Below, in pieces: positions 1 to 64,000 of a stretch of DNA of 64,000 nt. Source of the DNA: Natronorubrum halalkaliphilum (GTDB lineage: Archaea; Halobacteriota; Halobacteria; Halobacteriales; Natrialbaceae); assembly GCF_009834785.1 (NCBI RefSeq), contig NZ_WUYX01000004.1:62001-126000 (forward strand), in the 5' to 3' direction. How positions within the stretch are numbered: the first letter of the stretch is position 1; each line of letters begins with the position of its first letter. The notes below the pieces were generated by a model. That model was not told the DNA's origin. It saw nothing but the letters and a program-made list of their open reading frames with translations, and ran no database searches. The translations under genes were made by a program, and so were the position numbers.

Positions 1-887
1 GCAAGTTCCTCGTAGTAGGAGTCGGGCAGCGACAGCGCCTCGACGCCGGCCCGCTGGAACGGCGTCGGCGCGCAGATACTCGTGTAGTCGTGGATCTTCC
101 GCAGTTCCCGCGAGAGGTACTCGGGGGCGAGACAGAAGCCGACGCGCCAGCCGGTGACGCTGAACGTCTTCGACATGCCGGTACAGACGACCGTCCGTTC
201 GGCGAGGTCGCCGACCTCGACCGGGCTCACGTAGTCGTCGGTGTAGACGATGTGCTCGTAGATTTCGTCGGTCAGGACGATCAGGTCGTGTTCGAAGACG
301 AGCTCCTCGATCCGCTCGAGTTCCTCGCGGGTGAACACCTTCCCGGTCGGGTTCATCGGCGTGTTGAGCACGAGGATGCGCGCCCGTTCGGCCGCCTCGG
401 CCAACGCCTCGTAGTCCGGCTCGAGTCCGTCCGTCATGTCGAGCGGAATCGGCGTCGCGCCGGCGAACTGACTCGCCGGGATGTAGCTCTCGTAGACCGG
501 CTCGAAGTAGATGACCTCGTCGTCCGGCCCGGCGAGTGAGAGCATCGTCGACATGATCGCCTCGCTGGTACCGCTGGTGATCGTCACCTCCGTCTCGGGG
601 TCGTACTCGACGCCTTTCCACTCGGCGTACCGTTCTGAAACGGCCTCCCTGAGCTCCGGCAGCCCCCAGGTGATCGTGTACTGGCTGTCGGTGTCGATCG
701 CCGCTTTCGCGGCGCGTTTGATCTCCGGCGGGGTTTCGTCCTCGTCGGGAATCCCCTGCGAGAGGTTGATCGCGCCCTGGCTGATCGCCTCGCGAGTCAT
801 CTCCCTGATGACCGACTCGGCGACGCCGTCCGTTCGTCCGGTCCCGACCGTTCCGTCGGGCAGTGGTCTGTTGTTCGGTGGTGTCAT
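1..887 (-). CDS. Class I/II PLP-dependent aminotransferase (3' part missing)
   Basis: The gene runs off the left edge, leaving 295 codons from the ATG at 887. The fold type I aminotransferase signature is clear: the substrate-side segment NLSQGIPDEDE near residue 41, an NTPMNPTGK loop near 175, the cofactor aspartate in LTDEIYEH near 207, and the Schiff-base lysine Lys240 in GMSKTFSVTGWRVGF. Such enzymes move amino groups from aspartate, aromatic amino acids, kynurenine or arginine to 2-oxoacids; the subfamily cannot be set here. It is the last visible gene of a leftward run with the ureohydrolase and the class III aminotransferase, 73 bases after the ureohydrolase stop. That context makes an arginine:2-oxoacid aminotransferase role (AruH-like) possible, by inference only. 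Confidence 0.9.
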   Translation of the reverse strand, partial: MTPPNNRPLPDGTVGTGRTDGVAESVIREMTREAISQGAINLSQGIPDEDETPPEIKRAAKAAIDTDSQYTITWGLPELREAVSERYAEWKGVEYDPETEVTITSGTSEAIMSTMLSLAGPDDEVIYFEPVYESYIPASQFAGATPIPLDMTDGLEPDYEALAEAAERARILVLNTPMNPTGKVFTREELERIEELVFEHDLIVLTDEIYEHIVYTDDYVSPVEVGDLAERTVVCTGMSKTFSVTGWRVGFCLAPEYLSRELRKIHDYTSICAPTPFQRAGVEALSLPDSYYEEL

Positions 888-960
888 CTGACTGTTGCTC
901 CTTTCGTGTCTCGCATCTGTCTCGTACCGGTGCCTGCGATCTCCATCGGTTTGCGACGGA

Positions 961-1971
961 TCACTCCGCGAACGCTCGCTCGAGCAGCGTGACCAGCAGG
1001 TACGCCGCGAGTCGTTGGGTTCCCTCCGTCGAATCGTAGCGCGGGGCGACCTCCATCAGGTCGGCCGCGCCGACGGCGTCGTGCGCGCCGAGGACTTCCA
1101 TCGTCTCGAGGGCCTGCTGGGCCGAGAGCCCGCCGGGGATCGGCGTCCCGGTTCCCGGCGCGACGCTCGGATCGACGCCGTCGATGTCGAAGCTGACGTA
1201 GACGGCGTCCGTGTCCGCGGCTGCCGCCTCGATCGCGTCCGTGACGACCGAGCCGATCCCGCGCTCGTCGACCTCCCGCATCGTGTAAAGGTTCAGGCCG
1301 GTCTCGTCGGCGAACTCGAAGAAGTCGGGCGACTCGTACCCCCTGATCCCGACCTGGCTCACGTTCTCGTAGTCGACGTACGGCGAGTCCGCGATCAGCG
1401 CGGTGCTCGAGCCGTGGAAATCGGTTCCGAAGACGGGGCTCTCGGAGACCGTGTCGGTGTGGGCGTCGATCTGGACGAATCCCACGCTGTCGTGGTCCGC
1501 ACCTTCAGCGAAGCCGCGGACGGACGGGAACGTACAGTAGTGGTCGCCGCCGAGCAGGACGGGAAACGTCTGCGAGGCGACCGCCGCGACGTGGGACGTG
1601 ATGCTCTCGGCCGTCGTCTCGTGGTCCATCGGGAAGATCGGGACGTCGCCGCAGTCGGCGACGGAGAGGTCGTCGAAGTTGACGGTCTTCCCGGTCTGCA
1701 TGTTCGTCAGCCCACCCTTGTAGTCCGAGATATACGCCCACCAACCGCTGGCCTCCCGGATCGCCGCCGGGCCGTATCTGCTTCCCGGTCGGTTGGAGAC
1801 GGCACCGTCGTAGGGCGCGCCGAGGACCGCCGCGTCGACGTCCCCGACGTCGTCAACCTCCCGCTCTTCGCCCTTCAGAAACCGATTGAAGCCGGCGTAG
1901 GCGAGTTCGACGTCAGCGCCCGTCGTCGACTCGCGAAACGCCGCCGCGCGCTCCCGCTGTCGATTACGCAT
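961..1971 (-). CDS. speB: Agmatinase/guanidinobutyrase-family ureohydrolase
   Basis: This 336-residue enzyme belongs to the binuclear manganese ureohydrolase family. The metal ligands are visible: His144 in GGDHYCTFPS, Asp169-His171-Asp173 in QIDAHTDT, and Asp262-Asp264 with Asp267 in FDIDGVDPS. The family splits a guanidino compound into an amine and urea. Agmatine (giving putrescine) and 4-guanidinobutyrate (giving GABA) are the two substrates that fit the neighbours. Its start overlaps the stop of the upstream class III aminotransferase by 8 bases, so the two are cotranscribed. PanB/SpeB-type length is normal. The ATG at 1971 sits at the first well-aligned residue. The specificity is not readable from the sequence, so the speB symbol marks the family only. 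Confidence 0.88.
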   Translation of the reverse strand: MRNRQRERAAAFRESTTGADVELAYAGFNRFLKGEEREVDDVGDVDAAVLGAPYDGAVSNRPGSRYGPAAIREASGWWAYISDYKGGLTNMQTGKTVNFDDLSVADCGDVPIFPMDHETTAESITSHVAAVASQTFPVLLGGDHYCTFPSVRGFAEGADHDSVGFVQIDAHTDTVSESPVFGTDFHGSSTALIADSPYVDYENVSQVGIRGYESPDFFEFADETGLNLYTMREVDERGIGSVVTDAIEAAAADTDAVYVSFDIDGVDPSVAPGTGTPIPGGLSAQQALETMEVLGAHDAVGAADLMEVAPRYDSTEGTQRLAAYLLVTLLERAFAE

Positions 1972-3286
1972 CCGCTACCTCCGCCTCGAGGGCCTCCTCG
2001 AGCGCGTCGACGCCGGTTTCCAGTTGCTCGCGGTCGATTGAGAGCGGCGGCTGGAACCGCATGACGTTGCCGTAGTAGCCGCCGACGCCGATGACGACGC
2101 CCGCCTCGCGAAGGCGGTCGGCGACGGCCGTTGCGAGTTTTTTGTCGGGTGCCGGCGCGACGCCCATCGGCCCCGTATCGTCGGGATCGACGAGTTCGAT
2201 CCCCTGCATCAGTCCGAGCCCTCGCGCGTCGCCGACGACGTCGAACGACGACTCGAGGTCGGCCAGTCGCGAGGACAGCCACTCGCCCTGTTCGCGGGCG
2301 TTGTCGACGAGTCCGCCCTGGAGTTCGTCGATCGTGGCCAGCGCTGCGGCGCAGGCGACGGGGTTGCCGCCGAACGTCGAGAGGTGGTCGCCGGATTCAA
2401 AGCTGTCCGCGACGTCGGCCGGCGCGGTGAACGCGCCGAGTGGCATCCCGTTCGCGATCCCTTTCGCCTGCGCCATGATGTCCGGTTCGACGTCGAAGTG
2501 CTCGGTGGCGAACAGCTCGCCCGTCCGGCCGTACCCCGACTGGACCTCGTCGAGAATCAGGAGTCCGCCGTGGTCGTGGACGATCTCGCTGACTCGCTCG
2601 AGCCAGCCCTCCGGCGGGACGATAATGCCACCTTCTCCCATGATCGGTTCGACGACGACCGCGGCGATGTCGTCCGACGTGTGGGTGCCGATGATATGCT
2701 CGAGTTCGTCCGCGCAGTCGTTCGAACACGACCCGTCACACGTTCGACACCGGTAGGCGTACGGCGCCGGGGTGTGCGAGACGTCGTTGATCGTCGGCGC
2801 CATGTCCTTCTTGTACGCCTTGTTGCCCGTCAGCGCGAGACTGCCGAGCGTTCGGCCGTGGAAGGCCATCTCGAGCGCGATAACTTCCGTGTTGCCGGTG
2901 TGTTTGCGGGCGAGTTTGACCGCGCCCTCGACCGCTTCTGTCCCGGAGTTACAGAAGAACGTCTTCTGAAGGTCCCCCGGCGTGATCTCGGCGAGGCGTT
3001 CGGCGAGTTCGCCGACGGGCGCGTTCGGGTGTACGTACGAGCAGCCGTGGACGAACTCCTCGAGTTGGTCCTGGGCTGCTTCGACGACCGCCGAGTTATT
3101 GTGACCGGCGTTCGTGACCGAAATCCCTGAGAAAAGATCGAGATAGGTGTTTCCGTCGAAGTCCTCTAGCGTACAGTCCGAGGCCCGTTCGACGGGAACG
3201 TTGAGGCTCTTCCAGATCGGCATCACGTACTCGTCGTACTGCGACGTCACTGTCCGATTGTCCGTATCCGCCGTGTCGAATGTCAT
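1964..3286 (-). CDS. Class III aminotransferase (GABA/AGXT2-like)
   Basis: A 440-residue omega-amino-acid aminotransferase. Visible motifs are FCNSGTEAVEGAVKLAR near residue 111, the PLP aspartate in LILDEVQSGYGRTG near 246, and the Schiff-base Lys275 in MAQAKGIANGMPLG. A four-Cys segment (CRTCDGSCSNDC, about 180-191) matches a Cys-rich stretch common in AGXT2-like members. Family substrates are GABA, beta-alanine or ornithine-like amines. Following a ureohydrolase that could release GABA or putrescine, conversion of GABA to succinate semialdehyde is the simplest reading. I chose the ATG at 3286 over an upstream TTG because it follows the predicted transcription start and the dyad at 3300-3313. 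It heads the leftward operon with the ureohydrolase. Confidence 0.9.
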   Translation of the reverse strand: MTFDTADTDNRTVTSQYDEYVMPIWKSLNVPVERASDCTLEDFDGNTYLDLFSGISVTNAGHNNSAVVEAAQDQLEEFVHGCSYVHPNAPVGELAERLAEITPGDLQKTFFCNSGTEAVEGAVKLARKHTGNTEVIALEMAFHGRTLGSLALTGNKAYKKDMAPTINDVSHTPAPYAYRCRTCDGSCSNDCADELEHIIGTHTSDDIAAVVVEPIMGEGGIIVPPEGWLERVSEIVHDHGGLLILDEVQSGYGRTGELFATEHFDVEPDIMAQAKGIANGMPLGAFTAPADVADSFESGDHLSTFGGNPVACAAALATIDELQGGLVDNAREQGEWLSSRLADLESSFDVVGDARGLGLMQGIELVDPDDTGPMGVAPAPDKKLATAVADRLREAGVVIGVGGYYGNVMRFQPPLSIDREQLETGVDALEEALEAEVADA

Positions 3287-3299
3287 TGTTTCACAACCC

Positions 3300-3313
3300 G
3301 GCAATCAGTTGCC
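3300..3313. promoter_or_regulatory. Dyad GGCA-N6-TGCC, candidate operator
   Basis: The sequence GGCAATCAGTTGCC is a perfect inverted repeat (5-bp arms, 4-base spacer). It lies between the leftward TATA box at 3337-3345 and the ATG at 3286, where transcription should begin. The spacing matches the NrpR operator form GGAA-N6-TTCC with one substitution per half. Binding by one of the two NrpR-like proteins is inferred. Confidence 0.5.
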
Positions 3314-3336
3314 ATCCTATCGGTTGTTGGACGGGG

Positions 3337-3345
3337 CATAAAAGG
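3337..3345 (-). promoter_or_regulatory. TATA box of the class III aminotransferase operon
   Basis: On the minus strand this reads CCTTTTATG, about 51 bases before the ATG. Transcription should start near 3313, inside the dyad. Confidence 0.5.
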
Positions 3346-3505
3346 TTACCTTCCGACGCCGATTCCCGTCGGCCTCGACGGCCGTACGCACCGAACCGAC
3401 GGTGATAGCGCGGTTCGGACGCGGCGATAGAACCGACAGCGTTCCCGTTCAGGGCGGTAATCGAAAGCAAACATTAGTGTAGCTCCTCGCCCACTCTCAG
3501 CCTGA

Positions 3506-4537
3506 ATGGCCCCGGATCTCGACAGGCGAACGTACGATATTCTCCGACTCGTCGACCGGCACGGTCCGATCGGAAGCATTCAGCTCGTCGAACTGATGCA
3601 GCGACACGGCTACGACATCAAAGACCGGACGATCAGGCTGGCCCTCTCGGAACTCGACGACCTGGGACTGACCGAAAAGGTCCCCGGACGCGGCCGCCGT
3701 CTCACGGAAAGCGGTCGCCGGGAGCTCGGTCAAGGCGACGTCAACGGTCGACTCGAGCAGATACGGGCGCGTATTGCCACCCTCACCAGCCGCGTTACGT
3801 ACGATCCGAACGAGGACGCCGGCGTCCTCATCGCCTCCGGCGTCTACCTCGCGGAGGAGGACGTCGACGATGCGCTGTCTCTCGTCTCGCGACTCGACTC
3901 GTTGCCGTTCGGTCCGCTCCCGGTTGATTTCGCAGAAAGCGCCGAGACCGAACCGGGAGACTACCGGTTGCTCGCACCCTCGAGTATCACCCTCGACGGC
4001 GTCTTGCTGGCCCACGGTATCAACGCCAAACTCACGACCGCGGGCGTGCTCCAGTACGAGCCGACGCCGAGCGAGGAAACGAGCGCGCCAGCCGATTTCG
4101 GCGGCGAGATCGTCCGCTACGTCGACATAATCAACGGCAAGGGATCGTCGATCGACGTCATTACGCTCCTGATCGAAGCCGGCCGAAGCGACGTCTCGAG
4201 CATCCTCGAAGAGGGCGAGAGCGGCCTCCTCATCGGCGACGACCGCGAGTTTCCGATCCACCGACTCGAGGAGGCGCGCGACCTCGCCATCGCGACCAGA
4301 GCGTCCCTCGGGGGTGTCATCACCGTCCAGCGGCCGCGAGAACAGGATCAGATCTCGAGCGGCGACGCCGCGTGGGCGTTCGGCTCGATAACCAACGTCG
4401 GCATGGGAGAACTGTTGCTTACGGCACTCAGCGAGTACGGACTGGCAGAATCGTGGGAGACGCTGTACGGAACGGTGCCGCGACACGATTTCGAACCCGT
4501 CCAGCGGCTCGCACGGGCTCCGGCGCTGAGCGACTAA
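3506..4537 (+). CDS. NrpR-family transcriptional repressor (copy 1)
   Basis: This 343-residue protein has the NrpR architecture: an N-terminal winged helix (about 1-80, starting DRRTYDILRLVDRHGPIGS and ending in a KVPGRGRRLTESG wing) and one NRD/DUF128 effector domain (about 95-335). The domain contains VTYDPNEDAG and the ITLDGVLLAHGI motif. In methanogens NrpR represses nitrogen-assimilation genes by binding GGAA-N6-TTCC and is released by 2-oxoglutarate. This protein has one NRD rather than two. It lies divergent from the aminotransferase operon, and its stop overlaps the convergent amidase gene by 4 bases. A paralogue lies at 9624-10640. Local control of the catabolic genes is inferred from location and the nearby dyads. 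Confidence 0.85.
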   Translation: MAPDLDRRTYDILRLVDRHGPIGSIQLVELMQRHGYDIKDRTIRLALSELDDLGLTEKVPGRGRRLTESGRRELGQGDVNGRLEQIRARIATLTSRVTYDPNEDAGVLIASGVYLAEEDVDDALSLVSRLDSLPFGPLPVDFAESAETEPGDYRLLAPSSITLDGVLLAHGINAKLTTAGVLQYEPTPSEETSAPADFGGEIVRYVDIINGKGSSIDVITLLIEAGRSDVSSILEEGESGLLIGDDREFPIHRLEEARDLAIATRASLGGVITVQRPREQDQISSGDAAWAFGSITNVGMGELLLTALSEYGLAESWETLYGTVPRHDFEPVQRLARAPALSD

Positions 4538-5382
4538 TCGAGAGCGCGGTCGAGGCCGTACACGTCGGGACGGCGATCCTCGAGCGCGTCGTCGTATGTC
4601 GTCAGCGCCTTTTCTCGGGACCGCGAGAGGTCACACGTCGCCTCGAGGACGTGGCTCCCGTCGGTCGGTGCCGGGCCCGCGACCGGGGCGCCGTTCGCGT
4701 CGAGAATAACGCTCTGTCCTTCGAACGCGACGCCGCGTTCGGTCCCTGCACGGTCCGCACAGGCGATAGCCACCTTGTTCGCGTTGGCGTGAGCCACCGC
4801 CTGATGGACGCCCATCGTCCAGCCGCCGGGCCGGTTCTCCCGTCCGCCGCTGGGATCCGGCACCCAGTTCGTCGGGACGGCGATCAGATCGGCACCGCGT
4901 CGCGCCTGTGCGATCGTGGCTTCGGGAAACCACTGATCGTTGCAGATCTGGACGCCGAGTCGGCCGAAGGGCGTCTCGAAGACGGGCAGTTCGGATCCGG
5001 CCTCGAACCATCGTTTCTCCTCGTTCCAGCGGTGGACCTTCCGATAGACGCCCTCGACGCCGCTTGGTGAGACGACGAGCGCGCTGTTGTAGTAGCTCCC
5101 GTTCGCTACTTCCGGAACGCCGCCGACGATCCAGGTGTCGGTTTCGGCGGCGACCTCGGTCCAGGCTCGAGCCGTCTCGCCGTCTCGTGGTTCCGCCATC
5201 GACTCGACTTCGGCCACCGATTCGAAGACGTACCCCGACGTGGCGAGTTCCGGAAGGACGAGGAGGTCGGCGTCCGCATGATTCTGCGCGATTTCGACGG
5301 TTCGCTCGCGGTTCCGTTCGACGGCCCCGAATTCGGGAACCGTCTGGGCAGCGACGATTCGGGCGTCGCCGGCCGCCGTCAT
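4534..5382 (-). CDS. Nitrilase-superfamily amidohydrolase
   Basis: A 282-residue carbon-nitrogen hydrolase with the Glu-Lys-Cys triad in place: Glu45 in VLPELATSGY, Lys115 in VYRKVHRWNEEK, and Cys147 in VQICNDQWFPE. It resembles N-carbamoylputrescine amidohydrolase and omega-amidases, which cut amides or carbamoyl groups from small amines and acids. In this cluster N-carbamoylputrescine or 4-guanidinobutyramide would be sensible substrates, but the sequence does not decide. Its ATG at 5382 overlaps the stop of the permease gene (ATGA), so it is the last gene of the ABC importer operon. A longer reading frame from 5544 runs through the permease gene and is rejected. The convergent NrpR gene overlaps its 3' end by 4 bases. 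Confidence 0.88.
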   Translation of the reverse strand: MTAAGDARIVAAQTVPEFGAVERNRERTVEIAQNHADADLLVLPELATSGYVFESVAEVESMAEPRDGETARAWTEVAAETDTWIVGGVPEVANGSYYNSALVVSPSGVEGVYRKVHRWNEEKRWFEAGSELPVFETPFGRLGVQICNDQWFPEATIAQARRGADLIAVPTNWVPDPSGGRENRPGGWTMGVHQAVAHANANKVAIACADRAGTERGVAFEGQSVILDANGAPVAGPAPTDGSHVLEATCDLSRSREKALTTYDDALEDRRPDVYGLDRALD

Positions 5383-7265
5383 TCCCAGATACCTCCGGAC
5401 ATGCGGTCGATCGCGGTCATCACGACGACCGTGAGACCGATGAAGACCACGCTCGCGGCCGCGATGGTCGGCGGATACGAGTACCGGAGCTGATTGAAGA
5501 TCTGGATCGGAATCGTGTCGACGAGGAACAGCGACAGCAGCCACGCGATGATGTACTCGTTCAACGAGAGGATGAACGCGAACAGCGCACCGGAGATCAC
5601 GTTCGCGCGCAACAGCGGATAGGTGATCGTCCGGATCGTCCGGATCGGCGACGCGCCGAGGTTCATCGCGGCCTCTTCGTACGTCCGATCGATCTCACTG
5701 AGCCCCTGCGTGATCAGGATGAACGGGAACGGGGCGTAGAAGATCCCGTGAGCGACGATGATGCTCGTCCGAGAACCGGCAAAGCCCATCTCGAGGAAGA
5801 ACACGAGGAAGGCGACGCCGATGATCACGGGCGGCACCAGAATCGGCAGGACGCCGAGCGTCCCGAAGATGGCGGCTCCGCGGTAGTCGAATCGGTCCAG
5901 TGCGAACGCGAGCACGCCGCCGATCGTGGTACTGAGGAGCGCCGCCGCCGCCGCGATGCCGAGGCTGTTGAGCAGCGCCCCGATCCAGGACGGATCGGTG
6001 AAGAACTCGGCGTACCACTGCATCGAGAACCCGCCGGGCGGGAACGTCAGGAACTGTTCGGGCGTGAACGAGACGGCGATAATGATGCCAAGCGGCGCGG
6101 CGATGAACACCATTACGGCCACGACATACAGCCTGAACGTCACCCAGATAACGGCTTCCCGCGTCTTCGAATCGACCGTCGTCACCAGCGAGTTCCCGGC
6201 CTGTGCGATCCGTCCCAGCGCTCGAGTGAGTCCGATACTCGAGGCCGCGTTACCGATCGCACTCCAGAGCCGGCCCGCGAGTCCGGCTCCGATTCCCGAG
6301 GACCCGCCGTCCGCGACGGAGTCGTCGTCATCGTCGTCGGTCGCGATCGCTTCGCTGCCGCCCAGACTCGCGGTCGTGACGTTCGTAAAGCGGATCATCA
6401 CCCAGAGGAACACCAGCACGACGACGATCAGCCCGATACTCATCGCGGCGCCGAACGGGTAGTTGCTCTCGCTCATGATCTGCTGTTCGATCAGGACGGG
6501 CAGCGTCCGCTCCGCCGAACTCCCAAGAAGTCGCGGGAGCACGTACGAGCCGAGCGCCAGAATGAACACGAGCGCGGTGCCGCTCATGATCCCGTTTTTC
6601 GACAGCGGGAGCGTCACCCGTCGGAACGTCCTCGCCGGTCCGGCCCCGAGGTTCTTCGAGGCCTCGAGCAGCTCACCGTCGATGGTGCGAATGCTGCTGT
6701 AGAGGGTGAGGATCATGAAGGGGACGAAAACGTAGACCATGCCGACGACCAGCCCCCAGTAGCCCGGATAGAACGACTGGGGCTCGGAGAGGATGCCGGT
6801 CGCGACGCCGACGGAACTCAAGACGCCGCCCGAGGCCAGTATGACCTGCCACGCGTAGGCCCTGATGACGTAGGTGACCCACAGCGAGGAGATGATCGTC
6901 AGCAACAGCAGGCTTCGGAGCCACGGCCGGTTCATCCGTGCGAGGTAGTACGCCATGGGGTACCCCAGCAGGAGCGAGACGACCGCGGTCACGAGCGCGA
7001 GTTCGATCGTCAGCCACAGCTGGCCGAGATAGAGACTGCTCGTGAGAAACCGGGTGTAGTTCTCGAGGGTAAAGCCCATCTCGTACTGCCCGCCGGGAAT
7101 GTTCACCCAGAAGCTGAACACGACCAGCATGCCGAGCGGGACGAGAAAGATCGCGACGAGCCAGGCCAACGGGTAGGACAGGATGTACCACTTCGCGTTC
7201 GCTTTCAGGCCCGCTCGTCCGGTCTCCGGCGCGCCGTCGTCGCTCGTGGATGTTTCAGTCGCCAT
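5379..7265 (-). CDS. Fused two-domain polyamine-type ABC permease (PotB-PotC fusion)
   Basis: At 628 residues this is twice the usual permease length and holds two binding-protein-dependent permease domains. The first (about 25-300) is PotB-like and the second (about 375-628) PotC-like. Each has its own EAA loop for docking the ATPase: ELLEASKNLGAGPARTFRR near 200 and YEEAAMNLGASPIRTIRT near 529. Between them is a linker with an acidic run (about 309-316) and a Gly/Ser-rich part. The product should form the whole membrane channel of a spermidine/putrescine-class importer. It sits directly after the ATPase gene and overlaps the amidase gene by 4 bases. The reading frame is open throughout with no internal stop, so this looks like a true fusion. 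Confidence 0.92.
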   Translation of the reverse strand: MATETSTSDDGAPETGRAGLKANAKWYILSYPLAWLVAIFLVPLGMLVVFSFWVNIPGGQYEMGFTLENYTRFLTSSLYLGQLWLTIELALVTAVVSLLLGYPMAYYLARMNRPWLRSLLLLTIISSLWVTYVIRAYAWQVILASGGVLSSVGVATGILSEPQSFYPGYWGLVVGMVYVFVPFMILTLYSSIRTIDGELLEASKNLGAGPARTFRRVTLPLSKNGIMSGTALVFILALGSYVLPRLLGSSAERTLPVLIEQQIMSESNYPFGAAMSIGLIVVVLVFLWVMIRFTNVTTASLGGSEAIATDDDDDDSVADGGSSGIGAGLAGRLWSAIGNAASSIGLTRALGRIAQAGNSLVTTVDSKTREAVIWVTFRLYVVAVMVFIAAPLGIIIAVSFTPEQFLTFPPGGFSMQWYAEFFTDPSWIGALLNSLGIAAAAALLSTTIGGVLAFALDRFDYRGAAIFGTLGVLPILVPPVIIGVAFLVFFLEMGFAGSRTSIIVAHGIFYAPFPFILITQGLSEIDRTYEEAAMNLGASPIRTIRTITYPLLRANVISGALFAFILSLNEYIIAWLLSLFLVDTIPIQIFNQLRYSYPPTIAAASVVFIGLTVVVMTAIDRMSGGIWE

Positions 7266-8360
7266 CTATGCCTCCACAATTCGACACTCTTCGGCGTCGA
7301 CGGCGACGGTCACTCGGTCGCCGGGCGACCGTTTGTCCATGCCGCTCCGGCGAACGACGACGAGTTCCCGACCGTCGGGGGTCTCGACTCGCAGTTCGAC
7401 GCTGCTGCCGAGGTGGCGTTTGAACGTAATTTCGCCCTCGAAGACGTTGACGTCGGCCGTCGCCGTGGACGTCCCGCCGTCGGCGCTCGCGCTGTCGAAC
7501 CGGAACCGTTCCGGTCGGACGATGACCGAAACGTCGGCTCCGGGTTCGACGCCGGGCCGGCTCTTCGATCGGAGTGTCAGCCCCTCGCAGTCGACGGTCG
7601 CGTACCCGTCGTCGACCGCCGTCACCGTGCCGTCGAAGATGTTCGCCGTACCGAGGAAATCCGCGACGAACCGGCTGTCCGGATCGTTGTACACTTCCTC
7701 GGGCGGTCCGACCTGTTCGAACTTTCCGTCGTTCATCACGGCGAGGCGATCGGACATCGTCAGCGCCTCCTCCTGATTGTGCGTGACGAAAACCGTCGTG
7801 ATGCCGATCTCCTGTTGAATGCGGCGCAACTCGACTTGCATCTGTTCGCGGAGCTTCTTGTCGAGACTCGCCAGCGGTTCGTCGAGCAACAGCGCCTTCG
7901 GGCGGGGGGCCAGCGCGCGGGCGAGCGCGATCCGCTGTTGCTGGCCGCCGGAGAGCTGATCCGGCGTCCGATCGGCGACGCCCGGGAGTTCGACGAGCTC
8001 GAGCATCTCCTCGACGCGCGCGTCGATCTCTTCGTCCGTGTACTCCCCCGCGGCCTCCATCCCGTAGGCGATGTTCTCGTAGATGGTCATGTGGGGGAAC
8101 AGCGCGAAGTCCTGGAACACCATCCCGGTATCGCGCTCGTACGGCGGCGCGTCCGTGACCTCGTCCTCGTCGATCCGCACCGCGCCGTCCGTCGGCATTT
8201 CGAAGCCGGCGATCGTTCGCAACGTGGTCGTCTTGCCACAGCCCGAGGGACCGACGAGCGTCACGAACTCGCCGCTTTCGATGTCGATGTCGACTCCCTT
8301 GACGGCGAGAACGCCGCCCGGATACTGCTTCGTAACGCCTTCGAGTGAAATTCCGCTCAT
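7266..8360 (-). CDS. ABC importer ATP-binding protein (PotA-like)
   Basis: A 364-residue ATPase of the spermidine/putrescine/iron importer class. Walker A is GPSGCGKT at 37-44, the signature is QLSGGQQQR at 135-143, Walker B is ALLLDEP at 156-162, and the switch His lies in VFVTHNQEEA. The last third (about 240-360) is a TOBE-type regulatory domain. It powers uptake together with the fused permease, whose start follows with no gap. The binding-protein gene ends 6 bases upstream. PotA-type length is normal. The cargo is inferred from family and context; thiamine or other small cations remain possible. Confidence 0.92.
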   Translation of the reverse strand: MSGISLEGVTKQYPGGVLAVKGVDIDIESGEFVTLVGPSGCGKTTTLRTIAGFEMPTDGAVRIDEDEVTDAPPYERDTGMVFQDFALFPHMTIYENIAYGMEAAGEYTDEEIDARVEEMLELVELPGVADRTPDQLSGGQQQRIALARALAPRPKALLLDEPLASLDKKLREQMQVELRRIQQEIGITTVFVTHNQEEALTMSDRLAVMNDGKFEQVGPPEEVYNDPDSRFVADFLGTANIFDGTVTAVDDGYATVDCEGLTLRSKSRPGVEPGADVSVIVRPERFRFDSASADGGTSTATADVNVFEGEITFKRHLGSSVELRVETPDGRELVVVRRSGMDKRSPGDRVTVAVDAEECRIVEA

Positions 8361-8366
8361 CTGTAC

Positions 8367-9482
8367 TTAACCGATGATGAACTCTTCCCAGCGTTCGCTG
8401 ACCCAGTCTTCCTCTTCGACGTAGAGGTTGTAGCTGGGGACGATCGCCTCGTCCGGCCCCGGCCCCGCGATCTCGGCGTAGAAGTCCTCGTCGATCTCGG
8501 AGTACTCGCGTTCGATCGTCGGACTCGTATAGAGGTTTTCGGCCACGCGATCCTGCACCTCGGGCCGGCTCGCGTAGTCGATGAACTGACGGGCCTCCTC
8601 CTTGAGGTCCGAGGTCTCGAGGGTCACCCAGAGCCCCGAGTCGAGGATGGAACCCTCCTCGACGAAGTTCGACTGAACCGGCGCGCCGTCGTCCTGCATG
8701 ACGCGGGTGATGTCACTGTAGAGCATCCCCGCCGGCACCTCGCCGTCGCGGAGTCGCTGCTGGAACTCGGCCTCGTTCTCGTACCAGAAGTTGGCCTGGT
8801 CCGTGACGCCTTCGAGTTCTTCGAACACCTCGAGCACACCGTCGCGGTCCTCGAGGATCTCCTGGCCGTCGAAGCGAACCTCTGCCGTGACATCGAGGAG
8901 GAACGAGTTCGACGCGTAGCCGAGCAGGCCGAGCGTATCCTCGTACTCGTCGTCCCAGAGGGCCTCCCAGCTGTCGACCGGCTCTTCGATGACATCCGTG
9001 TTCTGGACGAGGTTGATGTACCACGACAGGGCTCCGATGCTCGAGATGCCGCCCTCGGCCTCCCCGACGAGGTCGTCGCTGATGTACTCGAGGTTCTCGA
9101 AGTCGTCCTCGTCCCAGATGTGCCACAGGTCGGAGTTGAGCCCCTGCATGACACCGGTCTGGGCCATGATGGCGACGTCGACGGGCGCTTCGCCCGCCCC
9201 GACGGCGTTCTCGTACTGCGTGAGCGCCTCTTCGGAGGTCGGTTGCGCTTCCGACTCGACGTCGATGTCGAGCTCCTCGCTGAACGGCTCGAACAGTTCG
9301 TCGTCCATGACGTCCTGAAACACGCCGCCGTAGACGGCGACGGTCAGCGTGTCGTCGCCGTCCCCCAGCACGTCCTCGACCGTCCCCGTACAGCCCGCGA
9401 GGCCGGCGAGCGCGACAGCGCTACCACCGGCCGCAGTCGTTCGTAGAAATTCCCGCCGTCCGTGAGTGTGTGGTCCTGGCAT
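8367..9482 (-). CDS. Tat lipoprotein, polyamine-type ABC substrate-binding protein
   Basis: A 371-residue extracytoplasmic binding protein. It begins with a twin-arginine signal (GRREFLRTTAAGG) and a lipobox ending at Cys31 (LAGLAGC), so it should be a lipid-anchored Tat substrate. The mature part reads like PotD/PotF-class proteins (TLTVAVYGGVFQDVMDDELF near 44, then a mixed alpha/beta fold). Substrate contacts cannot be assigned with confidence. It heads the leftward importer operon: binding protein, ATPase, fused permease, amidase. A strong TATA box lies at 9517-9528, and a GGCA-N6-TGCC dyad overlaps the start codon. Confidence 0.9.
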   Translation of the reverse strand: MPGPHTHGRREFLRTTAAGGSAVALAGLAGCTGTVEDVLGDGDDTLTVAVYGGVFQDVMDDELFEPFSEELDIDVESEAQPTSEEALTQYENAVGAGEAPVDVAIMAQTGVMQGLNSDLWHIWDEDDFENLEYISDDLVGEAEGGISSIGALSWYINLVQNTDVIEEPVDSWEALWDDEYEDTLGLLGYASNSFLLDVTAEVRFDGQEILEDRDGVLEVFEELEGVTDQANFWYENEAEFQQRLRDGEVPAGMLYSDITRVMQDDGAPVQSNFVEEGSILDSGLWVTLETSDLKEEARQFIDYASRPEVQDRVAENLYTSPTIEREYSEIDEDFYAEIAGPGPDEAIVPSYNLYVEEEDWVSERWEEFIIG

Positions 9483-9491
9483 ACTATTGCC
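9478..9491. promoter_or_regulatory. Dyad GGCA-N6-TGCC over the start of the importer operon
   Basis: GGCATACTATTGCC overlaps the ATG of the binding-protein gene (9480-9482) and lies about 38 bases downstream of the TATA box. It shares spacing and half-sites with the dyad at 3300-3313. On the coding strand both sites begin GGCAA. A shared repressor is inferred. Confidence 0.45.
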
Positions 9492-9516
9492 ACCGTACCA
9501 CTCTATCCCCGTTTCC

Positions 9517-9528
9517 GATATATAAAGG
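9517..9528 (-). promoter_or_regulatory. TATA box of the ABC importer operon
   Basis: The minus strand reads CCTTTATATATC, a strong archaeal TATA box about 40 bases before the ATG at 9482. Transcription should start near 9495. Confidence 0.6.
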
Positions 9529-9599
9529 TTCTCACAGTCGTTCGTCTCCGGTTTTGTTTGTAATGGTCTCCTCGCTAACTGACTGATTTCACACTGGAG

Positions 9600-9619
9600 T
9601 TCGCAGTAATTTCTGCGAA
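9600..9619. repeat. Inverted repeat TTCGCAG-N6-CTGCGAA
   Basis: A perfect 7-bp inverted repeat with a 6-base spacer begins 4 bases after the stop of the second NrpR-like gene and lies 70 bases upstream of the importer TATA box. It could be a 3' hairpin ending the upstream message or an upstream operator for the importer. No T-run follows on the minus strand. Confidence 0.4.
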
Positions 9620-9623
9620 GTGT

Positions 9624-10640
9624 CTATTTTTTCTTGACAACCGACGAAAAATCGGAACGTGGCTGTACCCTCTCGAGGGTCTCCCACTCGAGTGCGATCC
9701 CCGACTCGACGCAGTGGGAGATAACGCACTCGGCGGCTCCGGCGAAGGTGAGCGACGCGAACGCCCAGCCCGGCGTCCCCCACGGGAACGGTCCCGGTTC
9801 TCGCGGGCGGCGGAGATCGAGGACGCCACCCAGGGTATCGCGAGTCGAGACCGCGAGCTCTCGAGCGGTGTCGTAGTGGGCCAGTGGAAACTCCCGATTA
9901 TCCGCGACCAGAAGCCCGGTCTCTCCGGCGAGCGCGCTCGAAACGTCGGTCTGTCTGGCCTCGATCAGCAGCGATACCAGATCGACCGTCGCCCGTTCGT
10001 CGCCGATGACGTCGGTGAACCGGCGGATCGCCCCGCCGTGGACCGCCGGTTCGGGATCGTCGTAAGGGACGGTGTCCGGATCGGGATGGTACTCCACGAC
10101 GCCGATGGTGTCGGGATGGCTCTCGATCCCGTGGGACAGTAACACGCCGTCGATCGTCACGCTCGAGGGGACCGCGACCTCGAGACAGTCGGTGCCGTTC
10201 CGTTCGACGGGTTCGATCGACGCGACGATCGGTCCGAGCGGCGAGTCGTCGATCGCTTTCAGGCCCGCCTCGAGTGTCGCTCTGTCCTCCGTCGCGACGA
10301 GGACGGTTCCGACGACGACGTCGCCGGCGTCGGTCGCCGGATCGTAGGTCACCTGACTCGTCAGATCCGCCAGCCGCTCTCTGACCTGTTCGACCCGACC
10401 GCTGACGCCCCCTCGCTCGAGTTCCGCGCGGCCGTCCGCCGTGAGTCGTCGGCCCTTGCCGCCGACCTTCTCGGTCAGGCCAGATTCGTCGAGGTCGGCG
10501 AGCGTGAGCCGAACCGTCCGCTCGGTGATCGAGTAGCCACGCTCTCGAAGGTGTTCCGTAAGGTGGACGCTACCGATCGGTTCGTGTTCGGCCAGCAGCC
10601 GGAGGATGTCGTACGTCCGCCGGTCGGGATCGCTCGTCAT
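9624..10640 (-). CDS. NrpR-family transcriptional repressor (copy 2)
   Basis: A 338-residue paralogue of the regulator at 3506-4537, with the same order of a winged helix (about 1-80; DRRTYDILRLLAEHEPIGS at the start) and one NRD/DUF128 domain (about 95-330; VPSSVTIDGVLLSHGI, then VVEYHPDPD). It ends in a Lys run. NrpR proteins repress nitrogen genes and sense 2-oxoglutarate; the effector here is unknown. Only 7 bases separate it from the upstream aminotransferase gene, so it is probably expressed from that gene's promoter. That promoter carries a textbook GGAA-N6-TTCC dyad, which would give feedback control. Autoregulation is inference. Confidence 0.85.
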   Translation of the reverse strand: MTSDPDRRTYDILRLLAEHEPIGSVHLTEHLRERGYSITERTVRLTLADLDESGLTEKVGGKGRRLTADGRAELERGGVSGRVEQVRERLADLTSQVTYDPATDAGDVVVGTVLVATEDRATLEAGLKAIDDSPLGPIVASIEPVERNGTDCLEVAVPSSVTIDGVLLSHGIESHPDTIGVVEYHPDPDTVPYDDPEPAVHGGAIRRFTDVIGDERATVDLVSLLIEARQTDVSSALAGETGLLVADNREFPLAHYDTARELAVSTRDTLGGVLDLRRPREPGPFPWGTPGWAFASLTFAGAAECVISHCVESGIALEWETLERVQPRSDFSSVVKKK

Positions 10641-10647
10641 CGTTCGA

Positions 10648-12051
10648 CTACTGCTGGGCGGCGGTTAAGTGGGTGGCGAGATCCGCGAACGCGTCGACGT
10701 GGGCGTCGATCTCCTCGGCGGTGTGCTGGACGCTTACCGTCCACTGCTGGGACGCGTCGTGGGGATGGGGAATAACGCCCCTGTTTACCATCCCGAACCA
10801 GTAGGCCTCGTGGAACTCTTCGTCGACGTGGCCCCAGTCGCGGAACGTCCGAATCGGCTCGTCCGTGAAGTGGACCATTCCCTGAGAGCCGACGCTCTTT
10901 ACCGTGGCCTCGAGTCCGGTGTCCGCGATGACGTCGCGGTAGCCGTCCGCGAGGCGATCGGCGAGGGTCGTGACGTGGTCGTAGGCGTCCTCGGTGAGGA
11001 TCTCTCGCAACGTCACGCCGACGGCCCGCAACGCGAGCGGGTTCCCGTTGTACGTGCCGTAGTGGGCCGCGCCGGTCGCGACGCCCTCGTTCAGGTCGGC
11101 CGCGATGCAGTCCATGATCTCGCGGCGACCGCCGAACGCGCCGACGGGGTAGCCGCCGCCGATCGCTTTCGCCAGCGCGACGAGATCAGGTTGGACGCCG
11201 TAGTACTCCGCTCCGCCGCCGGGAGCCAGTTTGACGCCGGTCTTTACCTCGTCGAAGATCAGGACGACGTTGTACTCGTCGGCGAGTTCCCGCAGTCGCT
11301 CGAGGAACCCGTCTTCGGGTTCGACCAGCCCGAGATTGAGACAGGCCGGTTCGACGAGCACGGCGGCGACCTCGGCTCCGTGATCACGAAGCAACCGCTC
11401 GACGCTCTCGGCGTCGTTGTACTGCGCCAGGAGGATGTCCTCTGGCACTGAGTCCGGGACACCGCGGGACTCCCTGACCGGACGCGGATCGCGTTCGGGA
11501 CCCGCCTGCTCGAGCGGCGGCATCTTGCTCACCAGCGCCGGATCGTGCGCGCCGTGATAGGCGCCTTCCATTCGAATGATCTTTTCGCGGCCGGTGTACG
11601 CCCGCGCGAGACGCGTCGCGTGCATGATCGACTCGGTGCCGCTGTTGGTGAATCGAACCTGCTCGATGGCGTCCCAGCGGTCGATCAACGGCCGGGCCGC
11701 AAACTCGATGAGATCGGTCGGTCGCGTGTAGAGCGTTCCGCGCTCGATCTGGTCGACGGCGGCTTCTTCCAGGGTCGGATGGGTGTGTCCGACGAGTTGG
11801 GTCCCGTTGTTCAACGCGAAGTCGAGGTACTCGTTGCCGTCCACGTCGTAGATCGAGCCCCCCTCCGCTCGCGCCGCGTGGACCGGGTAGGGGTCGTAGG
11901 CTCGGAACGTACTGCAGACGCCGGCCGGCACGAGTTCTCGGAGGTCCTCGGCCATCGCCGCCGACTCCGGCGTTCGTTCCTCGTAGCGCTCGCACTCGGC
12001 CGCTAGCAGTTCCTCGGTCGACGCGTCGCGAATCGGATTCGTATCTGACAT
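10648..12051 (-). CDS. Class III aminotransferase, glutamate-1-semialdehyde aminomutase-like
   Basis: A 467-residue PLP enzyme closest in layout to GSA aminomutases and related amine transaminases. Motifs: RFTNSGTESIMHATRLAR near 133, MEGAYHGAHD near 161, the cofactor Asp in LIFDEVKTG near 267, and Schiff-base Lys295 in VALAKAIGGGYPVGAFGG. It is longer than typical HemL and lies among catabolic genes, so heme synthesis is unlikely; an amine or amino-acid aminotransferase is more probable. It starts 8 bases from a perfect GGAA-N6-TTCC dyad and is followed at 7 bases by the second NrpR-like gene. The ATG at 12051 follows the predicted transcription start closely. Confidence 0.85.
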   Translation of the reverse strand: MSDTNPIRDASTEELLAAECERYEERTPESAAMAEDLRELVPAGVCSTFRAYDPYPVHAARAEGGSIYDVDGNEYLDFALNNGTQLVGHTHPTLEEAAVDQIERGTLYTRPTDLIEFAARPLIDRWDAIEQVRFTNSGTESIMHATRLARAYTGREKIIRMEGAYHGAHDPALVSKMPPLEQAGPERDPRPVRESRGVPDSVPEDILLAQYNDAESVERLLRDHGAEVAAVLVEPACLNLGLVEPEDGFLERLRELADEYNVVLIFDEVKTGVKLAPGGGAEYYGVQPDLVALAKAIGGGYPVGAFGGRREIMDCIAADLNEGVATGAAHYGTYNGNPLALRAVGVTLREILTEDAYDHVTTLADRLADGYRDVIADTGLEATVKSVGSQGMVHFTDEPIRTFRDWGHVDEEFHEAYWFGMVNRGVIPHPHDASQQWTVSVQHTAEEIDAHVDAFADLATHLTAAQQ

Positions 12052-12059
12052 TGCATCAC

Positions 12060-12077
12060 CCGGAAGTGAACTTCCGG
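12060..12077. promoter_or_regulatory. NrpR-type operator CCGGAAGT-GA-ACTTCCGG
   Basis: A perfect 18-base palindrome contains GGAA-N6-TTCC, the operator known for NrpR in Methanococcus. Its centre lies about 40 bases downstream of the TATA-like element at 12104-12112 and just before the ATG at 12051. The promoter drives the aminotransferase and the second NrpR-like gene. Confidence 0.7.
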
Positions 12078-12103
12078 TTCTGATCTAGCGTTGTCGAGGA
12101 TTG

Positions 12104-12112
12104 GTAAATAAC
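12104..12112 (-). promoter_or_regulatory. TATA-like element of the aminotransferase/NrpR operon
   Basis: The minus strand reads GTTATTTAC with the purine-rich CGAGGAATA before it, which could be a BRE. The predicted start of transcription falls in the palindrome at 12060-12077. Confidence 0.4.
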
Positions 12113-12231
12113 TATTCCTCGGATACGCCACAAAAATGCGTGTAAGTAGGTGAATACGGTGTTCGTCCCGGTTCGATCGGATCGCGTTCGGAATCCGTCG
12201 CGTCTCGAGGATTTAGTCGAGCGGTATTTTG

Positions 12232-12247
12232 CGGAAGTTCTATTCCG
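12232..12247. promoter_or_regulatory. Second GGAA-N6-TTCC dyad
   Basis: CGGAA-GTTCTA-TTCCG has 5-bp arms around a 6-base spacer. It lies about 170 bases from the first operator and 174 bases before the HDAC-like gene. It could act with the first site or control the rightward gene. Confidence 0.5.
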
Positions 12248-12420
12248 GTATCGTCGTCCCGTGATCAGTAATTCGAGGCGCTCTGCTCAGTCGGTTCGAA
12301 TCCCGGGTCGAAAAACGCGTCTCGACCACGGAAACGCTCCGCGGCGCGGAGACCGGGCCGAAGATCGGCGGCGGTTTCGTGACCGGTACAGCTAAGGTGG
12401 TTATTCGGTCTGTTCTTCCC

Positions 12421-13533
12421 ATGGCATCCGCGACCGCGTTCTGGGACGAGAGCTTCCTCGAGCACGTCCCGCCCGCCGGCGAGGGCGAAGCCGAGTGGAC
12501 GGGGCGTCTCGCAGTCGAGCAGCCGCATCCGGACCGACCGGAGCGGCTCCGAAACGTTCGTTCGATCGTTCGTCACGAACTGGCCGACCGCGTCCGGTGG
12601 ACACAGGCTCCGGAGATAACCGACGAAGAACTTCATCGCGTGCACGATCCGGACTACGTGCGGGAGTTTCGAGCGTTCTGTGACTCCGGCGGCGGCCGAA
12701 TTACCGGCGGAACCGGGGCGAACGAAGCCTCGTACCGCGCCGCCCGCCACGCCGCCGGCGGGGCCGCCGCTGCGGCGACTCACGCGCTCGAGCACGGACT
12801 CGAGGATGTTCCCTACGCGGCCGTTCGACCGAGCGGCCACCACGCCCAACCCGCACAGGCCGACGGCTTCTGTTTCTTCAACAACGCCGCCGTCGCGGCC
12901 GAGCGAGCGCTTGCGGACGACCGCGTCGAGCGCGTCTGTATCCTCGACTGGGACGTCCACCACGGAAACGGGACCCAGGAGGTCTTTTACGGCCGGGACG
13001 ACGTGCTGACGATCAGCCTCCACAACGACCACTGGTCGTGGAACCCCGACGCGCACCCGCAGACGGGCGACGTGGACGAACGCGGCACGGGGCCCGGGGA
13101 AGGGTACAACCTGAACGTGCCCCTCCCGCCGGGAACGGGCGACGACGGCTACGCCGAAGCGTTCGACCGACTCGTCGAGCCCGTTATCGAGCAGTACGCT
13201 CCCGATCTGCTCGTCGTCAGCGCGGGCGGTGACGCCGGAACCGTCGATCCGCTCGGCCGGAACGTCGTCACGAAATCGGGGTTCGAATCGCTCGGCGCTC
13301 GCGCCCGCGACATCGCGGCGACCTCGGCGTCCGGACGTCTCGTCCTGCTCCAGGAGGGGGGCTACCACCCGAGCCACCTTGCCTACGCGATGCTCGGGAC
13401 GCTCGAGGGCGTCCTGGGTATCGACTCCGAAATCGACGACCCGTTCGCGTGGCTCGACGAAGATTTCGAGTCGGCGGCCGACCGGATCGCCGAGATACGC
13501 GAGTACTACGCCGACTGGTGGACGCTCGAGTAA
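12421..13533 (+). CDS. Histone deacetylase/acetylpolyamine amidohydrolase-family enzyme
   Basis: A 370-residue zinc amidohydrolase of the HDAC superfamily. The catalytic His pair is His140-His141 in PSGHHAQPAQ, and zinc ligands are Asp178 and His180 in LDWDVHHGNGT and Asp271 in SAGGDAGTVDP. FFNNAA and QEGGYHP are also family motifs. In prokaryotes the family includes acetylpolyamine amidohydrolases and acetoin-utilisation AcuC. The neighbouring polyamine-type importer and aminotransferases favour removal of acetyl groups from acetylated amines, although action on acetyl-lysine proteins cannot be excluded. I chose the ATG at 12421 over one 42 bases upstream because conserved sequence begins there and a TATA-like GGTTATTCGG lies just before it. 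Confidence 0.85.
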   Translation: MASATAFWDESFLEHVPPAGEGEAEWTGRLAVEQPHPDRPERLRNVRSIVRHELADRVRWTQAPEITDEELHRVHDPDYVREFRAFCDSGGGRITGGTGANEASYRAARHAAGGAAAAATHALEHGLEDVPYAAVRPSGHHAQPAQADGFCFFNNAAVAAERALADDRVERVCILDWDVHHGNGTQEVFYGRDDVLTISLHNDHWSWNPDAHPQTGDVDERGTGPGEGYNLNVPLPPGTGDDGYAEAFDRLVEPVIEQYAPDLLVVSAGGDAGTVDPLGRNVVTKSGFESLGARARDIAATSASGRLVLLQEGGYHPSHLAYAMLGTLEGVLGIDSEIDDPFAWLDEDFESAADRIAEIREYYADWWTLE

Positions 13534-13620
13534 CGCACGACGGACACACGGCGCCGTCGCGCGGAGTTGTCAATCGGACGGAGTTGTGACTATAAGTGAT
13601 CTCCACCGCCTGGTGCCAGT

Positions 13621-15288
13621 ATGAGTTATACCGGCGCGGATCTCTTCGTCGAGGCGCTCGAATCGTACGGTGTTACGCACTTGTTCGGCAATCCCGGGAC
13701 AACCGAACTGCCGCTCATGCAGGCGCTCGTCGACGGCGATCTCGAGTACGTTCTTGGCCTCCACGAAGACGTCGCCGTCGGGGCCGCTGCAGGGTACGCG
13801 ATGCGGCGGCGGTACCACGGTCACGCCGACGACGTGTTGCCACTCGGCGTCGCGAACCTCCACCTCGCGGGCGGTCTCGCTCACGGGCTCGGGAACCTGT
13901 ACAACGCGGATATCTCGGGGGCCCCGCTGCTCCTCACCGCGGGCACGCACAGCCTCGATTATCAACACAAGGAGCCGATCCTCGGCGGCGACCTCGTGAC
14001 GATGGCCGACCAGTTCACGAAGTGGAGCGCCGAGGTGAAAGACATCGAGGCCCTCCCGGACATGGTCCGTCGCGCCGTTCGAACTGCGCTGACGCCGCCG
14101 ACGGGTCCCGTGTTCCTCGCCCTGCCCGTGGACGTCCAACTGGCCGAAACGGGGCTGTCGCCCGAGCGACTCGGCCGGATCCCGACCGCGGGACGGGGCG
14201 ACGCTCGAGCCGTCGACGACGCGGTGGCGGCCGTGGCCGACGCCGACGAACCGGTCGTCGTGCTCGGAGACGAAGTCGCTCGCAGCGGGGCCGATGCCGT
14301 CGACGCGGCGGTTCGCTTCGCGGAGGCCGCCGGCGCGCGCGTCCACGGCGAGGTCCTCTCCTACGAGGTGAACCTGCCGACGGCACACGAGCAGTGGCAG
14401 GGCGTCCTCTCGACGAAAACGCCCGGAACCGCGAGCGCGATGGATACGGACACCCTCATTTTCGTCGGGTGTTCGACGAACACGACGGTCACCCGGCCGA
14501 CGACGCAGTTGGTCCCCGACGACGCGACGTGCGTCCACGTGACGAACGACGCGTGGGAACTCGGCAAGCACGCGCCCGCCGACGTCGCCGTGCTCGGCGA
14601 TCCGGGACAGGTCCTCGCCGAGCTCGCGGATCGCGTTTCCGACGCCGTCGACGAGACCGAGCGCGAGCGCCGGCTCGCCGCGGTCGGCGAGTGGAACGAT
14701 GCCCGCGAAGGGGACTCGAGCGAAACGGTCGATGGAACGCTCACCAAAACGGGGCTCGCGCGGGCACTTCACCGGGCCGCCCCCGACGCGCTCGTCGTCA
14801 GCGAATCCGTTACGGCGGCCCCGGCGCTCCTTGAGGAGTTCCCCTTCGAGCCGACCCAATTGCTCGGGACAAAAGGCGGCGGTCTCGGCTACGGACTCCC
14901 GGCGAGCGTCGGCGCGGCCGTCGCGGAGCGCGAGGCCGGCGGCGAGCGCTCGGTCCTCGGCTACGTCGGCGACGGCTCCTACCTCTACTACCCCCAGACG
15001 CTCTACACGGCCGCCCGCTACGACCTCGATCTCACGGTCGTCGTCCCGGACAACCGCAACTATCGCATCCTCAAGGAGAACACGGCCGCGCTACTGGGCG
15101 GTGACGCCAAGGACTACGAGTACGTCGGGTTCGACTTCGATCCGTCGGTAGACCTCGCGGCAAGCGCCGAAGCCAACGGTGCGACGGGTCTCCGCGTCGA
15201 GTCGGCCGACGCGATAGACGAAACCCTGGAAGCCGCACTCGAGCAAGCGGGGCCGGTGGTCGTGGACGTTCCCGTGACCGATCGGTGA
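13621..15288 (+). CDS. ThDP-dependent enzyme, 2-oxoacid decarboxylase/acetolactate synthase-like
   Basis: A 555-residue protein of the acetolactate synthase/benzoylformate decarboxylase superfamily. The N-terminal PYR domain carries the ThDP-activating Glu49 in LGLHEDVAVGAAAGYA after GNPGTTELP. A central domain spans about 190-350. The C-terminal PP domain binds Mg-ThDP through GDGS (450-453) and the N in VVPDNRNYRIL near 478-480. The QXXFXR-type FAD segment of true acetolactate synthases is not obvious, so decarboxylation of a 2-oxoacid is more likely. In Pseudomonas AruI, a member of this superfamily, decarboxylates 2-ketoarginine made by an arginine aminotransferase. The neighbours make that role attractive but unproven. 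A TATA-like ACTATAAGTG lies about 30 bases upstream of the ATG. Confidence 0.85.
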   Translation: MSYTGADLFVEALESYGVTHLFGNPGTTELPLMQALVDGDLEYVLGLHEDVAVGAAAGYAMRRRYHGHADDVLPLGVANLHLAGGLAHGLGNLYNADISGAPLLLTAGTHSLDYQHKEPILGGDLVTMADQFTKWSAEVKDIEALPDMVRRAVRTALTPPTGPVFLALPVDVQLAETGLSPERLGRIPTAGRGDARAVDDAVAAVADADEPVVVLGDEVARSGADAVDAAVRFAEAAGARVHGEVLSYEVNLPTAHEQWQGVLSTKTPGTASAMDTDTLIFVGCSTNTTVTRPTTQLVPDDATCVHVTNDAWELGKHAPADVAVLGDPGQVLAELADRVSDAVDETERERRLAAVGEWNDAREGDSSETVDGTLTKTGLARALHRAAPDALVVSESVTAAPALLEEFPFEPTQLLGTKGGGLGYGLPASVGAAVAEREAGGERSVLGYVGDGSYLYYPQTLYTAARYDLDLTVVVPDNRNYRILKENTAALLGGDAKDYEYVGFDFDPSVDLAASAEANGATGLRVESADAIDETLEAALEQAGPVVVDVPVTDR

Positions 15289-15403
15289 GATCGGTGTCTC
15301 GCAGCCGACCGACGCAGTCTCTCGTTCGACACCGGAATGTTATCTCTACGAATTGAAACGTGTCTGACGTACCGTTTTGTGGTGGGAGAGTAAATTGACC
15401 CGC

Positions 15404-16435
15404 ATGACAAGTCTGACGGAGGTCTACGATGGGGGCGCACAGGGGGTGGCGAGTCCCCGGCGACTGTACGCCGGGACGGCGCTCGTCCTGCTCGGCGCGG
15501 TCCTGGCCGTCGTGGCCGTGCTCATGGCGACGACCGACCTCTTCAGCGGGTATGCGGCCGCGATTTCTCCCGGAATGAGCGACCACTACGCCGCCGTCCG
15601 AATCGCCGGTGTTCTCGCCGGTCTCGGCGTGCCGACCGCCCTCGTGGGCGTCTTCCTCGTCCTGCCGGCCGGCCGCCGCGTCCACGCCGCTGCCGCGATC
15701 AGCGTGAGCCTGTGTCTGCTCGGCGTCGTCCTCTTCTGGGACGCCTACCCCCGCCACTGGCGGGGCTACAACGACGATCTGACGCTACGGGTCTCCGCAG
15801 TCTACCTGCTCGGGCTCTTTACGGCCGTCTGGAGCCTGTTCACCGCCGTCGTCAACTTCAAGACGCGCAACAACCCCGGCGGCACCCTCGAGATGAACGT
15901 GACCCGGCACAACCAGACCGTCGTCGAGGTCACCGAATCGAACGACTCGAGCGGCTTCGGCGGCATCGGGTTCTTCGGCGGCACGCCGGACGGCGACGTC
16001 GAAACGCAGACGAATACGGCCGACGCCGACGAAACCGACGACACGACGCTCTCGTTCGACGAGGCCCCGAGTACGAGTCGGTCGCAGTCGACTCGCGGAA
16101 CGGCGGGTTCGTCGACCACTGGAACCGGGGCCGGGAGCGGAACCGGCAACGGCCGCGCTCGAGCGAAAGCCGCCGGCGCCGCGACCAGCGACGGCGGAAC
16201 GGCCGCCTCGGACATCACATCGCCGCTCGATGCCGGCGACGGCCACGATGCGGAAATCGTCGACTCGCCGTCCGCACAGTCCCAGCCCGAAGAACCCACG
16301 GATCGCTACTGTGGAAACTGCAAGCACTTCGAGTACGTCCGATCCTCGGAGGGGATGGTGCCCTACTGCGCCCGACACGAGACGGCGATGGACGATATGG
16401 ACGCCTGCGAGGAGTGGACGCCCAACCGGCGATAA
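15404..16435 (+). CDS. Haloarchaeal membrane protein with C-terminal Cys motif
   Basis: A 343-residue protein with four likely transmembrane helices in its first 150 residues, a long low-complexity acidic/Gly/Ser/Thr region (about 170-300), and a C-terminal zinc-binding-like segment with CGNC, then YC and AC cysteines. I recognise it as a haloarchaeal conserved membrane family of unknown function. The ATG at 15404 is preferred over a TTG 27 bases upstream. It lies 115 bases after the ThDP enzyme and may have its own promoter (ATGTTATCTC about 70 bases upstream). The small gene downstream is convergent. No function is proposed. Confidence 0.75.
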   Translation: MTSLTEVYDGGAQGVASPRRLYAGTALVLLGAVLAVVAVLMATTDLFSGYAAAISPGMSDHYAAVRIAGVLAGLGVPTALVGVFLVLPAGRRVHAAAAISVSLCLLGVVLFWDAYPRHWRGYNDDLTLRVSAVYLLGLFTAVWSLFTAVVNFKTRNNPGGTLEMNVTRHNQTVVEVTESNDSSGFGGIGFFGGTPDGDVETQTNTADADETDDTTLSFDEAPSTSRSQSTRGTAGSSTTGTGAGSGTGNGRARAKAAGAATSDGGTAASDITSPLDAGDGHDAEIVDSPSAQSQPEEPTDRYCGNCKHFEYVRSSEGMVPYCARHETAMDDMDACEEWTPNRR

Positions 16436-16525
16436 CGCGGGTTGAGCCGCTTCTCGGTCGATTACGTTGCCGTCTATTGTTCGCCGTTCGAAGATCGGAC
16501 CCCGAAAACGAGACCAGAACCGAAC

Positions 16526-17011
16526 TCAGAGGCCGATCGCCTGCCGCCCCATCTCGAAGCCCCACTGGGGTACTTCGTAGATGACTAACGCGACGAGGAG
16601 TAACTCGACGACGGTGACAAACACCATCATGAGGTCCGCTCGCTTGCTACTGACCGCGACGCCGATCGGCAGCCCGAACTCCTTCTTCCAGAGCGGGTAA
16701 AACAGCGCGATGCCGCGCTTGCTGCCCGCGACGTCGAGGACGTAGTGGGTCAACACGCCGATCCAGACGTACTCGAGGTTGCCGAACACGTACGGAAAGG
16801 CGAGAAAGCCGATCAGGATCGGCAGGTTGTGCAACGTCTTCCGATGTTTCCCGAACGCGGTGTCGACGTCCGGAAACAGCGCCCCCAGGGTCACCGGCAC
16901 GCCGATCATGATAATCGTTCGAAACGTCTCGAGGTCGCCCGCCGGCTCGAGCAGGTAGCCCAGCCCGAGGCTCAAGAGCACGGCGTTGAGAACGTGTCCC
17001 TTCTTGTTCAT
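16526..17011 (-). CDS. YdjM-family membrane-bound metal-dependent hydrolase (DUF457)
   Basis: A 161-residue integral membrane protein with about four helices. It has the YdjM/DUF457 pattern: an N-terminal NKKGHVLNA with a His in the first helix, GALFPDVDTAFGKHRKTLHN with Asp and His residues near 45-62, and LTHYVLDVAGSKRGIALFYP near 90. These conserved His and Asp residues are the supposed metal site of the family; the substrate is unknown. A related bacterial protein is under SOS control, which says nothing certain here. It is transcribed leftward and is convergent with the preceding gene. Confidence 0.8.
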   Translation of the reverse strand: MNKKGHVLNAVLLSLGLGYLLEPAGDLETFRTIIMIGVPVTLGALFPDVDTAFGKHRKTLHNLPILIGFLAFPYVFGNLEYVWIGVLTHYVLDVAGSKRGIALFYPLWKKEFGLPIGVAVSSKRADLMMVFVTVVELLLVALVIYEVPQWGFEMGRQAIGL

Positions 17012-17158
17012 CTATCTGCTATCGACGGCCGACATCCGAATACCTTTCTCTCGGTGACTGTCCGGTATTCGTGACTGTGAGCGAATAGGGCGTTCCACAA
17101 CGATTGCAGAAGCCAATCCCGCCGGTTCCGACTTCTCACTGACTACTGTCCAAAAGTA

Positions 17159-17677
17159 TTACCGCTCGGTCTCGCCGATCGCCGCGAGGAGATCCTCGAG
17201 GGCCCGCTCGACCGTCTTCGCCCGAACGGCCGCGCGGTCGCCGTCGAACACGTACCGCGAGACGGATGCGAACGACGACTCGCTGCCCCACGGACCGGCG
17301 TAGGCGACGCCGATGTAGACGGTTCCGACCGGGTTCGCCTCTGTGCCGCCGGTGGGGCCGGCGACGCCCGTCGTCGAGACCCCCCAGGTGACGTCCGCGA
17401 CGTCCCGAACCCCGCGAGCCATCTCCCGGGCGACAGGTTCCGAGACGGCACCGTGTTCGTCGAGCGCCTCCCGGCTCACTCCGAGGTGGCGACGTTTGGC
17501 GTTGTAGGCGTAGGTCGTCAGTCCCGAATCGAAGTGATCGCTCGCGCCCGGGATGGACGTAATCGCGGCACCGATCAGTCCGCCGGTACAGGATTCGGCG
17601 ACGGCGACGGTCTCCTCGCGGTCCCGGAGCGCGTCACCGATCTCCATCGGAAGTTCGCGATCGATGTCGTCGTTCAT
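17159..17677 (-). CDS. CinA C-terminal domain protein (NMN amidohydrolase family)
   Basis: A 172-residue stand-alone CinA C-terminal (PncC) domain. Visible motifs are VAVAESCTGGLIGAAITSIPGAS, GVSTTGVAGPTGGTEANPVGTVYIG and a C-terminal helix. The family hydrolyses nicotinamide mononucleotide to nicotinate mononucleotide, salvaging pyridine nucleotides. The usual N-terminal molybdopterin-binding domain of CinA is missing here, but a stand-alone protein of that type is encoded 22 kb away at 39349-40095. I chose the ATG at 17677; a longer frame upstream enters the promoter of the divergent aminotransferase gene. Confidence 0.85.
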   Translation of the reverse strand: MNDDIDRELPMEIGDALRDREETVAVAESCTGGLIGAAITSIPGASDHFDSGLTTYAYNAKRRHLGVSREALDEHGAVSEPVAREMARGVRDVADVTWGVSTTGVAGPTGGTEANPVGTVYIGVAYAGPWGSESSFASVSRYVFDGDRAAVRAKTVERALEDLLAAIGETER

Positions 17678-17829
17678 CGTACTCGACTCGAGGGGATAGC
17701 GAGACGTCAAAGCACGGGTTGCACGCGACCGGCAGAGCGGACGGCCGGAGAACCGAACGGAAACAACGCGGTGAACGCACGCACAGTACAACGGAAAGAA
17801 CGACGGTGGAGGCACGCCCAGTCACACGC

Positions 17830-18930
17830 ATGGAATACGAGACGCCGCTGTTCTTTCACGTCATGGAGTACGCCAAACGGGCGGACCGCGACGTCGTCGA
17901 CATGGTCAGCGGGACTCCCGACTGGGAGCCGCCCGAGTCGCTTCGCGACGCCGTTCGCGAGTACGCCGACCTCGAGTCCGACCAGTTCCAGTACCCGCCG
18001 AGCGAAGGGCTGCTCGAGTTGCGCGAGGAGATCGCCGCCCGTCGCGGGGTCGACGCCGAGCAGGTCGTGATTACGAACGGCGCGGGCGAGGCGAACTACC
18101 TCGCGATGGCGCGCGCACTCGAGCGTGACCGGGGGAGCGAGGTCATTCTGACGGATCCGGTCTACCCCTACTATCCGGGGAAGACGACGATTCTCGGCGG
18201 CACCCAACGATTCGTCGCGACGGACGAGGACGGACAGCTCGATCCGGCGGCCGTCCGCGCGGCCGCGAGCGAGGAGACCGCAGTGATCGTGGTCAACACG
18301 CCGAACAACCCGACGGGCGCGGTCTACCCCGAGGAAACGATCGAAGCGCTCGTCGACATCGCGGAGGAGTACGACGCGATTCTCGTCAGCGACGAGGTGT
18401 ACGACCACTACGACCTCTCGGGGGAGTTCGCCAGCGCGCTCCAGTTCGAGTCGGACCACCGGATCGTCACCAACGCTTTTTCGAAATCGATGGCGATTAC
18501 GGGGTACAGAGTCGGCTACGCGATTTTCCCGCCGACGCTCGTCGAAAACGCCAAGAGCCGACACATGCTGGTCAACGTCGCGACGACCCGCCCCGGTCAG
18601 TACGCGGTGTTGCACGCCCTGAAAGAAACGGGACCCGACTACTTCGAGGCGAACCGCCAACTACTGCGCGAGCGCGTCGAGACGTTCACCGACGCCCTCG
18701 ACGCGGCGGACGCGGAGTACACCACTCCCCAGGGCTCGTTCTACGTGATGGCCCGCTTCGACGGCTATCCTGGGACCCTCGAGAACGTCGAGCGGTTGAT
18801 CGACGAGGCCGGCGTCGCCGGTATGCCCGGCGAGGCCTTCGGCGACTCGCGAACGGACTGGATCCGGTTCGCGCTCGTGACGCCGCGCGCCGAGACGGCC
18901 GCCGAGCGGTTGGCGGCGTACTTCGACTGA
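17830..18930 (+). CDS. Class I/II aminotransferase (aspartate/aromatic type)
   Basis: A 366-residue fold type I aminotransferase. Motifs are VSGTPDWEPPE near 24, the NTPNNPTGAVYP loop near 157, the cofactor Asp in VSDEVYDHYD near 190, and the Schiff-base lysine in NAFSKSMAITGYRVGYA near 218. It should transfer amino groups between a common amino acid and a 2-oxoacid; the substrate is not readable. The ATG at 17830 replaces a longer reading frame starting at 17719 that has no family sequence. The gene is divergent from the CinA-domain gene. A stable hairpin lies 26 bases after the stop. Confidence 0.88.
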   Translation: MEYETPLFFHVMEYAKRADRDVVDMVSGTPDWEPPESLRDAVREYADLESDQFQYPPSEGLLELREEIAARRGVDAEQVVITNGAGEANYLAMARALERDRGSEVILTDPVYPYYPGKTTILGGTQRFVATDEDGQLDPAAVRAAASEETAVIVVNTPNNPTGAVYPEETIEALVDIAEEYDAILVSDEVYDHYDLSGEFASALQFESDHRIVTNAFSKSMAITGYRVGYAIFPPTLVENAKSRHMLVNVATTRPGQYAVLHALKETGPDYFEANRQLLRERVETFTDALDAADAEYTTPQGSFYVMARFDGYPGTLENVERLIDEAGVAGMPGEAFGDSRTDWIRFALVTPRAETAAERLAAYFD

Positions 18931-18955
18931 GACCGACTGCTGTGACGATGTCCCG

Positions 18956-18983
18956 GCACAACCACAGACGGCCGTGGTTGTGC
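18956..18983. terminator. Hairpin GCACAACCAC-N8-GTGGTTGTGC
   Basis: A perfect 10-bp stem with an 8-base loop follows the aminotransferase stop. No T-run follows, so it may be a 3' hairpin or RNA-processing site rather than a classical terminator. Confidence 0.45.
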
Positions 18984-19101
18984 GGGTACGACGTACGGTA
19001 GACCGGATGAGTCTGCGAGCGTGAGCAAACCGGCAACCGCTCGTCCTTGAACCCTCTCGCCGACGCCATTTATGTACAGATAGCAGAATAGTTCACTCGA
19101 A

Positions 19102-19692
19102 ATGACCGAACCGCTCTCCAGCGAGGAAGTGTGCCGCCGCCTGCCGACAGTGGCTCTGATCGACGACGACCGAACCCGTGCGTTCACGATCAACCTATCG
19201 TCGAAGGCACCCGAATACTTCTGGAACGTCCCGGCGAGCACCTCGGGGTACCACCATCCGGCGTGTCAAAACGAACGCGGTCTCTGGGCACACACGCTGA
19301 TGCTGTCGACGATCATCGAGCGTCTCGGACCGTCCTACGTCGAACAGGGACTGCTCGAAGCGGCGGATATCGACCTCGCCCACGCCGCCGCGATCCTCCA
19401 CGACCAACGGAAGATGGGGGATCCGTCGGCCCCCGCCGCAAAATCAACGTCCGACCACGACGTTCGAATGGCCGCCGTCGTCTCCGAGTCGCCGCTTTCG
19501 GACCGCATCGAACGGGCCGTCGCGAGCCACAACGGACCCTGGTACGACGGACCGAACCCGGATTCCCAACTGGACACGCTCGTCCATACGGCGGACATGA
19601 TCGCGTCGACGCCGTCGATAACGCCCGGCGTTCAGGGACCGATTCCGGAAGAGTTAGACGAGTTGCCGCTGCGGGAAGTCGATCTCCGATAG
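19102..19692 (+). CDS. HD-domain-like phosphohydrolase
   Basis: A 196-residue protein with the spaced His and Asp residues of the HD superfamily: WAHTLMLSTIIERLG near 54, AHAAAILHDQRKMGDP near 92 (the HD pair), VASHNGPWYDG near 145 and LVHTADMIAS near 165. HD proteins hydrolyse phosphate esters of nucleotides or act on second messengers; the substrate is unknown. A TATA-like ATTTATGTAC lies about 35 bases upstream of the ATG. The next gene is 174 bases downstream in the same direction. Confidence 0.7.
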   Translation: MTEPLSSEEVCRRLPTVALIDDDRTRAFTINLSSKAPEYFWNVPASTSGYHHPACQNERGLWAHTLMLSTIIERLGPSYVEQGLLEAADIDLAHAAAILHDQRKMGDPSAPAAKSTSDHDVRMAAVVSESPLSDRIERAVASHNGPWYDGPNPDSQLDTLVHTADMIASTPSITPGVQGPIPEELDELPLREVDLR

Positions 19693-19866
19693 CGCACGCG
19701 GCCGTCGACCGATACGCCGGTTTCGACGGTCTCGCGTCCGCTCGGTCGCGCTTCGAGCGTGAATTCGGACCGTCGGCGACCGACCGAGAAACGGGACCAG
19801 CACCGACAGCACCACCGGCTGATCGGGACCGACGAATACTCGTGACAGGACGGGGAACAGACTGGC

Positions 19867-21102
19867 ATGAGTGGAATCGACGTCGAGCCGGTCGACGAAG
19901 AGGCCGAGGACGCGACGGCGGACGACGACGGCGCACACACCATCGAAGTGACGCCGACCGACTCCGTCGCGGACGAACAGGAGACTATCGACGTGGAGCC
20001 GTCGGACGAGCCGATCGACGGCCCCGACTACGTGCTCTACGGCGGGAAAGGTGGCGTCGGGAAGACGACGATGGCCGCCGCGACCGCCCTCGACAGCGCC
20101 CGCGGCGGGACCAGCACGCTCGTCGTCTCGACGGATCCGGCACATTCGCTCTCGGACACCTTCGAGATCGACGTCCCCGCGGAACCGGGGCGCATTCGCG
20201 ACGATATCCCCCTCTACGCGGCCGAGATCGACCCCGAAGCGGCCATGGAACGCGGCCAAACCGCCTTCCCCGGCGGTGGTGATGGCGACGGATCGGGTTT
20301 CGGTTCCGGTTCCGACGGTGATCCGGGGGGCCTCTTCGGCGACGGGAGCCAGAGCGGCGGGACGGGCCAACCGGGCGGCATGGGAGACCTCGGCGGGCTC
20401 GGCGAACTTCTCGGCGGCGAGTCGCCGATGGACGCGCTCTTCGGCGGCGGCATGCCCGGCGCGGACGAAGCGGCCGCGATGCAACTCCTGCTCGAGTACA
20501 TGGACGACCCCCGATTCGAGCGGGTTGTCATCGATACCGCACCGACGGGGCACACCCTCCGGCTGCTCAAACTGCCCGAGTTGATGGACTCGATGATGGG
20601 GAAAATCATCCAGTTCCGCCAGCGAATCGGCGGCATGCTCGAGGGCATGAAAGGGATGTTCGGCGGTCAGGAACCGCCCGAGGGGGACGCCGATCTCGAG
20701 GATCTGGACGAACTTCGCGAGCGAATCGAACGCCTTCGGGCGGCGCTACAGGACTCCGCGAAAACGGATTTCCGGATCGTCATGGTCCCCGAAGAGATGA
20801 GCGTCTTCGAGTCGAAGCGCCTGCGCCAGCAGCTTCAGGAGTTCCAGATTCCCGTCGGAACCGTCGTCGTCAACCGCGTGATGGAGCCGCTCTCCGACGT
20901 CACCGACGACGTGGAAGGCGAGTTCCTCCAGCCGAATCTCGACGACTGCGAGTTCTGCCAGCGGCGATGGGACGTCCAACAGGATGCGCTCCTCGAGGCG
21001 CAGGATCTCTTCCGCGGGACCGAGGTTCGTCGCGTTCCGTTGTTCGCCGAAGAGGTCCGAGGCGAGGGGATGCTCGAGGTCGTGGCGGCCTGTCTGCGGT
21101 AA
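19867..21102 (+). CDS. ArsA/GET3-family ATPase with Gly-rich insertion
   Basis: A 411-residue deviant-Walker ATPase. The P-loop is GGKGGVGKTTM (59-69), switch I is STDPAHSLSDTFEID near 89, and IDTAPTGHTLRLLKLPE near 224 is the A-loop/switch II. A CEFC pair near 358 matches the zinc-binding CxxC of GET3/TRC40 proteins. Bacterial ArsA drives arsenite export and GET3 delivers tail-anchored proteins; haloarchaeal members have both names, and no arsenic gene is adjacent. Two extra parts stand out: an acidic N-terminal extension of about 50 residues, and a Gly/Ser/Asp/Met-rich insertion at about 137-200 between switch I and the client-binding helices. Confidence 0.88.
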   Translation: MSGIDVEPVDEEAEDATADDDGAHTIEVTPTDSVADEQETIDVEPSDEPIDGPDYVLYGGKGGVGKTTMAAATALDSARGGTSTLVVSTDPAHSLSDTFEIDVPAEPGRIRDDIPLYAAEIDPEAAMERGQTAFPGGGDGDGSGFGSGSDGDPGGLFGDGSQSGGTGQPGGMGDLGGLGELLGGESPMDALFGGGMPGADEAAAMQLLLEYMDDPRFERVVIDTAPTGHTLRLLKLPELMDSMMGKIIQFRQRIGGMLEGMKGMFGGQEPPEGDADLEDLDELRERIERLRAALQDSAKTDFRIVMVPEEMSVFESKRLRQQLQEFQIPVGTVVVNRVMEPLSDVTDDVEGEFLQPNLDDCEFCQRRWDVQQDALLEAQDLFRGTEVRRVPLFAEEVRGEGMLEVVAACLR

Positions 21103-21174
21103 TCGTTCGAAGCACCCCCACGACTCCGGTAACGCAATCACTATTTTTATCTATATGACGTGATATGTGGTTGT

Positions 21175-21951
21175 ATGAACGCGTCCGTTCAGCGAAAAGA
21201 CTCGATCGGAACGATCGGCGACGCAATCGAGTGGCTCCGGCGAAATCCGATTCTGATAGGCCTCTTTTTCTTCTATGGTATCCTCGAACTGTTTGGAGAA
21301 CTACTGGGCACTCTCGGCGCGGTTATCGGGTTGTTCAGTTTTCTCGTCTTGATTTACGTCGACGGAGTCGCCCACGTCATCGGACAACAGGAAGCGACCG
21401 GACACGGCGGCGATCTCGGCCAGGCGTCGACCGTCGTCCTCGGGCAGTTCGTTTCGCTGATCGGCATTTTCATTGTTTACGGACTAGTCGTCTTCGTCGG
21501 GCTTCTCTTTTTCATTATCCCCGGGGTTTACCTTGCAATTCGACTCTCGCTCGCGTTTCCGGCGTGTGTTATCGACGAAGAGGGCGCCTTCGAGAGCCTC
21601 AGCACGAGTTGGTCCGTCGCGAAGGGGAACCTGATAAAACTGTTCGGTATTACCGTCCTCTCACTCCTCATCGTCGGCGGCGTGGCCGTCGTCACGGTTC
21701 TGTTCACCGGCCTCGATGGCGGGTTCTACCTTACGTTCCTCGCCGTTTCAGCCGTACTGACCGCAGTTGTTAGTCCCGTCGTGCAGTTGGCCTACGCTCG
21801 CGTCTACCTCGAGAACCGTCCTCGGTCGGGATCATCGTCCGCCGCGGACGACCGCGGCGAAGCGTCGACGTGGGGAGGGACGGACGACGACTCCCAAACA
21901 GGGTCCGGCGACGAGTGGGGAACCGATACCCGGGACGACGACCGCTGGTAA
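21175..21951 (+). CDS. Multi-pass haloarchaeal membrane protein
   Basis: A 258-residue protein with about five to six hydrophobic helices between residues 25 and 215 and a hydrophilic acidic tail rich in Ser, Asp and Trp. The middle part (GVYLAIRLSLAFPACVIDEE and FESLSTSWSVAKGNLIKLFG) resembles the membrane domain of glycerophosphodiester phosphodiesterase-like proteins, common in haloarchaea as a DUF family. No catalytic motif is seen. The ATG at 21175 is preferred over a GTG at 21160. An A/T-rich TATA-like stretch (CTATTTTTATCTAT) sits about 20-34 bases upstream, suggesting a short or absent leader. Confidence 0.75.
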   Translation: MNASVQRKDSIGTIGDAIEWLRRNPILIGLFFFYGILELFGELLGTLGAVIGLFSFLVLIYVDGVAHVIGQQEATGHGGDLGQASTVVLGQFVSLIGIFIVYGLVVFVGLLFFIIPGVYLAIRLSLAFPACVIDEEGAFESLSTSWSVAKGNLIKLFGITVLSLLIVGGVAVVTVLFTGLDGGFYLTFLAVSAVLTAVVSPVVQLAYARVYLENRPRSGSSSAADDRGEASTWGGTDDDSQTGSGDEWGTDTRDDDRW

Positions 21952-22155
21952 CTGGTCCCACGGGTACAGTTGCGGACGGGTGAGGCGGATTCGTATACCG
22001 GCCCGTCGTAGTACCGACCCCGACGGAAACGGCGTTTTCAACGGAATACTCGCTATCCACGCTAGTTCGATTTCCATCGGTAATCGCGTTCCAACGGGTT
22101 GGGAACCGAAGCCGCGGTTGATACCCTTGTTCGACAATTGCTCTCATGAGACGGA

Positions 22156-22446
22156 ATGGCAGATCCTATCCCATCAGAACGGCAGCGGGCGCGTGCGATC
22201 CTCGAGACGCTCGCCCACAGGAGTCCGGCGACGACCGCCGAACTGGCGACCGCCCTCGAGACACACCCGGTGACCGTCGAGCGGACCTGTCGTGCTCTCC
22301 AAGAAGACGGCCGTATCCGCCAGTGTGCAGGAGGAGTGTATACGCTCGCCAAAACCGACGCGGCCAGTGATGAAGAGTGGTACGCGGCACGCGATCCCGG
22401 CGGTGCGATCGGCGACCGGAACGCGACGTCGAACCCCGCTGACTGA
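22156..22446 (+). CDS. Small winged-helix DNA-binding protein
   Basis: A 96-residue protein whose first 65 residues read as a winged helix: RARAILETLAHRSPATTAE, LATALETHPVTVERTCRAL as the recognition helix region, and DGRIRQCAGGVYTLAK as the wing. The remainder is short, polar and probably disordered. It should be a transcription regulator, but the target is unknown. The next gene is convergent and encodes a membrane protein with a Cys motif. Only the DNA-binding fold is supported. Confidence 0.65.
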   Translation: MADPIPSERQRARAILETLAHRSPATTAELATALETHPVTVERTCRALQEDGRIRQCAGGVYTLAKTDAASDEEWYAARDPGGAIGDRNATSNPAD

Positions 22447-22511
22447 TCGCCGGGTGCCCCGTCAGGGTGGTGTACTCACGCGGAAATCTGCCTTCGCTAC
22501 ATCCGTCCTCC

Positions 22512-23072
22512 CTACTCCCGCTCGAGGGATGGCTCCCGACGATTCGGTGTGGACGACCGAGCGCGATCCGGCCCGGTATCGTCGTCGGGAGCCGACGGCG
22601 TCCCGCCCGACAGTTCGTCCGTCGCACAGTCGAGACAGTAGTGGTTGTAGCCTTCCGACCGCGTATAGACGGGCACGCCGGCGAGTACGTACTCCTCGCG
22701 GTAGCGCCGAACCAGCCCCTTCCCAATCGACGACCGACAGGAGACACACCGCTCGTCGCAGTCCTCCTTCGGGCGGACGACGCGCCGGTCGACGGAACGG
22801 AGGCGACCGAATTGCGACGGTTCGTGGCGGCGGTTCAATCGGCGTCGAAACCGCGGATTGACGAACACGCCGAGGACGACGAGAACGAACGCGACGGTCA
22901 GCCAGAGCATCGCCAGCAGCGCCGTTCCCGCCGTGAGATCGCTCTGTGGGAGTTGCAAAAGGACGGTGAGCGCGGCCAGAACGCCGACGCCGATCGACAA
23001 CCATCCGACGATTCCGTAGAGGAGTTCGGAAACGGCGTCCGCGAGTTTGACGACTCCACTCCTGTCAGCCAT
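22512..23072 (-). CDS. Membrane protein with C-terminal zinc-finger-like domain
   Basis: A 186-residue protein with two transmembrane helices (about 15-35 and 45-68). A basic stretch follows, then a cytoplasmic domain with cysteines in the pattern CDERCVSC and, 34 residues on, CLDC, as in a zinc ribbon. The C-terminus is polar and charged. I recognise no named family beyond haloarchaeal conserved protein. I used the ATG at 23072 because it is followed by the conserved charged start; an in-frame ATG 24 bases upstream is possible. It is probably transcribed separately from the SDR gene, whose stop lies 67 bases upstream. Confidence 0.65.
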   Translation of the reverse strand: MADRSGVVKLADAVSELLYGIVGWLSIGVGVLAALTVLLQLPQSDLTAGTALLAMLWLTVAFVLVVLGVFVNPRFRRRLNRRHEPSQFGRLRSVDRRVVRPKEDCDERCVSCRSSIGKGLVRRYREEYVLAGVPVYTRSEGYNHYCLDCATDELSGGTPSAPDDDTGPDRARSSTPNRREPSLERE

Positions 23073-23139
23073 CGTACGTTCGTTAGACGTCTTCACGGTG
23101 AACGATATGTCTTTTGATACTCCCGGTACCGGATCGAAC

Positions 23140-24120
23140 TCACACCAGCTTTCGGAGGAGTCCGTACCCCGCGTCGCGCAGTTTGTCCGGGAGGAACCGA
23201 GCGTACACGCCGTACGTGGCGAGCGGACCGATCGGGTACCGGGCCGGCGGTTCGGAAACCGTGCTCGCCTCGAGAATCGCCCGAGCGACGTCTCGAGGTT
23301 CGGAGGCGAAGGGGCCGCCGCTGCCGCCGCCGATCAATTGCATCTCGTCGTACAGCTCGTACAGCGTTTCGTAGGCCGGCGTGCGCTCGGATTCGGGGAG
23401 TTCCTCGTCGACGCGCTCGGTGAAGCTCGTCTCGACCGGACCGGGCTCGATCACGACGACGTCGATGCCGAACTCCTCGACCTCCGCACGAAGCGAGTCG
23501 CTCATCGCCTCGAGGGCGTGTTTCGAGCCCGAATACGCGCCCGATCCCGGGAACGAAATTCGTCCGGCGACGCTCGAGACGTTGATAATTCGGCCGGCAC
23601 CCTGGGCGCGCATGTGCGGTAAGGCGGCGCGGGCGAGCCGGTGGGGACCGTAGACGTTGACGTCGAACTGTCGGTGAAGATCGACCGTCGAAACGTCTTC
23701 TATGGGACCCATCTGGGCGTAGCCGGCGTTGTTGACGAGACAGTCGATCGCGCCGCCGATGTCGACGACCCGTTCGACGACTCGCGCGACCTGGTCGGGA
23801 TCGGTCACGTCGAGTTCGAGGGTGGTACAGCCCGCCTCTTCAAGAGCCGCGATGTCGTCCGTGTTGCGGGCCGTCGCGAACACCTGCCAGTTTTCCGTGA
23901 GGAACGCCTGCGCGGTCGCCTGACCGATTCCCGAGGAGCAGCCAGTGATCAGGACCGACTTCTTGCGGGTGTATCGGTCGTCATCGCGCTCGGCGTCGGT
24001 GGTTCGGTCGCGTTCGCTCGTGGTTGTGGTTGTCTCGGTCGATTCGGTGTCGCGGTCGTCGTCGACGACGGTGCCGTCCGGCCCGTCATCGGATTCCTCG
24101 ACGTCCTCAGCGGTGGCCAT
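23140..24120 (-). CDS. Short-chain dehydrogenase/reductase
   Basis: A 326-residue classical SDR. The NAD(P)-binding TGCSSGIG lies at 59-66, an NNAGYAQ motif near 137, a catalytic Ser in NVSSVAGRIS near 183, and the Tyr-Lys pair in AYSGSKHALEAM near 200. An unusual N-terminal tail of about 50 residues is almost all Asp, Glu, Thr and Ser. The enzyme should reduce or oxidise a small carbonyl or alcohol; the substrate is unknown. The ATG at 24120 includes the acidic tail; a start near residue 53 cannot be excluded, but no ATG lies there. Confidence 0.88.
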   Translation of the reverse strand: MATAEDVEESDDGPDGTVVDDDRDTESTETTTTTSERDRTTDAERDDDRYTRKKSVLITGCSSGIGQATAQAFLTENWQVFATARNTDDIAALEEAGCTTLELDVTDPDQVARVVERVVDIGGAIDCLVNNAGYAQMGPIEDVSTVDLHRQFDVNVYGPHRLARAALPHMRAQGAGRIINVSSVAGRISFPGSGAYSGSKHALEAMSDSLRAEVEEFGIDVVVIEPGPVETSFTERVDEELPESERTPAYETLYELYDEMQLIGGGSGGPFASEPRDVARAILEASTVSEPPARYPIGPLATYGVYARFLPDKLRDAGYGLLRKLV

Positions 24121-24419
24121 ACGTGACCAGTTCGAGAGACGATACCTAAGTATCGACGGTTTGTCGCGCTGACCGTAAATTCAGTTCGGACGGAATTCGA
24201 ATCGTCGCCGCGAGTCCGGATCGTCGACGCCAGTACGGCGCGGCGGATGGAACGAGGCGACGTGACTGCAATTGTCGTCTTTTCGATCGAACGGCCGCGA
24301 GACGGGTGCTATCGGTGGTTGCGTTGCTACGACGCTATTCGTTGCCTACCAGTACTAGATACTGACTTTCTCGAAAGAGAACCGAGAACTATTCACTCCC
24401 TTGGTACTAACTATCACAC
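24121..24419. other. Divergent intergenic region, no gene seen
   Basis: About 300 bases between the SDR (leftward) and the UspA gene (rightward). I see only promoter-like A/T-rich stretches near 24140 and 24350-24415 and no supportable gene. Confidence 0.6.
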
Positions 24420-25322
24420 ATGTCCGGATCGACGGAGGAGCGGCCGATACTGGTCGCGGTTGCCAACCCCGACCACGCGATGCAGTTAGTTCGAACGGCC
24501 GGCGACCTCGCTCGAGCGAGCGACGGTGTCGTCCAGATCGTCTCAGTGGTCGTCAAATCGCACGAGTCTCCGTTTTCGGTGTACTCGGACGAGACGATTA
24601 TCGAACGGTACGCGGGAAACAGCCGGGAAATACTCGACGGCGCACTCGCCGTCGCGCCCGACGATGTCACGGTCGAGGATTCGCTCGTGGTCAGTCGATC
24701 GGTCACCGACGGCATACTCACGGCGGTCGAGCAGACCAACGCGAGAGCGCTCGTCATCGGATGGGAGCAACGAAAGCGGCGCTCGAACGCCGTTCTCGGG
24801 ACGACGATCGACCAGCTTATCGAACGCGCACCGTGTGACCTCTACGTCGAGCGCATCGGTCACGAGGCGAACGGCGTCGATTCGGTTCTGGTCCCCGTTG
24901 CAGGGGGGCCACACGTCCGTCCGGCGATCGGCGTGGCGAAAGCGATCGCCGTCCGAAACGATGCAACGGTCCAGCTCTGCTCGATCGTCGGCGACGAAAC
25001 GGATTCGACGGGTGCACGCACGTCGATCGAACGTGCACAATCGATCCTCGAGGACGCACCGGGGCCGCCCGTTCGATCGGAGACGGTGATCAGGAGCGGT
25101 AACGACGTCACCGAGGAACTGGTCGAGATCGCAGCCGAACACGATGTCGTCGTGTTCGGAGCGACGCGGCAGGGCGCGATTCACCGCCGGCTCGTGGGAT
25201 CGATCCCGCGGACGGTGACGCGTCGAACCGATCAGACGGTGATCCTCGCTCGGGACGGCGAGGCCGTCGGCGGTCCGATCCTGCGGCAAATTCGGCAACT
25301 GTGGCCCACGTCACGAGGATAG
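24420..25322 (+). CDS. Tandem universal stress protein (UspA-like)
   Basis: A 300-residue protein with two Usp domains. The first spans about 8-143 (ILVAVANPDHAMQLVRTAGDLA at the start, WEQRKRRSNAVLGTTIDQL near the end) and the second about 152-280 (VLVPVAGGPHVRPAIGVAKA to GATRQGAIHRRLVGSIPRTV). Each domain ends in a GX9-like turn resembling the ATP-binding loop, though the classical G-2X-G-9X-G(S/T) spacing is imperfect in both. In haloarchaea tandem Usp proteins often accompany cation transporters, but none is adjacent here. A monocistronic stress or signalling role is inferred. Confidence 0.82.
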   Translation: MSGSTEERPILVAVANPDHAMQLVRTAGDLARASDGVVQIVSVVVKSHESPFSVYSDETIIERYAGNSREILDGALAVAPDDVTVEDSLVVSRSVTDGILTAVEQTNARALVIGWEQRKRRSNAVLGTTIDQLIERAPCDLYVERIGHEANGVDSVLVPVAGGPHVRPAIGVAKAIAVRNDATVQLCSIVGDETDSTGARTSIERAQSILEDAPGPPVRSETVIRSGNDVTEELVEIAAEHDVVVFGATRQGAIHRRLVGSIPRTVTRRTDQTVILARDGEAVGGPILRQIRQLWPTSRG

Positions 25323-25433
25323 TCGTGTTTTCGCCGCCGCCGCAGAAACAGGAGGTACAGTAGTCACCGAAACGAGTTACACGTCGATCGCGAAGCTCCG
25401 TGCGATCGGGTGTGCGGTGACTTTCAGTTACGA

Positions 25434-26231
25434 CTAGGGAGCGTCACCGATCTCGCGTTTGGCCTCGTCGGCGTAGCTATCGGCCAACCGAACGGGTTCC
25501 GGCAGTTTGTACGACGAGGCGAGGGCGAGCGCGACATCGGCGGCCGTTTCCGGGCCGACGCGGTGGCCGGGGCTTACGTACAGCGGATTGATGGAGCGAT
25601 CCGGCGAGTCGTACTGGCGCGTCTGGACGGCGTATCCGATCAGGGTGCCGTCGGGGGCGTCGACCCTCGAGTTCGATTCGACGGCGACTCGAGTGCCCGT
25701 CGGCAGGTTCGCCGTGTCCTCGCACGGATCGCCACAGAGCAGGCTCTTCGCGATACCGATACTGGGCACGTCCCGGACGACGCCAATGTGCGTCGCGATG
25801 CCGGCCTGTCGGAAGTGAATCCGGCCGCTGCCGTCGAAGAGCAGGAGATCGGGTTCGACCGAGAGGTCCTCAAGCGCCGCGAGGATCGGTCGTCCCTCGC
25901 GGAACGACAGGAGCCCGGGGATGTAGGGGATCTCGAGGGGCCTGATCGCGTGGACGCGCTCGATGACCTCGCCGCCCCGCATAGCGACGACGGCGCTCAG
26001 GGCGCGATCCTGGTCTCCGTCGGCGTCGCTGAGAAACGACTGGTCGATGCCGGCGACGACCGGCGGATCCTCGGGGCTCGAGGCCGAGGCGAGCGGGTCG
26101 CCGAGCGTCGCGGGATCGAACTCGAAGTCGTCCTCGAAGACGGCGGCGGCGGCGATTTCGCGCTGCAGGGATTCCATCTCCTCGCGCGAGAGGTCGGCGT
26201 CCGGTGCGAGGTCGGGACGGGGTGGACTCAT
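25434..26231 (-). CDS. nfi: Endonuclease V (deoxyinosine 3' endonuclease)
   Basis: A 265-residue endonuclease V. Family motifs include VAGIDQSF near 60 (the first catalytic Asp), PYIPGLLSFREGRPILAALE near 102 (the PYIP wedge that opens DNA at the lesion), LLLFDGSGRIHFRQAGIATH near 130 with the second catalytic Asp, and GIAKSLLCG near 158. The enzyme nicks DNA one base 3' of deoxyinosine made by adenine deamination, starting repair. An acidic N-terminal extension of about 40 residues precedes the core, as in other haloarchaea. It is one gene upstream of the rhomboid gene in map order but transcribed from its own leftward start. Confidence 0.9.
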   Translation of the reverse strand: MSPPRPDLAPDADLSREEMESLQREIAAAAVFEDDFEFDPATLGDPLASASSPEDPPVVAGIDQSFLSDADGDQDRALSAVVAMRGGEVIERVHAIRPLEIPYIPGLLSFREGRPILAALEDLSVEPDLLLFDGSGRIHFRQAGIATHIGVVRDVPSIGIAKSLLCGDPCEDTANLPTGTRVAVESNSRVDAPDGTLIGYAVQTRQYDSPDRSINPLYVSPGHRVGPETAADVALALASSYKLPEPVRLADSYADEAKREIGDAP

Positions 26232-26366
26232 CGATGGGGAAGCGTTGGTGACCCGGTAAAATCAGTTACGGGGGTGCGGAGTTGCGCCGCGACGACGAGC
26301 CCACGCGGTTCACATGGGCTACGACGCGTGCGGTATGGAGTGACCGAAGACCGAAGCGACCCAAAC

Positions 26367-27335
26367 TCAGAAGCGACGACGACCGCCGGGGCCACCGGGA
26401 CCGCCCGGCCCGCCCGGACCGCCGGGCCCCATCTGAAGCTGGTTCGGAGCCCGGATGTTCTTCGTCCGTTTGAGATACTCGCCGTAGGCGAGCCCGACGA
26501 GCAGGCCGACGAGGTGTGCGCCGTGAGCGATCCCGCCGCCACCCGGGGCACCGATCACGATCAGGAGGGCGCTGATCGCCGCTGTCCCGATCGCGATGTA
26601 CTTGATCGGCATCTCGATGACGAAGAAGAGGTACACCCGGAGGTCGGGGTTCAAGACCGTCACGACGCCAAGGATCGCCAGCGCGGCACCGCTGGCGCCG
26701 AGCACGCTCGAGCCGACTAGCGGACTACCGAACAGTGCGACGGCCGCGAGCTGTCCAAGGCCTGCCAGCACGCCGCTGACGATGAACAGGATCGCAAAGT
26801 CCCGAGATCCGGTATAGCGCTCTACCAGCGGCCCGAAAAAGAAGATCACGATGCTGTTGAAGACGATATGGAAGATAGAGCCTCCGGGAACGAAGAACGG
26901 CGAGTGCGCGAAGATCGACGTGACCCAGGTCCAGACGTGTCCCGGGTTCTCGGAGGAGAGGGTAAACAGGTAGTTGTGGAGGCCCATCCCGCCGACCGAG
27001 TAGGCGATTAACTGGGCCCCCATCGTGAGCCACATCAGCGCGAGGAATGTGTAGGTCATGTTCCCGCGGAAGTACGCTAACGGCCCTCCCGTCCCCGTAT
27101 CGACGGGGAGTTTGTCGGTCAGACTCGAGGCTCTGGAGGACTGCCCGCTCCCGTCGCTGCTCCCGACGGTGTCGTCGAAGCCGCTGTCGAAAACGCCGCC
27201 CGGGTCGTTCCAGTCCTGCAGCCCGGTGCAACTGTGGTTTTCCGGGAGGCGATGCTCGGAACAGTAGGTCCCCCCGCAGTGCCGACAGTTGTAGGGCATG
27301 CTTTCGTCTTTCCCACACACGTCGCACTTGGCCAT
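26367..27335 (-). CDS. Rhomboid serine protease with N-terminal zinc finger
   Basis: A 322-residue membrane protein. Residues 1-37 form an AN1-like zinc finger (CDVC, then CRHCGGTYCSEH and HSC). After a Ser/Gly linker come six or more transmembrane helices with the rhomboid dyad Ser215 in VLGASGAALA and His274 in AHGAHLVGLLVG. The GxSx and AHxxGxxxG motifs are intact, so it should cut membrane proteins within their helices. The C-terminus is a run of Gly-Gly-Pro repeats ending in basic residues. The zinc finger may recruit partners or substrates; that is inference. The ATG at 27335 begins the zinc finger directly. Confidence 0.9.
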   Translation of the reverse strand: MAKCDVCGKDESMPYNCRHCGGTYCSEHRLPENHSCTGLQDWNDPGGVFDSGFDDTVGSSDGSGQSSRASSLTDKLPVDTGTGGPLAYFRGNMTYTFLALMWLTMGAQLIAYSVGGMGLHNYLFTLSSENPGHVWTWVTSIFAHSPFFVPGGSIFHIVFNSIVIFFFGPLVERYTGSRDFAILFIVSGVLAGLGQLAAVALFGSPLVGSSVLGASGAALAILGVVTVLNPDLRVYLFFVIEMPIKYIAIGTAAISALLIVIGAPGGGGIAHGAHLVGLLVGLAYGEYLKRTKNIRAPNQLQMGPGGPGGPGGPGGPGGRRRF

Positions 27336-27634
27336 TGCGCGGTGGTATGCGTGGCACCGCTAAGGGATTTGGGGTTCGTTCCGGACGGTGAATAGCGGTC
27401 TCCGGCGGCGCGATACCGTCCGTATATGGGGTCGTTTCCACGAACCCATACGTTCGTCCGTGACTGGTAATCCCGTCTTACACAATTTCTCGAGCGATGG
27501 TACTACCGCCGTCCCGACTCCGAATTGGCAGCTCTCCAAATCGACACGGACCCGCCGAGTACGCCGGTTCGTCTCGACGGAGAGCCCACGAGCCGAACTG
27601 TACATTTTTGCCCTCCCGACCCGGATATCCTGAC
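27336..27634. other. Divergent intergenic region, no gene seen
   Basis: About 300 bases between the rhomboid gene and the DUF5788 gene. It contains only short Arg-rich spurious frames and no clear structure or repeat. Confidence 0.6.
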
Positions 27635-28075
27635 GTGCAAGAGTACGAGCGCAAGCAGCTGCTCGAGCGGGTCGAGCGCGAGGGCGCGACCGTCGGCGCG
27701 GACATCCCGGAGACGATCACCGTCCAGGGCGAGGAGATCGACCTCCGGATGTTCGTCTTCGAGATCAAGCGCCGCGAGACGGTTCCGCCGGGCGAGCGCG
27801 ACCGCGTCGAGCGAGCGAAGAAGAACCTGCGACGCGAGCGAAACGACCGAATCGAGCGCATCGAGGAGGACGAGATTTCACGCGAGAAAGGCGAGGAACT
27901 CGCCGGGAGCATTATCGGGATCGATCGGGCGTTAAACGCCTTAGAGAGTCTCGGCCCGACGGACCTCGAGCGCGAACAGCAGGCCCAGCAGGCCGCCGAT
28001 CGAAAACGCTGGATGTCGTTCCTGCAGAAGGCGCTCGGCCGAGACGACGACGGCCCCACGCGGAGGGGTCGCTGA
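27635..28075 (+). CDS. DUF5788-like coiled-coil protein
   Basis: A 146-residue hydrophilic protein starting at a GTG (27635), the first codon of the conserved part QEYERKQLLERVEREGATVG. It is rich in Arg and Glu, with a likely helical region ERDRVERAKKNLRRERNDR (about 53-71) and a second acidic helix. I recognise the haloarchaeal DUF5788 family; function unknown. Its stop shares one base with the ATG of the PolX gene (TGATG), so the two are translationally coupled, suggesting a DNA-repair-linked role. That link rests on gene order alone. Confidence 0.7.
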   Translation: MQEYERKQLLERVEREGATVGADIPETITVQGEEIDLRMFVFEIKRRETVPPGERDRVERAKKNLRRERNDRIERIEEDEISREKGEELAGSIIGIDRALNALESLGPTDLEREQQAQQAADRKRWMSFLQKALGRDDDGPTRRGR

Positions 28076-29826
28076 TGGCGACCAACGCCGAAATCGCCGG
28101 CCGATTCGAGGAGTTCGCCGACCTGCTCGAGGCCGACGACGTCGAATACAAACCCCGCGCGTACCGGCGTGCGGCCGAGAACATTCGCGCCCATCCCGTC
28201 CCGATCGGCGACCGGGTCGCCGACGGCGACGAGGCGATCCTCGACGAGATCGACGGCGTCGGCGACGCCATCTCCTCGAAGATCGTCGAGTACGTCGAAA
28301 CCGGTTCGATCGAGGAACTCGAGGAGCTCCGCGCGGCGTTGCCGATCGACATCGCGGATATCACGCGCATCGAGGGGGTCGGCCCCAAGACGGCCGGGAA
28401 ACTCTACCGAGAGCTCGGCGTACAGACGTTAGACGACCTCGAGGAAGCCGCCGAGGCAAACGAGATTCAGGCGATCAAGGGCTTCGGCCCGAAGACCGAG
28501 GCGAACATCCGAGACGGGATCGAATTCGCTCGGGAGGTCGGTCAGCGCCAGCTACTCGGGGAAGCGCGGCCGCTCGCGGACGACGTCCTCGAGTTCCTCG
28601 GGAACGTCGACGCGGTCGAACGATGTGAGGTCGCCGGTTCGATTCGGCGCTGGCGCGAGACCATCGGCGACGTGGACGCCCTCGTCGGAACCGACGACAA
28701 CGAGGCCGTCATCGAGGCGTTCGTCGGCTGGGACTCGGTCGACGACGTAATCGAGTCCGGTCCGGAGAAGGCGAGCGTCCGCGTCGGCGAGATTCGAGTC
28801 GACCTGCGGGTCGTCGTCCCCGAGGAATTCGGCTCCGCGCTGCAATACTTTACGGGAAGCAAGGACCACAACGTCCGCCTGCGAAACTACGCGATCGATC
28901 GCGGCATGAAGCTAAACGAGTACGGCGCGTTCGACGTATCCGCGGTCGACGACCACGAGGCCGATCAGCGCGTCGGCGACCGCGTGGCCGGCGAGACCGA
29001 AGCGGGGATGTACGAAGCCCTCGACCTCCCGTGGATTCCGCCGGAACTCCGCGAGGATCGCGGCGAAATCGCTGCCGCCGAAAACGGCGAGCTTCCGGAT
29101 CTAATTACTCGCGAGGACGTCCGCGGTGATCTCCACAGTCACACCGAGTGGTCCGACGGCAACACCTCCATCGAGGCGATGGTCGAGGCCGCCGAATCGA
29201 AGGGGTACGACTACTACGGCGTCGCCGATCACGCCGAAGGTCCCGGTGTCGTCGGCGGAATGGGGCTGTCGAACACCGAAATTCTAGAGCAGGTCGAACA
29301 GATCCGCGAGGTCGACGCCGCGAGCGAGATCACGGTCTTCGCGGGTATCGAGGCCAACATCGACGCCGACGGCGAGATCGGCCTCTCCGAGGACGTCATC
29401 CACGCGCTGGACGTGGTCGTCGCCTCGACACACAGCGCGCTCGATCAGGACGCCGAAACGGCGACCGACCGGCTCGTCCGCGCGATCGAGAACCCCGCGA
29501 TCGACGTGCTGGGCCACCCCAGCGGCCGACTGCTCAACGAACGCTCCGGGCTGGATTTCGACGCCACCGCCCTCGGAGCGGCGGCCGCCGAACACGGCAC
29601 GGCCCTCGAGGTCAACTCCAACCCGCGCCGACTCGATCTCTGGGGGAGCGCCGTCCAGGCCGCCGTCGAGGAGGGCGCTCCGATCTCGATCAACACCGAC
29701 GCCCACCAGCCGTCGACGCTCGAGTACATGCGCTGGGGAGTCCACACGGCTCGGCGCGGCTGGGCCGAGCCGGGGGACGTGATCAACACCTGGGAACTCG
29801 AGGAGCTGCGGGAGTTCCTGCACTGA
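28075..29826 (+). CDS. polX: Family X DNA polymerase with PHP exonuclease domain
   Basis: A 583-residue PolX. Helix-hairpin-helix motifs lie near 57-70 (ILDEIDGVGDAISSKI) and 97-110 (RIEGVGPKTAGK). The polymerase palm carries SIRRWRETIGDVDALV with catalytic Asp199 and Asp201. The C-terminal PHP phosphoesterase starts near 347 with DLHSHTEWSDG and continues with DHAEGPG, HPSGRLL and NTDAHQ metal ligands. Such enzymes fill short gaps in base-excision repair and trim 3' ends through the PHP domain. All catalytic residues I can check are present. It is coupled to the preceding DUF5788 gene by a one-base overlap. Confidence 0.92.
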   Translation: MATNAEIAGRFEEFADLLEADDVEYKPRAYRRAAENIRAHPVPIGDRVADGDEAILDEIDGVGDAISSKIVEYVETGSIEELEELRAALPIDIADITRIEGVGPKTAGKLYRELGVQTLDDLEEAAEANEIQAIKGFGPKTEANIRDGIEFAREVGQRQLLGEARPLADDVLEFLGNVDAVERCEVAGSIRRWRETIGDVDALVGTDDNEAVIEAFVGWDSVDDVIESGPEKASVRVGEIRVDLRVVVPEEFGSALQYFTGSKDHNVRLRNYAIDRGMKLNEYGAFDVSAVDDHEADQRVGDRVAGETEAGMYEALDLPWIPPELREDRGEIAAAENGELPDLITREDVRGDLHSHTEWSDGNTSIEAMVEAAESKGYDYYGVADHAEGPGVVGGMGLSNTEILEQVEQIREVDAASEITVFAGIEANIDADGEIGLSEDVIHALDVVVASTHSALDQDAETATDRLVRAIENPAIDVLGHPSGRLLNERSGLDFDATALGAAAAEHGTALEVNSNPRRLDLWGSAVQAAVEEGAPISINTDAHQPSTLEYMRWGVHTARRGWAEPGDVINTWELEELREFLH

Positions 29827-29859
29827 CTAGCGACCGACACCGACTTCGATTTCCCACCC

Positions 29860-30369
29860 ATGCGATTGCTCCTCGACGTCATGTGCGGCGGGCTGGTCGC
29901 CTACCTGCGGATGTGTGACTACGATACCGTCTACGCCGGGGATCGGGGAATCGAGGCCGACGACGCGCTTCTCGAGGCCGCACGGGAGGAAGATCGAACG
30001 CTGCTCACGCGAGACGTCGACCTCGCGAACCGAGCGGACGACGCGAACGCGATCCTCCTCGAGTCCCGGGAGGTGGAGACCCAACTGGCGGAACTCGCGG
30101 GTACGGGGCTGGATCTGACGCTCGCGGCCGAGCCGTCGTTTTGCGGACGGTGTAACGGATCGCTCGAGTCGGTCGGTCGGGCGGCGGCGACGCCGGAGTA
30201 CGCGCCCGACCCCGCGGAAGTCGACGTTTGGCACTGTCGAGCGTGTGGCCAGCACTTCTGGCGAGGGAGTCACTGGGAACGGGTCGAGGCGACGCTCTCG
30301 AGAATCGACGGAGACGACGGCAACAGCGACGGAGACCCAGTCGGCGGAGCGCCGACCGAGGACCCGTAG
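29860..30369 (+). CDS. Mut7-C RNase-domain protein
   Basis: A 169-residue protein of the Mut7-C family, a PIN-like RNase domain with a zinc ribbon. The N-terminal part (LLLDVMCGGLVAYLRMCDYDT, then LLTRDVDLANRA) has the PIN-like acidic residues; the C-terminal part has FCGRC and, 40 residues on, HCRACGQHFWRGSHW, which fits zinc binding and the family signature. The tail is acidic and disordered. RNA cleavage is predicted for the family but has not been shown for archaeal members to my knowledge. It begins 33 bases after PolX and may be read through from it. Confidence 0.85.
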   Translation: MRLLLDVMCGGLVAYLRMCDYDTVYAGDRGIEADDALLEAAREEDRTLLTRDVDLANRADDANAILLESREVETQLAELAGTGLDLTLAAEPSFCGRCNGSLESVGRAAATPEYAPDPAEVDVWHCRACGQHFWRGSHWERVEATLSRIDGDDGNSDGDPVGGAPTEDP

Positions 30370-30414
30370 CCGTACCGAATGAGTTCGATGCGTACGCTGC
30401 GGTCGTAATCTGAG

Positions 30415-30621
30415 CTATCTGTTCAGCACGAACGCAACGTCGAGGGTCGTTCGATACTCCTCGATCGTGCCGCTATCGACTTCCGCCGTCTGTGACTCGA
30501 CCTCGATACCGGTGATGTTTTCGAGCGTTTCGTCCGCGTCCTCGAGCGCGTTCTGTGCGGCGTCTTCCCACGATTCGCTCGAGTTACCCGTCAACTGGAT
30601 TACTTTGACTGTTTCTCCCAT
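30415..30621 (-). CDS. Dodecin (flavin-storage protein)
   Basis: A 68-residue dodecin. The sequence VKVIQLTGNSSESWEDAAQN has the family start and the flavin-stacking Trp18 (SESWEDA), and it ends with a beta strand, YRTTLDVAFVLNR. Twelve copies assemble into a hollow sphere that binds riboflavin and other flavins, best studied in Halobacterium. I chose the ATG at 30621, which matches the known length; an upstream ATG adds seven residues with no family support. Confidence 0.92.
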   Translation of the reverse strand: MGETVKVIQLTGNSSESWEDAAQNALEDADETLENITGIEVESQTAEVDSGTIEEYRTTLDVAFVLNR

Positions 30622-30761
30622 GATCCAGTGAATAGAGACCACAGAGAGAGGTAGTCGTTGGGCGTGAGAATGCCGTCATCAGCTCTCGGAGCGCAATATC
30701 TCACGCATCCGACGGAAGTGACCAAACTGTTTCGTTCCTCGGCGACCAACAACGGTATGCG

Positions 30762-30917
30762 ATGTCGAACGATACCGAACGGCTCGATCGAGCAGGACGG
30801 CAGGCGGCGTACATCACCAACGAGTGGAGCAACGATCCCGCGATCATGCAGACCCAGGCGTTGTGTTATATCGGGTACCAACTCGAGCGGATCGCCGACG
30901 CGCTCGAGGAGGAGTAA
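30762..30917 (+). CDS. Small conserved-looking protein (51 residues)
   Basis: An open frame of 51 codons begins at the ATG at 30762 with MSNDTERLDRAGRQ and ends in a helical ALEEE. It has acidic haloarchaeal composition, a strong third-position GC bias, and a heptad-like pattern in AIMQTQALCYIGYQLERIAD that suggests an amphipathic helix. It fills the gap between dodecin and the PHP-like gene, which face away from and toward it. No function is known to me. Confidence 0.6.
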   Translation: MSNDTERLDRAGRQAAYITNEWSNDPAIMQTQALCYIGYQLERIADALEEE

Positions 30918-30953
30918 CCGAGGCGGAGAAACGTCGGCTCCGAAGCCGCGCGA

Positions 30954-31724
30954 TCAGTACACGGAAACGTCGTCGAACCGACCGTCGTAGGCGATGTGAC
31001 TCGGATGCGTCGGCTCGGTCCCGGAGAGGAAGAGCCGGTCGACTTTCTTCCACGTGTTCTCGTAACAGAGATGGGCGAGTTCGGCCGCCGTCGTCTGCCA
31101 GCGTCGACGGCCGTCGTGGTGAACGATCCGTCGAGGGACTCCGTCCTCGAGTGTGGTTACGAGGTCGGACTCGGAGTTGATCGCCGTCTCGAACGTCGTA
31201 CAGGCGATGCCGACCGAACTCGGGAGGTGGGCGTACGACGAGGTAAACGCCGGGTACGAAAGCAGCTCGGCGAGTTCCCGTGCGCGACGATTGTGCGACG
31301 GGAGGTGTTTCGGGTTGAAAATCTCGACCGCGTCGATGACGTCACCGTACCGACGCAAGTCCGCTTCGGTGACGCTTACCGTCGCGAACTCAGGGTGGGG
31401 CGCGAGCACGGCCGCCCCCTGCCGTTCGAACTCCGCCATCGCCGCCTCGAGCGGGATGAAATCCGGAACCGGCTCCTCGAGGCCGATCGCCAGCACGTGT
31501 TTTCGATCCCGCCACGAGCCGGTGAACACCTCTCGTGCGGGTACGACCAGCAACTCCTCGTTCGAGTGGGCCGCCGCTCGCCGCCGGATCTCGGGGAGTC
31601 GAGTGAAGTGGGGTGCGTAGACGATCGCGTCGAGACCCGCGGCGACGGCTCGATCGACGACCGCATCGCTGAGCACCTTCACGTGGCAGTCGACTCGAGT
31701 CTCCTCCGCTGTGCCGTCGGTCAC
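30954..31724 (-). CDS. PHP-like metal-dependent phosphoesterase with altered first motif
   Basis: A 256-residue protein related to PHP phosphoesterases, with segments AAGLDAIVYAPHFTRLPE, VVPAREVFTG, AAVLAPHPEFA and DAVEIFNPKHLPSHNRRA that match motif positions. The usual first motif HxH (as in DLHVHT) reads DCHVKVLSD here, so one metal-ligand His is replaced by Lys. Metal binding may therefore differ or be lost. The start is a GTG at 31724. Substrate unknown. Confidence 0.7.
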   Translation of the reverse strand: MTDGTAEETRVDCHVKVLSDAVVDRAVAAGLDAIVYAPHFTRLPEIRRRAAAHSNEELLVVPAREVFTGSWRDRKHVLAIGLEEPVPDFIPLEAAMAEFERQGAAVLAPHPEFATVSVTEADLRRYGDVIDAVEIFNPKHLPSHNRRARELAELLSYPAFTSSYAHLPSSVGIACTTFETAINSESDLVTTLEDGVPRRIVHHDGRRRWQTTAAELAHLCYENTWKKVDRLFLSGTEPTHPSHIAYDGRFDDVSVY

Positions 31725-32066
31725 GACAGCGTCTTTCGGGACACCCGAGTTATGAATTCTGATTTGGCGTCTTCGGTGTGGTACCGCGTGTGATTACCAT
31801 CGGTGTCGGCGTCGGTATCCGCCTCTATGTGATCGGTGGCGTCGATGCGACGGTAGTGGCCCCTCGAGGTGGGCAGAAACGAAATCGCGAGATCTCGATC
31901 GACGACGCGGTGATCGCGGTTGGCTCTCGATAGAGTGTCAAGAGAGGTCGAAAAGTCACCTCGGGGACGCTGAAACCGTTACCGTAGGCCGACGGTCGGG
32001 TTCGAACGAGTCAACTCGCTGCGAAAGGATCATTAGGCACGCCACTCGAAACATCATTGAGAGTGA
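31725..32066. other. Intergenic region, no gene seen
   Basis: A 342-base divergent gap between the PHP-like gene and the zinc-finger gene. Short frames exist but none has haloarchaeal codon bias with a sensible start. A GTTCGAAC string near 32010 is not part of a tRNA. Confidence 0.6.
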
Positions 32067-32354
32067 ATGGCCTGGGAATGCGGAATCGACGGCTGCGGTG
32101 CGGTGTTCGAGGACGTCGAGTCGACCGTCGTCCATCAGGCGACGGAACACGAGCGACGCGAGTGTAAAGTCTGTGGCACCGTCGTCCCGGACGGCTACCT
32201 CGCGATTCGACACACCTTCACCGAGCACAGCCGCGCCGAGTACGTCCGTGCCTACGGTGCGAGTTCCGAGGACGTCCGCAATCGGGAGGAACTTCTAGAG
32301 GAGATCGAGTCGGTCGCGGACATGGAAACGATCGCGACGAAACTCAAACGGTAG
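32067..32354 (+). CDS. Small zinc-finger protein
   Basis: A 95-residue protein with two Cys/His clusters: CGIDGCGAVFEDVESTVVHQ with a following HERREC, and CKVCGTVVPDGYLAIRHTF followed by EH. This looks like two C2H2-type fingers. The acidic C-terminal helix (REELLEEIESVADMETIATK) may mediate dimerisation. Proteins of this kind are frequent in haloarchaea and are thought to bind nucleic acid or proteins; this one's target is unknown. The ATG at 32067 begins the first finger. Confidence 0.75.
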   Translation: MAWECGIDGCGAVFEDVESTVVHQATEHERRECKVCGTVVPDGYLAIRHTFTEHSRAEYVRAYGASSEDVRNREELLEEIESVADMETIATKLKR

Positions 32355-32481
32355 CGACGATAGCTCCCCGCCACGCTGGAGTGGATCCGGTGCGTAGCGA
32401 GTCTCTTCGATTTTGACCGGCCGCCGGTCTACACGAGTCTCTTTGATGTGACGGTACCGGCCGCCGTCGCGTCGCCACGGC

Positions 32482-32952
32482 TCACGTTCCGAGCGTGATC
32501 GCCTCGTCGGCCGCGTTCTGCAGCGCGTCCGAGCGACCGTATGAACCCGGTGCGATAGCGAACGTTTCGATGCCGACGGTTCCGGCGTGCTCGAGGACGG
32601 GTTTGAAATCCGTATCTCTGGAGGCGATCGCTAGCCGGTCGATGGTGCCGTCGGCGGAGAGGGCGGTCGCATCGACCGCGAGTTTCACGTCGACGTCACC
32701 GCTGGTGATGACGACCTCGAAGCCGCGGGCTTCGGCGGCCTGAATGAGTCCCGGTGTGGCGTGTTCGTCGAGATAGAGACGGATAACGCCGACGTACCCG
32801 AGGTCGCGCGCGACGTTTCGCAGGTCGTCCAGATCGACGTCGAACTCGTCGCGAAGGACGTTCGGCCCGTCGACCAACAGCCCCACCGTCGGTCCAGTAT
32901 CGGGTGCGGGTTCTACGAAACGAGCGAGACGGGCACGAACGCGGTCGAACAT
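32482..32952 (-). CDS. NYN-domain protein (LabA/PIN-like)
   Basis: A 156-residue NYN domain. It opens the fold with VGLLVDGPNVLRDEF (catalytic Asp near 28), has VIRLYLDEHATPG, and carries the acidic motif VDVKLAVDATALSADG (near 88-100) and IASRDTDFKPVLEHA (near 110). NYN proteins are predicted metal-dependent RNases related to PIN domains. All three acidic positions are present, so activity is plausible. It ends in DALQNAADEAITLGT. No toxin-antitoxin partner is adjacent. Confidence 0.85.
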   Translation of the reverse strand: MFDRVRARLARFVEPAPDTGPTVGLLVDGPNVLRDEFDVDLDDLRNVARDLGYVGVIRLYLDEHATPGLIQAAEARGFEVVITSGDVDVKLAVDATALSADGTIDRLAIASRDTDFKPVLEHAGTVGIETFAIAPGSYGRSDALQNAADEAITLGT

Positions 32953-33362
32953 GTACTGTCGTTTCCGCGGCCGTGAAATAGATGTGACGGAACGACGCCG
33001 TCACCGCGACGAGCGAGGCGAACCGCGATCGAGGAACGGGAGCCATTACAGTAACTCATACCCGAGTTACCCTCGATCTCGTACCGTCTGCCGATAGGAC
33101 CGTTCCCAAAGCTCTGTTTCGGTTGGATAGGGGCAGATTCAGCCCCGACCACCTGCATAAACTATTGGAAATAATCACAGGAAAGAAACACCAACTCTGT
33201 TTATTCTATCGTGAGAACTACCCTCAAAAACTGAGTTGATAACCCATACCACAACACAGCAGTCACTCGAACTGAAATTCATTATCTCGTGTTAGTTTTC
33301 TATTGACTTTCACGAAGTTTGGGAAGAATTTAATAGCAGATCGGAATTGTTCCGGGTGGGAT
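32953..33362. other. Long A/T-rich upstream region of the subtilase gene
   Basis: This 410-base gap becomes clearly A/T-rich from about 33160, unlike its surroundings. A TATA-like GAATTTAATAGC lies at 33327-33338 and a CGGAA-TTG-TTCCG dyad at 33342-33354, both just before the subtilase ATG. No gene is seen. Confidence 0.6.
33342..33354. promoter_or_regulatory. Dyad CGGAATTGTTCCG before the subtilase gene
   Basis: A perfect 5-bp inverted repeat with a 3-base spacer sits 9 bases before the ATG and directly after the TATA-like element. The spacing (N3) is not that of the NrpR operator. A repressor site is possible. Confidence 0.35.
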
Positions 33363-35036
33363 ATGGTTGGAGATAATAACCCAGACGTTGATCGCAGATC
33401 GATCCTGAAAGCAGCCGGCGCGTTCGGTGCACTGTTCGGCATCAGTGGCGTCGCGTCCGCAACACCCGGCCGCGAACCGGGTCCGAGAAAGAACGAAATA
33501 ATTGTCGGCGTCGGCGCCTCCGTCTCGAGCGCCGAAGCGACGGTCGAATCAAATATTCCGAGCAACGCACGAATCGTCCACACGAACGATACGCTCGGCT
33601 ACGCTGCAGTAAAGTTCCCGGAAGACGCCGCTGCACAGGCGACGGAGAACTTCAAACAGAACGTCCTTCAGGCCGACGACATCGAGTACGCCGAGGACAA
33701 CGTCACCTTCGAAGCGCTCGAGATGGAGCCACTCGAGTCGGGCGACGGTGGCGCGGTAACCGAAAACGACGCGAGCACGTCCTACACCCCGAACGATCCG
33801 CATCTCGGCAGCCAGTACGCACCACAGCAGGTCAACTGCGAGGGTGCCTGGGAGGAGACGCTCGGCGATTCGGACGTCACGATTTCGATCGTCGATCAGG
33901 GGATCCAGTACGATCACCCGAACCTCGCGGCAAACATGGACGACAGTGTCTCGAACTACGGCTACGATTTCGTCGACAGTAACGACGATCCGTACCCGGT
34001 CAGCGCGGGCGAGAACCACGGCACGCACGTCGGGGGGATCGCAGCGGGCGGGACCGACAACGGAGAGGGCCACGCGGGCATCTCGAACTGTTCGATGCTG
34101 TCGGCGCGAGCACTCGGCGACGGCGGCGGCGGGTCGCTCTCGGACATCGCCGACGCGATTCAGTGGTCGGCCGACCAGGGCGCAGACATCATCAACATGT
34201 CCCTCGGCGGCGGCGGATACACGGAACTGATGGCAGACGCCTGTTCGTACGCCGACTCGCAGGGTTCGCTGCTCGTCGCGGCGGCCGGCAACGACTACGG
34301 CGGCAGCGTCTCGTATCCGGCCGCCTACGACACCGTCGTGGCCGTCTCATCGCTCGACGAAGGCGAGACGCTGTCGGCCTTCTCGAACGTCGGTCCGGAG
34401 ATCGAACTGGCCGCACCCGGCGGAGACGTTCTCTCGACGGTCAACTGGGACGAGTACGACTCGCTGTCCGGAACCTCGATGGCCTCGCCGGTCGTCGCCG
34501 GGGTCGCCGGCCTCGCGCTGTCCGCGTGGCCGTCCCTTTCGAACGACGAGCTGCGGTCACACCTCCACGAGACTGCGGTCGACATCGGTCTCTCCTCGAA
34601 CGAGCAGGGACACGGCCGAGTCGACGCCAACAATGTGGTCACCATCGAACCGGGCAACGGTTCCGATCCAGATCCCGATCCCGATCCCGAACCCGGCGAC
34701 TGCGGCGACGAGGTCAACACCGCGAGCGCAGAGGGCGAACTCAGCGGTGGCTGGTGGGGCAACCCGAGCGACACCTACAGCTACGAACTCGAGACCGCAA
34801 ACCCCTGTAACGCTACCGTCACTCTCGACGGTCCTTCCGACGCGACGTTCGACCTCTATCTAACCCTGGACGGACGAACGCCGACGACGTCGGACTACGA
34901 CGAACGGTCCTACAGCTGGGGTGCCGACGAAGAGATCGAAGTCGATCTTTCCGGCGACGAGACGCTCGGAATCCTCGTCGACCGATACGACGGCAGCGGC
35001 TCCTACACCCTCACTGTCGAGGAACTCGGCAAGTAA
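33363..35036 (+). CDS. Secreted subtilisin-like serine protease (halolysin-like)
   Basis: A 557-residue S8 protease. A Tat signal ([17 protein letters not shown], cleaved after about residue 33) directs folded export. An inhibitor-like propeptide (about 45-120) follows. The catalytic triad is Asp178 in [13 protein letters not shown], His219 in [12 protein letters not shown] and Ser372 in [13 protein letters not shown], with oxyanion Asn310 in AAAGNDYGG. After an Asp-Pro repeat linker (about 437-445) comes a C-terminal pre-peptidase-like beta domain ending in [10 protein letters not shown]. It should degrade proteins outside the cell at high salt. The ATG at 33363 starts the Tat signal. Confidence 0.93.
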
Positions 35037-35064
35037 CGCCGACTCCCGCTGACGGCCTCTCGAG

Positions 35065-35076
35065 TGTCCTATTTTT
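35065..35076 (+). terminator. T-rich terminator-like stretch
   Basis: GTCCTATTTTTA, about 30 bases after the subtilase stop, resembles the oligo-T terminators of archaea. Confidence 0.3.
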
Positions 35077-35144
35077 AAGCGAACACACCATCGCGGGGCA
35101 GGCCGACGAAAAGACATTACTATTTCGGGCGTGTCCACCCGAAT

Positions 35145-36242
35145 ATGCCGCTTCAGACGCCGCCGTTACGTGGGGTTCACGACGAGCGCGGAGCGAAGTT
35201 CACGGAGTTTGGCGGCTGGGACATGCCAGTAGAGTTCGATTCGATCCAGACGGAACACGCGGCCGTCCGTGGAGACGCCGGAATTTTCGACGTCTCTCAT
35301 ATGGGCCAAATTCACGTCACCGGGTCGGACGCGACGAAACTCATGCAACGGCTGACCTCGAACGACGTCACCCGACTCGAGGTCGGCGATTCCCAGTACG
35401 CCGCGATCACCGACGAAGAAGGACACATCATCGACGACACCGTCGTCTATCGGCAACCGAATCAGGCCGGAGACCCGACGTATCTCTTCGTGCCCAACGC
35501 CGGGACCGACGAGGCGACACACGAACGGTGGATCAGCTACCGCAACGAGTGGGAGCTCGAGGCCACCGTTGACAACCGGACCGACGAGTACGCGATGTTC
35601 GCGGTTCAGGGACCCGACGCGGTCGAACTCGTCGATGATGCAGCCGACGAAGCCGTCGACGAACTGGGTCGGTTCGAAGCCCAGTACGCGACTCTCGACG
35701 ACGTGACCTGCTGGATCGCCCGCACGGGATACACCGGTGAGGACGGCTTCGAACTGATCGTCCCCTGGTCGGAAGCCGAATCCATCTGGTCGACGTTCGA
35801 TTGCCAGCCGTGTGGACTGGGCGCTCGAGACACGTTGCGAATCGAGGCCGGGCTCTTGCTCGCCGGTCAGGATTTCGACCTCGAGTCCAACCCCCGTACC
35901 CCCTACGAGGCCGGCATCGGGTTCACCGTCAAACTGGACACCGAGTTCCTCGGTCGCGACGCGCTCGAGGACGTTCACGAGGCGGGCATCGAGGAGAAAC
36001 TCGTTGGCTTCCAGTTGATCGACCGCGGTGTTCCACGTCACGGCTACGACATCACGAACACCGAGAGCCGGGTCATCGGCACCGTCACCAGCGGAACGAT
36101 GAGCCCGTCGCTCGAGAAACCGATCGGTCTCGGCTACGTACCGGCCGAGTATGCGGAGCCGGGGACGACCTTGCAGGTCGTGGTCCGCGGGCAGTCCAAA
36201 AAGGCAAGAGTTGAAACCACCCCGTTCATCGACACAGTATAA
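35145..36242 (+). CDS. gcvT: Aminomethyltransferase (glycine cleavage T protein)
   Basis: A 365-residue T protein. It opens [20 protein letters not shown] and has [15 protein letters not shown] with the conserved Asp near 49, [14 protein letters not shown] near 190 and [14 protein letters not shown] near 223. It takes the aminomethyl group from lipoylated GcvH, releases ammonia and makes 5,10-methylene-tetrahydrofolate. Its stop shares one base with the gcvH start (TAATG), so the two are coupled. The glycine decarboxylase subunits (gcvP) are not in the window and probably lie elsewhere. Confidence 0.94.
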
Positions 36243-36625
36243 TGAGCTTCGACATTCCCGACGACAGACGGTATCTTGAATCGCACGAGTGGGCACTTGA
36301 AGACGACGGCACCGTTCGGGTCGGCATTTCCGACTTCGCACAGGACGAACTTGGCGACGTCGTCTTCGTCGAACTCCCCGACACGGGCGACGAACTCTCC
36401 CGGGACGAAGAGTTCGGCGTCATCGAGTCGATCAAAGCCGTCTCGGATCTCTACGCTCCCGTCAGCGGCGAGGTAACGGCAGTCAACGAGAGCTTGTTCG
36501 ACACGCCGGAACTGGTCAACGAGGATCCGTTCGGCGAGGGGTGGATGCTCGAACTCGAGGCCGACGATACGGCCGAACTCGACGAGTTGCTGAGCGCGGA
36601 CGAGTACGAGGACCAGATCGCCTGA
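36242..36625 (+). CDS. gcvH: Glycine cleavage H protein
   Basis: A 127-residue H protein that carries the lipoyl arm between the P, T and L proteins. The lipoylation lysine is Lys65 in [19 protein letters not shown]. The start [20 protein letters not shown] and the [12 protein letters not shown] segment are also typical. It is translationally coupled to gcvT by a one-base overlap. Confidence 0.95.
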
Positions 36626-36948
36626 TCCGGCTTTCGGCTGCGCCGAGAGTCGTTTTATACTGACAGAATGGGCCCGGCGGAGCACGTATCGCCCGATTCG
36701 AATCGGAACGCGCCCGCTCGAGTCGGCGCGATCGCGTTTTCGTCGATTTCAGCGCAGAGTTGCCCGTTTCAGGCGTGAACCGAACGGCTGCGTTGATCAA
36801 ATAGCTGTCGTGCGATCAGGTGTACACTGAGACTGTCTGCTGTAAGTCATTTCCGGCGGGATCGCAAGACGGCTCGCGGTCCCACCGGGAAATCGTTACA
36901 GCAAACCGTATAAGTTCCAGTGACCACCATCGGTACCGCCTACCCGCG
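36626..36948. other. Intergenic region with a long imperfect hairpin
   Basis: This 323-base gap lies between gcvH and a leftward small membrane protein. Apart from the 66-base hairpin element at 36838-36903, I see no gene. Confidence 0.6.
36838..36903. repeat. Long imperfect inverted repeat (66 bases)
   Basis: Two 31-base arms pair around an ACGG loop. The outer 8 bp (TGCTGTAA/TTACAGCA) and the inner GGGATCGC/GCGGTCCC are near-perfect, with a bulge and two mismatches between. It could be a non-autonomous MITE-like element, a bidirectional terminator between convergent messages (gcvTH and the leftward genes), or a small RNA. Confidence 0.6.
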
Positions 36949-37131
36949 TTACGCCGATGAATCGGATCGATTCACCGCGACGAGTACACCGCCCGAGAGA
37001 AGGACCATCGCAACACCCCAGAGAACCCACGCTATCGGATCGGCGACGCGAACCGTCAGCGCGAGTGTAACGAGGAATGTCGCCGTCACCGCGACCGTTA
37101 GCCGCTCCGTCCAGTCGAGTTGCTCGAGCAC
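36949..37131 (-). CDS. Small two-helix membrane protein
   Basis: A 60-residue protein, taking the GTG at 37131, with two hydrophobic helices (RLTVAVTATFLVTLALTVRV and IAWVLWGVAMVLLSGGVLVA). It follows the XRE regulator by 17 bases on the same strand and is probably cotranscribed. The function is unknown; small membrane partners beside HTH regulators are common in haloarchaea, but any link is inference. A longer frame upstream is Arg-rich and overlaps the regulator, so it is rejected. Confidence 0.6.
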   Translation of the reverse strand: MLEQLDWTERLTVAVTATFLVTLALTVRVADPIAWVLWGVAMVLLSGGVLVAVNRSDSSA

Positions 37132-37148
37132 CGGTATCTCTCCGTGAA

Positions 37149-37859
37149 TTACTCGAGGCCCGCGAGAGACTCGAGCATCTCGTCTAGATCTGCGTTGGTC
37201 ACGGCGAGCGCGTAGCCGTCGATCCGAGCCAGGTCGCCGGCGTGGTCCCACAGTTCGTCTTCGTCGATGCCGTGGAGGATCACGGCGTTCGGGGTCGGGT
37301 TGACGACCCGCAGGGCTACCAGCGGCGACTCGCCGCGGGTGACGCCTGTAAACACCAGGACGCGATTCGTGCTCTGGCCGTACAGCCGGAAGAACTCCTC
37401 GCTCGAGAGTCGCGTAATCGCTTTGATACTGTCGATGACCGTATGACCGCTGATGTGGTTGGTGTTACCGCCAGCGATCTCGGTCGCGTCGAGTTCGTCG
37501 TACAGCCGTGCGATCGGGATCGACGTCGCGTACTCTCGCAGGTCGTAGACGACGTCGCTCTCGAAGCCGGCCGAAAGCACCCGACCGTACTGTCGGATCC
37601 GGTCGCCGCCCCGCCGTTCGTCGATCTCGAGGAGTCCATAGACGAGTCGGCTGACGACGGCGATACCGGGACTCTCCCGGCGGCCGCTCTCGTAATCGGA
37701 GATGACCGACGAGGAGACGCTCAGTTCCGATGCGAGATCCGTCTGCGAGATGTCGAAGTCCGTTCGCCACTTGCGTAACGTGGCGCCGGGATCATCGCTC
37801 AGCGTGATCTCTCCGGCAATCTTTTCTGCGAGTTCCTGTTTCGGCCCACGTCCGCCCAT
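37149..37859 (-). CDS. XRE-type HTH transcriptional regulator
   Basis: A 236-residue regulator. Residues about 22-75 form a lambda-repressor-like HTH: TLRKWRTDFDISQTDLASEL, then SVSSSVISDYESGRRESPG. The C-terminal 150 residues form an uncharacterised conserved domain (FRLYGQSTNRVLVFTGVTRG and the end segment with IDGYALAVTNADLDEM). This archaeal family, also found in methanogens, has no defined effector. It is followed by a small membrane protein. The ATG at 37859 starts at MGGRGPKQELAEKIAGEIT. Confidence 0.8.
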   Translation of the reverse strand: MGGRGPKQELAEKIAGEITLSDDPGATLRKWRTDFDISQTDLASELSVSSSVISDYESGRRESPGIAVVSRLVYGLLEIDERRGGDRIRQYGRVLSAGFESDVVYDLREYATSIPIARLYDELDATEIAGGNTNHISGHTVIDSIKAITRLSSEEFFRLYGQSTNRVLVFTGVTRGESPLVALRVVNPTPNAVILHGIDEDELWDHAGDLARIDGYALAVTNADLDEMLESLAGLE

Positions 37860-38067
37860 ATACGTCGGTCGCTCGGTCGCCTCAAGTAGCTACTGAAGAC
37901 GCTTCGTTAGGGCGGCCGTCGCCCAGCGTATCAAACGATAGTAGCCACTGGAAGTCAGTACGCGACTAGTTCTGGGTGGTACTGTAACGGTTCAGTTCCA
38001 GGAAAACGGCCGGAGTGTTCGGCCCGTAACCGCTGTCAGCCGGCCGATAGCGCCTCTGGGTGCTCAG

Positions 38068-38268
38068 CTACGCGTTGTTCATCCGCGTGCTGTCGCGGTT
38101 ACCACAGCGGATACACTCTCGAACCCGATACGGTTCCCGCGAGTACTGGGCGTTGTCCCCGCTTCCACCTTCGGTTATAAGTTGGATAGAAACTTCGTGG
38201 AGCGTCTCCATTTCACAGACATCACACGGTTCAGTCATCCCGTTAGATACGCCATTTGTCGTTGCCAT
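38068..38268 (-). CDS. Small zinc-ribbon protein
   Basis: A 66-residue protein with CDVC near 15 and CIRCGN near 52, a zinc-ribbon pair spaced by beta strands (TLHEVSIQLIT and REPYRVREC). It is a common haloarchaeal family of unknown function. A TATA-like GATATATAAC on the minus strand (near 38290-38300) precedes the ATG at 38268. Confidence 0.7.
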   Translation of the reverse strand: MATTNGVSNGMTEPCDVCEMETLHEVSIQLITEGGSGDNAQYSREPYRVRECIRCGNRDSTRMNNA

Positions 38269-38321
38269 ATCTGACTCTCACACCAATATGTTATATATCC
38301 GTGACAGTAGCTTCGTCCGGC

Positions 38322-38347
38322 GAGAAGAGGTATAAATAGGTCTTCTC
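38322..38347 (+). promoter_or_regulatory. TATA box bracketed by inverted repeat GAGAAGA-N12-TCTTCTC
   Basis: The perfect 7-bp arms flank GGTATAAATAGG, a near-ideal archaeal TATA box. A protein bound here would block TBP, so this looks like a repressor operator for the short ORF or the genes beyond it. Confidence 0.55.
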
Positions 38348-38378
38348 ACGAATTGATAACACCCACTGATCGAGGAGT

Positions 38379-38477
38379 ATGGACCTTGTTCGATGGAATA
38401 CGATGACTGAGGATGACGCTCTCAGCGGTTTTCCGCTGTGGCACTTTCAACCACATGTGCTGAAATTATCATATTAG
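38379..38477 (+). CDS. Candidate 32-residue small protein
   Basis: An ATG at 38379 is preceded by GAGGAG at the right distance for ribosome binding and lies about 45 bases after the TATA box at 38331. The frame (MDLVRWNTMTEDDALSG at the start) ends at TAG 38475-38477. The protein is not obviously haloarchaeal in composition (few acidic residues, aromatic-rich end). It could be a leader peptide, a small regulatory protein, or chance. Confidence 0.35.
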   Translation: MDLVRWNTMTEDDALSGFPLWHFQPHVLKLSY

Positions 38478-38642
38478 TAAACAGGCTGATTGGGTAGTAA
38501 CTCCGTCTCTGTAATTGGGGCTTGGATTCTTGGTTGTGGCCTGTGTCCGAAAACACGGCCGTATCTTGACGAACATATCGGAAATAAACACGTTCTATCG
38601 ACTGGGAAAGGCTTTTGCTATTACTCTCTAAAGCAGGGATAT

Positions 38643-38993
38643 ATGAATGAGGAGTCCTCCATTGAACAAATACTTGATACTATTGGGGACAAACACGCAC
38701 GAACCGTTCTCGCTTCGATCAGCCGTGAACCCAGTTCGGCGAAAGAGTTGGAAGAACGGCTTGATCTCTCCCAACCGACGATTTATCGACGGCTCGAACT
38801 TCTTCAGGAGCACGACCTCATCAAGGATCGAACCCTCGTTGCGGACGACGGAAACCACTATAAAGAGTATACGTGTAATTTCAACAGCACGGTTATCTCG
38901 CTCGACGACGACGAGTACGACATTCGTATTTTCCGTGAAGAGAACCTCCCGGACCGGTTTTCGTCGCTCTGGGACGAACTCGGTGCAAAATGA
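38643..38993 (+). CDS. Winged-helix (ArsR-like) transcriptional regulator
   Basis: A 116-residue protein with an N-terminal winged helix: EQILDTIGDKHARTVLASIS, then EPSSAKELEERLDLSQPTIY as the helix-turn-helix and RRLELLQEHDLIKDRTLV leading into the wing. A short acidic C-terminal part (DDDEYDIRIFREE) follows. I chose the ATG at 38643; the longer frame upstream enters an A/T-rich region with no homology. A small membrane-protein gene follows at 76 bases; this pair occurs repeatedly in haloarchaea, so joint function is likely. Confidence 0.75.
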   Translation: MNEESSIEQILDTIGDKHARTVLASISREPSSAKELEERLDLSQPTIYRRLELLQEHDLIKDRTLVADDGNHYKEYTCNFNSTVISLDDDEYDIRIFREENLPDRFSSLWDELGAK

Positions 38994-39069
38994 GTCCCGT
39001 ACTCGCGCCCGGCAGCCTCCAACTCCGTCGAACGAGCACCACGCTGCGCTCGTGGACCGGTGAGTGGCG

Positions 39070-39342
39070 ATGACCGAAATCGCTGACGCGGTTCTCATGT
39101 TGTCCCAGATGATCGTTTTCGCCCTCTCGCTGGGTCTGACGGTCATTAGCTTTCAATCGTACGCAAAGCAGAACTCGAAACGGTTGGAGTCCGCGTTTAT
39201 CGGATTCGCCTTTCTCAGTATGGGCGTCGGGCTCACGACGATCACCGCCCAACTCTCGACTCCGTCGACGTGGTTTTACGTCGTCGAAACGATCCCCTTC
39301 ATCGTCGGGTTCGGGATGCTCTACCTCTCGCTCTATCGGTGA
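39070..39342 (+). CDS. Small three-helix membrane protein (DUF7521-like)
   Basis: A 90-residue protein with three hydrophobic helices (about 6-26, 38-60 and 68-88). It resembles the haloarchaeal membrane family found next to ArsR-like winged-helix regulators, and its neighbour upstream is such a regulator. It may act as a signal-sensing partner; this is inferred. An in-frame GTG 6 bases upstream is an alternative start. Confidence 0.7.
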   Translation: MTEIADAVLMLSQMIVFALSLGLTVISFQSYAKQNSKRLESAFIGFAFLSMGVGLTTITAQLSTPSTWFYVVETIPFIVGFGMLYLSLYR

Positions 39343-39348
39343 GTGTCG

Positions 39349-40095
39349 TCATTCCGACGCGGGCGAATCGGCCGTCTCGACGCGCTTTCGGAGCCAGGCT
39401 ACCGCGTCCTCGACCGCTGTCTCGTCCGTTCCTCGGACCCGGATCCGGCCCGGTCGCTCCTCGCTGCGCGGGTAACTGCCGACGGCGACGTCGAACGCCT
39501 CGGTGACGCCCTCGAGTACGTCGTGGAGCGAGCCTTCAGGAGCCGGCGTGAAAACTGTCCGCGCGATGGCATCACCCTGGAATTCGTCGGCAACGTGCTC
39601 GAACATGGCCTGCATTTCGTTCGGAATGCCGGCGAAAACGTAGACGTTCTCGGCGATACAGCCGGGAGCCCACCCTGCATCGGTGACGATCGGCGTCGCG
39701 CCTTCGGGAATCGCCGCCGCGGCGTCGAGGTCCAGATCCAGATCGTACTCGTCGATCAGTTCCGGGTTCTCGTCGCGGAAGGCCGCCGCCTTCTCGAGGA
39801 GTTCGTCCCTGATCGTTTCGTGGACGACGAGATCGCGTCCCAGCCCGTCTGCAACGCCTTCGACGGTGACGTCGTCGGGCGTACCACCGATCCCGCCAGT
39901 TACGATGACGGCCTCGAACTCGTCGGCCCAGCGGGACACGTAGTCCGCGATGAGGGCCCGATCGTCGGGGATCGTCAAGATCCGTTCGACCGTGCTCCCG
40001 CGGTCGGTGATCGCCTCGGCGAGCCAGGACGCGTTTGTGTTGGTCGTCGACCCTGCGAGAATCTCGTCGCCGACGGTGACGATCGCGACGTTCAT
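39349..40095 (-). CDS. Molybdopterin-binding-domain protein (CinA N-terminal type)
   Basis: A 248-residue protein of the CinA/MoCF_biosynth family, without the CinA C-terminal deamidase. The start VAIVTVGDEILAGSTTNTNASW and the loop VIVTGGIGGTPDDVTVEGVA near 65 are typical. In bacterial CinA this domain has ADP-ribose pyrophosphatase activity; here the substrate is unknown. The stand-alone C-terminal partner domain is encoded at 17159-17677. It is convergent with the small membrane gene, with only 6 bases between the stops. Confidence 0.85.
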   Translation of the reverse strand: MNVAIVTVGDEILAGSTTNTNASWLAEAITDRGSTVERILTIPDDRALIADYVSRWADEFEAVIVTGGIGGTPDDVTVEGVADGLGRDLVVHETIRDELLEKAAAFRDENPELIDEYDLDLDLDAAAAIPEGATPIVTDAGWAPGCIAENVYVFAGIPNEMQAMFEHVADEFQGDAIARTVFTPAPEGSLHDVLEGVTEAFDVAVGSYPRSEERPGRIRVRGTDETAVEDAVAWLRKRVETADSPASE

Positions 40096-40263
40096 ACGGG
40101 CCGTTTGGGATCCCGATAGTTAGCGCCGTCGGCAGCGAACGCTGCTCGCTGACACCGTCCTGGAACTGTGTTACCGTCGGTTCCGAGGCGTGAGACGGAA
40201 CCGCATCGACGTTACCCGTCGGTTCAATTACCCATCGCCGGTTCATCGGCCGTCTCATCTTCC

Positions 40264-41316
40264 CTATCCGCCGGTATCGTCCGCCCATTCCGATTCGATC
40301 TCCTCGAGACACTCCTCCGCGTGTGGGTTCCCGTGGGTGATGCCAGCGACCATGTAGTCGTCGGGATCGGTCGTGAGGCCGCCGATGACCGTTCCGTACT
40401 CGCCGTAATCGCCGACGGTGACGACGATTTCGTCTCCGTTTTCGGCGACCCCCTGCCCGTCGCCGATCTCGAAGACGATCGTCCCCGAAAACGGCGCGTC
40501 GACGTCGTCGCCGACGGTGACGCCGTCTTCCATGAGCGTGTTTCCGAACCCGGCCCGATCGTAGAATCCCGTACTCGCGTAAGCGACGTCACCGTCTTCG
40601 AAGCTGCCGCTGACCGTCGCTCGCGTACAGGACTCGAAAGTTACACTCTCATCGCCCGAATCGTCGTCGGCTCCGTCGCCGGCCTCGACGACTACCGTCT
40701 CGACGGCCTCGTCGGTACCGGTGTCGACGCGGACGGGAAACTCCTCGACGTCACCGGCGGGCTCACCCGCCTGGAACCCGAGCGTCACAGTGCTCGATTC
40801 GCCCGACTCAAGCGTCAGCGTCTGGCTATCTTCGATCGTGGGATCGTGACCGACAACGAGATCGATATCTGCCGTCCCGGACTCGTACCCGACGTTCTCG
40901 ACTCTGGCGACAACCTCGAGTCGTTCACCGCCGCCGACCGGCGATGTCGTCCGCATCGCAGTCACCTCGAAGGAGGTGGAGACGGATTCATCGGCGTCAT
41001 CGCTGGTCTCGTCGGATTCGGTGTTCTCGTCGTCGCCGGTGCCGTCAGCGTCATCAGTCGTCGATTCGGTAGTGTCCTCATCGTCTCCTTCGTCCCTCGT
41101 CCCGTTCCCGCCTTCGTCATCGTCCCCGTTTGCCGTTCCGTCCCCGTCTTCGTCATCGTCCCCGTTTGCCGTTCCGTCCCCGTCTTCGTCATCGTCCTCG
41201 AGTTCCGTTGTTCCGTTCCCCTCGCTCGAGCCGTCGTCCGCGTTCAGACAGCCAGCGACCCCGACCCCGATACCGATCCCGGTTCCCGTGGTTGCGATGA
41301 ACGTTCGTCGTTCCAT
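40264..41316 (-). CDS. Very acidic Tat lipoprotein
   Basis: A 350-residue protein with a Tat-like signal (MERRTFIATTGTGIGIG) and a lipobox ending VAGC near residue 23. A region of about 90 residues made mainly of Asp, Glu, Gly, Thr and Asn follows, built in part from a 12-residue repeat DGDGTANGDDDE. A beta-sandwich-like part (TSFEVTAMRTTSPVGGGERLE onward, about 115-200) resembles CARDB domains. The C-terminal 130 residues are not recognised. It should be anchored outside the membrane; the acidic region is probably a spacer. I used the ATG at 41316, ten codons inside the longest frame. Confidence 0.75.
   Translation of the reverse strand: MERRTFIATTGTGIGIGVGVAGCLNADDGSSEGNGTTELEDDDEDGDGTANGDDDEDGDGTANGDDDEGGNGTRDEGDDEDTTESTTDDADGTGDDENTESDETSDDADESVSTSFEVTAMRTTSPVGGGERLEVVARVENVGYESGTADIDLVVGHDPTIEDSQTLTLESGESSTVTLGFQAGEPAGDVEEFPVRVDTGTDEAVETVVVEAGDGADDDSGDESVTFESCTRATVSGSFEDGDVAYASTGFYDRAGFGNTLMEDGVTVGDDVDAPFSGTIVFEIGDGQGVAENGDEIVVTVGDYGEYGTVIGGLTTDPDDYMVAGITHGNPHAEECLEEIESEWADDTGG
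41112..41197. repeat. In-frame 36-base tandem repeat (about 2.4 copies)
   Basis: The 36-base unit is repeated exactly at 41112 and 41148, with a partial third copy at 41184-41197. It encodes the 12-residue Asp/Gly repeat of the acidic lipoprotein. Copy number is probably variable between strains by slippage. Confidence 0.8.
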
Positions 41317-41552
41317 ACCGTACTCATTCCCGTCACCACATATCAATTGGTATGAAAATTGTCACGTCTGATTAGAGTCATCGGATCTTATCAAACCAGT
41401 TCTGACTGCTGTACGACAACTAGTAAGAGGGAGTCTCTTGCTGGACGTACGCGTATTTGTGAGCCTACACTACAGCTTAGTTACAAGAGTCGGAGTGTTC
41501 ATTCGGACGAGTATTTCGCTGTATCCGACGGAGTAGGAATCGGCTCGACGGC

Positions 41553-41693
41553 GACTACGTCGACGACCGCGGATCCACACCGTTCGACGGGCTTCACCTC
41601 GTCGAATCGAACGGCGATACCATCGTCTCGAGTGACGATACGTATGCTGACGTCACGTCCCGCCCGGACCTGAAGACGGTCGTCGCCAAGTGA
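41553..41693 (+). pseudogene. Decayed 3' end of a PIN toxin gene
   Basis: Frame from about 41579 to the stop at 41691-41693 encodes STPFDGLHLVESNGDTIVSS and onward, matching the last 40 or so residues of the toxin at 42146-42520. Upstream of about 41579 similarity continues faintly but with a frame change and is lost by 41550. No start, catalytic Asp at the N-terminus or antitoxin remains. Confidence 0.75.
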
Positions 41694-41756
41694 CGCTCCG
41701 CAACCACTAAACGCGACTCACCCCACCCAACCAGCAATGAGTGATTGGACTGAGCA
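41579..41756. repeat. Direct repeat copy 1 (toxin 3' end plus rfcL 5' end)
   Basis: Without gaps, 41579-41756 aligns to 42406-42583 at an offset of 827 bases, with about a dozen mismatches up to position 41752. It covers the toxin 3' end, the spacer ACGCTCCGCAACCACTAAAC and the first six codons of rfcL (MSDWTE), after which it degenerates to a stop. Confidence 0.85.
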
Positions 41757-41866
41757 GTCGAGAAAATACGATGTAAATTCGGTGTACTGAGAACGTCGAA
41801 TATGCGTCGTCGGTCGATCGTGAATACAGAGACAAACTCCGACAAGTGAACACAGAATGGGACAAT

Positions 41867-41876
41867 CCTATATATT
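41867..41876 (+). promoter_or_regulatory. TATA-like box of the VapBC-like module
   Basis: CCTATATATT lies about 40 bases before the antitoxin ATG at 41915. A second T-rich stretch (GTTTTTATC) is nearer, at 41884-41892. Confidence 0.4.
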
Positions 41877-41914
41877 GGGGAATGTTTTTATCTTTGCCCA
41901 CCGTACACCGAGGT

Positions 41915-42145
41915 ATGGCAGACGTAGCGCTTGACGACCGCGGTCGTCTCACGCTCCCGAAGGAGGTCAGAGAGCGATACGGGGACCGATATCACGTCGT
42001 TCAGCTTCCCGACGGGATCAAACTGGTTCCGGTCGCCGACGACCCGCTCGAGGCACTCAGGGACGAGTTCGCGGATGTCGAGAAGTCGGCTGACGAACTT
42101 CGTGAAAAAGCACGTGAAGCAGCGCTCGACGAGGCCGGACGATAG
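41915..42145 (+). CDS. AbrB/SpoVT-type antitoxin (VapB-like)
   Basis: A 76-residue protein. Its start MADVALDDRGRLTLPKEVRE and the following RYGDRYHVVQLPDGIKLVPV are a swapped-hairpin AbrB domain, which binds the promoter DNA of its own operon. The C-terminal half is an acidic helix (LEALRDEFADVEKSADELRE) that would wrap the toxin. Its stop is directly followed by the toxin ATG. I used the ATG at 41915 because it opens the AbrB fold; an ATG 69 bases upstream adds residues with no homology. Together with the toxin it forms a VapBC-type module. Confidence 0.85.
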   Translation: MADVALDDRGRLTLPKEVRERYGDRYHVVQLPDGIKLVPVADDPLEALRDEFADVEKSADELREKAREAALDEAGR

Positions 42146-42520
42146 ATGTATGCGGAAACCGATTTTCTGCTCGCACTAATTACGGACGACGACTGGCTCG
42201 GCGAGGCCGCCGAGTTTGTGTACCGGGAACACCGTGACGAGTTGTGGACGTCACAGTTCACGCTCATCGAACTCCTGATGGTCGCCTACCGGGAGGAACG
42301 TGATACCGAACGCGTCGTTTCGAACGCCGCCAACCTCGTCGAGGTACGCGGTGATGTGGAGATGGTCGTCACGGCGGCGACGTACGTGGAAGACCACGGA
42401 TTCACACCGTTCGACGCGCTTCACCTCGTCGAATCGAACGGCGATACCATCGTCTCGAGTGACGATACGTATGCAGACGTCACGTCTCGTCTGGACCTGA
42501 AGACGGTCGACACCGAGTGA
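42146..42520 (+). CDS. PIN-domain toxin (VapC-like)
   Basis: A 124-residue PIN domain. Catalytic acidic residues are placed as in VapC: Asp6 in YAETDFLLALI, Glu in TLIELLMVAYRE near 42, Asp in FTPFDALHLVES near 90 and SSDDTYADV near 105. It should cleave RNA when freed from the antitoxin. The start codon follows the antitoxin stop with no gap. Its 3' 40 codons are duplicated as a decayed copy 827 bases upstream. It ends 43 bases before rfcL. Confidence 0.85.
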   Translation: MYAETDFLLALITDDDWLGEAAEFVYREHRDELWTSQFTLIELLMVAYREERDTERVVSNAANLVEVRGDVEMVVTAATYVEDHGFTPFDALHLVESNGDTIVSSDDTYADVTSRLDLKTVDTE

Positions 42521-42583
42521 CGCTCCGCAACCACTAAACGCGACTCACCCCAACCAACCAGCAATGAGCGACTGGACCGAGAA
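42406..42583. repeat. Direct repeat copy 2 (intact side)
   Basis: The functional counterpart of the repeat at 41579-41756. It includes the end of the PIN toxin gene, the 43-base spacer and the start of rfcL. Confidence 0.85.
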
Positions 42584-44075
42584 GTACCGTCCGACGACGC
42601 TGTCGGAGGTACGCGGGAACAACAAGGCCCGGGACAACCTCGAGGAGTGGGCGAAGACCTGGGACGACCACCGGAAGTCGGTGATCGTCCACGGGAGTCC
42701 GGGCATCGGGAAGACCTCCGCGGCCCACGCGCTGGCCAACGACATGGGCTGGCCCGTGATGGAACTCAACGCCAGCGACAGCCGCGGAGCCGACGTCATC
42801 GAGAAAATTGCCGGCGAGGCCGCAAAGAGCGGGACCCTCACCGCGGGTGGGGCCGGCCGTCGTCTCGTGATCCTAGACGAAGCGGACAACTTCCACGGCA
42901 ACGCCGACTACGGCGGCTCGAGGGAGGTCACCCGCGTCGTCAAGGACGCGAATCAGCCGATCGTGCTCGTGGCAAATGAGTTCTACGACATGAGCCAATC
43001 CCTTCGGAACTCCTGTGAGACGATCGAGTTTCGGGACGTTTCGAAGCGTTCGATCGTCCCCGTGCTCCGGGACATCTGCCGGCGCGAGGAGATCGAATTC
43101 GAAGCGGACGCCTTGGAGAAAATCGCAGAGAATACGAGCGGCGACCTCCGGTCGGCGGTCAACGACCTCCAGGCGGTCGCCGAAGAGGCGCAACGCCTGA
43201 CCGTCGACGACGTGATCACGAGCCAGCGCGACACCACCGAAGGAATCTTCGATTTCCTCGACGCGCTCATTAAGGAAGAAGACGCCGAAGGGGCGCTGCG
43301 GGCGTCCTACGACGTCGACGAGAACCCCGACGAGATGCTCAATTGGATCGAGGACAACGTACCCAAAGACTACGAAGGTGCAGAGTTGGCGGACGCCTAC
43401 GGCTTCCTCTCGAACGCGGACCGCTGGCTCGGCCGCGTTCGCGCCACGCAGAACTACTCCTACTGGCGGTACGCGACGGACAACATGACCGCCGGGGTTG
43501 CCGCCTCTCGGCGCGGCAACAAGGGCGGCTGGACCCGCTACGGCCCGCCGAGTTACTGGTCGAAACTCGGACGCACCAAGGGGACTCGAAACACCCGCGA
43601 CGCCATCGCCGAGCGCATCGCCGAACGCGAGGGGACGAGCGTCGCGACCGCGCGCCGCGAAATCCTCCCCTACCTCTCGGCGATGACCCACCACTGCAAA
43701 AACCGCGACCTCACGGTCCGCATGGCCGGCGTTTACGAACTCAACGAGAAGGAGGTCTCGTTCGTCACCGGCAGCGGAAAAGACACCAACAAGGTCCAGT
43801 CGATCGTCGAGGACGCCGAAGAACTGCGCGCCGAGGAGACCGTCGCACACTCCGGAGGCGCGTTCTTCGACGCGGAGGGCTCGAGCGACGATGCCGATGG
43901 TGGTACCGATGACGAGGCGTCAACGAGTGCTGGCGCAGGCAAAGATTCGAGCGACGAACCGGCCGACGACGCGAACGATCAGGAGACGCTTACCGCGTCG
44001 ACCGGGTCCAAGGACCCGGAAACCGAGGCCACCGAATCCGACGATGACCAGGCCGGCCTGAGCGACTTCATGTAG
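42564..44075 (+). CDS. rfcL: Replication factor C large subunit
   Basis: A 503-residue clamp-loader subunit. The opening MSDWTEKYRPTTLSEVRGN, Walker A GSPGIGKT (44-51), Walker B LVILDEADN near 105 and the sensor regions place it in the RfcL family; the last 90 residues are an acidic, disordered tail ending in GLSDFM, close to the PIP-box-like ends of archaeal RfcL proteins. It loads the PCNA ring on DNA with the small subunits. The small subunit gene is not in the window. Confidence 0.93.
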   Translation: MSDWTEKYRPTTLSEVRGNNKARDNLEEWAKTWDDHRKSVIVHGSPGIGKTSAAHALANDMGWPVMELNASDSRGADVIEKIAGEAAKSGTLTAGGAGRRLVILDEADNFHGNADYGGSREVTRVVKDANQPIVLVANEFYDMSQSLRNSCETIEFRDVSKRSIVPVLRDICRREEIEFEADALEKIAENTSGDLRSAVNDLQAVAEEAQRLTVDDVITSQRDTTEGIFDFLDALIKEEDAEGALRASYDVDENPDEMLNWIEDNVPKDYEGAELADAYGFLSNADRWLGRVRATQNYSYWRYATDNMTAGVAASRRGNKGGWTRYGPPSYWSKLGRTKGTRNTRDAIAERIAEREGTSVATARREILPYLSAMTHHCKNRDLTVRMAGVYELNEKEVSFVTGSGKDTNKVQSIVEDAEELRAEETVAHSGGAFFDAEGSSDDADGGTDDEASTSAGAGKDSSDEPADDANDQETLTASTGSKDPETEATESDDDQAGLSDFM

Positions 44076-44236
44076 CGTCGATCCTCGAGATCCCGTATCT
44101 CTCGCTCCAGTGTCGCCACGTCACCGACTCTCTCTTCCTATTCGAGACCGTCAGTCGATACTGACTTCCATAGACATAGTACGACCGACACTATTACAAT
44201 GATGAACGATGACAGTAGACAGCGGTGAATGGTGAC

Positions 44237-44440
44237 ATGACTAACGGACAGTACTGTCCACTCTGTGCCGAGACGTACGACGACCGAACGGATCTCCGCG
44301 TTCATCTCGAGGTCGAACACCGGAAATCCGAACTCGTCGCCGAACTCGTCGACCGACGCGGCGACGACCGAGTCGGGAGCGCGGCTGGCGACGATCCGAT
44401 GACCGCCGACGAAGAGCGGCCGGCGCCGTCGGCCGACTGA
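44237..44440 (+). CDS. Small C2H2 zinc-finger protein
   Basis: A 67-residue protein with one C2H2 finger (CPLC, then DLRVHLEVEH) followed by a disordered acidic tail. A typical haloarchaeal small zinc protein; the role is unknown. The ATG at 44237 is preferred to a GTG 12 bases upstream. Confidence 0.7.
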   Translation: MTNGQYCPLCAETYDDRTDLRVHLEVEHRKSELVAELVDRRGDDRVGSAAGDDPMTADEERPAPSAD

Positions 44441-44470
44441 GTTCACCGCGACAACTGCTTCCTGGCCGCG

Positions 44471-45154
44471 CTAGTCGCCAAGAGTTGCGAGTCGGTCCAG
44501 AAACGCCGGCGAGAACGCATCCGTAACGCCGGCGGCCAGTTCTTCCGGCGTCTCTCCCGGAAGCGGCGGGACCGTCTCGACGGTGTAGCCCGTCATCCGC
44601 TCGAGCTCTTCAGGGTTGGTCCGCTCGGCCACCGTCGCGCCCGCGTACTCGTTGCAGACGATGCCGGCGACGTCGATTCCGCGCCGCTCGAGTGCCGAAA
44701 CCGAGAGCGCGGTGTGGTTGAGCGTGCCGAGTCCGGAACGGGTGACGACGAGAGCCGTCGCCTCGAGGTCGGCCACGAGGTCGATGACCTCGCGGTCGCC
44801 GGCCAAGGGAACGCGAAGGCCGCCGATCCCTTCGACGATGGGGTACTCGGTCTCTGCGATCGCGTCCGCACAGAGAGCCCGGATCGAGTCGTAGGAAAGG
44901 TCCTCGCCAACTTCCTCGGCGGCGACTCGCGGTGCGAGAGCGGGTTCGAAATAGCGGGGACAGATCGCGGCGGCGGAATCTCCGCAGGCGTCCGCGACGA
45001 AACCCGCGTCGTCATCCGGCGGATACCCCGTCTGGGCGGGCTTGATCGCCCGCGCATTAACTCCCTGATCGCGGAGCCAACGGCTGATTCCCGCGGTCAC
45101 GACGGTCTTTCCGACGCCGGTTCCAGTGCCGACGATCGCGATTGGTTCGGTCAT
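44471..45154 (-). CDS. bioD: Dethiobiotin synthetase
   Basis: A 227-residue P-loop enzyme. It has VGTGTGVGKTVVTAGISRWL (8-27), the KPAQTG substrate loop near 39, and IVEGIGGLRVPL near 105. It closes the ureido ring of dethiobiotin from 7,8-diaminopelargonate, CO2 and ATP in the cytoplasm. It is the last gene of the leftward biotin operon, 11 bases after bioF. Confidence 0.93.
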   Translation of the reverse strand: MTEPIAIVGTGTGVGKTVVTAGISRWLRDQGVNARAIKPAQTGYPPDDDAGFVADACGDSAAAICPRYFEPALAPRVAAEEVGEDLSYDSIRALCADAIAETEYPIVEGIGGLRVPLAGDREVIDLVADLEATALVVTRSGLGTLNHTALSVSALERRGIDVAGIVCNEYAGATVAERTNPEELERMTGYTVETVPPLPGETPEELAAGVTDAFSPAFLDRLATLGD

Positions 45155-45165
45155 CGTTGGATCGG

Positions 45166-46374
45166 TCAGAGAAGATCGGCGTCCTCGCCGGCTGCCCGAA
45201 ACGCCTCGAGGCAGGCGACGATATCGTCCTGTTCATGCGTCGCTATCGGGGTAACTCGAAGTCGACTGGCACCCTCGGGAACCGTCGGCGGCCGAATCGC
45301 CGGCGTGACGATATCCCGCTCCCGCATACCGTCGGCGAGGGCGAGCGCGTCTTCCCGGTCACCGACGAGGACGGGGAGGATCTGGGAATCGCCGAGCACC
45401 TCGAATCCCATCGCCTCGAGCCCGTCCCGGAGATGGGTGGCGTTTTCCCAGAGCCGTTCGCGAACGTCGCTGTGGCGGGCGATGTGGAGCGCCTCGCTCG
45501 CGGCCGCGGCGGCCGGCGGCGCGAGGCCGGTCGAGAAGACGAACGCGCGGGCGTCGTTGACCAGACACTCGATTAACTCGGCACTGCCGGCGACGTACCC
45601 GCCCTGGCTCGCCAGCGCCTTCGAGAGCGTTCCCATCTGGACGTCGACGCGATCCGCGAGGCCTTCCGCCTGCACAACGCCGCCGCCGTTCGCGTAGAGG
45701 CCGGTGGCGTGGGCCTCGTCGACCATGGTCCACGCGCCGAACGCCTCGGCCGCGTCGCAGATGGCCGACAGCGGCGCGACGGTGCCGTCCATGCTGAACA
45801 CGGAGTCGGTGACGATCAGCCAGGATTCGTCGCTCGCGTCGGCGGACTCGGCTCGCCGTTCCAGCTTCGACCGCAGGTCCGCCGCGTCACAGTGGTCGTA
45901 GACTATCGTCTCACAGCCCGCGAGTCGGCAGCCGTCGATGATGCTCGCGTGGTTGTACTCGTCGGAGAAGATCACGTCCGGCTCGAGCGCCGTGATCGTC
46001 CCGACGTTCGCAGCGTAGCCCGACGAAAAGGCGAGCGCGCGCTCGGTGCCTTTCGTCTCGGCGAGCAGTCGTTCCAGGTCCTGGTGGACCATCGTATCGC
46101 CGGTGACGAGCCGACTCGCACCGGCACCCGTGCCGACGGTCGCGGCGGCCTGTCGGGCCGCGTCCTGAACGCGCTGATCGTCGGTCAGGCCAAGATAGTT
46201 GTTCGAGGCGAACACCAGCGCTTCGGCCGAGTCGAGAACCGGGAGGTCACCGCCGGCGGGCTCCGCAAAGTAGCCCCGCTCGGCGACCCGATCGACGGGC
46301 GACAGGGATCGTTTCAGCGTCGCTTCCTCGAGCGCGTCGAGGCGGCCCTCGAGGTCGAACCCACGGTCTTCCAT
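45166..46374 (-). CDS. bioF: 8-amino-7-oxononanoate synthase
   Basis: A 402-residue alpha-oxoamine synthase. Motifs include FASNNYLGLTDD near 55, GTGAGASRLVTG near 81, the PLP Asp in TMVDEAHATGLY near 216, and the Schiff-base Lys252 in MGTLSKALASQGGYV. It joins alanine and pimeloyl-thioester to make KAPA. The ATG at 46374 opens the family-conserved part; a longer frame to 46464 lacks homology. Its ATG lies 95 bases after the stop of the bioU-like gene. Confidence 0.93.
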   Translation of the reverse strand: MEDRGFDLEGRLDALEEATLKRSLSPVDRVAERGYFAEPAGGDLPVLDSAEALVFASNNYLGLTDDQRVQDAARQAAATVGTGAGASRLVTGDTMVHQDLERLLAETKGTERALAFSSGYAANVGTITALEPDVIFSDEYNHASIIDGCRLAGCETIVYDHCDAADLRSKLERRAESADASDESWLIVTDSVFSMDGTVAPLSAICDAAEAFGAWTMVDEAHATGLYANGGGVVQAEGLADRVDVQMGTLSKALASQGGYVAGSAELIECLVNDARAFVFSTGLAPPAAAAASEALHIARHSDVRERLWENATHLRDGLEAMGFEVLGDSQILPVLVGDREDALALADGMRERDIVTPAIRPPTVPEGASRLRVTPIATHEQDDIVACLEAFRAAGEDADLL

Positions 46375-46469
46375 TCGGGTGAACGGTGACAGCGCCGTGG
46401 TTTCACTCTCACGGTTCTGTTCGGCGCGTGTCGAATCGCCACGCCGCGTTCCGATCGATCGCACTCGAG

Positions 46470-47528
46470 TCAGAATCCCGGCATCAGTTCGGCCGGGCCG
46501 AAGACCCCGTATTCGCCCGCGCGGTTCCGTCGAACGCCGGTCTGCAGGTAGCCGAGCGCCGGGCCGTTGACGTTGGCTTCCATACTCGTCGCGTCACCCA
46601 GCTGGAACGTGTTCGTCGCCGTCTCGCCGTCGAAGGTTCGCCCGGTCACGGAGACGGTCGTGGTCGTGGGCTTCTCGTTGCTCTCGACGTCGAGGACTCC
46701 GCCGACGGTGACGTCCTCGGCGTCACAGACGCCGGCGCGCTCGAGGAGCACGTCGTCGGCGTGTTCCATGTCCTCGAACTCGATGACGCCGTCGTGGTCG
46801 TCGATGATCGACTCAATTTCGTCGTCGGAGAGTTCCCGGGCCGTTTCGATGTCGTACTCCGGAAGGTGGGCGATGTCCTCGCGAACGGTGCCGCGGTTGT
46901 CCTCGTAGCCCGATTTGAGGCCGACCCCCCACCAGATGTCGACGTCCGTGACCTCGACGAACGTCTGCGCGGCGAGCGCCGCGGCTCCGGTCAGCAGACC
47001 GGGCGTCGCGCCGGCGCCGCAGATGAACGTGATCCCGGCGTTCTCGAACGCCTCGCTGCGGTCGTCGAGCATGTCGATTACGCGCGATCGTTTGAGGACG
47101 TCGATCATGACGCCGGAGTAGCCGCCCTCGAGGAAGCGATCGGCGGTCCGCGGGATGAAGTCGTGCTCGTAGTTCGGAAGCGCCAGCAGGACGGCGTCGA
47201 TGCCGTCGCCGTAGTCGATAACGTCTTGAATCGGGTCCTCGCTGGGTCGGCCCTGAGCCGACGCGACGATGCCCGCGCCCTCGCCGTGTTGTTTGACGCC
47301 GCTCTCGCCGTCGACGCTCGTTGCACCACCGTCGGTCGCAACCTCGTTGTCGATATTGCCTTCGGTGGCTGCGAGGAGTTCGTCGACATCGAGGCCGTCG
47401 AAATCGATCGCGGTGCCGCGGCGGTCACACGCTGCGACCGGAGTCAGGTTTTCCTTGTGCTGGCTCACTTCGAGTGCTCGTCTGCCGATACCGCCCGTTC
47501 CGAGTATTGCAAACGTGATTTCGTCCAT
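46470..47528 (-). CDS. bioU: BioU-like KAPA-to-DAPA enzyme (saccharopine dehydrogenase-like)
   Basis: A 352-residue protein with an N-terminal Rossmann fold (FAILGTGGIGRRALE, 6-20) and a saccharopine-dehydrogenase-like C-terminal part. It sits between bioB and bioF in a biotin operon that lacks bioA. BioU, known from cyanobacteria, is a suicide enzyme that donates an active-site Lys amino group to KAPA to make DAPA with NAD(P)H; the likely donor here is Lys146 in MIDVLKRSRVID. Assignment rests on family memory, gene order and the missing bioA; the donor residue is inferred. A plain oxidoreductase of another pathway is the alternative. Confidence 0.72.
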   Translation of the reverse strand: MDEITFAILGTGGIGRRALEVSQHKENLTPVAACDRRGTAIDFDGLDVDELLAATEGNIDNEVATDGGATSVDGESGVKQHGEGAGIVASAQGRPSEDPIQDVIDYGDGIDAVLLALPNYEHDFIPRTADRFLEGGYSGVMIDVLKRSRVIDMLDDRSEAFENAGITFICGAGATPGLLTGAAALAAQTFVEVTDVDIWWGVGLKSGYEDNRGTVREDIAHLPEYDIETARELSDDEIESIIDDHDGVIEFEDMEHADDVLLERAGVCDAEDVTVGGVLDVESNEKPTTTTVSVTGRTFDGETATNTFQLGDATSMEANVNGPALGYLQTGVRRNRAGEYGVFGPAELMPGF

Positions 47529-47579
47529 GATTGGTGATCGTCGGTTTCGTGCTCGTGATCGTGATCGTGATCGTCGCCG

Positions 47580-48683
47580 TCAGTCGTCGCTCGGTTCCGT
47601 ACCGGTACTCGCCGTCGTCTCGGCCGACGTCTCTCCACCCTCGCGACGGGCCTTGACCGCCTCGGGGTCGAACTCGTTTGCGTCCATATTCGGCTCGAGG
47701 CCCGCGCGTTCGATGATCTCGATATCGTCGCCGGGGGACTGGCCCTCCGTCGTGAGGTAGTCGCCGGTCAACAGGCCGTCGGCACCCGCCTCGAGCGGCA
47801 GATGCTGCTCGTCGGGATCGAGGTTGACCTCGCGCCCGCCGGTGAGCCGAACCCTCGACTCGGGGTGGAGTAGTTTGTACACCGCGACCGTCTTGACGAT
47901 TTTTTCGGTCGTAATGTCGGCGCCCTGCTCGGCCATCGGCGTTCCCGCAACCGGGTTGAGGACGTTCACCGGGAGCGAGGAGATGCCGATGTCCTGTAAC
48001 GCAATAGCGGCGTCGACGCGGTCCGTCGGCGTCTCTCCCATGCCGAGAATAACGCCGGCACAGAGATCCATCCCGGCTTCCTTGGCCGTCTCGAGGGTCC
48101 TGACTCGGTCCTCGAAACTGTGCGTGTTGACGACCTCGGGGAAGTACTGCGGCGAGGTCTCGATGTTGTGATTGTAGTGGTTGATCCCCTCGTCGGCGAG
48201 GATCGCGGCCTCTTCTTCGGTGAGAATACCGAGCGAGGCGTCGACCTCGAGTTCGCACTCTTCGCGGACCAGCCGAATGGCTTCGAGAACCTCCGCCCAC
48301 TCTTCGGGTCGGTTCGCCTTCGAAACGCCCTTCTCGGCGACGACGATGCCGAAGCGCTGGGCACCGTCGCGTTCGGCGCGTTTCGCGGCCTCGAGGATCT
48401 TCTCGGGGCCGAGAAAGCCGTAGGTGTCGATACCGGTGTCGAAGTGGACCGACTGCGCACAGAACCCGCAGTCTTCGGCGCAGTTGCCCGCCTTGGCGTT
48501 GACGATCGAGCACGCGTCGACCGTGCCGTCGCCGAAGTGATCACGCACGGCTGCGCCGGCCTCGGCGAGCGCCTCGACCGGCTGGGCCAGCAACGCGATC
48601 CCGTCGGTTCGATCGAGTCGCTCGCCGGCGAACACGCGCTCGAGTGCGTCGTCGACCGTCTCGTTGTTCGTCTCGTAAACCAC
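47580..48683 (-). CDS. bioB: Biotin synthase
   Basis: A 367-residue radical SAM enzyme that inserts sulfur into dethiobiotin. The SAM-cluster cysteines are Cys68, Cys72 and Cys75 in KAGNCAEDCGFCAQSVH. The TIM-barrel continues with HNIETSPQYF and NVLNPVAGTP and ends in a substrate/second-cluster region. The C-terminal 30 residues (KARREGGETSAETTAST and onward) are a disordered extension. The start is a GTG at 48683, which overlaps the BirA-type operator. First gene of the leftward operon bioB-bioU-bioF-bioD. Confidence 0.94.
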   Translation of the reverse strand: MVYETNNETVDDALERVFAGERLDRTDGIALLAQPVEALAEAGAAVRDHFGDGTVDACSIVNAKAGNCAEDCGFCAQSVHFDTGIDTYGFLGPEKILEAAKRAERDGAQRFGIVVAEKGVSKANRPEEWAEVLEAIRLVREECELEVDASLGILTEEEAAILADEGINHYNHNIETSPQYFPEVVNTHSFEDRVRTLETAKEAGMDLCAGVILGMGETPTDRVDAAIALQDIGISSLPVNVLNPVAGTPMAEQGADITTEKIVKTVAVYKLLHPESRVRLTGGREVNLDPDEQHLPLEAGADGLLTGDYLTTEGQSPGDDIEIIERAGLEPNMDANEFDPEAVKARREGGETSAETTASTGTEPSDD

Positions 48684-48705
48684 GATTCGAATGTCGGTTA
48701 ACGAG
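48672..48705. promoter_or_regulatory. BirA-type biotin operator
   Basis: CTCGTAAACC, a 14-base spacer, then GGTTAACGAG form a nearly perfect inverted repeat (9 of 10 pairs). Known BirA sites in bacteria and archaea have the form TTGTAAACC-N14/15-GGTTTACAA. It covers the bioB start codon, just downstream of the A/T-rich TATA-like AATTATTATC (48708-48718 on the minus strand). Confidence 0.75.
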
Positions 48706-48760
48706 ATGATAATAATTGTGGATGCTCACGTCTTTTGTGCCGTCCGCGATTTTCGGCTCG

Positions 48761-49738
48761 TCAGTGGTCCTTCGGCTCGAGTTCGCTCGTCGTGATCTCG
48801 TAGGTCACACCGTCGTATTCGTACCGTCCGTCCTCGCGACTGCCGAAGATCGGATAGCTCGCGTCGTGTTCCTCGAGGCGCACCCGATCGGCGTCGTACT
48901 CCCGAGCCAGGGCCAGAACGTCCCGTAACTGGTCGTTCCGCAATACGGTCTCAGTGAGCAGGGGTTCGACGCTCTCCTCGCCTTCCCGTTTCTCGCCAGC
49001 CCCGCGCTCGTCGACGATTCGCTCGAGTTCGTAGGCGCCGAGACGAGAATAGTCGCCGTCGGGATCGCCCCTCGACGATCGGGCGACGAGGACCTCGTCT
49101 TCCCACGCCGTCTCGGCCACGTCGTCGGTCGGCGTCAGTTCGAGTTCGTCGGCCTCGAGTTCGAACCGGGCGCAGAAGCCGATTTTTTCGTCGGGTCCGT
49201 CGAACCAGCCGTCCGTCCCGAAGGCGTACTCGCCGCCGCCGAGGCCCGGAATCGGATCGCGTGCCGTGGACGGGCCCGTGCCACCGATCGCAGTTCCGTC
49301 CTCAATGCCAGCGTTGTCGACCGATAGCTCCCACTCGTAACTCCTGCGGGGTCGGAGCGTGTGCAACGGCTGTGGAATCTCTCGGGGGGCGATGAAGTAC
49401 CACTCGCCGTCGACGCGTTTGTGCAGGACCCAGTTGTACTGGTTGTAGGAGAACTCGCTGAACGACTCGTTTCGCAGCGTGAACGCGATCCGTTCGCCCT
49501 CGTCGATCGAGTCAGTCGACGGCTCGAGATAGATGTCGATGTCGTCGGGATCGATCTCCCGGTACGCAACGAGCCGGTCGACATCGGAGTCGGGACAGTC
49601 GTTTGAGTGATCGTCTGCAGCAGGCAGTGAGTCGGTCGGATCGTCGAACCGCCCCAAGCAGCCGGCGATAGCAGTGCTCCCGGCGGCAACGGTGGTTCCG
49701 ACGAGGGTGAGGAGGGAGCGACGTGTCAGCTGGACCAT
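48761..49738 (-). CDS. Tat lipoprotein of unknown function
   Basis: A 325-residue secreted protein with a Tat signal (QLTRRSLLTLVGTTVAAG) and a lipobox ending IAGC near 27, so it should be anchored outside the membrane. The mature part starts acidic (DDPTDSLPAADDHSNDCPDS) and contains a beta-rich domain with segments IDIYLEPSTDSIDEGERIAF and EWYFIAPREIPQPLHTLRPR. No enzyme motif is visible. The true start is the ATG at 49738; the longer frame upstream crosses a promoter region. Confidence 0.75.
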   Translation of the reverse strand: MVQLTRRSLLTLVGTTVAAGSTAIAGCLGRFDDPTDSLPAADDHSNDCPDSDVDRLVAYREIDPDDIDIYLEPSTDSIDEGERIAFTLRNESFSEFSYNQYNWVLHKRVDGEWYFIAPREIPQPLHTLRPRRSYEWELSVDNAGIEDGTAIGGTGPSTARDPIPGLGGGEYAFGTDGWFDGPDEKIGFCARFELEADELELTPTDDVAETAWEDEVLVARSSRGDPDGDYSRLGAYELERIVDERGAGEKREGEESVEPLLTETVLRNDQLRDVLALAREYDADRVRLEEHDASYPIFGSREDGRYEYDGVTYEITTSELEPKDH

Positions 49739-50157
49739 ACTCCCTCTCCGGCACGAACTGCGAAGAATTTTGTCTCTTCTCGAAGAGCAACGCGATCGCG
49801 AGTTTGGCAAGTCTGGCGGTTCCGGTGTGGAGAGAGTCGACGCCACGGCGTCGAAACCTCCGGGCGAGAACGCGTCGAGACGCCGTGGTAGCCCAGTCCG
49901 CCGGAGGCATATATCACGAGGGAGTCGGCCATGCGGACGGAACCAGGAGACGGTATCCGGTACGATTCTAACACGGTTCGTGGGCTGATTTCCGTAACCA
50001 TCATGAAATCCCAAGTATGCGCTACAATTGTTCACCGAAGTCTATTCATAGACCGGGTTTGGCCGTCACACTAATACGTCATCAGTCCGCCTCGTCGCAG
50101 GTGAAAAAATTCCAAAAGTTAAAGTCATGCGATTATGTATTATCAGGGAAGGAGTTC
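49739..50157. other. Divergent intergenic region, no gene seen
   Basis: A 419-base gap between the lipoprotein and the acidic protein gene. Promoter-like A/T-rich stretches occur near 50000-50050 and 50105-50145, with a GGAAGGAG ribosome-binding-like sequence just before the ATG at 50158. Nothing else is supported. Confidence 0.6.
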
Positions 50158-51117
50158 ATGACAGATAGTACGACAAATACGAACGCGGGTGATGGGGCGC
50201 TCGATGTCGGGGCAACGACCGACGATCTATTCGGGGAGTTCGACGACGAATCATTCGACCGGGAATCCGTCGACGGTGGGGCGGCGGACGACGGTAACAC
50301 CTCGGCCGAGTCGACGAGTGCGTCGGCAGCGACTGGCGGCGTCGAAGATCAGACCGCCGCTGCCGTCTTCGGACAGCTTCAGAACACCGTTTCCGACACC
50401 GACGACGTCGACGATGTCCTCGAGAACGAGAGTCCCGAGGACATTATCGCAAGTGCGGACGAACCGGACCCGGAACCGGAGTCGGATCCGGTCGACGACC
50501 TGCTCGTCGACGAAGCCGCCCTCGAGGATCTGTTGCTGACGGGCCGGACTAAAGAACAGGAGTTCCTCTGGATCGATGCGGAGGGAGACGACGGTGCTTC
50601 GGAGCCGTCCGAGACCGACGCTTCGTCGGATCCTGCGAGCGTTTTTACTGACTCGGATGCCGACGCCGGCGAGGACGAAACCGAACCGAGGAGCGAATCC
50701 GCGGCGGGCTCGGCGCACGTCCCCTTCCAGGAGGGCAGCGAGGAGGCGGCCTCGAGCGACGAGAGCCACGGTAGCGACGACCAGGAAGCGGCGACGCTCG
50801 AGGAGGCAGACGACCGAGATGCGGCGACAACCGAAACCGAGGCGGAACCGGCGGGAGACGGGACCGCAGAAGCGCCACCGACGTCGGAACTCGAGGGCGA
50901 GACTGGTACGGACGCCGAGACGGTCGACGCAACGGATCCCGACCCGGAGCATACCGAAACGACCGACGCAACGGATCCTGACCCGGAACAAGCCGAGACG
51001 GAAGAAACCGCACTGGTCGCCGACGAGAATACGGGTGTCCCCGCAACGACCGAAGACGACGAGTCCGCTGGCGGACTGTTCGGCTGGCTCCGTTCGAAGC
51101 TCGGCGGCCTGTTCTAG
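50158..51117 (+). CDS. Highly acidic, mostly disordered protein with C-terminal amphipathic end
   Basis: A 319-residue protein composed mainly of Asp, Glu, Ser, Thr and Ala. Predicted order is confined to a middle helix (DDLLVDEAALEDLLLTGRTK near 121) and the last 15 residues (GLFGWLRSKLGGLF), which form a hydrophobic, amphipathic end. Repeats of DATDPDPE-like units lie near 262-285. The end segment could be a membrane- or partner-docking peptide. I recognise no family. A strong GGAGG-like ribosome-binding sequence precedes the ATG. Confidence 0.6.
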   Translation: MTDSTTNTNAGDGALDVGATTDDLFGEFDDESFDRESVDGGAADDGNTSAESTSASAATGGVEDQTAAAVFGQLQNTVSDTDDVDDVLENESPEDIIASADEPDPEPESDPVDDLLVDEAALEDLLLTGRTKEQEFLWIDAEGDDGASEPSETDASSDPASVFTDSDADAGEDETEPRSESAAGSAHVPFQEGSEEAASSDESHGSDDQEAATLEEADDRDAATTETEAEPAGDGTAEAPPTSELEGETGTDAETVDATDPDPEHTETTDATDPDPEQAETEETALVADENTGVPATTEDDESAGGLFGWLRSKLGGLF

Positions 51118-51279
51118 GTTTCAAGCCGACCGACACCAGACGGGAGAGCGCGGGCGACCCCACTGTCATGGCTCGCCGTTCGGATTCTTTTCATCGCGAT
51201 CATTACGTCGTTCGCTACGAATCGCGCCACGGTGATTCTCGATTTCAGTCGGGCCTCGAGAGTGCACGTTCCATCGCGT

Positions 51280-51453
51280 TCAGGCTCGTTCGGCCTGCAG
51301 GCAGCTATCGGGATGCCACTGGATCCCCTCTCGCCGGACCGTGTACGGACGACTCCCGCAGCCGGGACAGACCGTTCCGCCGGACTCGCTGTCCGGCCGA
51401 TCCGGGATCGAATGCTCGAGGCCGCAGTCGTCGCACTCGATTCGAACTGGCAT
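51280..51453 (-). CDS. Small zinc-ribbon protein
   Basis: A 57-residue protein with CDDCG near 7 and CPGCGS near 29, a zinc-ribbon pair, followed by a conserved-looking [12 protein letters not shown]. It has the size and composition of haloarchaeal single-ribbon proteins. I took the ATG at 51453, which opens the [11 protein letters not shown] motif. The frame from 51168 on the opposite strand is rejected. Function unknown. Confidence 0.6.
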
Positions 51454-51611
51454 AGTAACGTGAGAATCGAGGGGCCGACGGCGTATGTGGGTGATGCAGG
51501 ACACTGCTCGTCTCGGAACGCAAACGGTCGAAAACGGAATACGCTCGGTCGACGAAATCTCGCCCCGTCGAGCCGTCTTGTCACTGTGGCTCGAGGGGCG
51601 TGGTCGCGGCG

Positions 51612-52484
51612 TTACGCGAGGAACTCTTCGATGTGGTCGGCGACTTCTGCGGGGGTGTCGCCGACGGGAACGCCCGCGTCGTTCAGCGCGTTGATCTTGC
51701 TTTCGGCGGTCCCGGTACCGGAGCCGGAGACGATCGCACCGGCGTGGCCCATCCGTTTGCCCGGCGGGGCGGTACGGCCGGCGATGAAGCCGGCGACGGG
51801 CGTGTCGACGTAGTCGTCGATGAACGCGGCGGCCTCCTCTTCGTCCTCGCCACCGATCTCACCGCACATGACGATGGCGTCGGTGTCGGGGTCGTCCTCG
51901 AACAGTTCGAGGGCGTCGACGAAGTCCGTGCCGATGATCGGGTCGCCGCCGATACCGATGGCGGTCGTCTGACCGATGCCGCGGTTGGTCAGACTATCGA
52001 CGACCTGGTAGGTCAGCGTTCCCGAGCGGGAGACGAGACCGACGTTCCCCTCCGAGAAGATGTTCCCGGGCAGGATGCCGAGTTTGGCCTCGCCGGGCGT
52101 GATGAGGCCGGGACAGTTCGGCCCGATGAGACGGGTGTCCGTCTCGGAGAGTCGCTTGTTGACTCGAGCCATGTCCTGGGTCGGAATGCCCTCCGTGATC
52201 GCGACCGCGAGGTCGAGGTCGGAGTCGAGCGATTCGAAGACGGCGTCGCCGGCGAAGGCCGGCGGGACGAAGATGACCGAGGTGTCGGCGTTTTCCTCCT
52301 CGACGGCCTCGTGGACCGTGTCGTACACCGGAACGCCGGCGGCCTCCTGGCCGCCCTTGCCGGGAACCGCGCCGGCCACGACGTTGGTCCCGTACTCCAT
52401 CATCTGTTCGGCGTGGAACTTCCCTTCCCCGCCGGTGATGCCCTGTACCACGACGCGCGTGTCGTCGTCGACTAGTACACTCAT
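51612..52484 (-). CDS. sucD: Succinyl-CoA ligase alpha subunit
   Basis: A 290-residue subunit that binds CoA and carries the phosphorylated histidine. [20 protein letters not shown] near 15 is the CoA-binding loop; the active-site His lies in [12 protein letters not shown] near 245; [11 protein letters not shown] is also conserved. It makes ATP or GTP from succinyl-CoA in the citric acid cycle. It overlaps the beta subunit stop by 4 bases (ATGA). Confidence 0.95.
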
Positions 52485-53638
52485 TGTTCGTTCACCTCCC
52501 CAGCGTACTCGACAGCACGCTGTACCGCGGACTCGAGGGTCTGTTCGACCGTCACGAGGTCCTCGTTCAGAATCTCCATGCCTTCCTCCCAGTTGGTGCC
52601 CGCGAGGCGGACAACGACCGGCTTGGGAATCTCGTCGAACTGCTCGAGTGCTTCGTTGATCCCGCGGGCGACCTCGTCGCCGCGCGTGATCCCGCCGAAG
52701 ATGTTGAAGACGACGCTGTCGACGTTGTCGTCCGAGAACACCATATCGAGCGCGTTTGCGATACGGGCCGCCTTCGCGCCACCGCCGACGTCCAGGAAGT
52801 TCGCCGGCTCGCCGCCGTAGTGGTCGACGAGGTCCAGCGTGGTCATCACGAGCCCGGCGCCGTTCCCGATAATGCCGACGTTACCCGAGAGGCGGACGTA
52901 ATCGAAGTCGTACTCGTCGGCCTTCTGCTCGAGTTCGTCGCCGCCGGCTGCCTCCTCTTCCATCTCGGCCAGTTCGGGCTGGCGGAAGAGGGCGTCTTCG
53001 TCGATGTTCATCACGGCGTCGGCCGCGATGACCTCGTCGTCGGACGTGACCATCAGCGGGTTGATCTCGGCGTCGGAGCCGTCGCGGTCGTCCCAGAGCT
53101 GATAGAGCGTGGTCAGAACGCTCGAGACGTCGCGGGCGATCGACTGATCGATGCCGGCGTCGTAGACCGCTTTGCGGGCCTGATAGGGGTGCATCCCGAA
53201 GGCGGGGTCGATGTGTTCGCGCGCGATGGCGTCGGGGTCCTCCTCGGCGACTTCCTCGATGTTGACGCCACCCTTCTTCGAGACCATCGCGACGGGTTTG
53301 CCCTCGCCGCGGTCCATCGTGATCCCCACGTAGAGTTCGTTCGTAAAGTCGACCGCTTCCTCGACGAGCACGCGGTCGACGTGGTAGCCCTTGAGATCCA
53401 TCCCCAGAATCTCGTCGGCAGCGTCCCGAGCTTCGTCCTCGTCCTCGACGAGCTTGATACCGCCGGCCTTCCCACGGCCGCCGACCTGTACCTGTGCCTT
53501 GATCGCGACTGGATACCCGATCTCCTCGGCGGCGGTGACGGCACCGTCGACGTCGGAGGCGAGCTGTGACTCCGGCGTCGGAATGCCGGCATCGGCGAAG
53601 ACCTGCTTCGCCTGATACTCGTGTAGTTTCATAGCCAT
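52481..53638 (-). CDS. sucC: Succinyl-CoA ligase beta subunit
   Basis: A 385-residue ATP-grasp subunit. [20 protein letters not shown] at the start is typical, with [19 protein letters not shown] near 45, the Mg-ATP region EINPLMV near 190, and the C-terminal succinate-binding [13 protein letters not shown] near 316. Together with SucD it makes ATP or GTP. It heads the leftward operon. A TATA-like GATTTAAGC precedes it near 53661. Confidence 0.95.
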
Positions 53639-54066
53639 TCAAACGGGCGTTCCGGCCTTGCTTAAATCCTGTTAGTTTCCACTCGCTACGGGACTCACTC
53701 GACGGGTATCGACTCCCCCGTGAGCGCGGGTCCAGACCGGTTCCGGACGGCGACGTGCGAGGTGGTGGTTCACTTATTCTGCGTCAAAATACGCCCGTTC
53801 GTTCGAACTCGAGTGACTTTCGGCTCGATCGTCCCGTGTTTGTCCAGACGGCAAGCGAGTGGACACGAGTCCGCAGCGGTCGTGACCCACCAGTCGCCGG
53901 GAGCGACGGTAGGGTCGGTCTCGGCTCCCGAGGTGACCGAAGCGTTTGACTTCGGCGGGCGACAACGATAAAACACGCAGCACGCAGATCGGTCGGCGAA
54001 CGGCCGGGAGTGTCCCCACACACATCACATGCTCGTCACCGCCGCTCACTCAGAGGCTGAACCGAC
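53639..54066. other. Divergent intergenic region, no gene seen
   Basis: A 428-base gap between sucC (leftward) and the prenyltransferase (rightward). Short frames exist on both strands, but none has a proper start and codon bias together. I see no repeat or RNA. Confidence 0.6.
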
Positions 54067-54939
54067 GTGACTGCCCCGACTGCAAGTCACCGCAATCGGG
54101 CGTGGCTTTCGTCCGTCCAGCACGGACTCCGGTTGCTGGTCCACAGCAACTGTTTCATCTCGCTTGCCACGATGAGCGTCGTCATCACGACGGTCATCCT
54201 CACGGAGCTTTCCGTCGAGCCGTTGCCGCTCTTCATCGTCTTCGCGGCGACGCTGTTCGTCTACACCGTCAACCGATTCACCGACCTCGAGGAGGACGAG
54301 GAGAACGTTCCGGATCGGGCGTCGTTTACGAAACGGTACGGGCGACACCTCCTCGCACTCGGCGTCGGCTGTTACGTCGCCGCCATCGGTATCACCGTGA
54401 TACGGGGACTGCCGGGTGCGATCTACCTGTTGTTGCCGCTCGTCGTCGCAGCACTCTACTCGCTGGGCGGCGTCAAGCAGCTGTTTCTGGTAAAGAACGT
54501 CTTTGTCGGCCTCGCCTGGGGCCTGATCCCGCTGGGCGTCGGCTACTACTATCAACAGCTCTGGTCCCTCGAGATTCTCGTCATGACCGGCTACGTGACC
54601 GCGATGATCACGATCGCGGCGGTAATCTTCGATATCAAGGACATTCCGGGCGACCGCGAGGAAGGCATCGCCACGGTTCCCAACAGGTTCGGCCCGCGAT
54701 CGACCCGTCGCTATTCCCAGGCTGCGAACGTCGCCGTCGCCGCGGTCGTCATCGCACTCGTCGTCGGGACCGGCCTGTCACACGCGTTCCTCGCGCTACT
54801 CGCGATGAACGGCTACGTCGCCGCCTACATCCCCTTTGCGACGCCGGATCGTGGCCCGCTGTACTACGGGTTCGTCGTCGACGGCGAGCACGTGTTCCTC
54901 GCGGTCGTCACCCTCGCACTCGAGTGGCTGCTCTGGTGA
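54067..54939 (+). CDS. UbiA-family prenyltransferase
   Basis: A 290-residue membrane enzyme with about eight to nine helices. The two Asp-rich motifs for the polyprenyl diphosphate are present: NRFTDLEEDEENVPDR near 75 and DIKDIPGDREEGIATVPNRF near 193. Haloarchaeal members attach isoprenoid chains to quinones, heme or lipid head groups; the acceptor is not readable here. The start is a GTG at 54067, which gives the family's usual N-terminal length. Confidence 0.85.
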   Translation: MTAPTASHRNRAWLSSVQHGLRLLVHSNCFISLATMSVVITTVILTELSVEPLPLFIVFAATLFVYTVNRFTDLEEDEENVPDRASFTKRYGRHLLALGVGCYVAAIGITVIRGLPGAIYLLLPLVVAALYSLGGVKQLFLVKNVFVGLAWGLIPLGVGYYYQQLWSLEILVMTGYVTAMITIAAVIFDIKDIPGDREEGIATVPNRFGPRSTRRYSQAANVAVAAVVIALVVGTGLSHAFLALLAMNGYVAAYIPFATPDRGPLYYGFVVDGEHVFLAVVTLALEWLLW

Positions 54940-55283
54940 GGACTGCAAGAGCGAGAGCGTCGGTGAGGGCACGAGCGTGGCGGCAACTGCGGCGGACGCT
55001 ACGCGATAGACGACCGCCGCTCGGTCGGTGGATATGAGTCGATTACCGGAACTCCATCTGGTACTGATCGCCCGAGTCCAACCTGAATGCTCCCGATAAC
55101 AAAGAGGCAGTGGCTCGAGAGTAACGGTGTGCGGGGTGTCCCCTCGCACGGAGGCACTGTCCGTTGGACGGCTTCGACGACGCTCCGTCGTCGAACTCCG
55201 CCTCTCCTGTCAGGTTTCGACTCCCGGCAGCCATCGCAGGCTGAACCGGGAGATCAATAGGGATCGGGTGTCGAGAACCGACT
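54940..55283. other. Highly structured intergenic region before the DUF3054 gene
   Basis: This 344-base gap has no supportable gene. Its right half (55103-55252) is packed with stable hairpins (see separate entry). The left half is GC-rich without clear features. Confidence 0.6.
55103..55252 (+). ncRNA. Candidate structured RNA or cis-regulatory leader
   Basis: A closing stem (AGAGGC 55103-55108 with GCCTCT 55200-55205) encloses three hairpins: 55129-55149 (GTGCGGGG with CCCTCGCAC, one bulge), 55159-55169 (GTCC-GTT-GGAC) and 55173-55195 (TTCGACGAC-GCTCC-GTCGTCGAA). A second domain at 55221-55252 is a 12-bp stem (CTCCCGG and CAGCC) with a bulged AA and an ATCGCA loop. It ends 31 bases before the ATG of the DUF3054 gene. 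Confidence 0.45.
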
Positions 55284-55709
55284 ATGGACTCAGCAGTTCA
55301 AACGGGCGGCCGATCGCAGGCGGTCGATCGGGAAACGCTCGCGCTCGGAGTCGGCGACGTCGTCCTGCTCGCCGGACTGATCCTCGTCGGCCAACTCAGC
55401 CACAACGTCAACCCGATCGAGCAACCGCTCGCATCGCTCGAAACGGTCGCACCGTTCGTGATCGGCTGGCTCGTTATCGCCGCCATCGCGGGTACCTACA
55501 CGCGCGATGTCGCGTCGTCGGTGACTCGAGCGGCCCGCCAGATCACTGTGACCTGGATCGCAGCGGCGAACGTCGGACTGATCCTTCGAACGGCACTGTT
55601 CGGTGAGACAGCGGCTCCGCCGTTCCCGCTCGTGATAACCGGGTTCGGGCTCCTCTTACTGGTCGGCTGGCGCGTTGGATACGCGGCGTATGCGAGTCGA
55701 ACGCGATAA
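55284..55709 (+). CDS. DUF3054 membrane protein
   Basis: A 141-residue protein with four hydrophobic helices (about 22-42, 50-70, 84-103 and 115-133). I recognise the DUF3054 family of small membrane proteins, found widely in haloarchaea and actinobacteria; the function is unknown. The ATG at 55284 is preceded by a strongly folded leader, and hairpins follow the stop, so the message is likely tightly bounded. Confidence 0.8.
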   Translation: MDSAVQTGGRSQAVDRETLALGVGDVVLLAGLILVGQLSHNVNPIEQPLASLETVAPFVIGWLVIAAIAGTYTRDVASSVTRAARQITVTWIAAANVGLILRTALFGETAAPPFPLVITGFGLLLLVGWRVGYAAYASRTR

Positions 55710-55755
55710 GATCGTCGTCCGGCGCGCAGGCGCTGTGAATATCGCCACCATCGCC

Positions 55756-55786
55756 AACAGCGGGGTCGAAAAACCCCGACGCTGTT
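55756..55786. terminator. Hairpin AACAGC-GGGG ... CCCC-GAC-GCTGTT
   Basis: Ten paired bases (6 plus 4, with a three-base bulge) and an A-rich loop follow the DUF3054 stop by about 45 bases. It may end that message. Confidence 0.4.
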
Positions 55787-55796
55787 CGCGAGGGAA

Positions 55797-55821
55797 CCAC
55801 CTGTGCTGGACCGAAAGGTGG
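55797..55821. terminator. Hairpin CCACCT-N13-AGGTGG followed by GTTTG
   Basis: A perfect 6-bp stem lies just after the first hairpin. The pair may together form a termination or processing region. Confidence 0.3.
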
Positions 55822-56120
55822 GTTTGTCTCGAGTCCTCTCGGGGTCCAGATACGGCCCGTCTATAACGGAAAAAACAGTGTATTCGCTAATTATGCGTTT
55901 TGTTAGCTATGCACAACCCAGGAGTGTCTTCCCCGTTCCCCTCTTGCGAATTTGGGAGTACTATCCACTCGACCATGAGTAATTTTCACTAGTGATGGTA
56001 GGAATACATGGGAGATGTTTGCACCATCCGTCACCAAATATCCAACTCGTAAGTTATGAGGCCCATTTGAGGCAAATATGGATTAGAAACGGATCCACTA
56101 TAGAGCAATTATGGGAAACA

Positions 56121-56129
56121 CTTATATGA
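56121..56129 (+). promoter_or_regulatory. TATA box of the small membrane protein gene
   Basis: CTTATATGA lies 27-35 bases before the ATG at 56156, so the message is probably nearly leaderless. Confidence 0.45.
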
Positions 56130-56155
56130 TGATTTCCCGTACTATCGAATACATT

Positions 56156-56371
56156 ATGACTGGATATTACGACGTTGTTCTTGGCCTCATCCCAGTCGCA
56201 CTGCTCGGTATCACCGCAGCCCTCATGTTCGTCGGGATCTCGCTGACAACGGCGGTACCGATCGGTTCGTTCGTCGCGATGGCGATTATCGGTCACGCAA
56301 TGTTCGTCAACACGCCCGCCGACGGCTCCGATGAAGCCCAGTCCGCCCGCCCGCCGATCAACGCGGACTGA
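56156..56371 (+). CDS. Small two-helix membrane protein
   Basis: A 71-residue protein starting MTGYYDVVLGLIPVALLGIT, with two hydrophobic helices (about 7-27 and 32-50) and a short polar acidic tail. It resembles haloarchaeal small membrane proteins of unknown function. I chose the ATG at 56156 because a TATA box lies 27-35 bases upstream; a longer frame from 56111 would place the start before the predicted transcript. Confidence 0.65.
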   Translation: MTGYYDVVLGLIPVALLGITAALMFVGISLTTAVPIGSFVAMAIIGHAMFVNTPADGSDEAQSARPPINAD

Positions 56372-56428
56372 TCTCGGCCTCCTGTCTGCTCCGGTTTCTT
56401 TACCTCCGTTCGCGTTTTGCCTTTCAGT

Positions 56429-57427
56429 ATGACCGAGTCACTGTTTCTCACCAGCGACGACGTTACCGACCTCGCAACGCCTGCCGACTACGTCGACGCC
56501 GTCCGCGAGGGCTATCGCCAGCGCGGCGAGGGGGCATCGGCACAGCCTCGCTCGAAGTTCTTCCGTAACGACCCCGAAGGGCTGTTCACGAGCTACGCCG
56601 CCGTGCTTCCCGACACCGGCGCGATGGGCGGGTACATGTACAGCGCCGGCTTCGGGGCCGGCGACGCGTGGTTCATGACGCCGCTGTTCGACGCCGAAAG
56701 CGGCGCCCCCCTCGCGCTGCTGGACGGCGCGAGTATGAACCCTCACAAGACCGGCGCTGCCGGCGCCGTCGCCGTCGACGAACTCGCCCGGTCGGATAGC
56801 GAGACCCTCGCCGTCATCGGCAGCGGCGCGCAGGCCCGCGGCCAACTCCGAGCGACCGCAACCGTCCGCGAGTTCACCGAGGTACGCGTCTACTCGACGA
56901 CCCCCGAGAACCGCGAGGAGTTCGCCGCCGACTTCGACGCCGACCTCGCAGCCGACGTTCGAGCCGTCGACTCGAGCCGAGCGGCCGTCTCCGGTGCGGA
57001 CGTCGTCATCACGGCGACGAAGGCGACCGAGCCGGTGTTCGACGGCGACGACCTCGAGCCCGGAACCCACGTCACGGCGATGGGCCAGTACTCGCCGGAC
57101 AAGCGGGAGCTGGATTCGACGACGGTCGAGCGAGCAACCTACGTTCCCGACCTGCGAGAGCGGGCGACGTTCGACTCCGGCGAGTTCATGCAGGCGCTCG
57201 AGGAGGGTGCGGTCACCGAGGACGACATCCACGCGGAACTGGGCGAAATCGTCGCCGGTGGGACACCGGGTCGAACGAGCGACGACGAAATCACGGTGTT
57301 CGATAGCGGCGGAACGGGGATCGAGACCGTGGCTGCGGCGTACATGCTATACGAACGCGCGAGCGAGGAGGGGAGGGGGAAGACGCTCGAGTTCGCGCCG
57401 GCGAGCGAGGCGTTGACTGGGGACTGA
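56429..57427 (+). CDS. Ornithine cyclodeaminase/alanine dehydrogenase-family enzyme
   Basis: A 332-residue NAD-dependent enzyme of the OCD/mu-crystallin family. It carries RSKFFRNDPEGLFTSYAAVLP near 43, the substrate Lys in MNPHKTGAAGAVA near 108, the Rossmann motif VIGSGAQARGQL near 133, and the conserved Asp in YVPDLRERATFDSGEF near 235. Family members turn ornithine to proline and ammonia or make alanine from pyruvate and ammonia; the choice is not clear here. The ATG at 56429 is used; an upstream in-frame TTG adds four residues. Confidence 0.88.
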   Translation: MTESLFLTSDDVTDLATPADYVDAVREGYRQRGEGASAQPRSKFFRNDPEGLFTSYAAVLPDTGAMGGYMYSAGFGAGDAWFMTPLFDAESGAPLALLDGASMNPHKTGAAGAVAVDELARSDSETLAVIGSGAQARGQLRATATVREFTEVRVYSTTPENREEFAADFDADLAADVRAVDSSRAAVSGADVVITATKATEPVFDGDDLEPGTHVTAMGQYSPDKRELDSTTVERATYVPDLRERATFDSGEFMQALEEGAVTEDDIHAELGEIVAGGTPGRTSDDEITVFDSGGTGIETVAAAYMLYERASEEGRGKTLEFAPASEALTGD

Positions 57428-57501
57428 TCGGTCAGCTACCGTATCGGATCCGCTGTGGCAAACCTTTATCCCTTGTTGCACAAAATCAATCACCATCTGA
57501 A

Positions 57502-58182
57502 ATGGCGCAACAAGGAATAAAGGTGTGTGTCAATATCCCATCCGGAAGCAGCGGGAATCTCTTTCGCATTCGGGCAGCAGACGACATTCTTCGCCTCTTA
57601 GCCGACGCTCACGAGACGGAGTTTACGATACCTGAACTCGTCGAAGCGACCGACGTGACTCGGTCGACTGTCTGGAGAGCCGTCGATCTACTCGAAGAGT
57701 TCGGTGCGGTTCGAACACGGAAAACGCCACAGCGAACGTATGTTTCGATCGATCCGGATCGTCTCCAAAAAGACGATCCGATACTCGCGGTCGAACAGCC
57801 GGAGTTTCACGAACCGATACGCACATTCGTCAGGCAAGTCGGTACGGCGGTCACCGAATCCGACGATGTAAATGAGCTCCTCGGGGTAATCGTCTTTGGC
57901 AGTGTTGCTCGCGGTAACGCCGACAGACGAAGTGATATCGACCTGTTCGTCGTCGTCGACGGCGATCGAACGAGTGGTCGACGCCTCGTAACCGACGCAG
58001 TCGCGGATCTTCACGAGCAACGGTTCGACGGTGATCGATTCGACTTCGAACCGTACGTGGAATCGGTGGAGAGCGTCCGACGCGCCGGATCGAAACTCGA
58101 GGAAATTTTCCGAGAAGGAATCACCGTCCACGGTGACGGACGTCTCCAGTCACTACGTAAGGAGGTGTTTGCTGATGAGTAG
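57502..58182 (+). CDS. HTH-MNT nucleotidyltransferase (antitoxin-like)
   Basis: A 226-residue protein with an N-terminal winged helix (about 26-85; IPELVEATDVTRSTVWRAVD) and a C-terminal MNT nucleotidyltransferase domain. The family motif is present as VFGSVARGNADRRSDIDLFV (131-150) with Gly133-Ser134 and Asp145/Asp147. The next gene encodes a HEPN-like protein and overlaps it by 8 bases. In MNT-HEPN toxin-antitoxin modules, the MNT protein inactivates the HEPN RNase, in known cases by AMP transfer to a Tyr. The extra winged helix could make it the autoregulator of the operon. A TATA-like CCTTTATCCC lies about 40 bases before the ATG. Confidence 0.82.
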   Translation: MAQQGIKVCVNIPSGSSGNLFRIRAADDILRLLADAHETEFTIPELVEATDVTRSTVWRAVDLLEEFGAVRTRKTPQRTYVSIDPDRLQKDDPILAVEQPEFHEPIRTFVRQVGTAVTESDDVNELLGVIVFGSVARGNADRRSDIDLFVVVDGDRTSGRRLVTDAVADLHEQRFDGDRFDFEPYVESVESVRRAGSKLEEIFREGITVHGDGRLQSLRKEVFADE

Positions 58183-58672
58183 CTCCCGCATCGACCAGCT
58201 CCTCGACGACGCACAGGCGGCGTTCGACAGACGACCGCGGGAGATCGAATCCGGTCTCGATGTCGAAGACGCCGCGTTACTCCAGCTTCGAAAGGCTTGT
58301 CGACTGCTCGCTGGTGCGGAGACGCTTCGCGAAGCGGGTTACCACACGCTCGTTATCGAAACCTCCTTCGTCGCTATCGAACGAACCGTCGAGTTCCGAC
58401 TGCTCGAACGGGGGACGATGCAACCGGACGATCTGCCTGGAACGCACCCGGGTATGTATCGAGAGGCAGCTACAGCTGGGATCTTTTCCGAGTCGACTGC
58501 CGACGACCTCGCGGATCTCTGGCGCGACCACCGCGCAAAGACGTACTATCAGGACGGGCTCGCTACCGCGGCTCGTGCCGAGCAGATGTACGCACTCGCA
58601 ACCGAGATTCACGCGTTTGTCCTCGGCCGCTCTTCTCACGGATACGAATGCTGTTGTGACTCGACGAGTTGA
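58175..58672 (+). CDS. HEPN-like protein with altered catalytic motif
   Basis: A 165-residue mainly helical protein that follows the MNT gene with an 8-base overlap. HEPN RNases of such pairs carry RX4-6H, in HepT form RX4HXY. Here the matching segment is WRDHRAKTYY (116-125), which reads R117-x4-K122-T-Y124: the catalytic His is Lys, while the Tyr that receives AMP in the known system remains. It may be an inactive or differently acting partner. It is probably translated with the MNT protein. Confidence 0.75.
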   Translation: MSSSRIDQLLDDAQAAFDRRPREIESGLDVEDAALLQLRKACRLLAGAETLREAGYHTLVIETSFVAIERTVEFRLLERGTMQPDDLPGTHPGMYREAATAGIFSESTADDLADLWRDHRAKTYYQDGLATAARAEQMYALATEIHAFVLGRSSHGYECCCDSTS

Positions 58673-58719
58673 ACCAAAAATTCCGCTCCTGCTTTCGATT
58701 CGCTCGAGCCGCCAGCCGA

Positions 58720-60144
58720 CTACTCCGCGGGCCGAACCTTGAACCCGTACCGCGTCACACCTTCCTGCGTGTAGATGCGGCGGATCGTCGTCTCGATCCG
58801 ATCGCCGACGCTGAAGGCGTCGGGGTCCGCGTCGGTCCCCATCGCGGCGATACTGGCAGCCTCGCTGCCGTCATCGGTTTCGAGCGCGACGATCGCCGCC
58901 GCGTAGTCGCCCGAACGGGCCTGCTGCTCGGCGAACTCCGGCGGGGCGCCGCCCTGCGAAATCGTCGTGACGGCCTCGATCGATCCCTCGCCGGAGAGCT
59001 GTACGGACTCGTACTCCTCGAGCGCGCCGCAACTCGAGCACGCCCCCTCCGGCGGAAACGAGAGCGCGCCACACTCAGGACAGCGTCCGGCTTCTAAATT
59101 GTAGCGCTGGGGAATCGAGCGCCGCCAGGAGGGGACGCTGACGTAGGCTCCGCCACCCGACGGCGGCCCGGTCGTGACGACGCCGCGCTGGCGCAGGTAC
59201 TCCGCGTAGGAGAGGGGGTCATCACCCTCGAGGGCGGCGTTCGTTGGCACGTCGCCGTCGGACTCGATGAGGAAGGCGTCAGCTCCGGCACCGCTGCCCT
59301 GCGAGACCGCGAGCACCGACCCGTAGCCGTCCTCGAGCGCGCTCGCCAGCGAGACTGGGACGCTCGCTGCGCCGAGGTCCCCGAGGTCGTGGACCGTCGC
59401 CGCGGCCTGAATCTCGTCGGTGCCGACGCCCGCCGCGCCCGCGGCGCGGTAGGGGAGTTTGCCGTCGGGGGCCTGAATCGCCGCGGCCTCGACGTCGGGC
59501 TCGGCCTCGAGGCCGGAGACGGCTCCGCCGATGGTCTCGGTGAAGGCTGTGCGGTCGTACTGGGTGACGCCCAGTCCCTGGGTCTCGTTCGCGCCGGAGT
59601 CCCGGAACCGGGTGCCGGGATACGGAACGGCGTACTCCGACCGGTCGACGATCTTCGCGGGGCCTTCGGCTGCGAGGACGAACGCGGCTGCGCCGGCGCC
59701 GGCGGCGTGATCGACGCCGTCGTCAGGGTCGCCCTGCGGCGCGTCGGCTGCGACGACGAGTCCGGTGGTCGCGTCGGACGCGAGTGCGTCCATGCCGGCC
59801 CAGAGCGCGCGGGTGCCGGCTCGGGTGCTGCCCGCGAAGACGTGTCGCGTCGCAGTTTCGTCGACCTCGAGCATCGCACCCAGTCGTGCCGTCAGGTCCT
59901 CTTCGGCCAGCGGGGGCGTCGTGGATGCGAAGGCGAGCCAGTCGATTTCGGCCGGGTCGACGGCGGCGGCCTCGAGCGCCCGAGTCCCGGCCTCGTAGGC
60001 CATCGTCAGCGCGTCCTCGTCGGCCGCGGCGACTGCTTTTTCGTTTACGCCGGCGGCCTGGAACTGGCCCCAGGCGTCTTCGAATGCGTCGGCCGTGATA
60101 CGGAATCGCGGCGCATACGCGCCGACACCGGTGATCGCGGTCAT
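58720..60144 (-). CDS. HMG-CoA synthase-like/OB-fold zinc-ribbon fusion, Ser in place of Cys
   Basis: A 474-residue fusion. The first 320 or so residues follow the HMG-CoA synthase/KAS III fold (ITGVGAYAPRFRI at the start, LAFASTTPPLAEED near 70, GAGAAAFVLA near 150). The position of the catalytic Cys reads VFAGSTRAGTRALWAG with Ser106. The C-terminal 140 residues are a DUF35 module: a zinc ribbon (CPECG and CSSCG near 350-368) and an OB fold. It overlaps the thiolase gene by 4 bases. Such thiolase/DUF35 pairs act together, the DUF35 part channelling acyl-CoA. This partner probably has a non-condensing or structural role. Confidence 0.8.
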   Translation of the reverse strand: MTAITGVGAYAPRFRITADAFEDAWGQFQAAGVNEKAVAAADEDALTMAYEAGTRALEAAAVDPAEIDWLAFASTTPPLAEEDLTARLGAMLEVDETATRHVFAGSTRAGTRALWAGMDALASDATTGLVVAADAPQGDPDDGVDHAAGAGAAAFVLAAEGPAKIVDRSEYAVPYPGTRFRDSGANETQGLGVTQYDRTAFTETIGGAVSGLEAEPDVEAAAIQAPDGKLPYRAAGAAGVGTDEIQAAATVHDLGDLGAASVPVSLASALEDGYGSVLAVSQGSGAGADAFLIESDGDVPTNAALEGDDPLSYAEYLRQRGVVTTGPPSGGGAYVSVPSWRRSIPQRYNLEAGRCPECGALSFPPEGACSSCGALEEYESVQLSGEGSIEAVTTISQGGAPPEFAEQQARSGDYAAAIVALETDDGSEAASIAAMGTDADPDAFSVGDRIETTIRRIYTQEGVTRYGFKVRPAE

Positions 60145-61379
60145 CGGGCGCTCACCTCCGTCTCGGCTTCCGTCTCTCGCGGACGATGTCCGCTCGAGTT
60201 CCTCGAGGAGTTCCGCTCCTCGCGCTCAAAGATGTGAACCACGGACGCACCGCCGCTGCCGCCGACATTGTGCGTGAGCCCGCGGGCCGGCTTCTCGACC
60301 TGTCGGTCGCCCGCGTTCCCGGTGAGCTGTTTGAACGCCTCGACGACCTGGCCGGCCCCCGTCGCGCCGATGGGGTGGCCCTTGGACTTGAGACCGCCGG
60401 AGGTGTTGACGGGCAACTCGCCGCCGAGTTCGGTCGCGCCGGACTCGATGAGCTGGCCGGCCTCGCCCGTCTCACAGAAGCCGAGATCCTCGTAGGCCAG
60501 CAGTTCGGCAATGGCGAAGCAGTCGTGGACCTCCGCGAAGTCCAGTTCGTCGGGGCCGATGCCGGCCATCTCGTAGGCCGTCTCGGCGGCGCGCTGGCTC
60601 GCCGGGATCCCGGTATAGGAATCGCGCTGGAAGAGGCCGACGTTGTCGCTGCCCGCGCCGACGCCGGCGACTCTGATCGGGTCGTCCGTGTACTCGTCCA
60701 CGACGTCTTCGCTGACGATCAGCGCACAGGCCGCGCCGTCCGAGGTCGGACAGCAGTGATAGAGATTCAGCGGGTCCGCGACGACCGGGGCCGACTGGGC
60801 GTCCTCGAGCGAACACTCGAATCCCAGTTGTGCGTGGGGGTTCTTCGCGCCGTTGGCGTGGTTCTTGACGGCGACCTGCGAGAGCTGTTCGCGGGTGGTG
60901 CCGTAGCGTTCCATGTGGACGGAGGCCATCTGGGCGTAGACGCCGGAGAACGTCGTTCCCGAGAGTCGTTCCCACTCAGTTTCGCCCGAGACGCCGAGCC
61001 AGTACTTCGTCGCGTCCGAACTCATGTCGGACATGATCTCGAAGCCGCCCGCGAGGACGACGTCGGCCATCCCGGACTTGACGGCCTGGACGGCCTGCCG
61101 GGTCGCAAAGCCGCTGGCCGCACAGGCGTTTTCGACCCGCGTACAGGGAACGCCGCCGAGTCCGACGTGTTCAGTCACCGCGGGGCCGGAGAGGCCGAGT
61201 TGGCGCCCTCCGACGCCGAGATTGCCGACGAACGCCTCGTCGATATCGCTCGGTTCGAGCCCGTTCGGTACGCTTTCCGTGGCCGCCTCGAACGCCGTTC
61301 GGAACAGCGACCGGTAGCTTTCCTCGGGAAAAGCCCCGTAGTCCGACTGCCCCGCGCCGACGAGATACGCGTCTCGCAT
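60141..61379 (-). CDS. Thiolase (acetyl-CoA C-acyltransferase, SCP-x type)
   Basis: A 412-residue thiolase. The acylated Cys is Cys86 in VENACAASGFA. EVHDCFAIAELL near 290 and GLKSKGHPIGATGAGQ near 342 are the other catalytic motifs, in the SCP-x/lipid-transfer subgroup with HDCF in place of NEAF. It should cleave or condense acyl-CoA. Its stop overlaps the start of the synthase-like fusion (ATGA), and the two probably act as one complex, as in archaeal thiolase/HMGCS/DUF35 systems. Confidence 0.88.
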   Translation of the reverse strand: MRDAYLVGAGQSDYGAFPEESYRSLFRTAFEAATESVPNGLEPSDIDEAFVGNLGVGGRQLGLSGPAVTEHVGLGGVPCTRVENACAASGFATRQAVQAVKSGMADVVLAGGFEIMSDMSSDATKYWLGVSGETEWERLSGTTFSGVYAQMASVHMERYGTTREQLSQVAVKNHANGAKNPHAQLGFECSLEDAQSAPVVADPLNLYHCCPTSDGAACALIVSEDVVDEYTDDPIRVAGVGAGSDNVGLFQRDSYTGIPASQRAAETAYEMAGIGPDELDFAEVHDCFAIAELLAYEDLGFCETGEAGQLIESGATELGGELPVNTSGGLKSKGHPIGATGAGQVVEAFKQLTGNAGDRQVEKPARGLTHNVGGSGGASVVHIFEREERNSSRNSSGHRPRETEAETEVSAR

Positions 61380-61535
61380 ACCCGTGGGTGCGGTTCCCGG
61401 TGTGAAATAAGTGTACACTCGGGGCGAAATCCGCCTGCGCCGTCCTCCCGTCGGCCCGCGCTACCGGACCCGGTGGCTCGGCGAGAGCCGTACCGACCCT
61501 TACCGACCACAACGTCGCGTTTCCAGAATCCCGCA

Positions 61536-62588
61536 GTGAGTCTCGACACGGCATTCAAGCGTCTTCCACACTTACAGCAGTTCATGTCCCGTGCGGCCGA
61601 ACTCGCGTCCGTCCTCGAGACGACCTCGTCGCTGGCGATCGTCTGTCACGACAATCCGGATCCGGACTGTCTCGCCAGCGCGCTGGCCCTCGAAGCGATT
61701 GCGAGCGACCACGACGTCGACAACGTGACCATCGCGTACGGCGGTGAGATCTCCCACCAGCAAAACCGCGCGTTCGTCAACATGCTCGATATCACCCTCC
61801 AGCCGGTCGAGAAGACCAGTATCGAAGAGTACGGCTGTATCGGCTTCGTCGATCACTCCCAGCCGGGGGCGAACACCGAACTCTCGGCGAGTGTCACGCC
61901 CGAGATCATCATCGATCACCACCCCGGGGAGCCCGTCGGAGCAACGTTCGAGGACATCCGCGTCAGAATCGGCGCGACGGCGACCATCTTCGTCGAATAC
62001 CTCTCGGAACTCGAGACCGATCTGACGACGCGACTCGCTTCGGCCTTGCTCTTTGCCCTCCACCGGGAACGGCTGGACTTCGTCCGCGAACCGACCAGAC
62101 GGGAGTACGAGGCGGCGCTTACGGTCTACCCCGATGCGGACCTCGAGACGCTCGAGCAACTGTACGGCAGCGCGTTCTCGCCGGGCACGCTCGATGCGAT
62201 CGGGCGGGCGATCGCGACCCGCGAGCGCCGAGGCTCCTCGTTGGTCTCGAGCGTCGGCAAAACCTCCGAGACCGACGCGCTTCCGCAGGCAGCGGACTAC
62301 CTGCTCAATCTCGAGGGGGTCGACACCGTCCTCGTCTACGGAATCGTCGAGGACGCGATCCGACTGAGCGCTCGGTCCATCGATCCGCGGATCCACATCG
62401 GCGAAACGTTACAGGCCGGCTTCGACGAACTCGGTCAGGTCGGGGGCCACCACGACATGGCCGGCGGCCGAATCGAACTCGGACTCTTCGCCGACGATGC
62501 GGACGACGCCGAGGAACTGCTCGAGTTCGTCGGCGGCCGACTCTCCCGTCGGTTCTTCGACGCCCTGAACCTCGACGACGATCGTTGA
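61536..62588 (+). CDS. DHH-family phosphoesterase
   Basis: A 350-residue DHH/DHHA1 protein. Motifs: CHDNPDPDCLASALALEAIA near 36 (two catalytic Asp), FVDHSQPGAN near 104, IIDHHPGEPVG near 124 (the DHH signature), and a C-terminal GGHHDMAGG near 310 (DHHA1). Family members hydrolyse oligoribonucleotides, pAp or cyclic dinucleotides. An additional segment near 230-280 may carry a further domain. The start is the GTG at 61536; the very long frame upstream is antisense to the thiolase gene. Confidence 0.88.
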   Translation: MSLDTAFKRLPHLQQFMSRAAELASVLETTSSLAIVCHDNPDPDCLASALALEAIASDHDVDNVTIAYGGEISHQQNRAFVNMLDITLQPVEKTSIEEYGCIGFVDHSQPGANTELSASVTPEIIIDHHPGEPVGATFEDIRVRIGATATIFVEYLSELETDLTTRLASALLFALHRERLDFVREPTRREYEAALTVYPDADLETLEQLYGSAFSPGTLDAIGRAIATRERRGSSLVSSVGKTSETDALPQAADYLLNLEGVDTVLVYGIVEDAIRLSARSIDPRIHIGETLQAGFDELGQVGGHHDMAGGRIELGLFADDADDAEELLEFVGGRLSRRFFDALNLDDDR

Positions 62589-62688
62589 GCCCGCGCCAGT
62601 CGGTTCGGACACAGAGCCGCTGTCGAACTCGATTCGTCCGAACTGGGGGTGCTCTCCGTTCTATCGACTGGTAACCGCGCTCGTTCTG

Positions 62689-63174
62689 TTACTCGATATC
62701 GATCTCGTGTGCGTCGCCGGTCGGCTCCCGTTTCGGCAGTCGGACCGTCAGGATGCCGTTGTTGACCCCTGCGGTCACGGCGTCGATATCGACGGGCTCG
62801 GGCAGCCGAACCTGCCGGCTGAACGATCGCGTCTCGCGCTCGCGGCGAATGTACGTTCCCGCGGAGTGGGCGGCTTCGCCCTCCGCGTCCCCCTCGAACA
62901 ACTCGCGGTCGCGCTCGCCGCTGATCTCGAGGGTTTCACCGCGGACCCTGAGTTCGAGGTCGTCGGTCTCGTAGCCGGGGACGTCGACGGTAACCACGAA
63001 CTCGGCACCGGTATCGGCGAGATCGAGTTGCGTCGACGAGCCACCCATCGAGAGGTCGAGGTGACTTCGGTTGTCGAGTTCCGACTCCCACGACCGGGCG
63101 GCAGTCTCGAGTTGGCGATTCATGCGGTCGATCCACTCCTCGAGGCCGTCTAACGGATTGGGACGGTCTGACAT
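62689..63174 (-). CDS. Small heat-shock protein (Hsp20 family)
   Basis: A 161-residue alpha-crystallin protein. The core (about 55-150) includes FVVTVDVPGYETDDLELRVR and ends with NNGILTVRLPKRE, the conserved GILTV motif. It binds unfolding proteins to prevent aggregation under heat or salt stress. The ATG at 63174 gives the usual N-terminal arm; the longer frame is rejected. Confidence 0.92.
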   Translation of the reverse strand: MSDRPNPLDGLEEWIDRMNRQLETAARSWESELDNRSHLDLSMGGSSTQLDLADTGAEFVVTVDVPGYETDDLELRVRGETLEISGERDRELFEGDAEGEAAHSAGTYIRRERETRSFSRQVRLPEPVDIDAVTAGVNNGILTVRLPKREPTGDAHEIDIE

Positions 63175-63322
63175 GGCGTTGGGTAATATTCGTCGTCGAC
63201 GGCGAAAAAGTCCACTCTCGGTTCGGCTGAGTGTCACTCGGTCGAATGTATCGATTCGATGGCTTGCGGCAGAACCGAGGGGTGGGCTGGACGTTTTTAC
63301 GCTCCTTCCCGTACCGTCTCGT

Positions 63323-64000
63323 ATGACGAGCGCACTGTTTGTCGTCAGCGAAGAGGGGTATTGGGGAGAAGAATGCGTCGAACCGCTCGAGACGCTCTCG
63401 GACGCGGGCGTCGAGATTACGGTCGCGACGCCGTCGGGGAATCCGCCGGTGATCGACGAACGGTCAGTCGACCCCGAGCAGGTCGGCGAGGAGACCGCCG
63501 AACACGTTCGAGAAGTCCACGAGACCGACGAGCGACTGAACGATCCGATTCCGACGGCGCGGGCCGACGCCGAGGCCTACGACGCCGTCGTTTTCCCCGG
63601 CGGCCACGGCACCGAGTGGGACGTCAATCAGGACAGCGACTCGCGACGACTGCTCCGCGACAGCATCGAAGGCGACGACGGGACGGCGCTGGTCGTCTGT
63701 CACGCGGTCGGCATCCTCGCGTTCGCCCGCGACAGTCACGGCGCCTTCCTCGTCAACGGTCGGGACGTAACCGGCTTCCCCAACGAGTGGGAGGACGACA
63801 TTGTCGACGAGAACGACTGCATGCCGAGCGGCCGAAAGCTCCCTTACTGGGTCGAAGACGAAGTGAAAGCGGCCGGCGGCAACTGGGACGCCGAACTCGA
63901 GGCGGACACGAGCGTCACCGTCGACGGCGACCTGATCACCGCTCGCGGACCCGGCTCTTCGAGTGCGGCCGCCGAGACGCTGCTCGAGGAACTGGACGAC
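63323..64000 (+). CDS. DJ-1/PfpI-family protein (right end open)
   Basis: A 226-codon open frame with no stop before the window edge. It has the DJ-1/PfpI/Hsp31 fold: MTSALFVVSEEGYWGEECVE at the start with the conserved Glu, AVVFPGGHGTEWD near 87, and the nucleophile Cys in ALVVCHAVGILAFA near 125. Hsp31-type members act as glutathione-independent glyoxalases or deglycases; this longer form (PNEWEDDIV and onward) fits that subgroup. It ends in LLEELDD and is probably almost complete. Confidence 0.88.
   Translation, partial: MTSALFVVSEEGYWGEECVEPLETLSDAGVEITVATPSGNPPVIDERSVDPEQVGEETAEHVREVHETDERLNDPIPTARADAEAYDAVVFPGGHGTEWDVNQDSDSRRLLRDSIEGDDGTALVVCHAVGILAFARDSHGAFLVNGRDVTGFPNEWEDDIVDENDCMPSGRKLPYWVEDEVKAAGGNWDAELEADTSVTVDGDLITARGPGSSSAAAETLLEELDD

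Follow-up and report, generated by a model that had tools for sequence, protein, structure and literature searches.

The NrpR operator of Methanococcus maripaludis, GGAAN6TTCC, is found at nif, glnA and glnK-amtB (PMC2723118). Methanogens possess both kinds of NrpR protein, the HTH-bearing form and the NRD-only NrpRII, with an NrpRI/NrpRII pair present in the Methanosarcinales (M. mazei). According to a 2019 paper dealing with Haloferax volcanii, haloarchaea do not conserve a master regulator of the NrpR type (PMC6801745), which agrees with the patchy occurrence of NrpR that we see across this group (33/341 genomes). Where NrpR does occur, it almost always lies beside a ureohydrolase in the loci sampled; in the literature that we searched, we found no operator assignment for a haloarchaeal NrpR homologue.

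Here, we describe a 64,000-nucleotide stretch of DNA from Natronorubrum halalkaliphilum (‘the window’; GCF_009834785.1, contig NZ_WUYX01000004.1, positions 62,001–126,000 of the forward strand), in which a dyad at 12060–12077 is, judging from its sequence and context, very probably the operator site of NrpR1, an NrpR-family protein encoded within the same gene cluster. The half-site, the N6 spacing, the winged helix, the NRD effector domain and the promoter-proximal location of the operator are all features shared with NrpR of M. maripaludis; unlike that system, the site here belongs to a single, local operon of polyamine type in which the regulator gene itself lies, the arm is extended to CCGGAA, the NRD has diverged, and glnA and amt lack the dyad. 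NrpR1 and its paralogue NrpR2 resemble the NrpRI of Methanosarcinales, in that each is built from an HTH and one NRD (∼340 amino acids), but this genome has no NRD-only NrpRII, and haloarchaeal NRDs score more weakly against the domain model (∼20–100 bits, in one piece or two, versus 240–337 bits in methanogens). There is also a weak winged-helix similarity to repressors of the CggR/SorC type (PF21715, below cut-off; 7oyk), but the effector domain of NrpR1 differs and the protein is not a member of that group.

The gene cluster and its two NrpR paralogues

The features of the cluster, in window coordinates, are:

961–1971, minus strand: agmatinase-type ureohydrolase (PF00491)
1964–3286, minus strand: AT2, class III (GABA/putrescine-type) aminotransferase (PF00202; PDB relatives), with its start set at the ATG at 3286
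3299–3314: predicted NrpR2-type operator, CGGCA-N6-TGCCA
3506–4537, plus strand: NrpR2, second NrpR-family regulator (PF08461, PF01995)
4534–5382, minus strand: carbon-nitrogen hydrolase, nitrilase/omega-amidase-like (PF00795)
5379–7265, minus strand: fused PotB/PotC-like permease (PF00528 twice; NCBIfam PotB/PotC matches)
7266–8360, minus strand: PotA-like ABC ATPase (PF00005, TOBE_2; TIGR01187 potA above cut-off)
8367–9482, minus strand: PotD-like solute-binding protein (PF13416; relatives are spermidine/putrescine binding proteins)
9477–9492: predicted NrpR2-type operator over the potD start codon, TGGCA-N6-TGCCA
9624–10640, minus strand: NrpR1, HTH_12 plus one NRD1_2 domain (PF08461, PF01995), predicted repressor for 12060–12077
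10648–12051, minus strand: AT1, class III aminotransferase, glutamate-1-semialdehyde-aminomutase/GntE-like (PF00202; PDB relatives), first gene of the operon
12060–12077: predicted NrpR1 operator, CCGGAAGT-GA-ACTTCCGG, with the core CGGAA-N6-TTCCG at 12061–12076
12105–12111, minus strand: TTATTTA, a TATA-like box for AT1-nrpR1, part of a TATA-like block in aligned orthologues
12232–12247: further copy of the CGGAA-N6-TTCCG dyad between AT1 and the histone-deacetylase (HDAC)-family gene, ∼174 bases before the latter
12421–13533, plus strand: HDAC-family amidohydrolase, divergent neighbour (PF00850)

Taken together, this gene content fits a role in the uptake and breakdown of polyamines or guanidino-compounds. 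The chains in the PDB nearest to the ureohydrolase are annotated ‘agmatinase 2’ (9fek, 7esr and 7oi1), and we take these to be guanidine hydrolases; a guanidinobutyrase (3nio) and agmatinase chains are nearly as close. AT1 does not reach the cut-off of any of its best NCBIfam models, its score against that for the guanitoxin transaminase GntE being nearly as high as against those for glutamate-1-semialdehyde aminomutase, and it probably represents an undescribed aminotransferase subfamily. AT1 and nrpR1 lie on the same strand, separated by just 7 bases. The promoter alignment places a separate TATA-like box ahead of potD, and the transcript of the transporter genes is therefore probably distinct from that of AT1-nrpR1. 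The NrpR2 gene is convergent with the nitrilase gene and divergent from AT2-ureohydrolase.

The genome encodes exactly two PF01995 proteins, NrpR1 and NrpR2, both in the window, both with an HTH and 48% identical to each other. NrpR1 carries the two domains looked for in a member of the NrpR family, PF08461 (1.4e-14) and PF01995 (1.7e-21), both above cut-off, and its orthologues form a single clade with 100/100 support. The sole significant fold match in the PDB for its AlphaFold model (mean pLDDT 85) is 3nek (MJ0159; E 5.5e-12). Residues invariant in methanogen NrpRI are retained in the winged helix, with an ER-x-VR motif common to NrpR1 (ITERTVR) and the methanogen proteins (IGERAVR); the recognition helix begins with ITER in NrpR1 versus IKDR or IKGR in NrpR2 and most group-B proteins. 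The NRD, by comparison, is altered at positions that methanogens keep invariant or almost so (N111, C159, P221, N247 and G277; for example N111 to G/S, C159 to S and N247 to D), which is at most suggestive evidence against derepression by 2-oxoglutarate.

The CGGAA dyad ahead of AT1

The sequence at 12060–12077 reads CCGGAAGTGAACTTCCGG. An earlier annotation of this DNA had called it a perfect 18-base palindrome: the dyad itself stands but its perfection does not, the reverse complement being mismatched at the two central bases, such that two 8-base arms flank a GA spacer. The same annotation was correct in placing GGAA-N6-TTCC inside the dyad, in positioning it ∼40 bases (centre to centre) downstream of a TATA-like element and in seeing it at the head of an operon that encodes an NrpR-family protein. 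An 8+8 dyad of this type, with up to two mismatches allowed, is expected 0.04 times per 64 kb window; the bare GGAA-N6-TTCC motif is commoner, with 4 copies in the window against 1.1 expected.

Reading towards AT1, the order is TATA-like box, dyad, ATG, and in aligned orthologous promoters the TATA-like block lies ∼20 to 37 bases ahead of the dyad. These distances can be read directly from the sequence; on the usual archaeal spacing between TATA box and start site, the dyad would occupy transcript positions of about +5 to +22.

Orthologous loci were gathered from named genomes and by whole-genome searches (L018–L025 and L029 mostly repeat the genomes behind L071–L083, and were counted once). 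The initial annotation had named loss of the dyad upstream of orthologues as a ground for abandoning the operator; CGGAA-N6-TTCCG lies ahead of AT1 in 17/17 loci where NrpR1 adjoins it, a count that overstates independence, as the three families represented (f1, f2 and f4) are all haloarchaeal and some loci are close relatives. With the dyad as the anchor of the alignment, all 17 promoters agree at each of the ten arm positions and 16 at the outer C and G, whilst the intervening N6 drifts, with no position conserved in more than 12. When every possible 5-base dyad with a gap of 0–20 is scanned for without guidance, CGGAA-6-TTCCG ranks first, in 12/12 non-redundant promoters against 0.012 expected from shuffles, although the scanned windows were anchored on the sites, thereby favouring inclusion. 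As judged by sequence, the family operator GGAA-N6-TTCC is thus present in the putatively controlled promoter at each of the 17 loci.

The dyad is co-inherited with NrpR1. Ten AT1 paralogues (51–58% identical) without an adjacent NrpR1 have no NrpR-type dyad within ∼300 bases upstream, ruling out that the presence of AT1 alone accounts for it. The CGGAA dyad is also absent from the promoters of loci with only NrpR2 or other (group-B) NrpR paralogues; in two of these (L100 and L101) copies do occur, but fall inside the aminotransferase gene.

A related dyad class at NrpR2-type promoters

A single dyad common to all NrpR loci was ruled out, as the paralogue loci carry a different one. Within the promoters lying between NrpR2 (or a single group-B NrpR) and divergent ureohydrolase/aminotransferase genes, 42/44 contain (T/C)GG(A/C/T)A-N6-T(A/G/T)CC(A/G), compared with 0.4 expected and a maximum of 3 in 300 shuffles; the form can be summarised as (T/C)GG(C/A)A-N6-T(G/T)CCA. 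In clusters with two regulators it is nearly always GGCA-N6-TGCC, the exception being L071 with TGGAA-N6-TGCCA. These homologues beside agmatinase-type genes belong to the same family as NrpR1 and likewise have a GGNA-N6-TNCC site over the adjacent promoter, but their half-sites are GGCA or mixed GGAA/GGCA with T/C outside, and they usually lack the AT1 operon.

Neither NrpR2 nor this other class of dyad featured in the earlier annotation, and two members of the class are found in the window. The dyad at 3299–3314 lies 12 bases ahead of the AT2 ATG and behind a TATA-like TTTTATG. The second, the only copy of its sequence in the 4.56 Mb genome, covers the potD start codon, and does so at an equal position in every cluster compared; its right arm corresponds to the Met-Pro codons but its left arm does not.

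The GGNA-N6-TNCC frame is common to both dyad classes and to the M. maripaludis operator, and because several paralogue lineages show it, we regard the comparison as strong evidence for NrpR-family proteins as the probable binders. We infer which dyad goes with which paralogue from their co-occurrence. Nine loci with a group-B NrpR (L085, L086, L089, L090, L098, L100–L102 and L104) have, besides the dyad of the divergent promoter, a second GGNA-N6-TNCC dyad ∼60–86 bases before the start of the NrpR gene, which suggests self-control there too. Separately, a conserved block resembling AAACCTTGGTG is located ∼40–50 bases ahead of the NrpR2 start in a number of loci (L072, L073, L075–L079, L081, L084, L095 and L106), with an imperfect version, AAACATTAGTG, at 3440–3470 in the window; it is possibly the promoter of NrpR2 or the site of another protein.

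Proposed local control and the competing explanations

An NrpR-type operator with self-control, as initially annotated, is by far the best reading of 12060–12077, the half-site and spacing of M. maripaludis having been kept at every NrpR1 locus. In the model that we favour (probability roughly 0.8), NrpR1 controls its own AT1 operon and NrpR2 acts at the GGCA dyads, for local repression of a polyamine/guanidino cluster. NrpR1, as an NrpRI-type repressor with a winged helix and one NRD effector domain, would bind as a dimer to the pair of CGGAA half-sites, which are spaced by one turn and would cover the region where transcription of AT1-nrpR1 begins; it would thereby block initiation and place its own operon under its own control, until an effector frees it from the DNA. 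NrpR2 would act likewise at the front of the AT2-ureohydrolase operon and at the potD start, such that the two proteins jointly keep the uptake and breakdown cluster off until the effector is present.

Could NrpR1 instead be a 2-oxoglutarate-sensing global nitrogen repressor, as in methanogens, with this operon as one of several targets? The M. maripaludis-like half-site and spacing, the retained NRD fold (the 3nek match) and a cluster that yields nitrogen would all suit such a circuit; the distribution of the motif does not. Among the 15 genomes of the family that have NrpR1, strict CCGGAA-N6-TTCCGG occurs 20 times; 14 copies sit at the AT1 promoter, and the others amount to 0.4 per genome versus 0.68 (75 in 110 genomes) where NrpR1 is lacking, as counted by hand. 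Since the remaining copies are no more frequent than in genomes without NrpR1, the strict-motif regulon amounts to one promoter rather than the several targets of a global regulator. The looser CGGAA dyad has 14 copies in this genome, 8 of them inside genes; those outside clear genes (L002, L007 and the site at 1501 in L009) are found close to a Cdc6-type ATPase, DUF7111/DUF3267 and a glyoxalase-family gene, and we found no nitrogen theme near these few. Nor did we find, in this genome, an NrpR-type dyad near the start of either of the two glnA promoters or of the one amt promoter, or an NRD-only NrpRII, as the Methanosarcinales system would have, in the PF01995 search. Together with the patchiness of NrpR in haloarchaea and the altered effector positions, this evidence leaves the earlier suggestion that methanogen nitrogen-repressor logic operates here without support, and we consider the global circuit quite unlikely. 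For the same reasons (glnA/amt, patchiness, no NrpRII, diverged NRD), we favour local repression, putatively relieved by a pathway compound, over 2-oxoglutarate sensing.

Occupation of the dyad by NrpR2, or by either paralogue without distinction, the two being redundant or forming heterodimers, would be in keeping with the similarity of their wHTH domains and with a GGNA-N6-TNCC frame that fits both dyad classes; we judge it unlikely, as in two-gene clusters the classes keep distinct arms (CGGAA versus GGCA), L095–L097, where the stretch read includes NrpR2 but not NrpR1, lack the CGGAA dyad, and the start of the recognition helix is paralogue-specific. Palindromes are common operators, and the site might belong to a regulator outside this family, such as one of the Lrp/AsnC or TrmB type; equally, lying downstream of the predicted start, the dyad would be transcribed in most loci and could form a leader RNA hairpin. 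Both ideas are made very improbable by its exact co-inheritance with NrpR1, by the agreement of the half-site with the published operator of the family and by the equal architecture at NrpR-type paralogue promoters; the hairpin also by L099 and L106, in which the TATA box is ∼10 bases nearer, thus placing the dyad on the start site with no full leader hairpin. Although a bare GGAA-N6-TTCC is to be expected about once per window, a chance dyad kept by recent common descent is excluded for practical purposes by arms that are invariant across three families while the N6, like most of the promoter, has diverged, and by the low expectation of the unguided scan.

The proposed self-control by NrpR1, alongside control of the GGCA dyads by NrpR2, gives both NrpR paralogues a predicted operator that is sharp and testable, and extends the GGNA-N6-TNCC code to promoters of a second euryarchaeal class. 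It suggests that the family of an archaeal global nitrogen switch has been reused for the control of a local pathway. A broader scenario, to which we give even odds, is that haloarchaeal NrpR left global nitrogen control and the paralogues split, acquiring separate operator codes (CGGAA and GGCA, both on the N6 frame) as well as a new effector (probably a polyamine/guanidino metabolite), with the two sister repressors co-regulating one cluster. NrpR1 and NrpR2 would then form a natural pair in which to study the separation of sites between repressor paralogues.

The second CGGAA-N6-TTCCG dyad of the intergenic region (12232–12247) is a possible second operator, with such an upstream copy seen in only 4/17 NrpR1 loci (the window, L071, L072 and L074). 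The divergent HDAC-family gene is a possible further target of regulation; acetylpolyamine amidohydrolases are among the solved relatives of its product.
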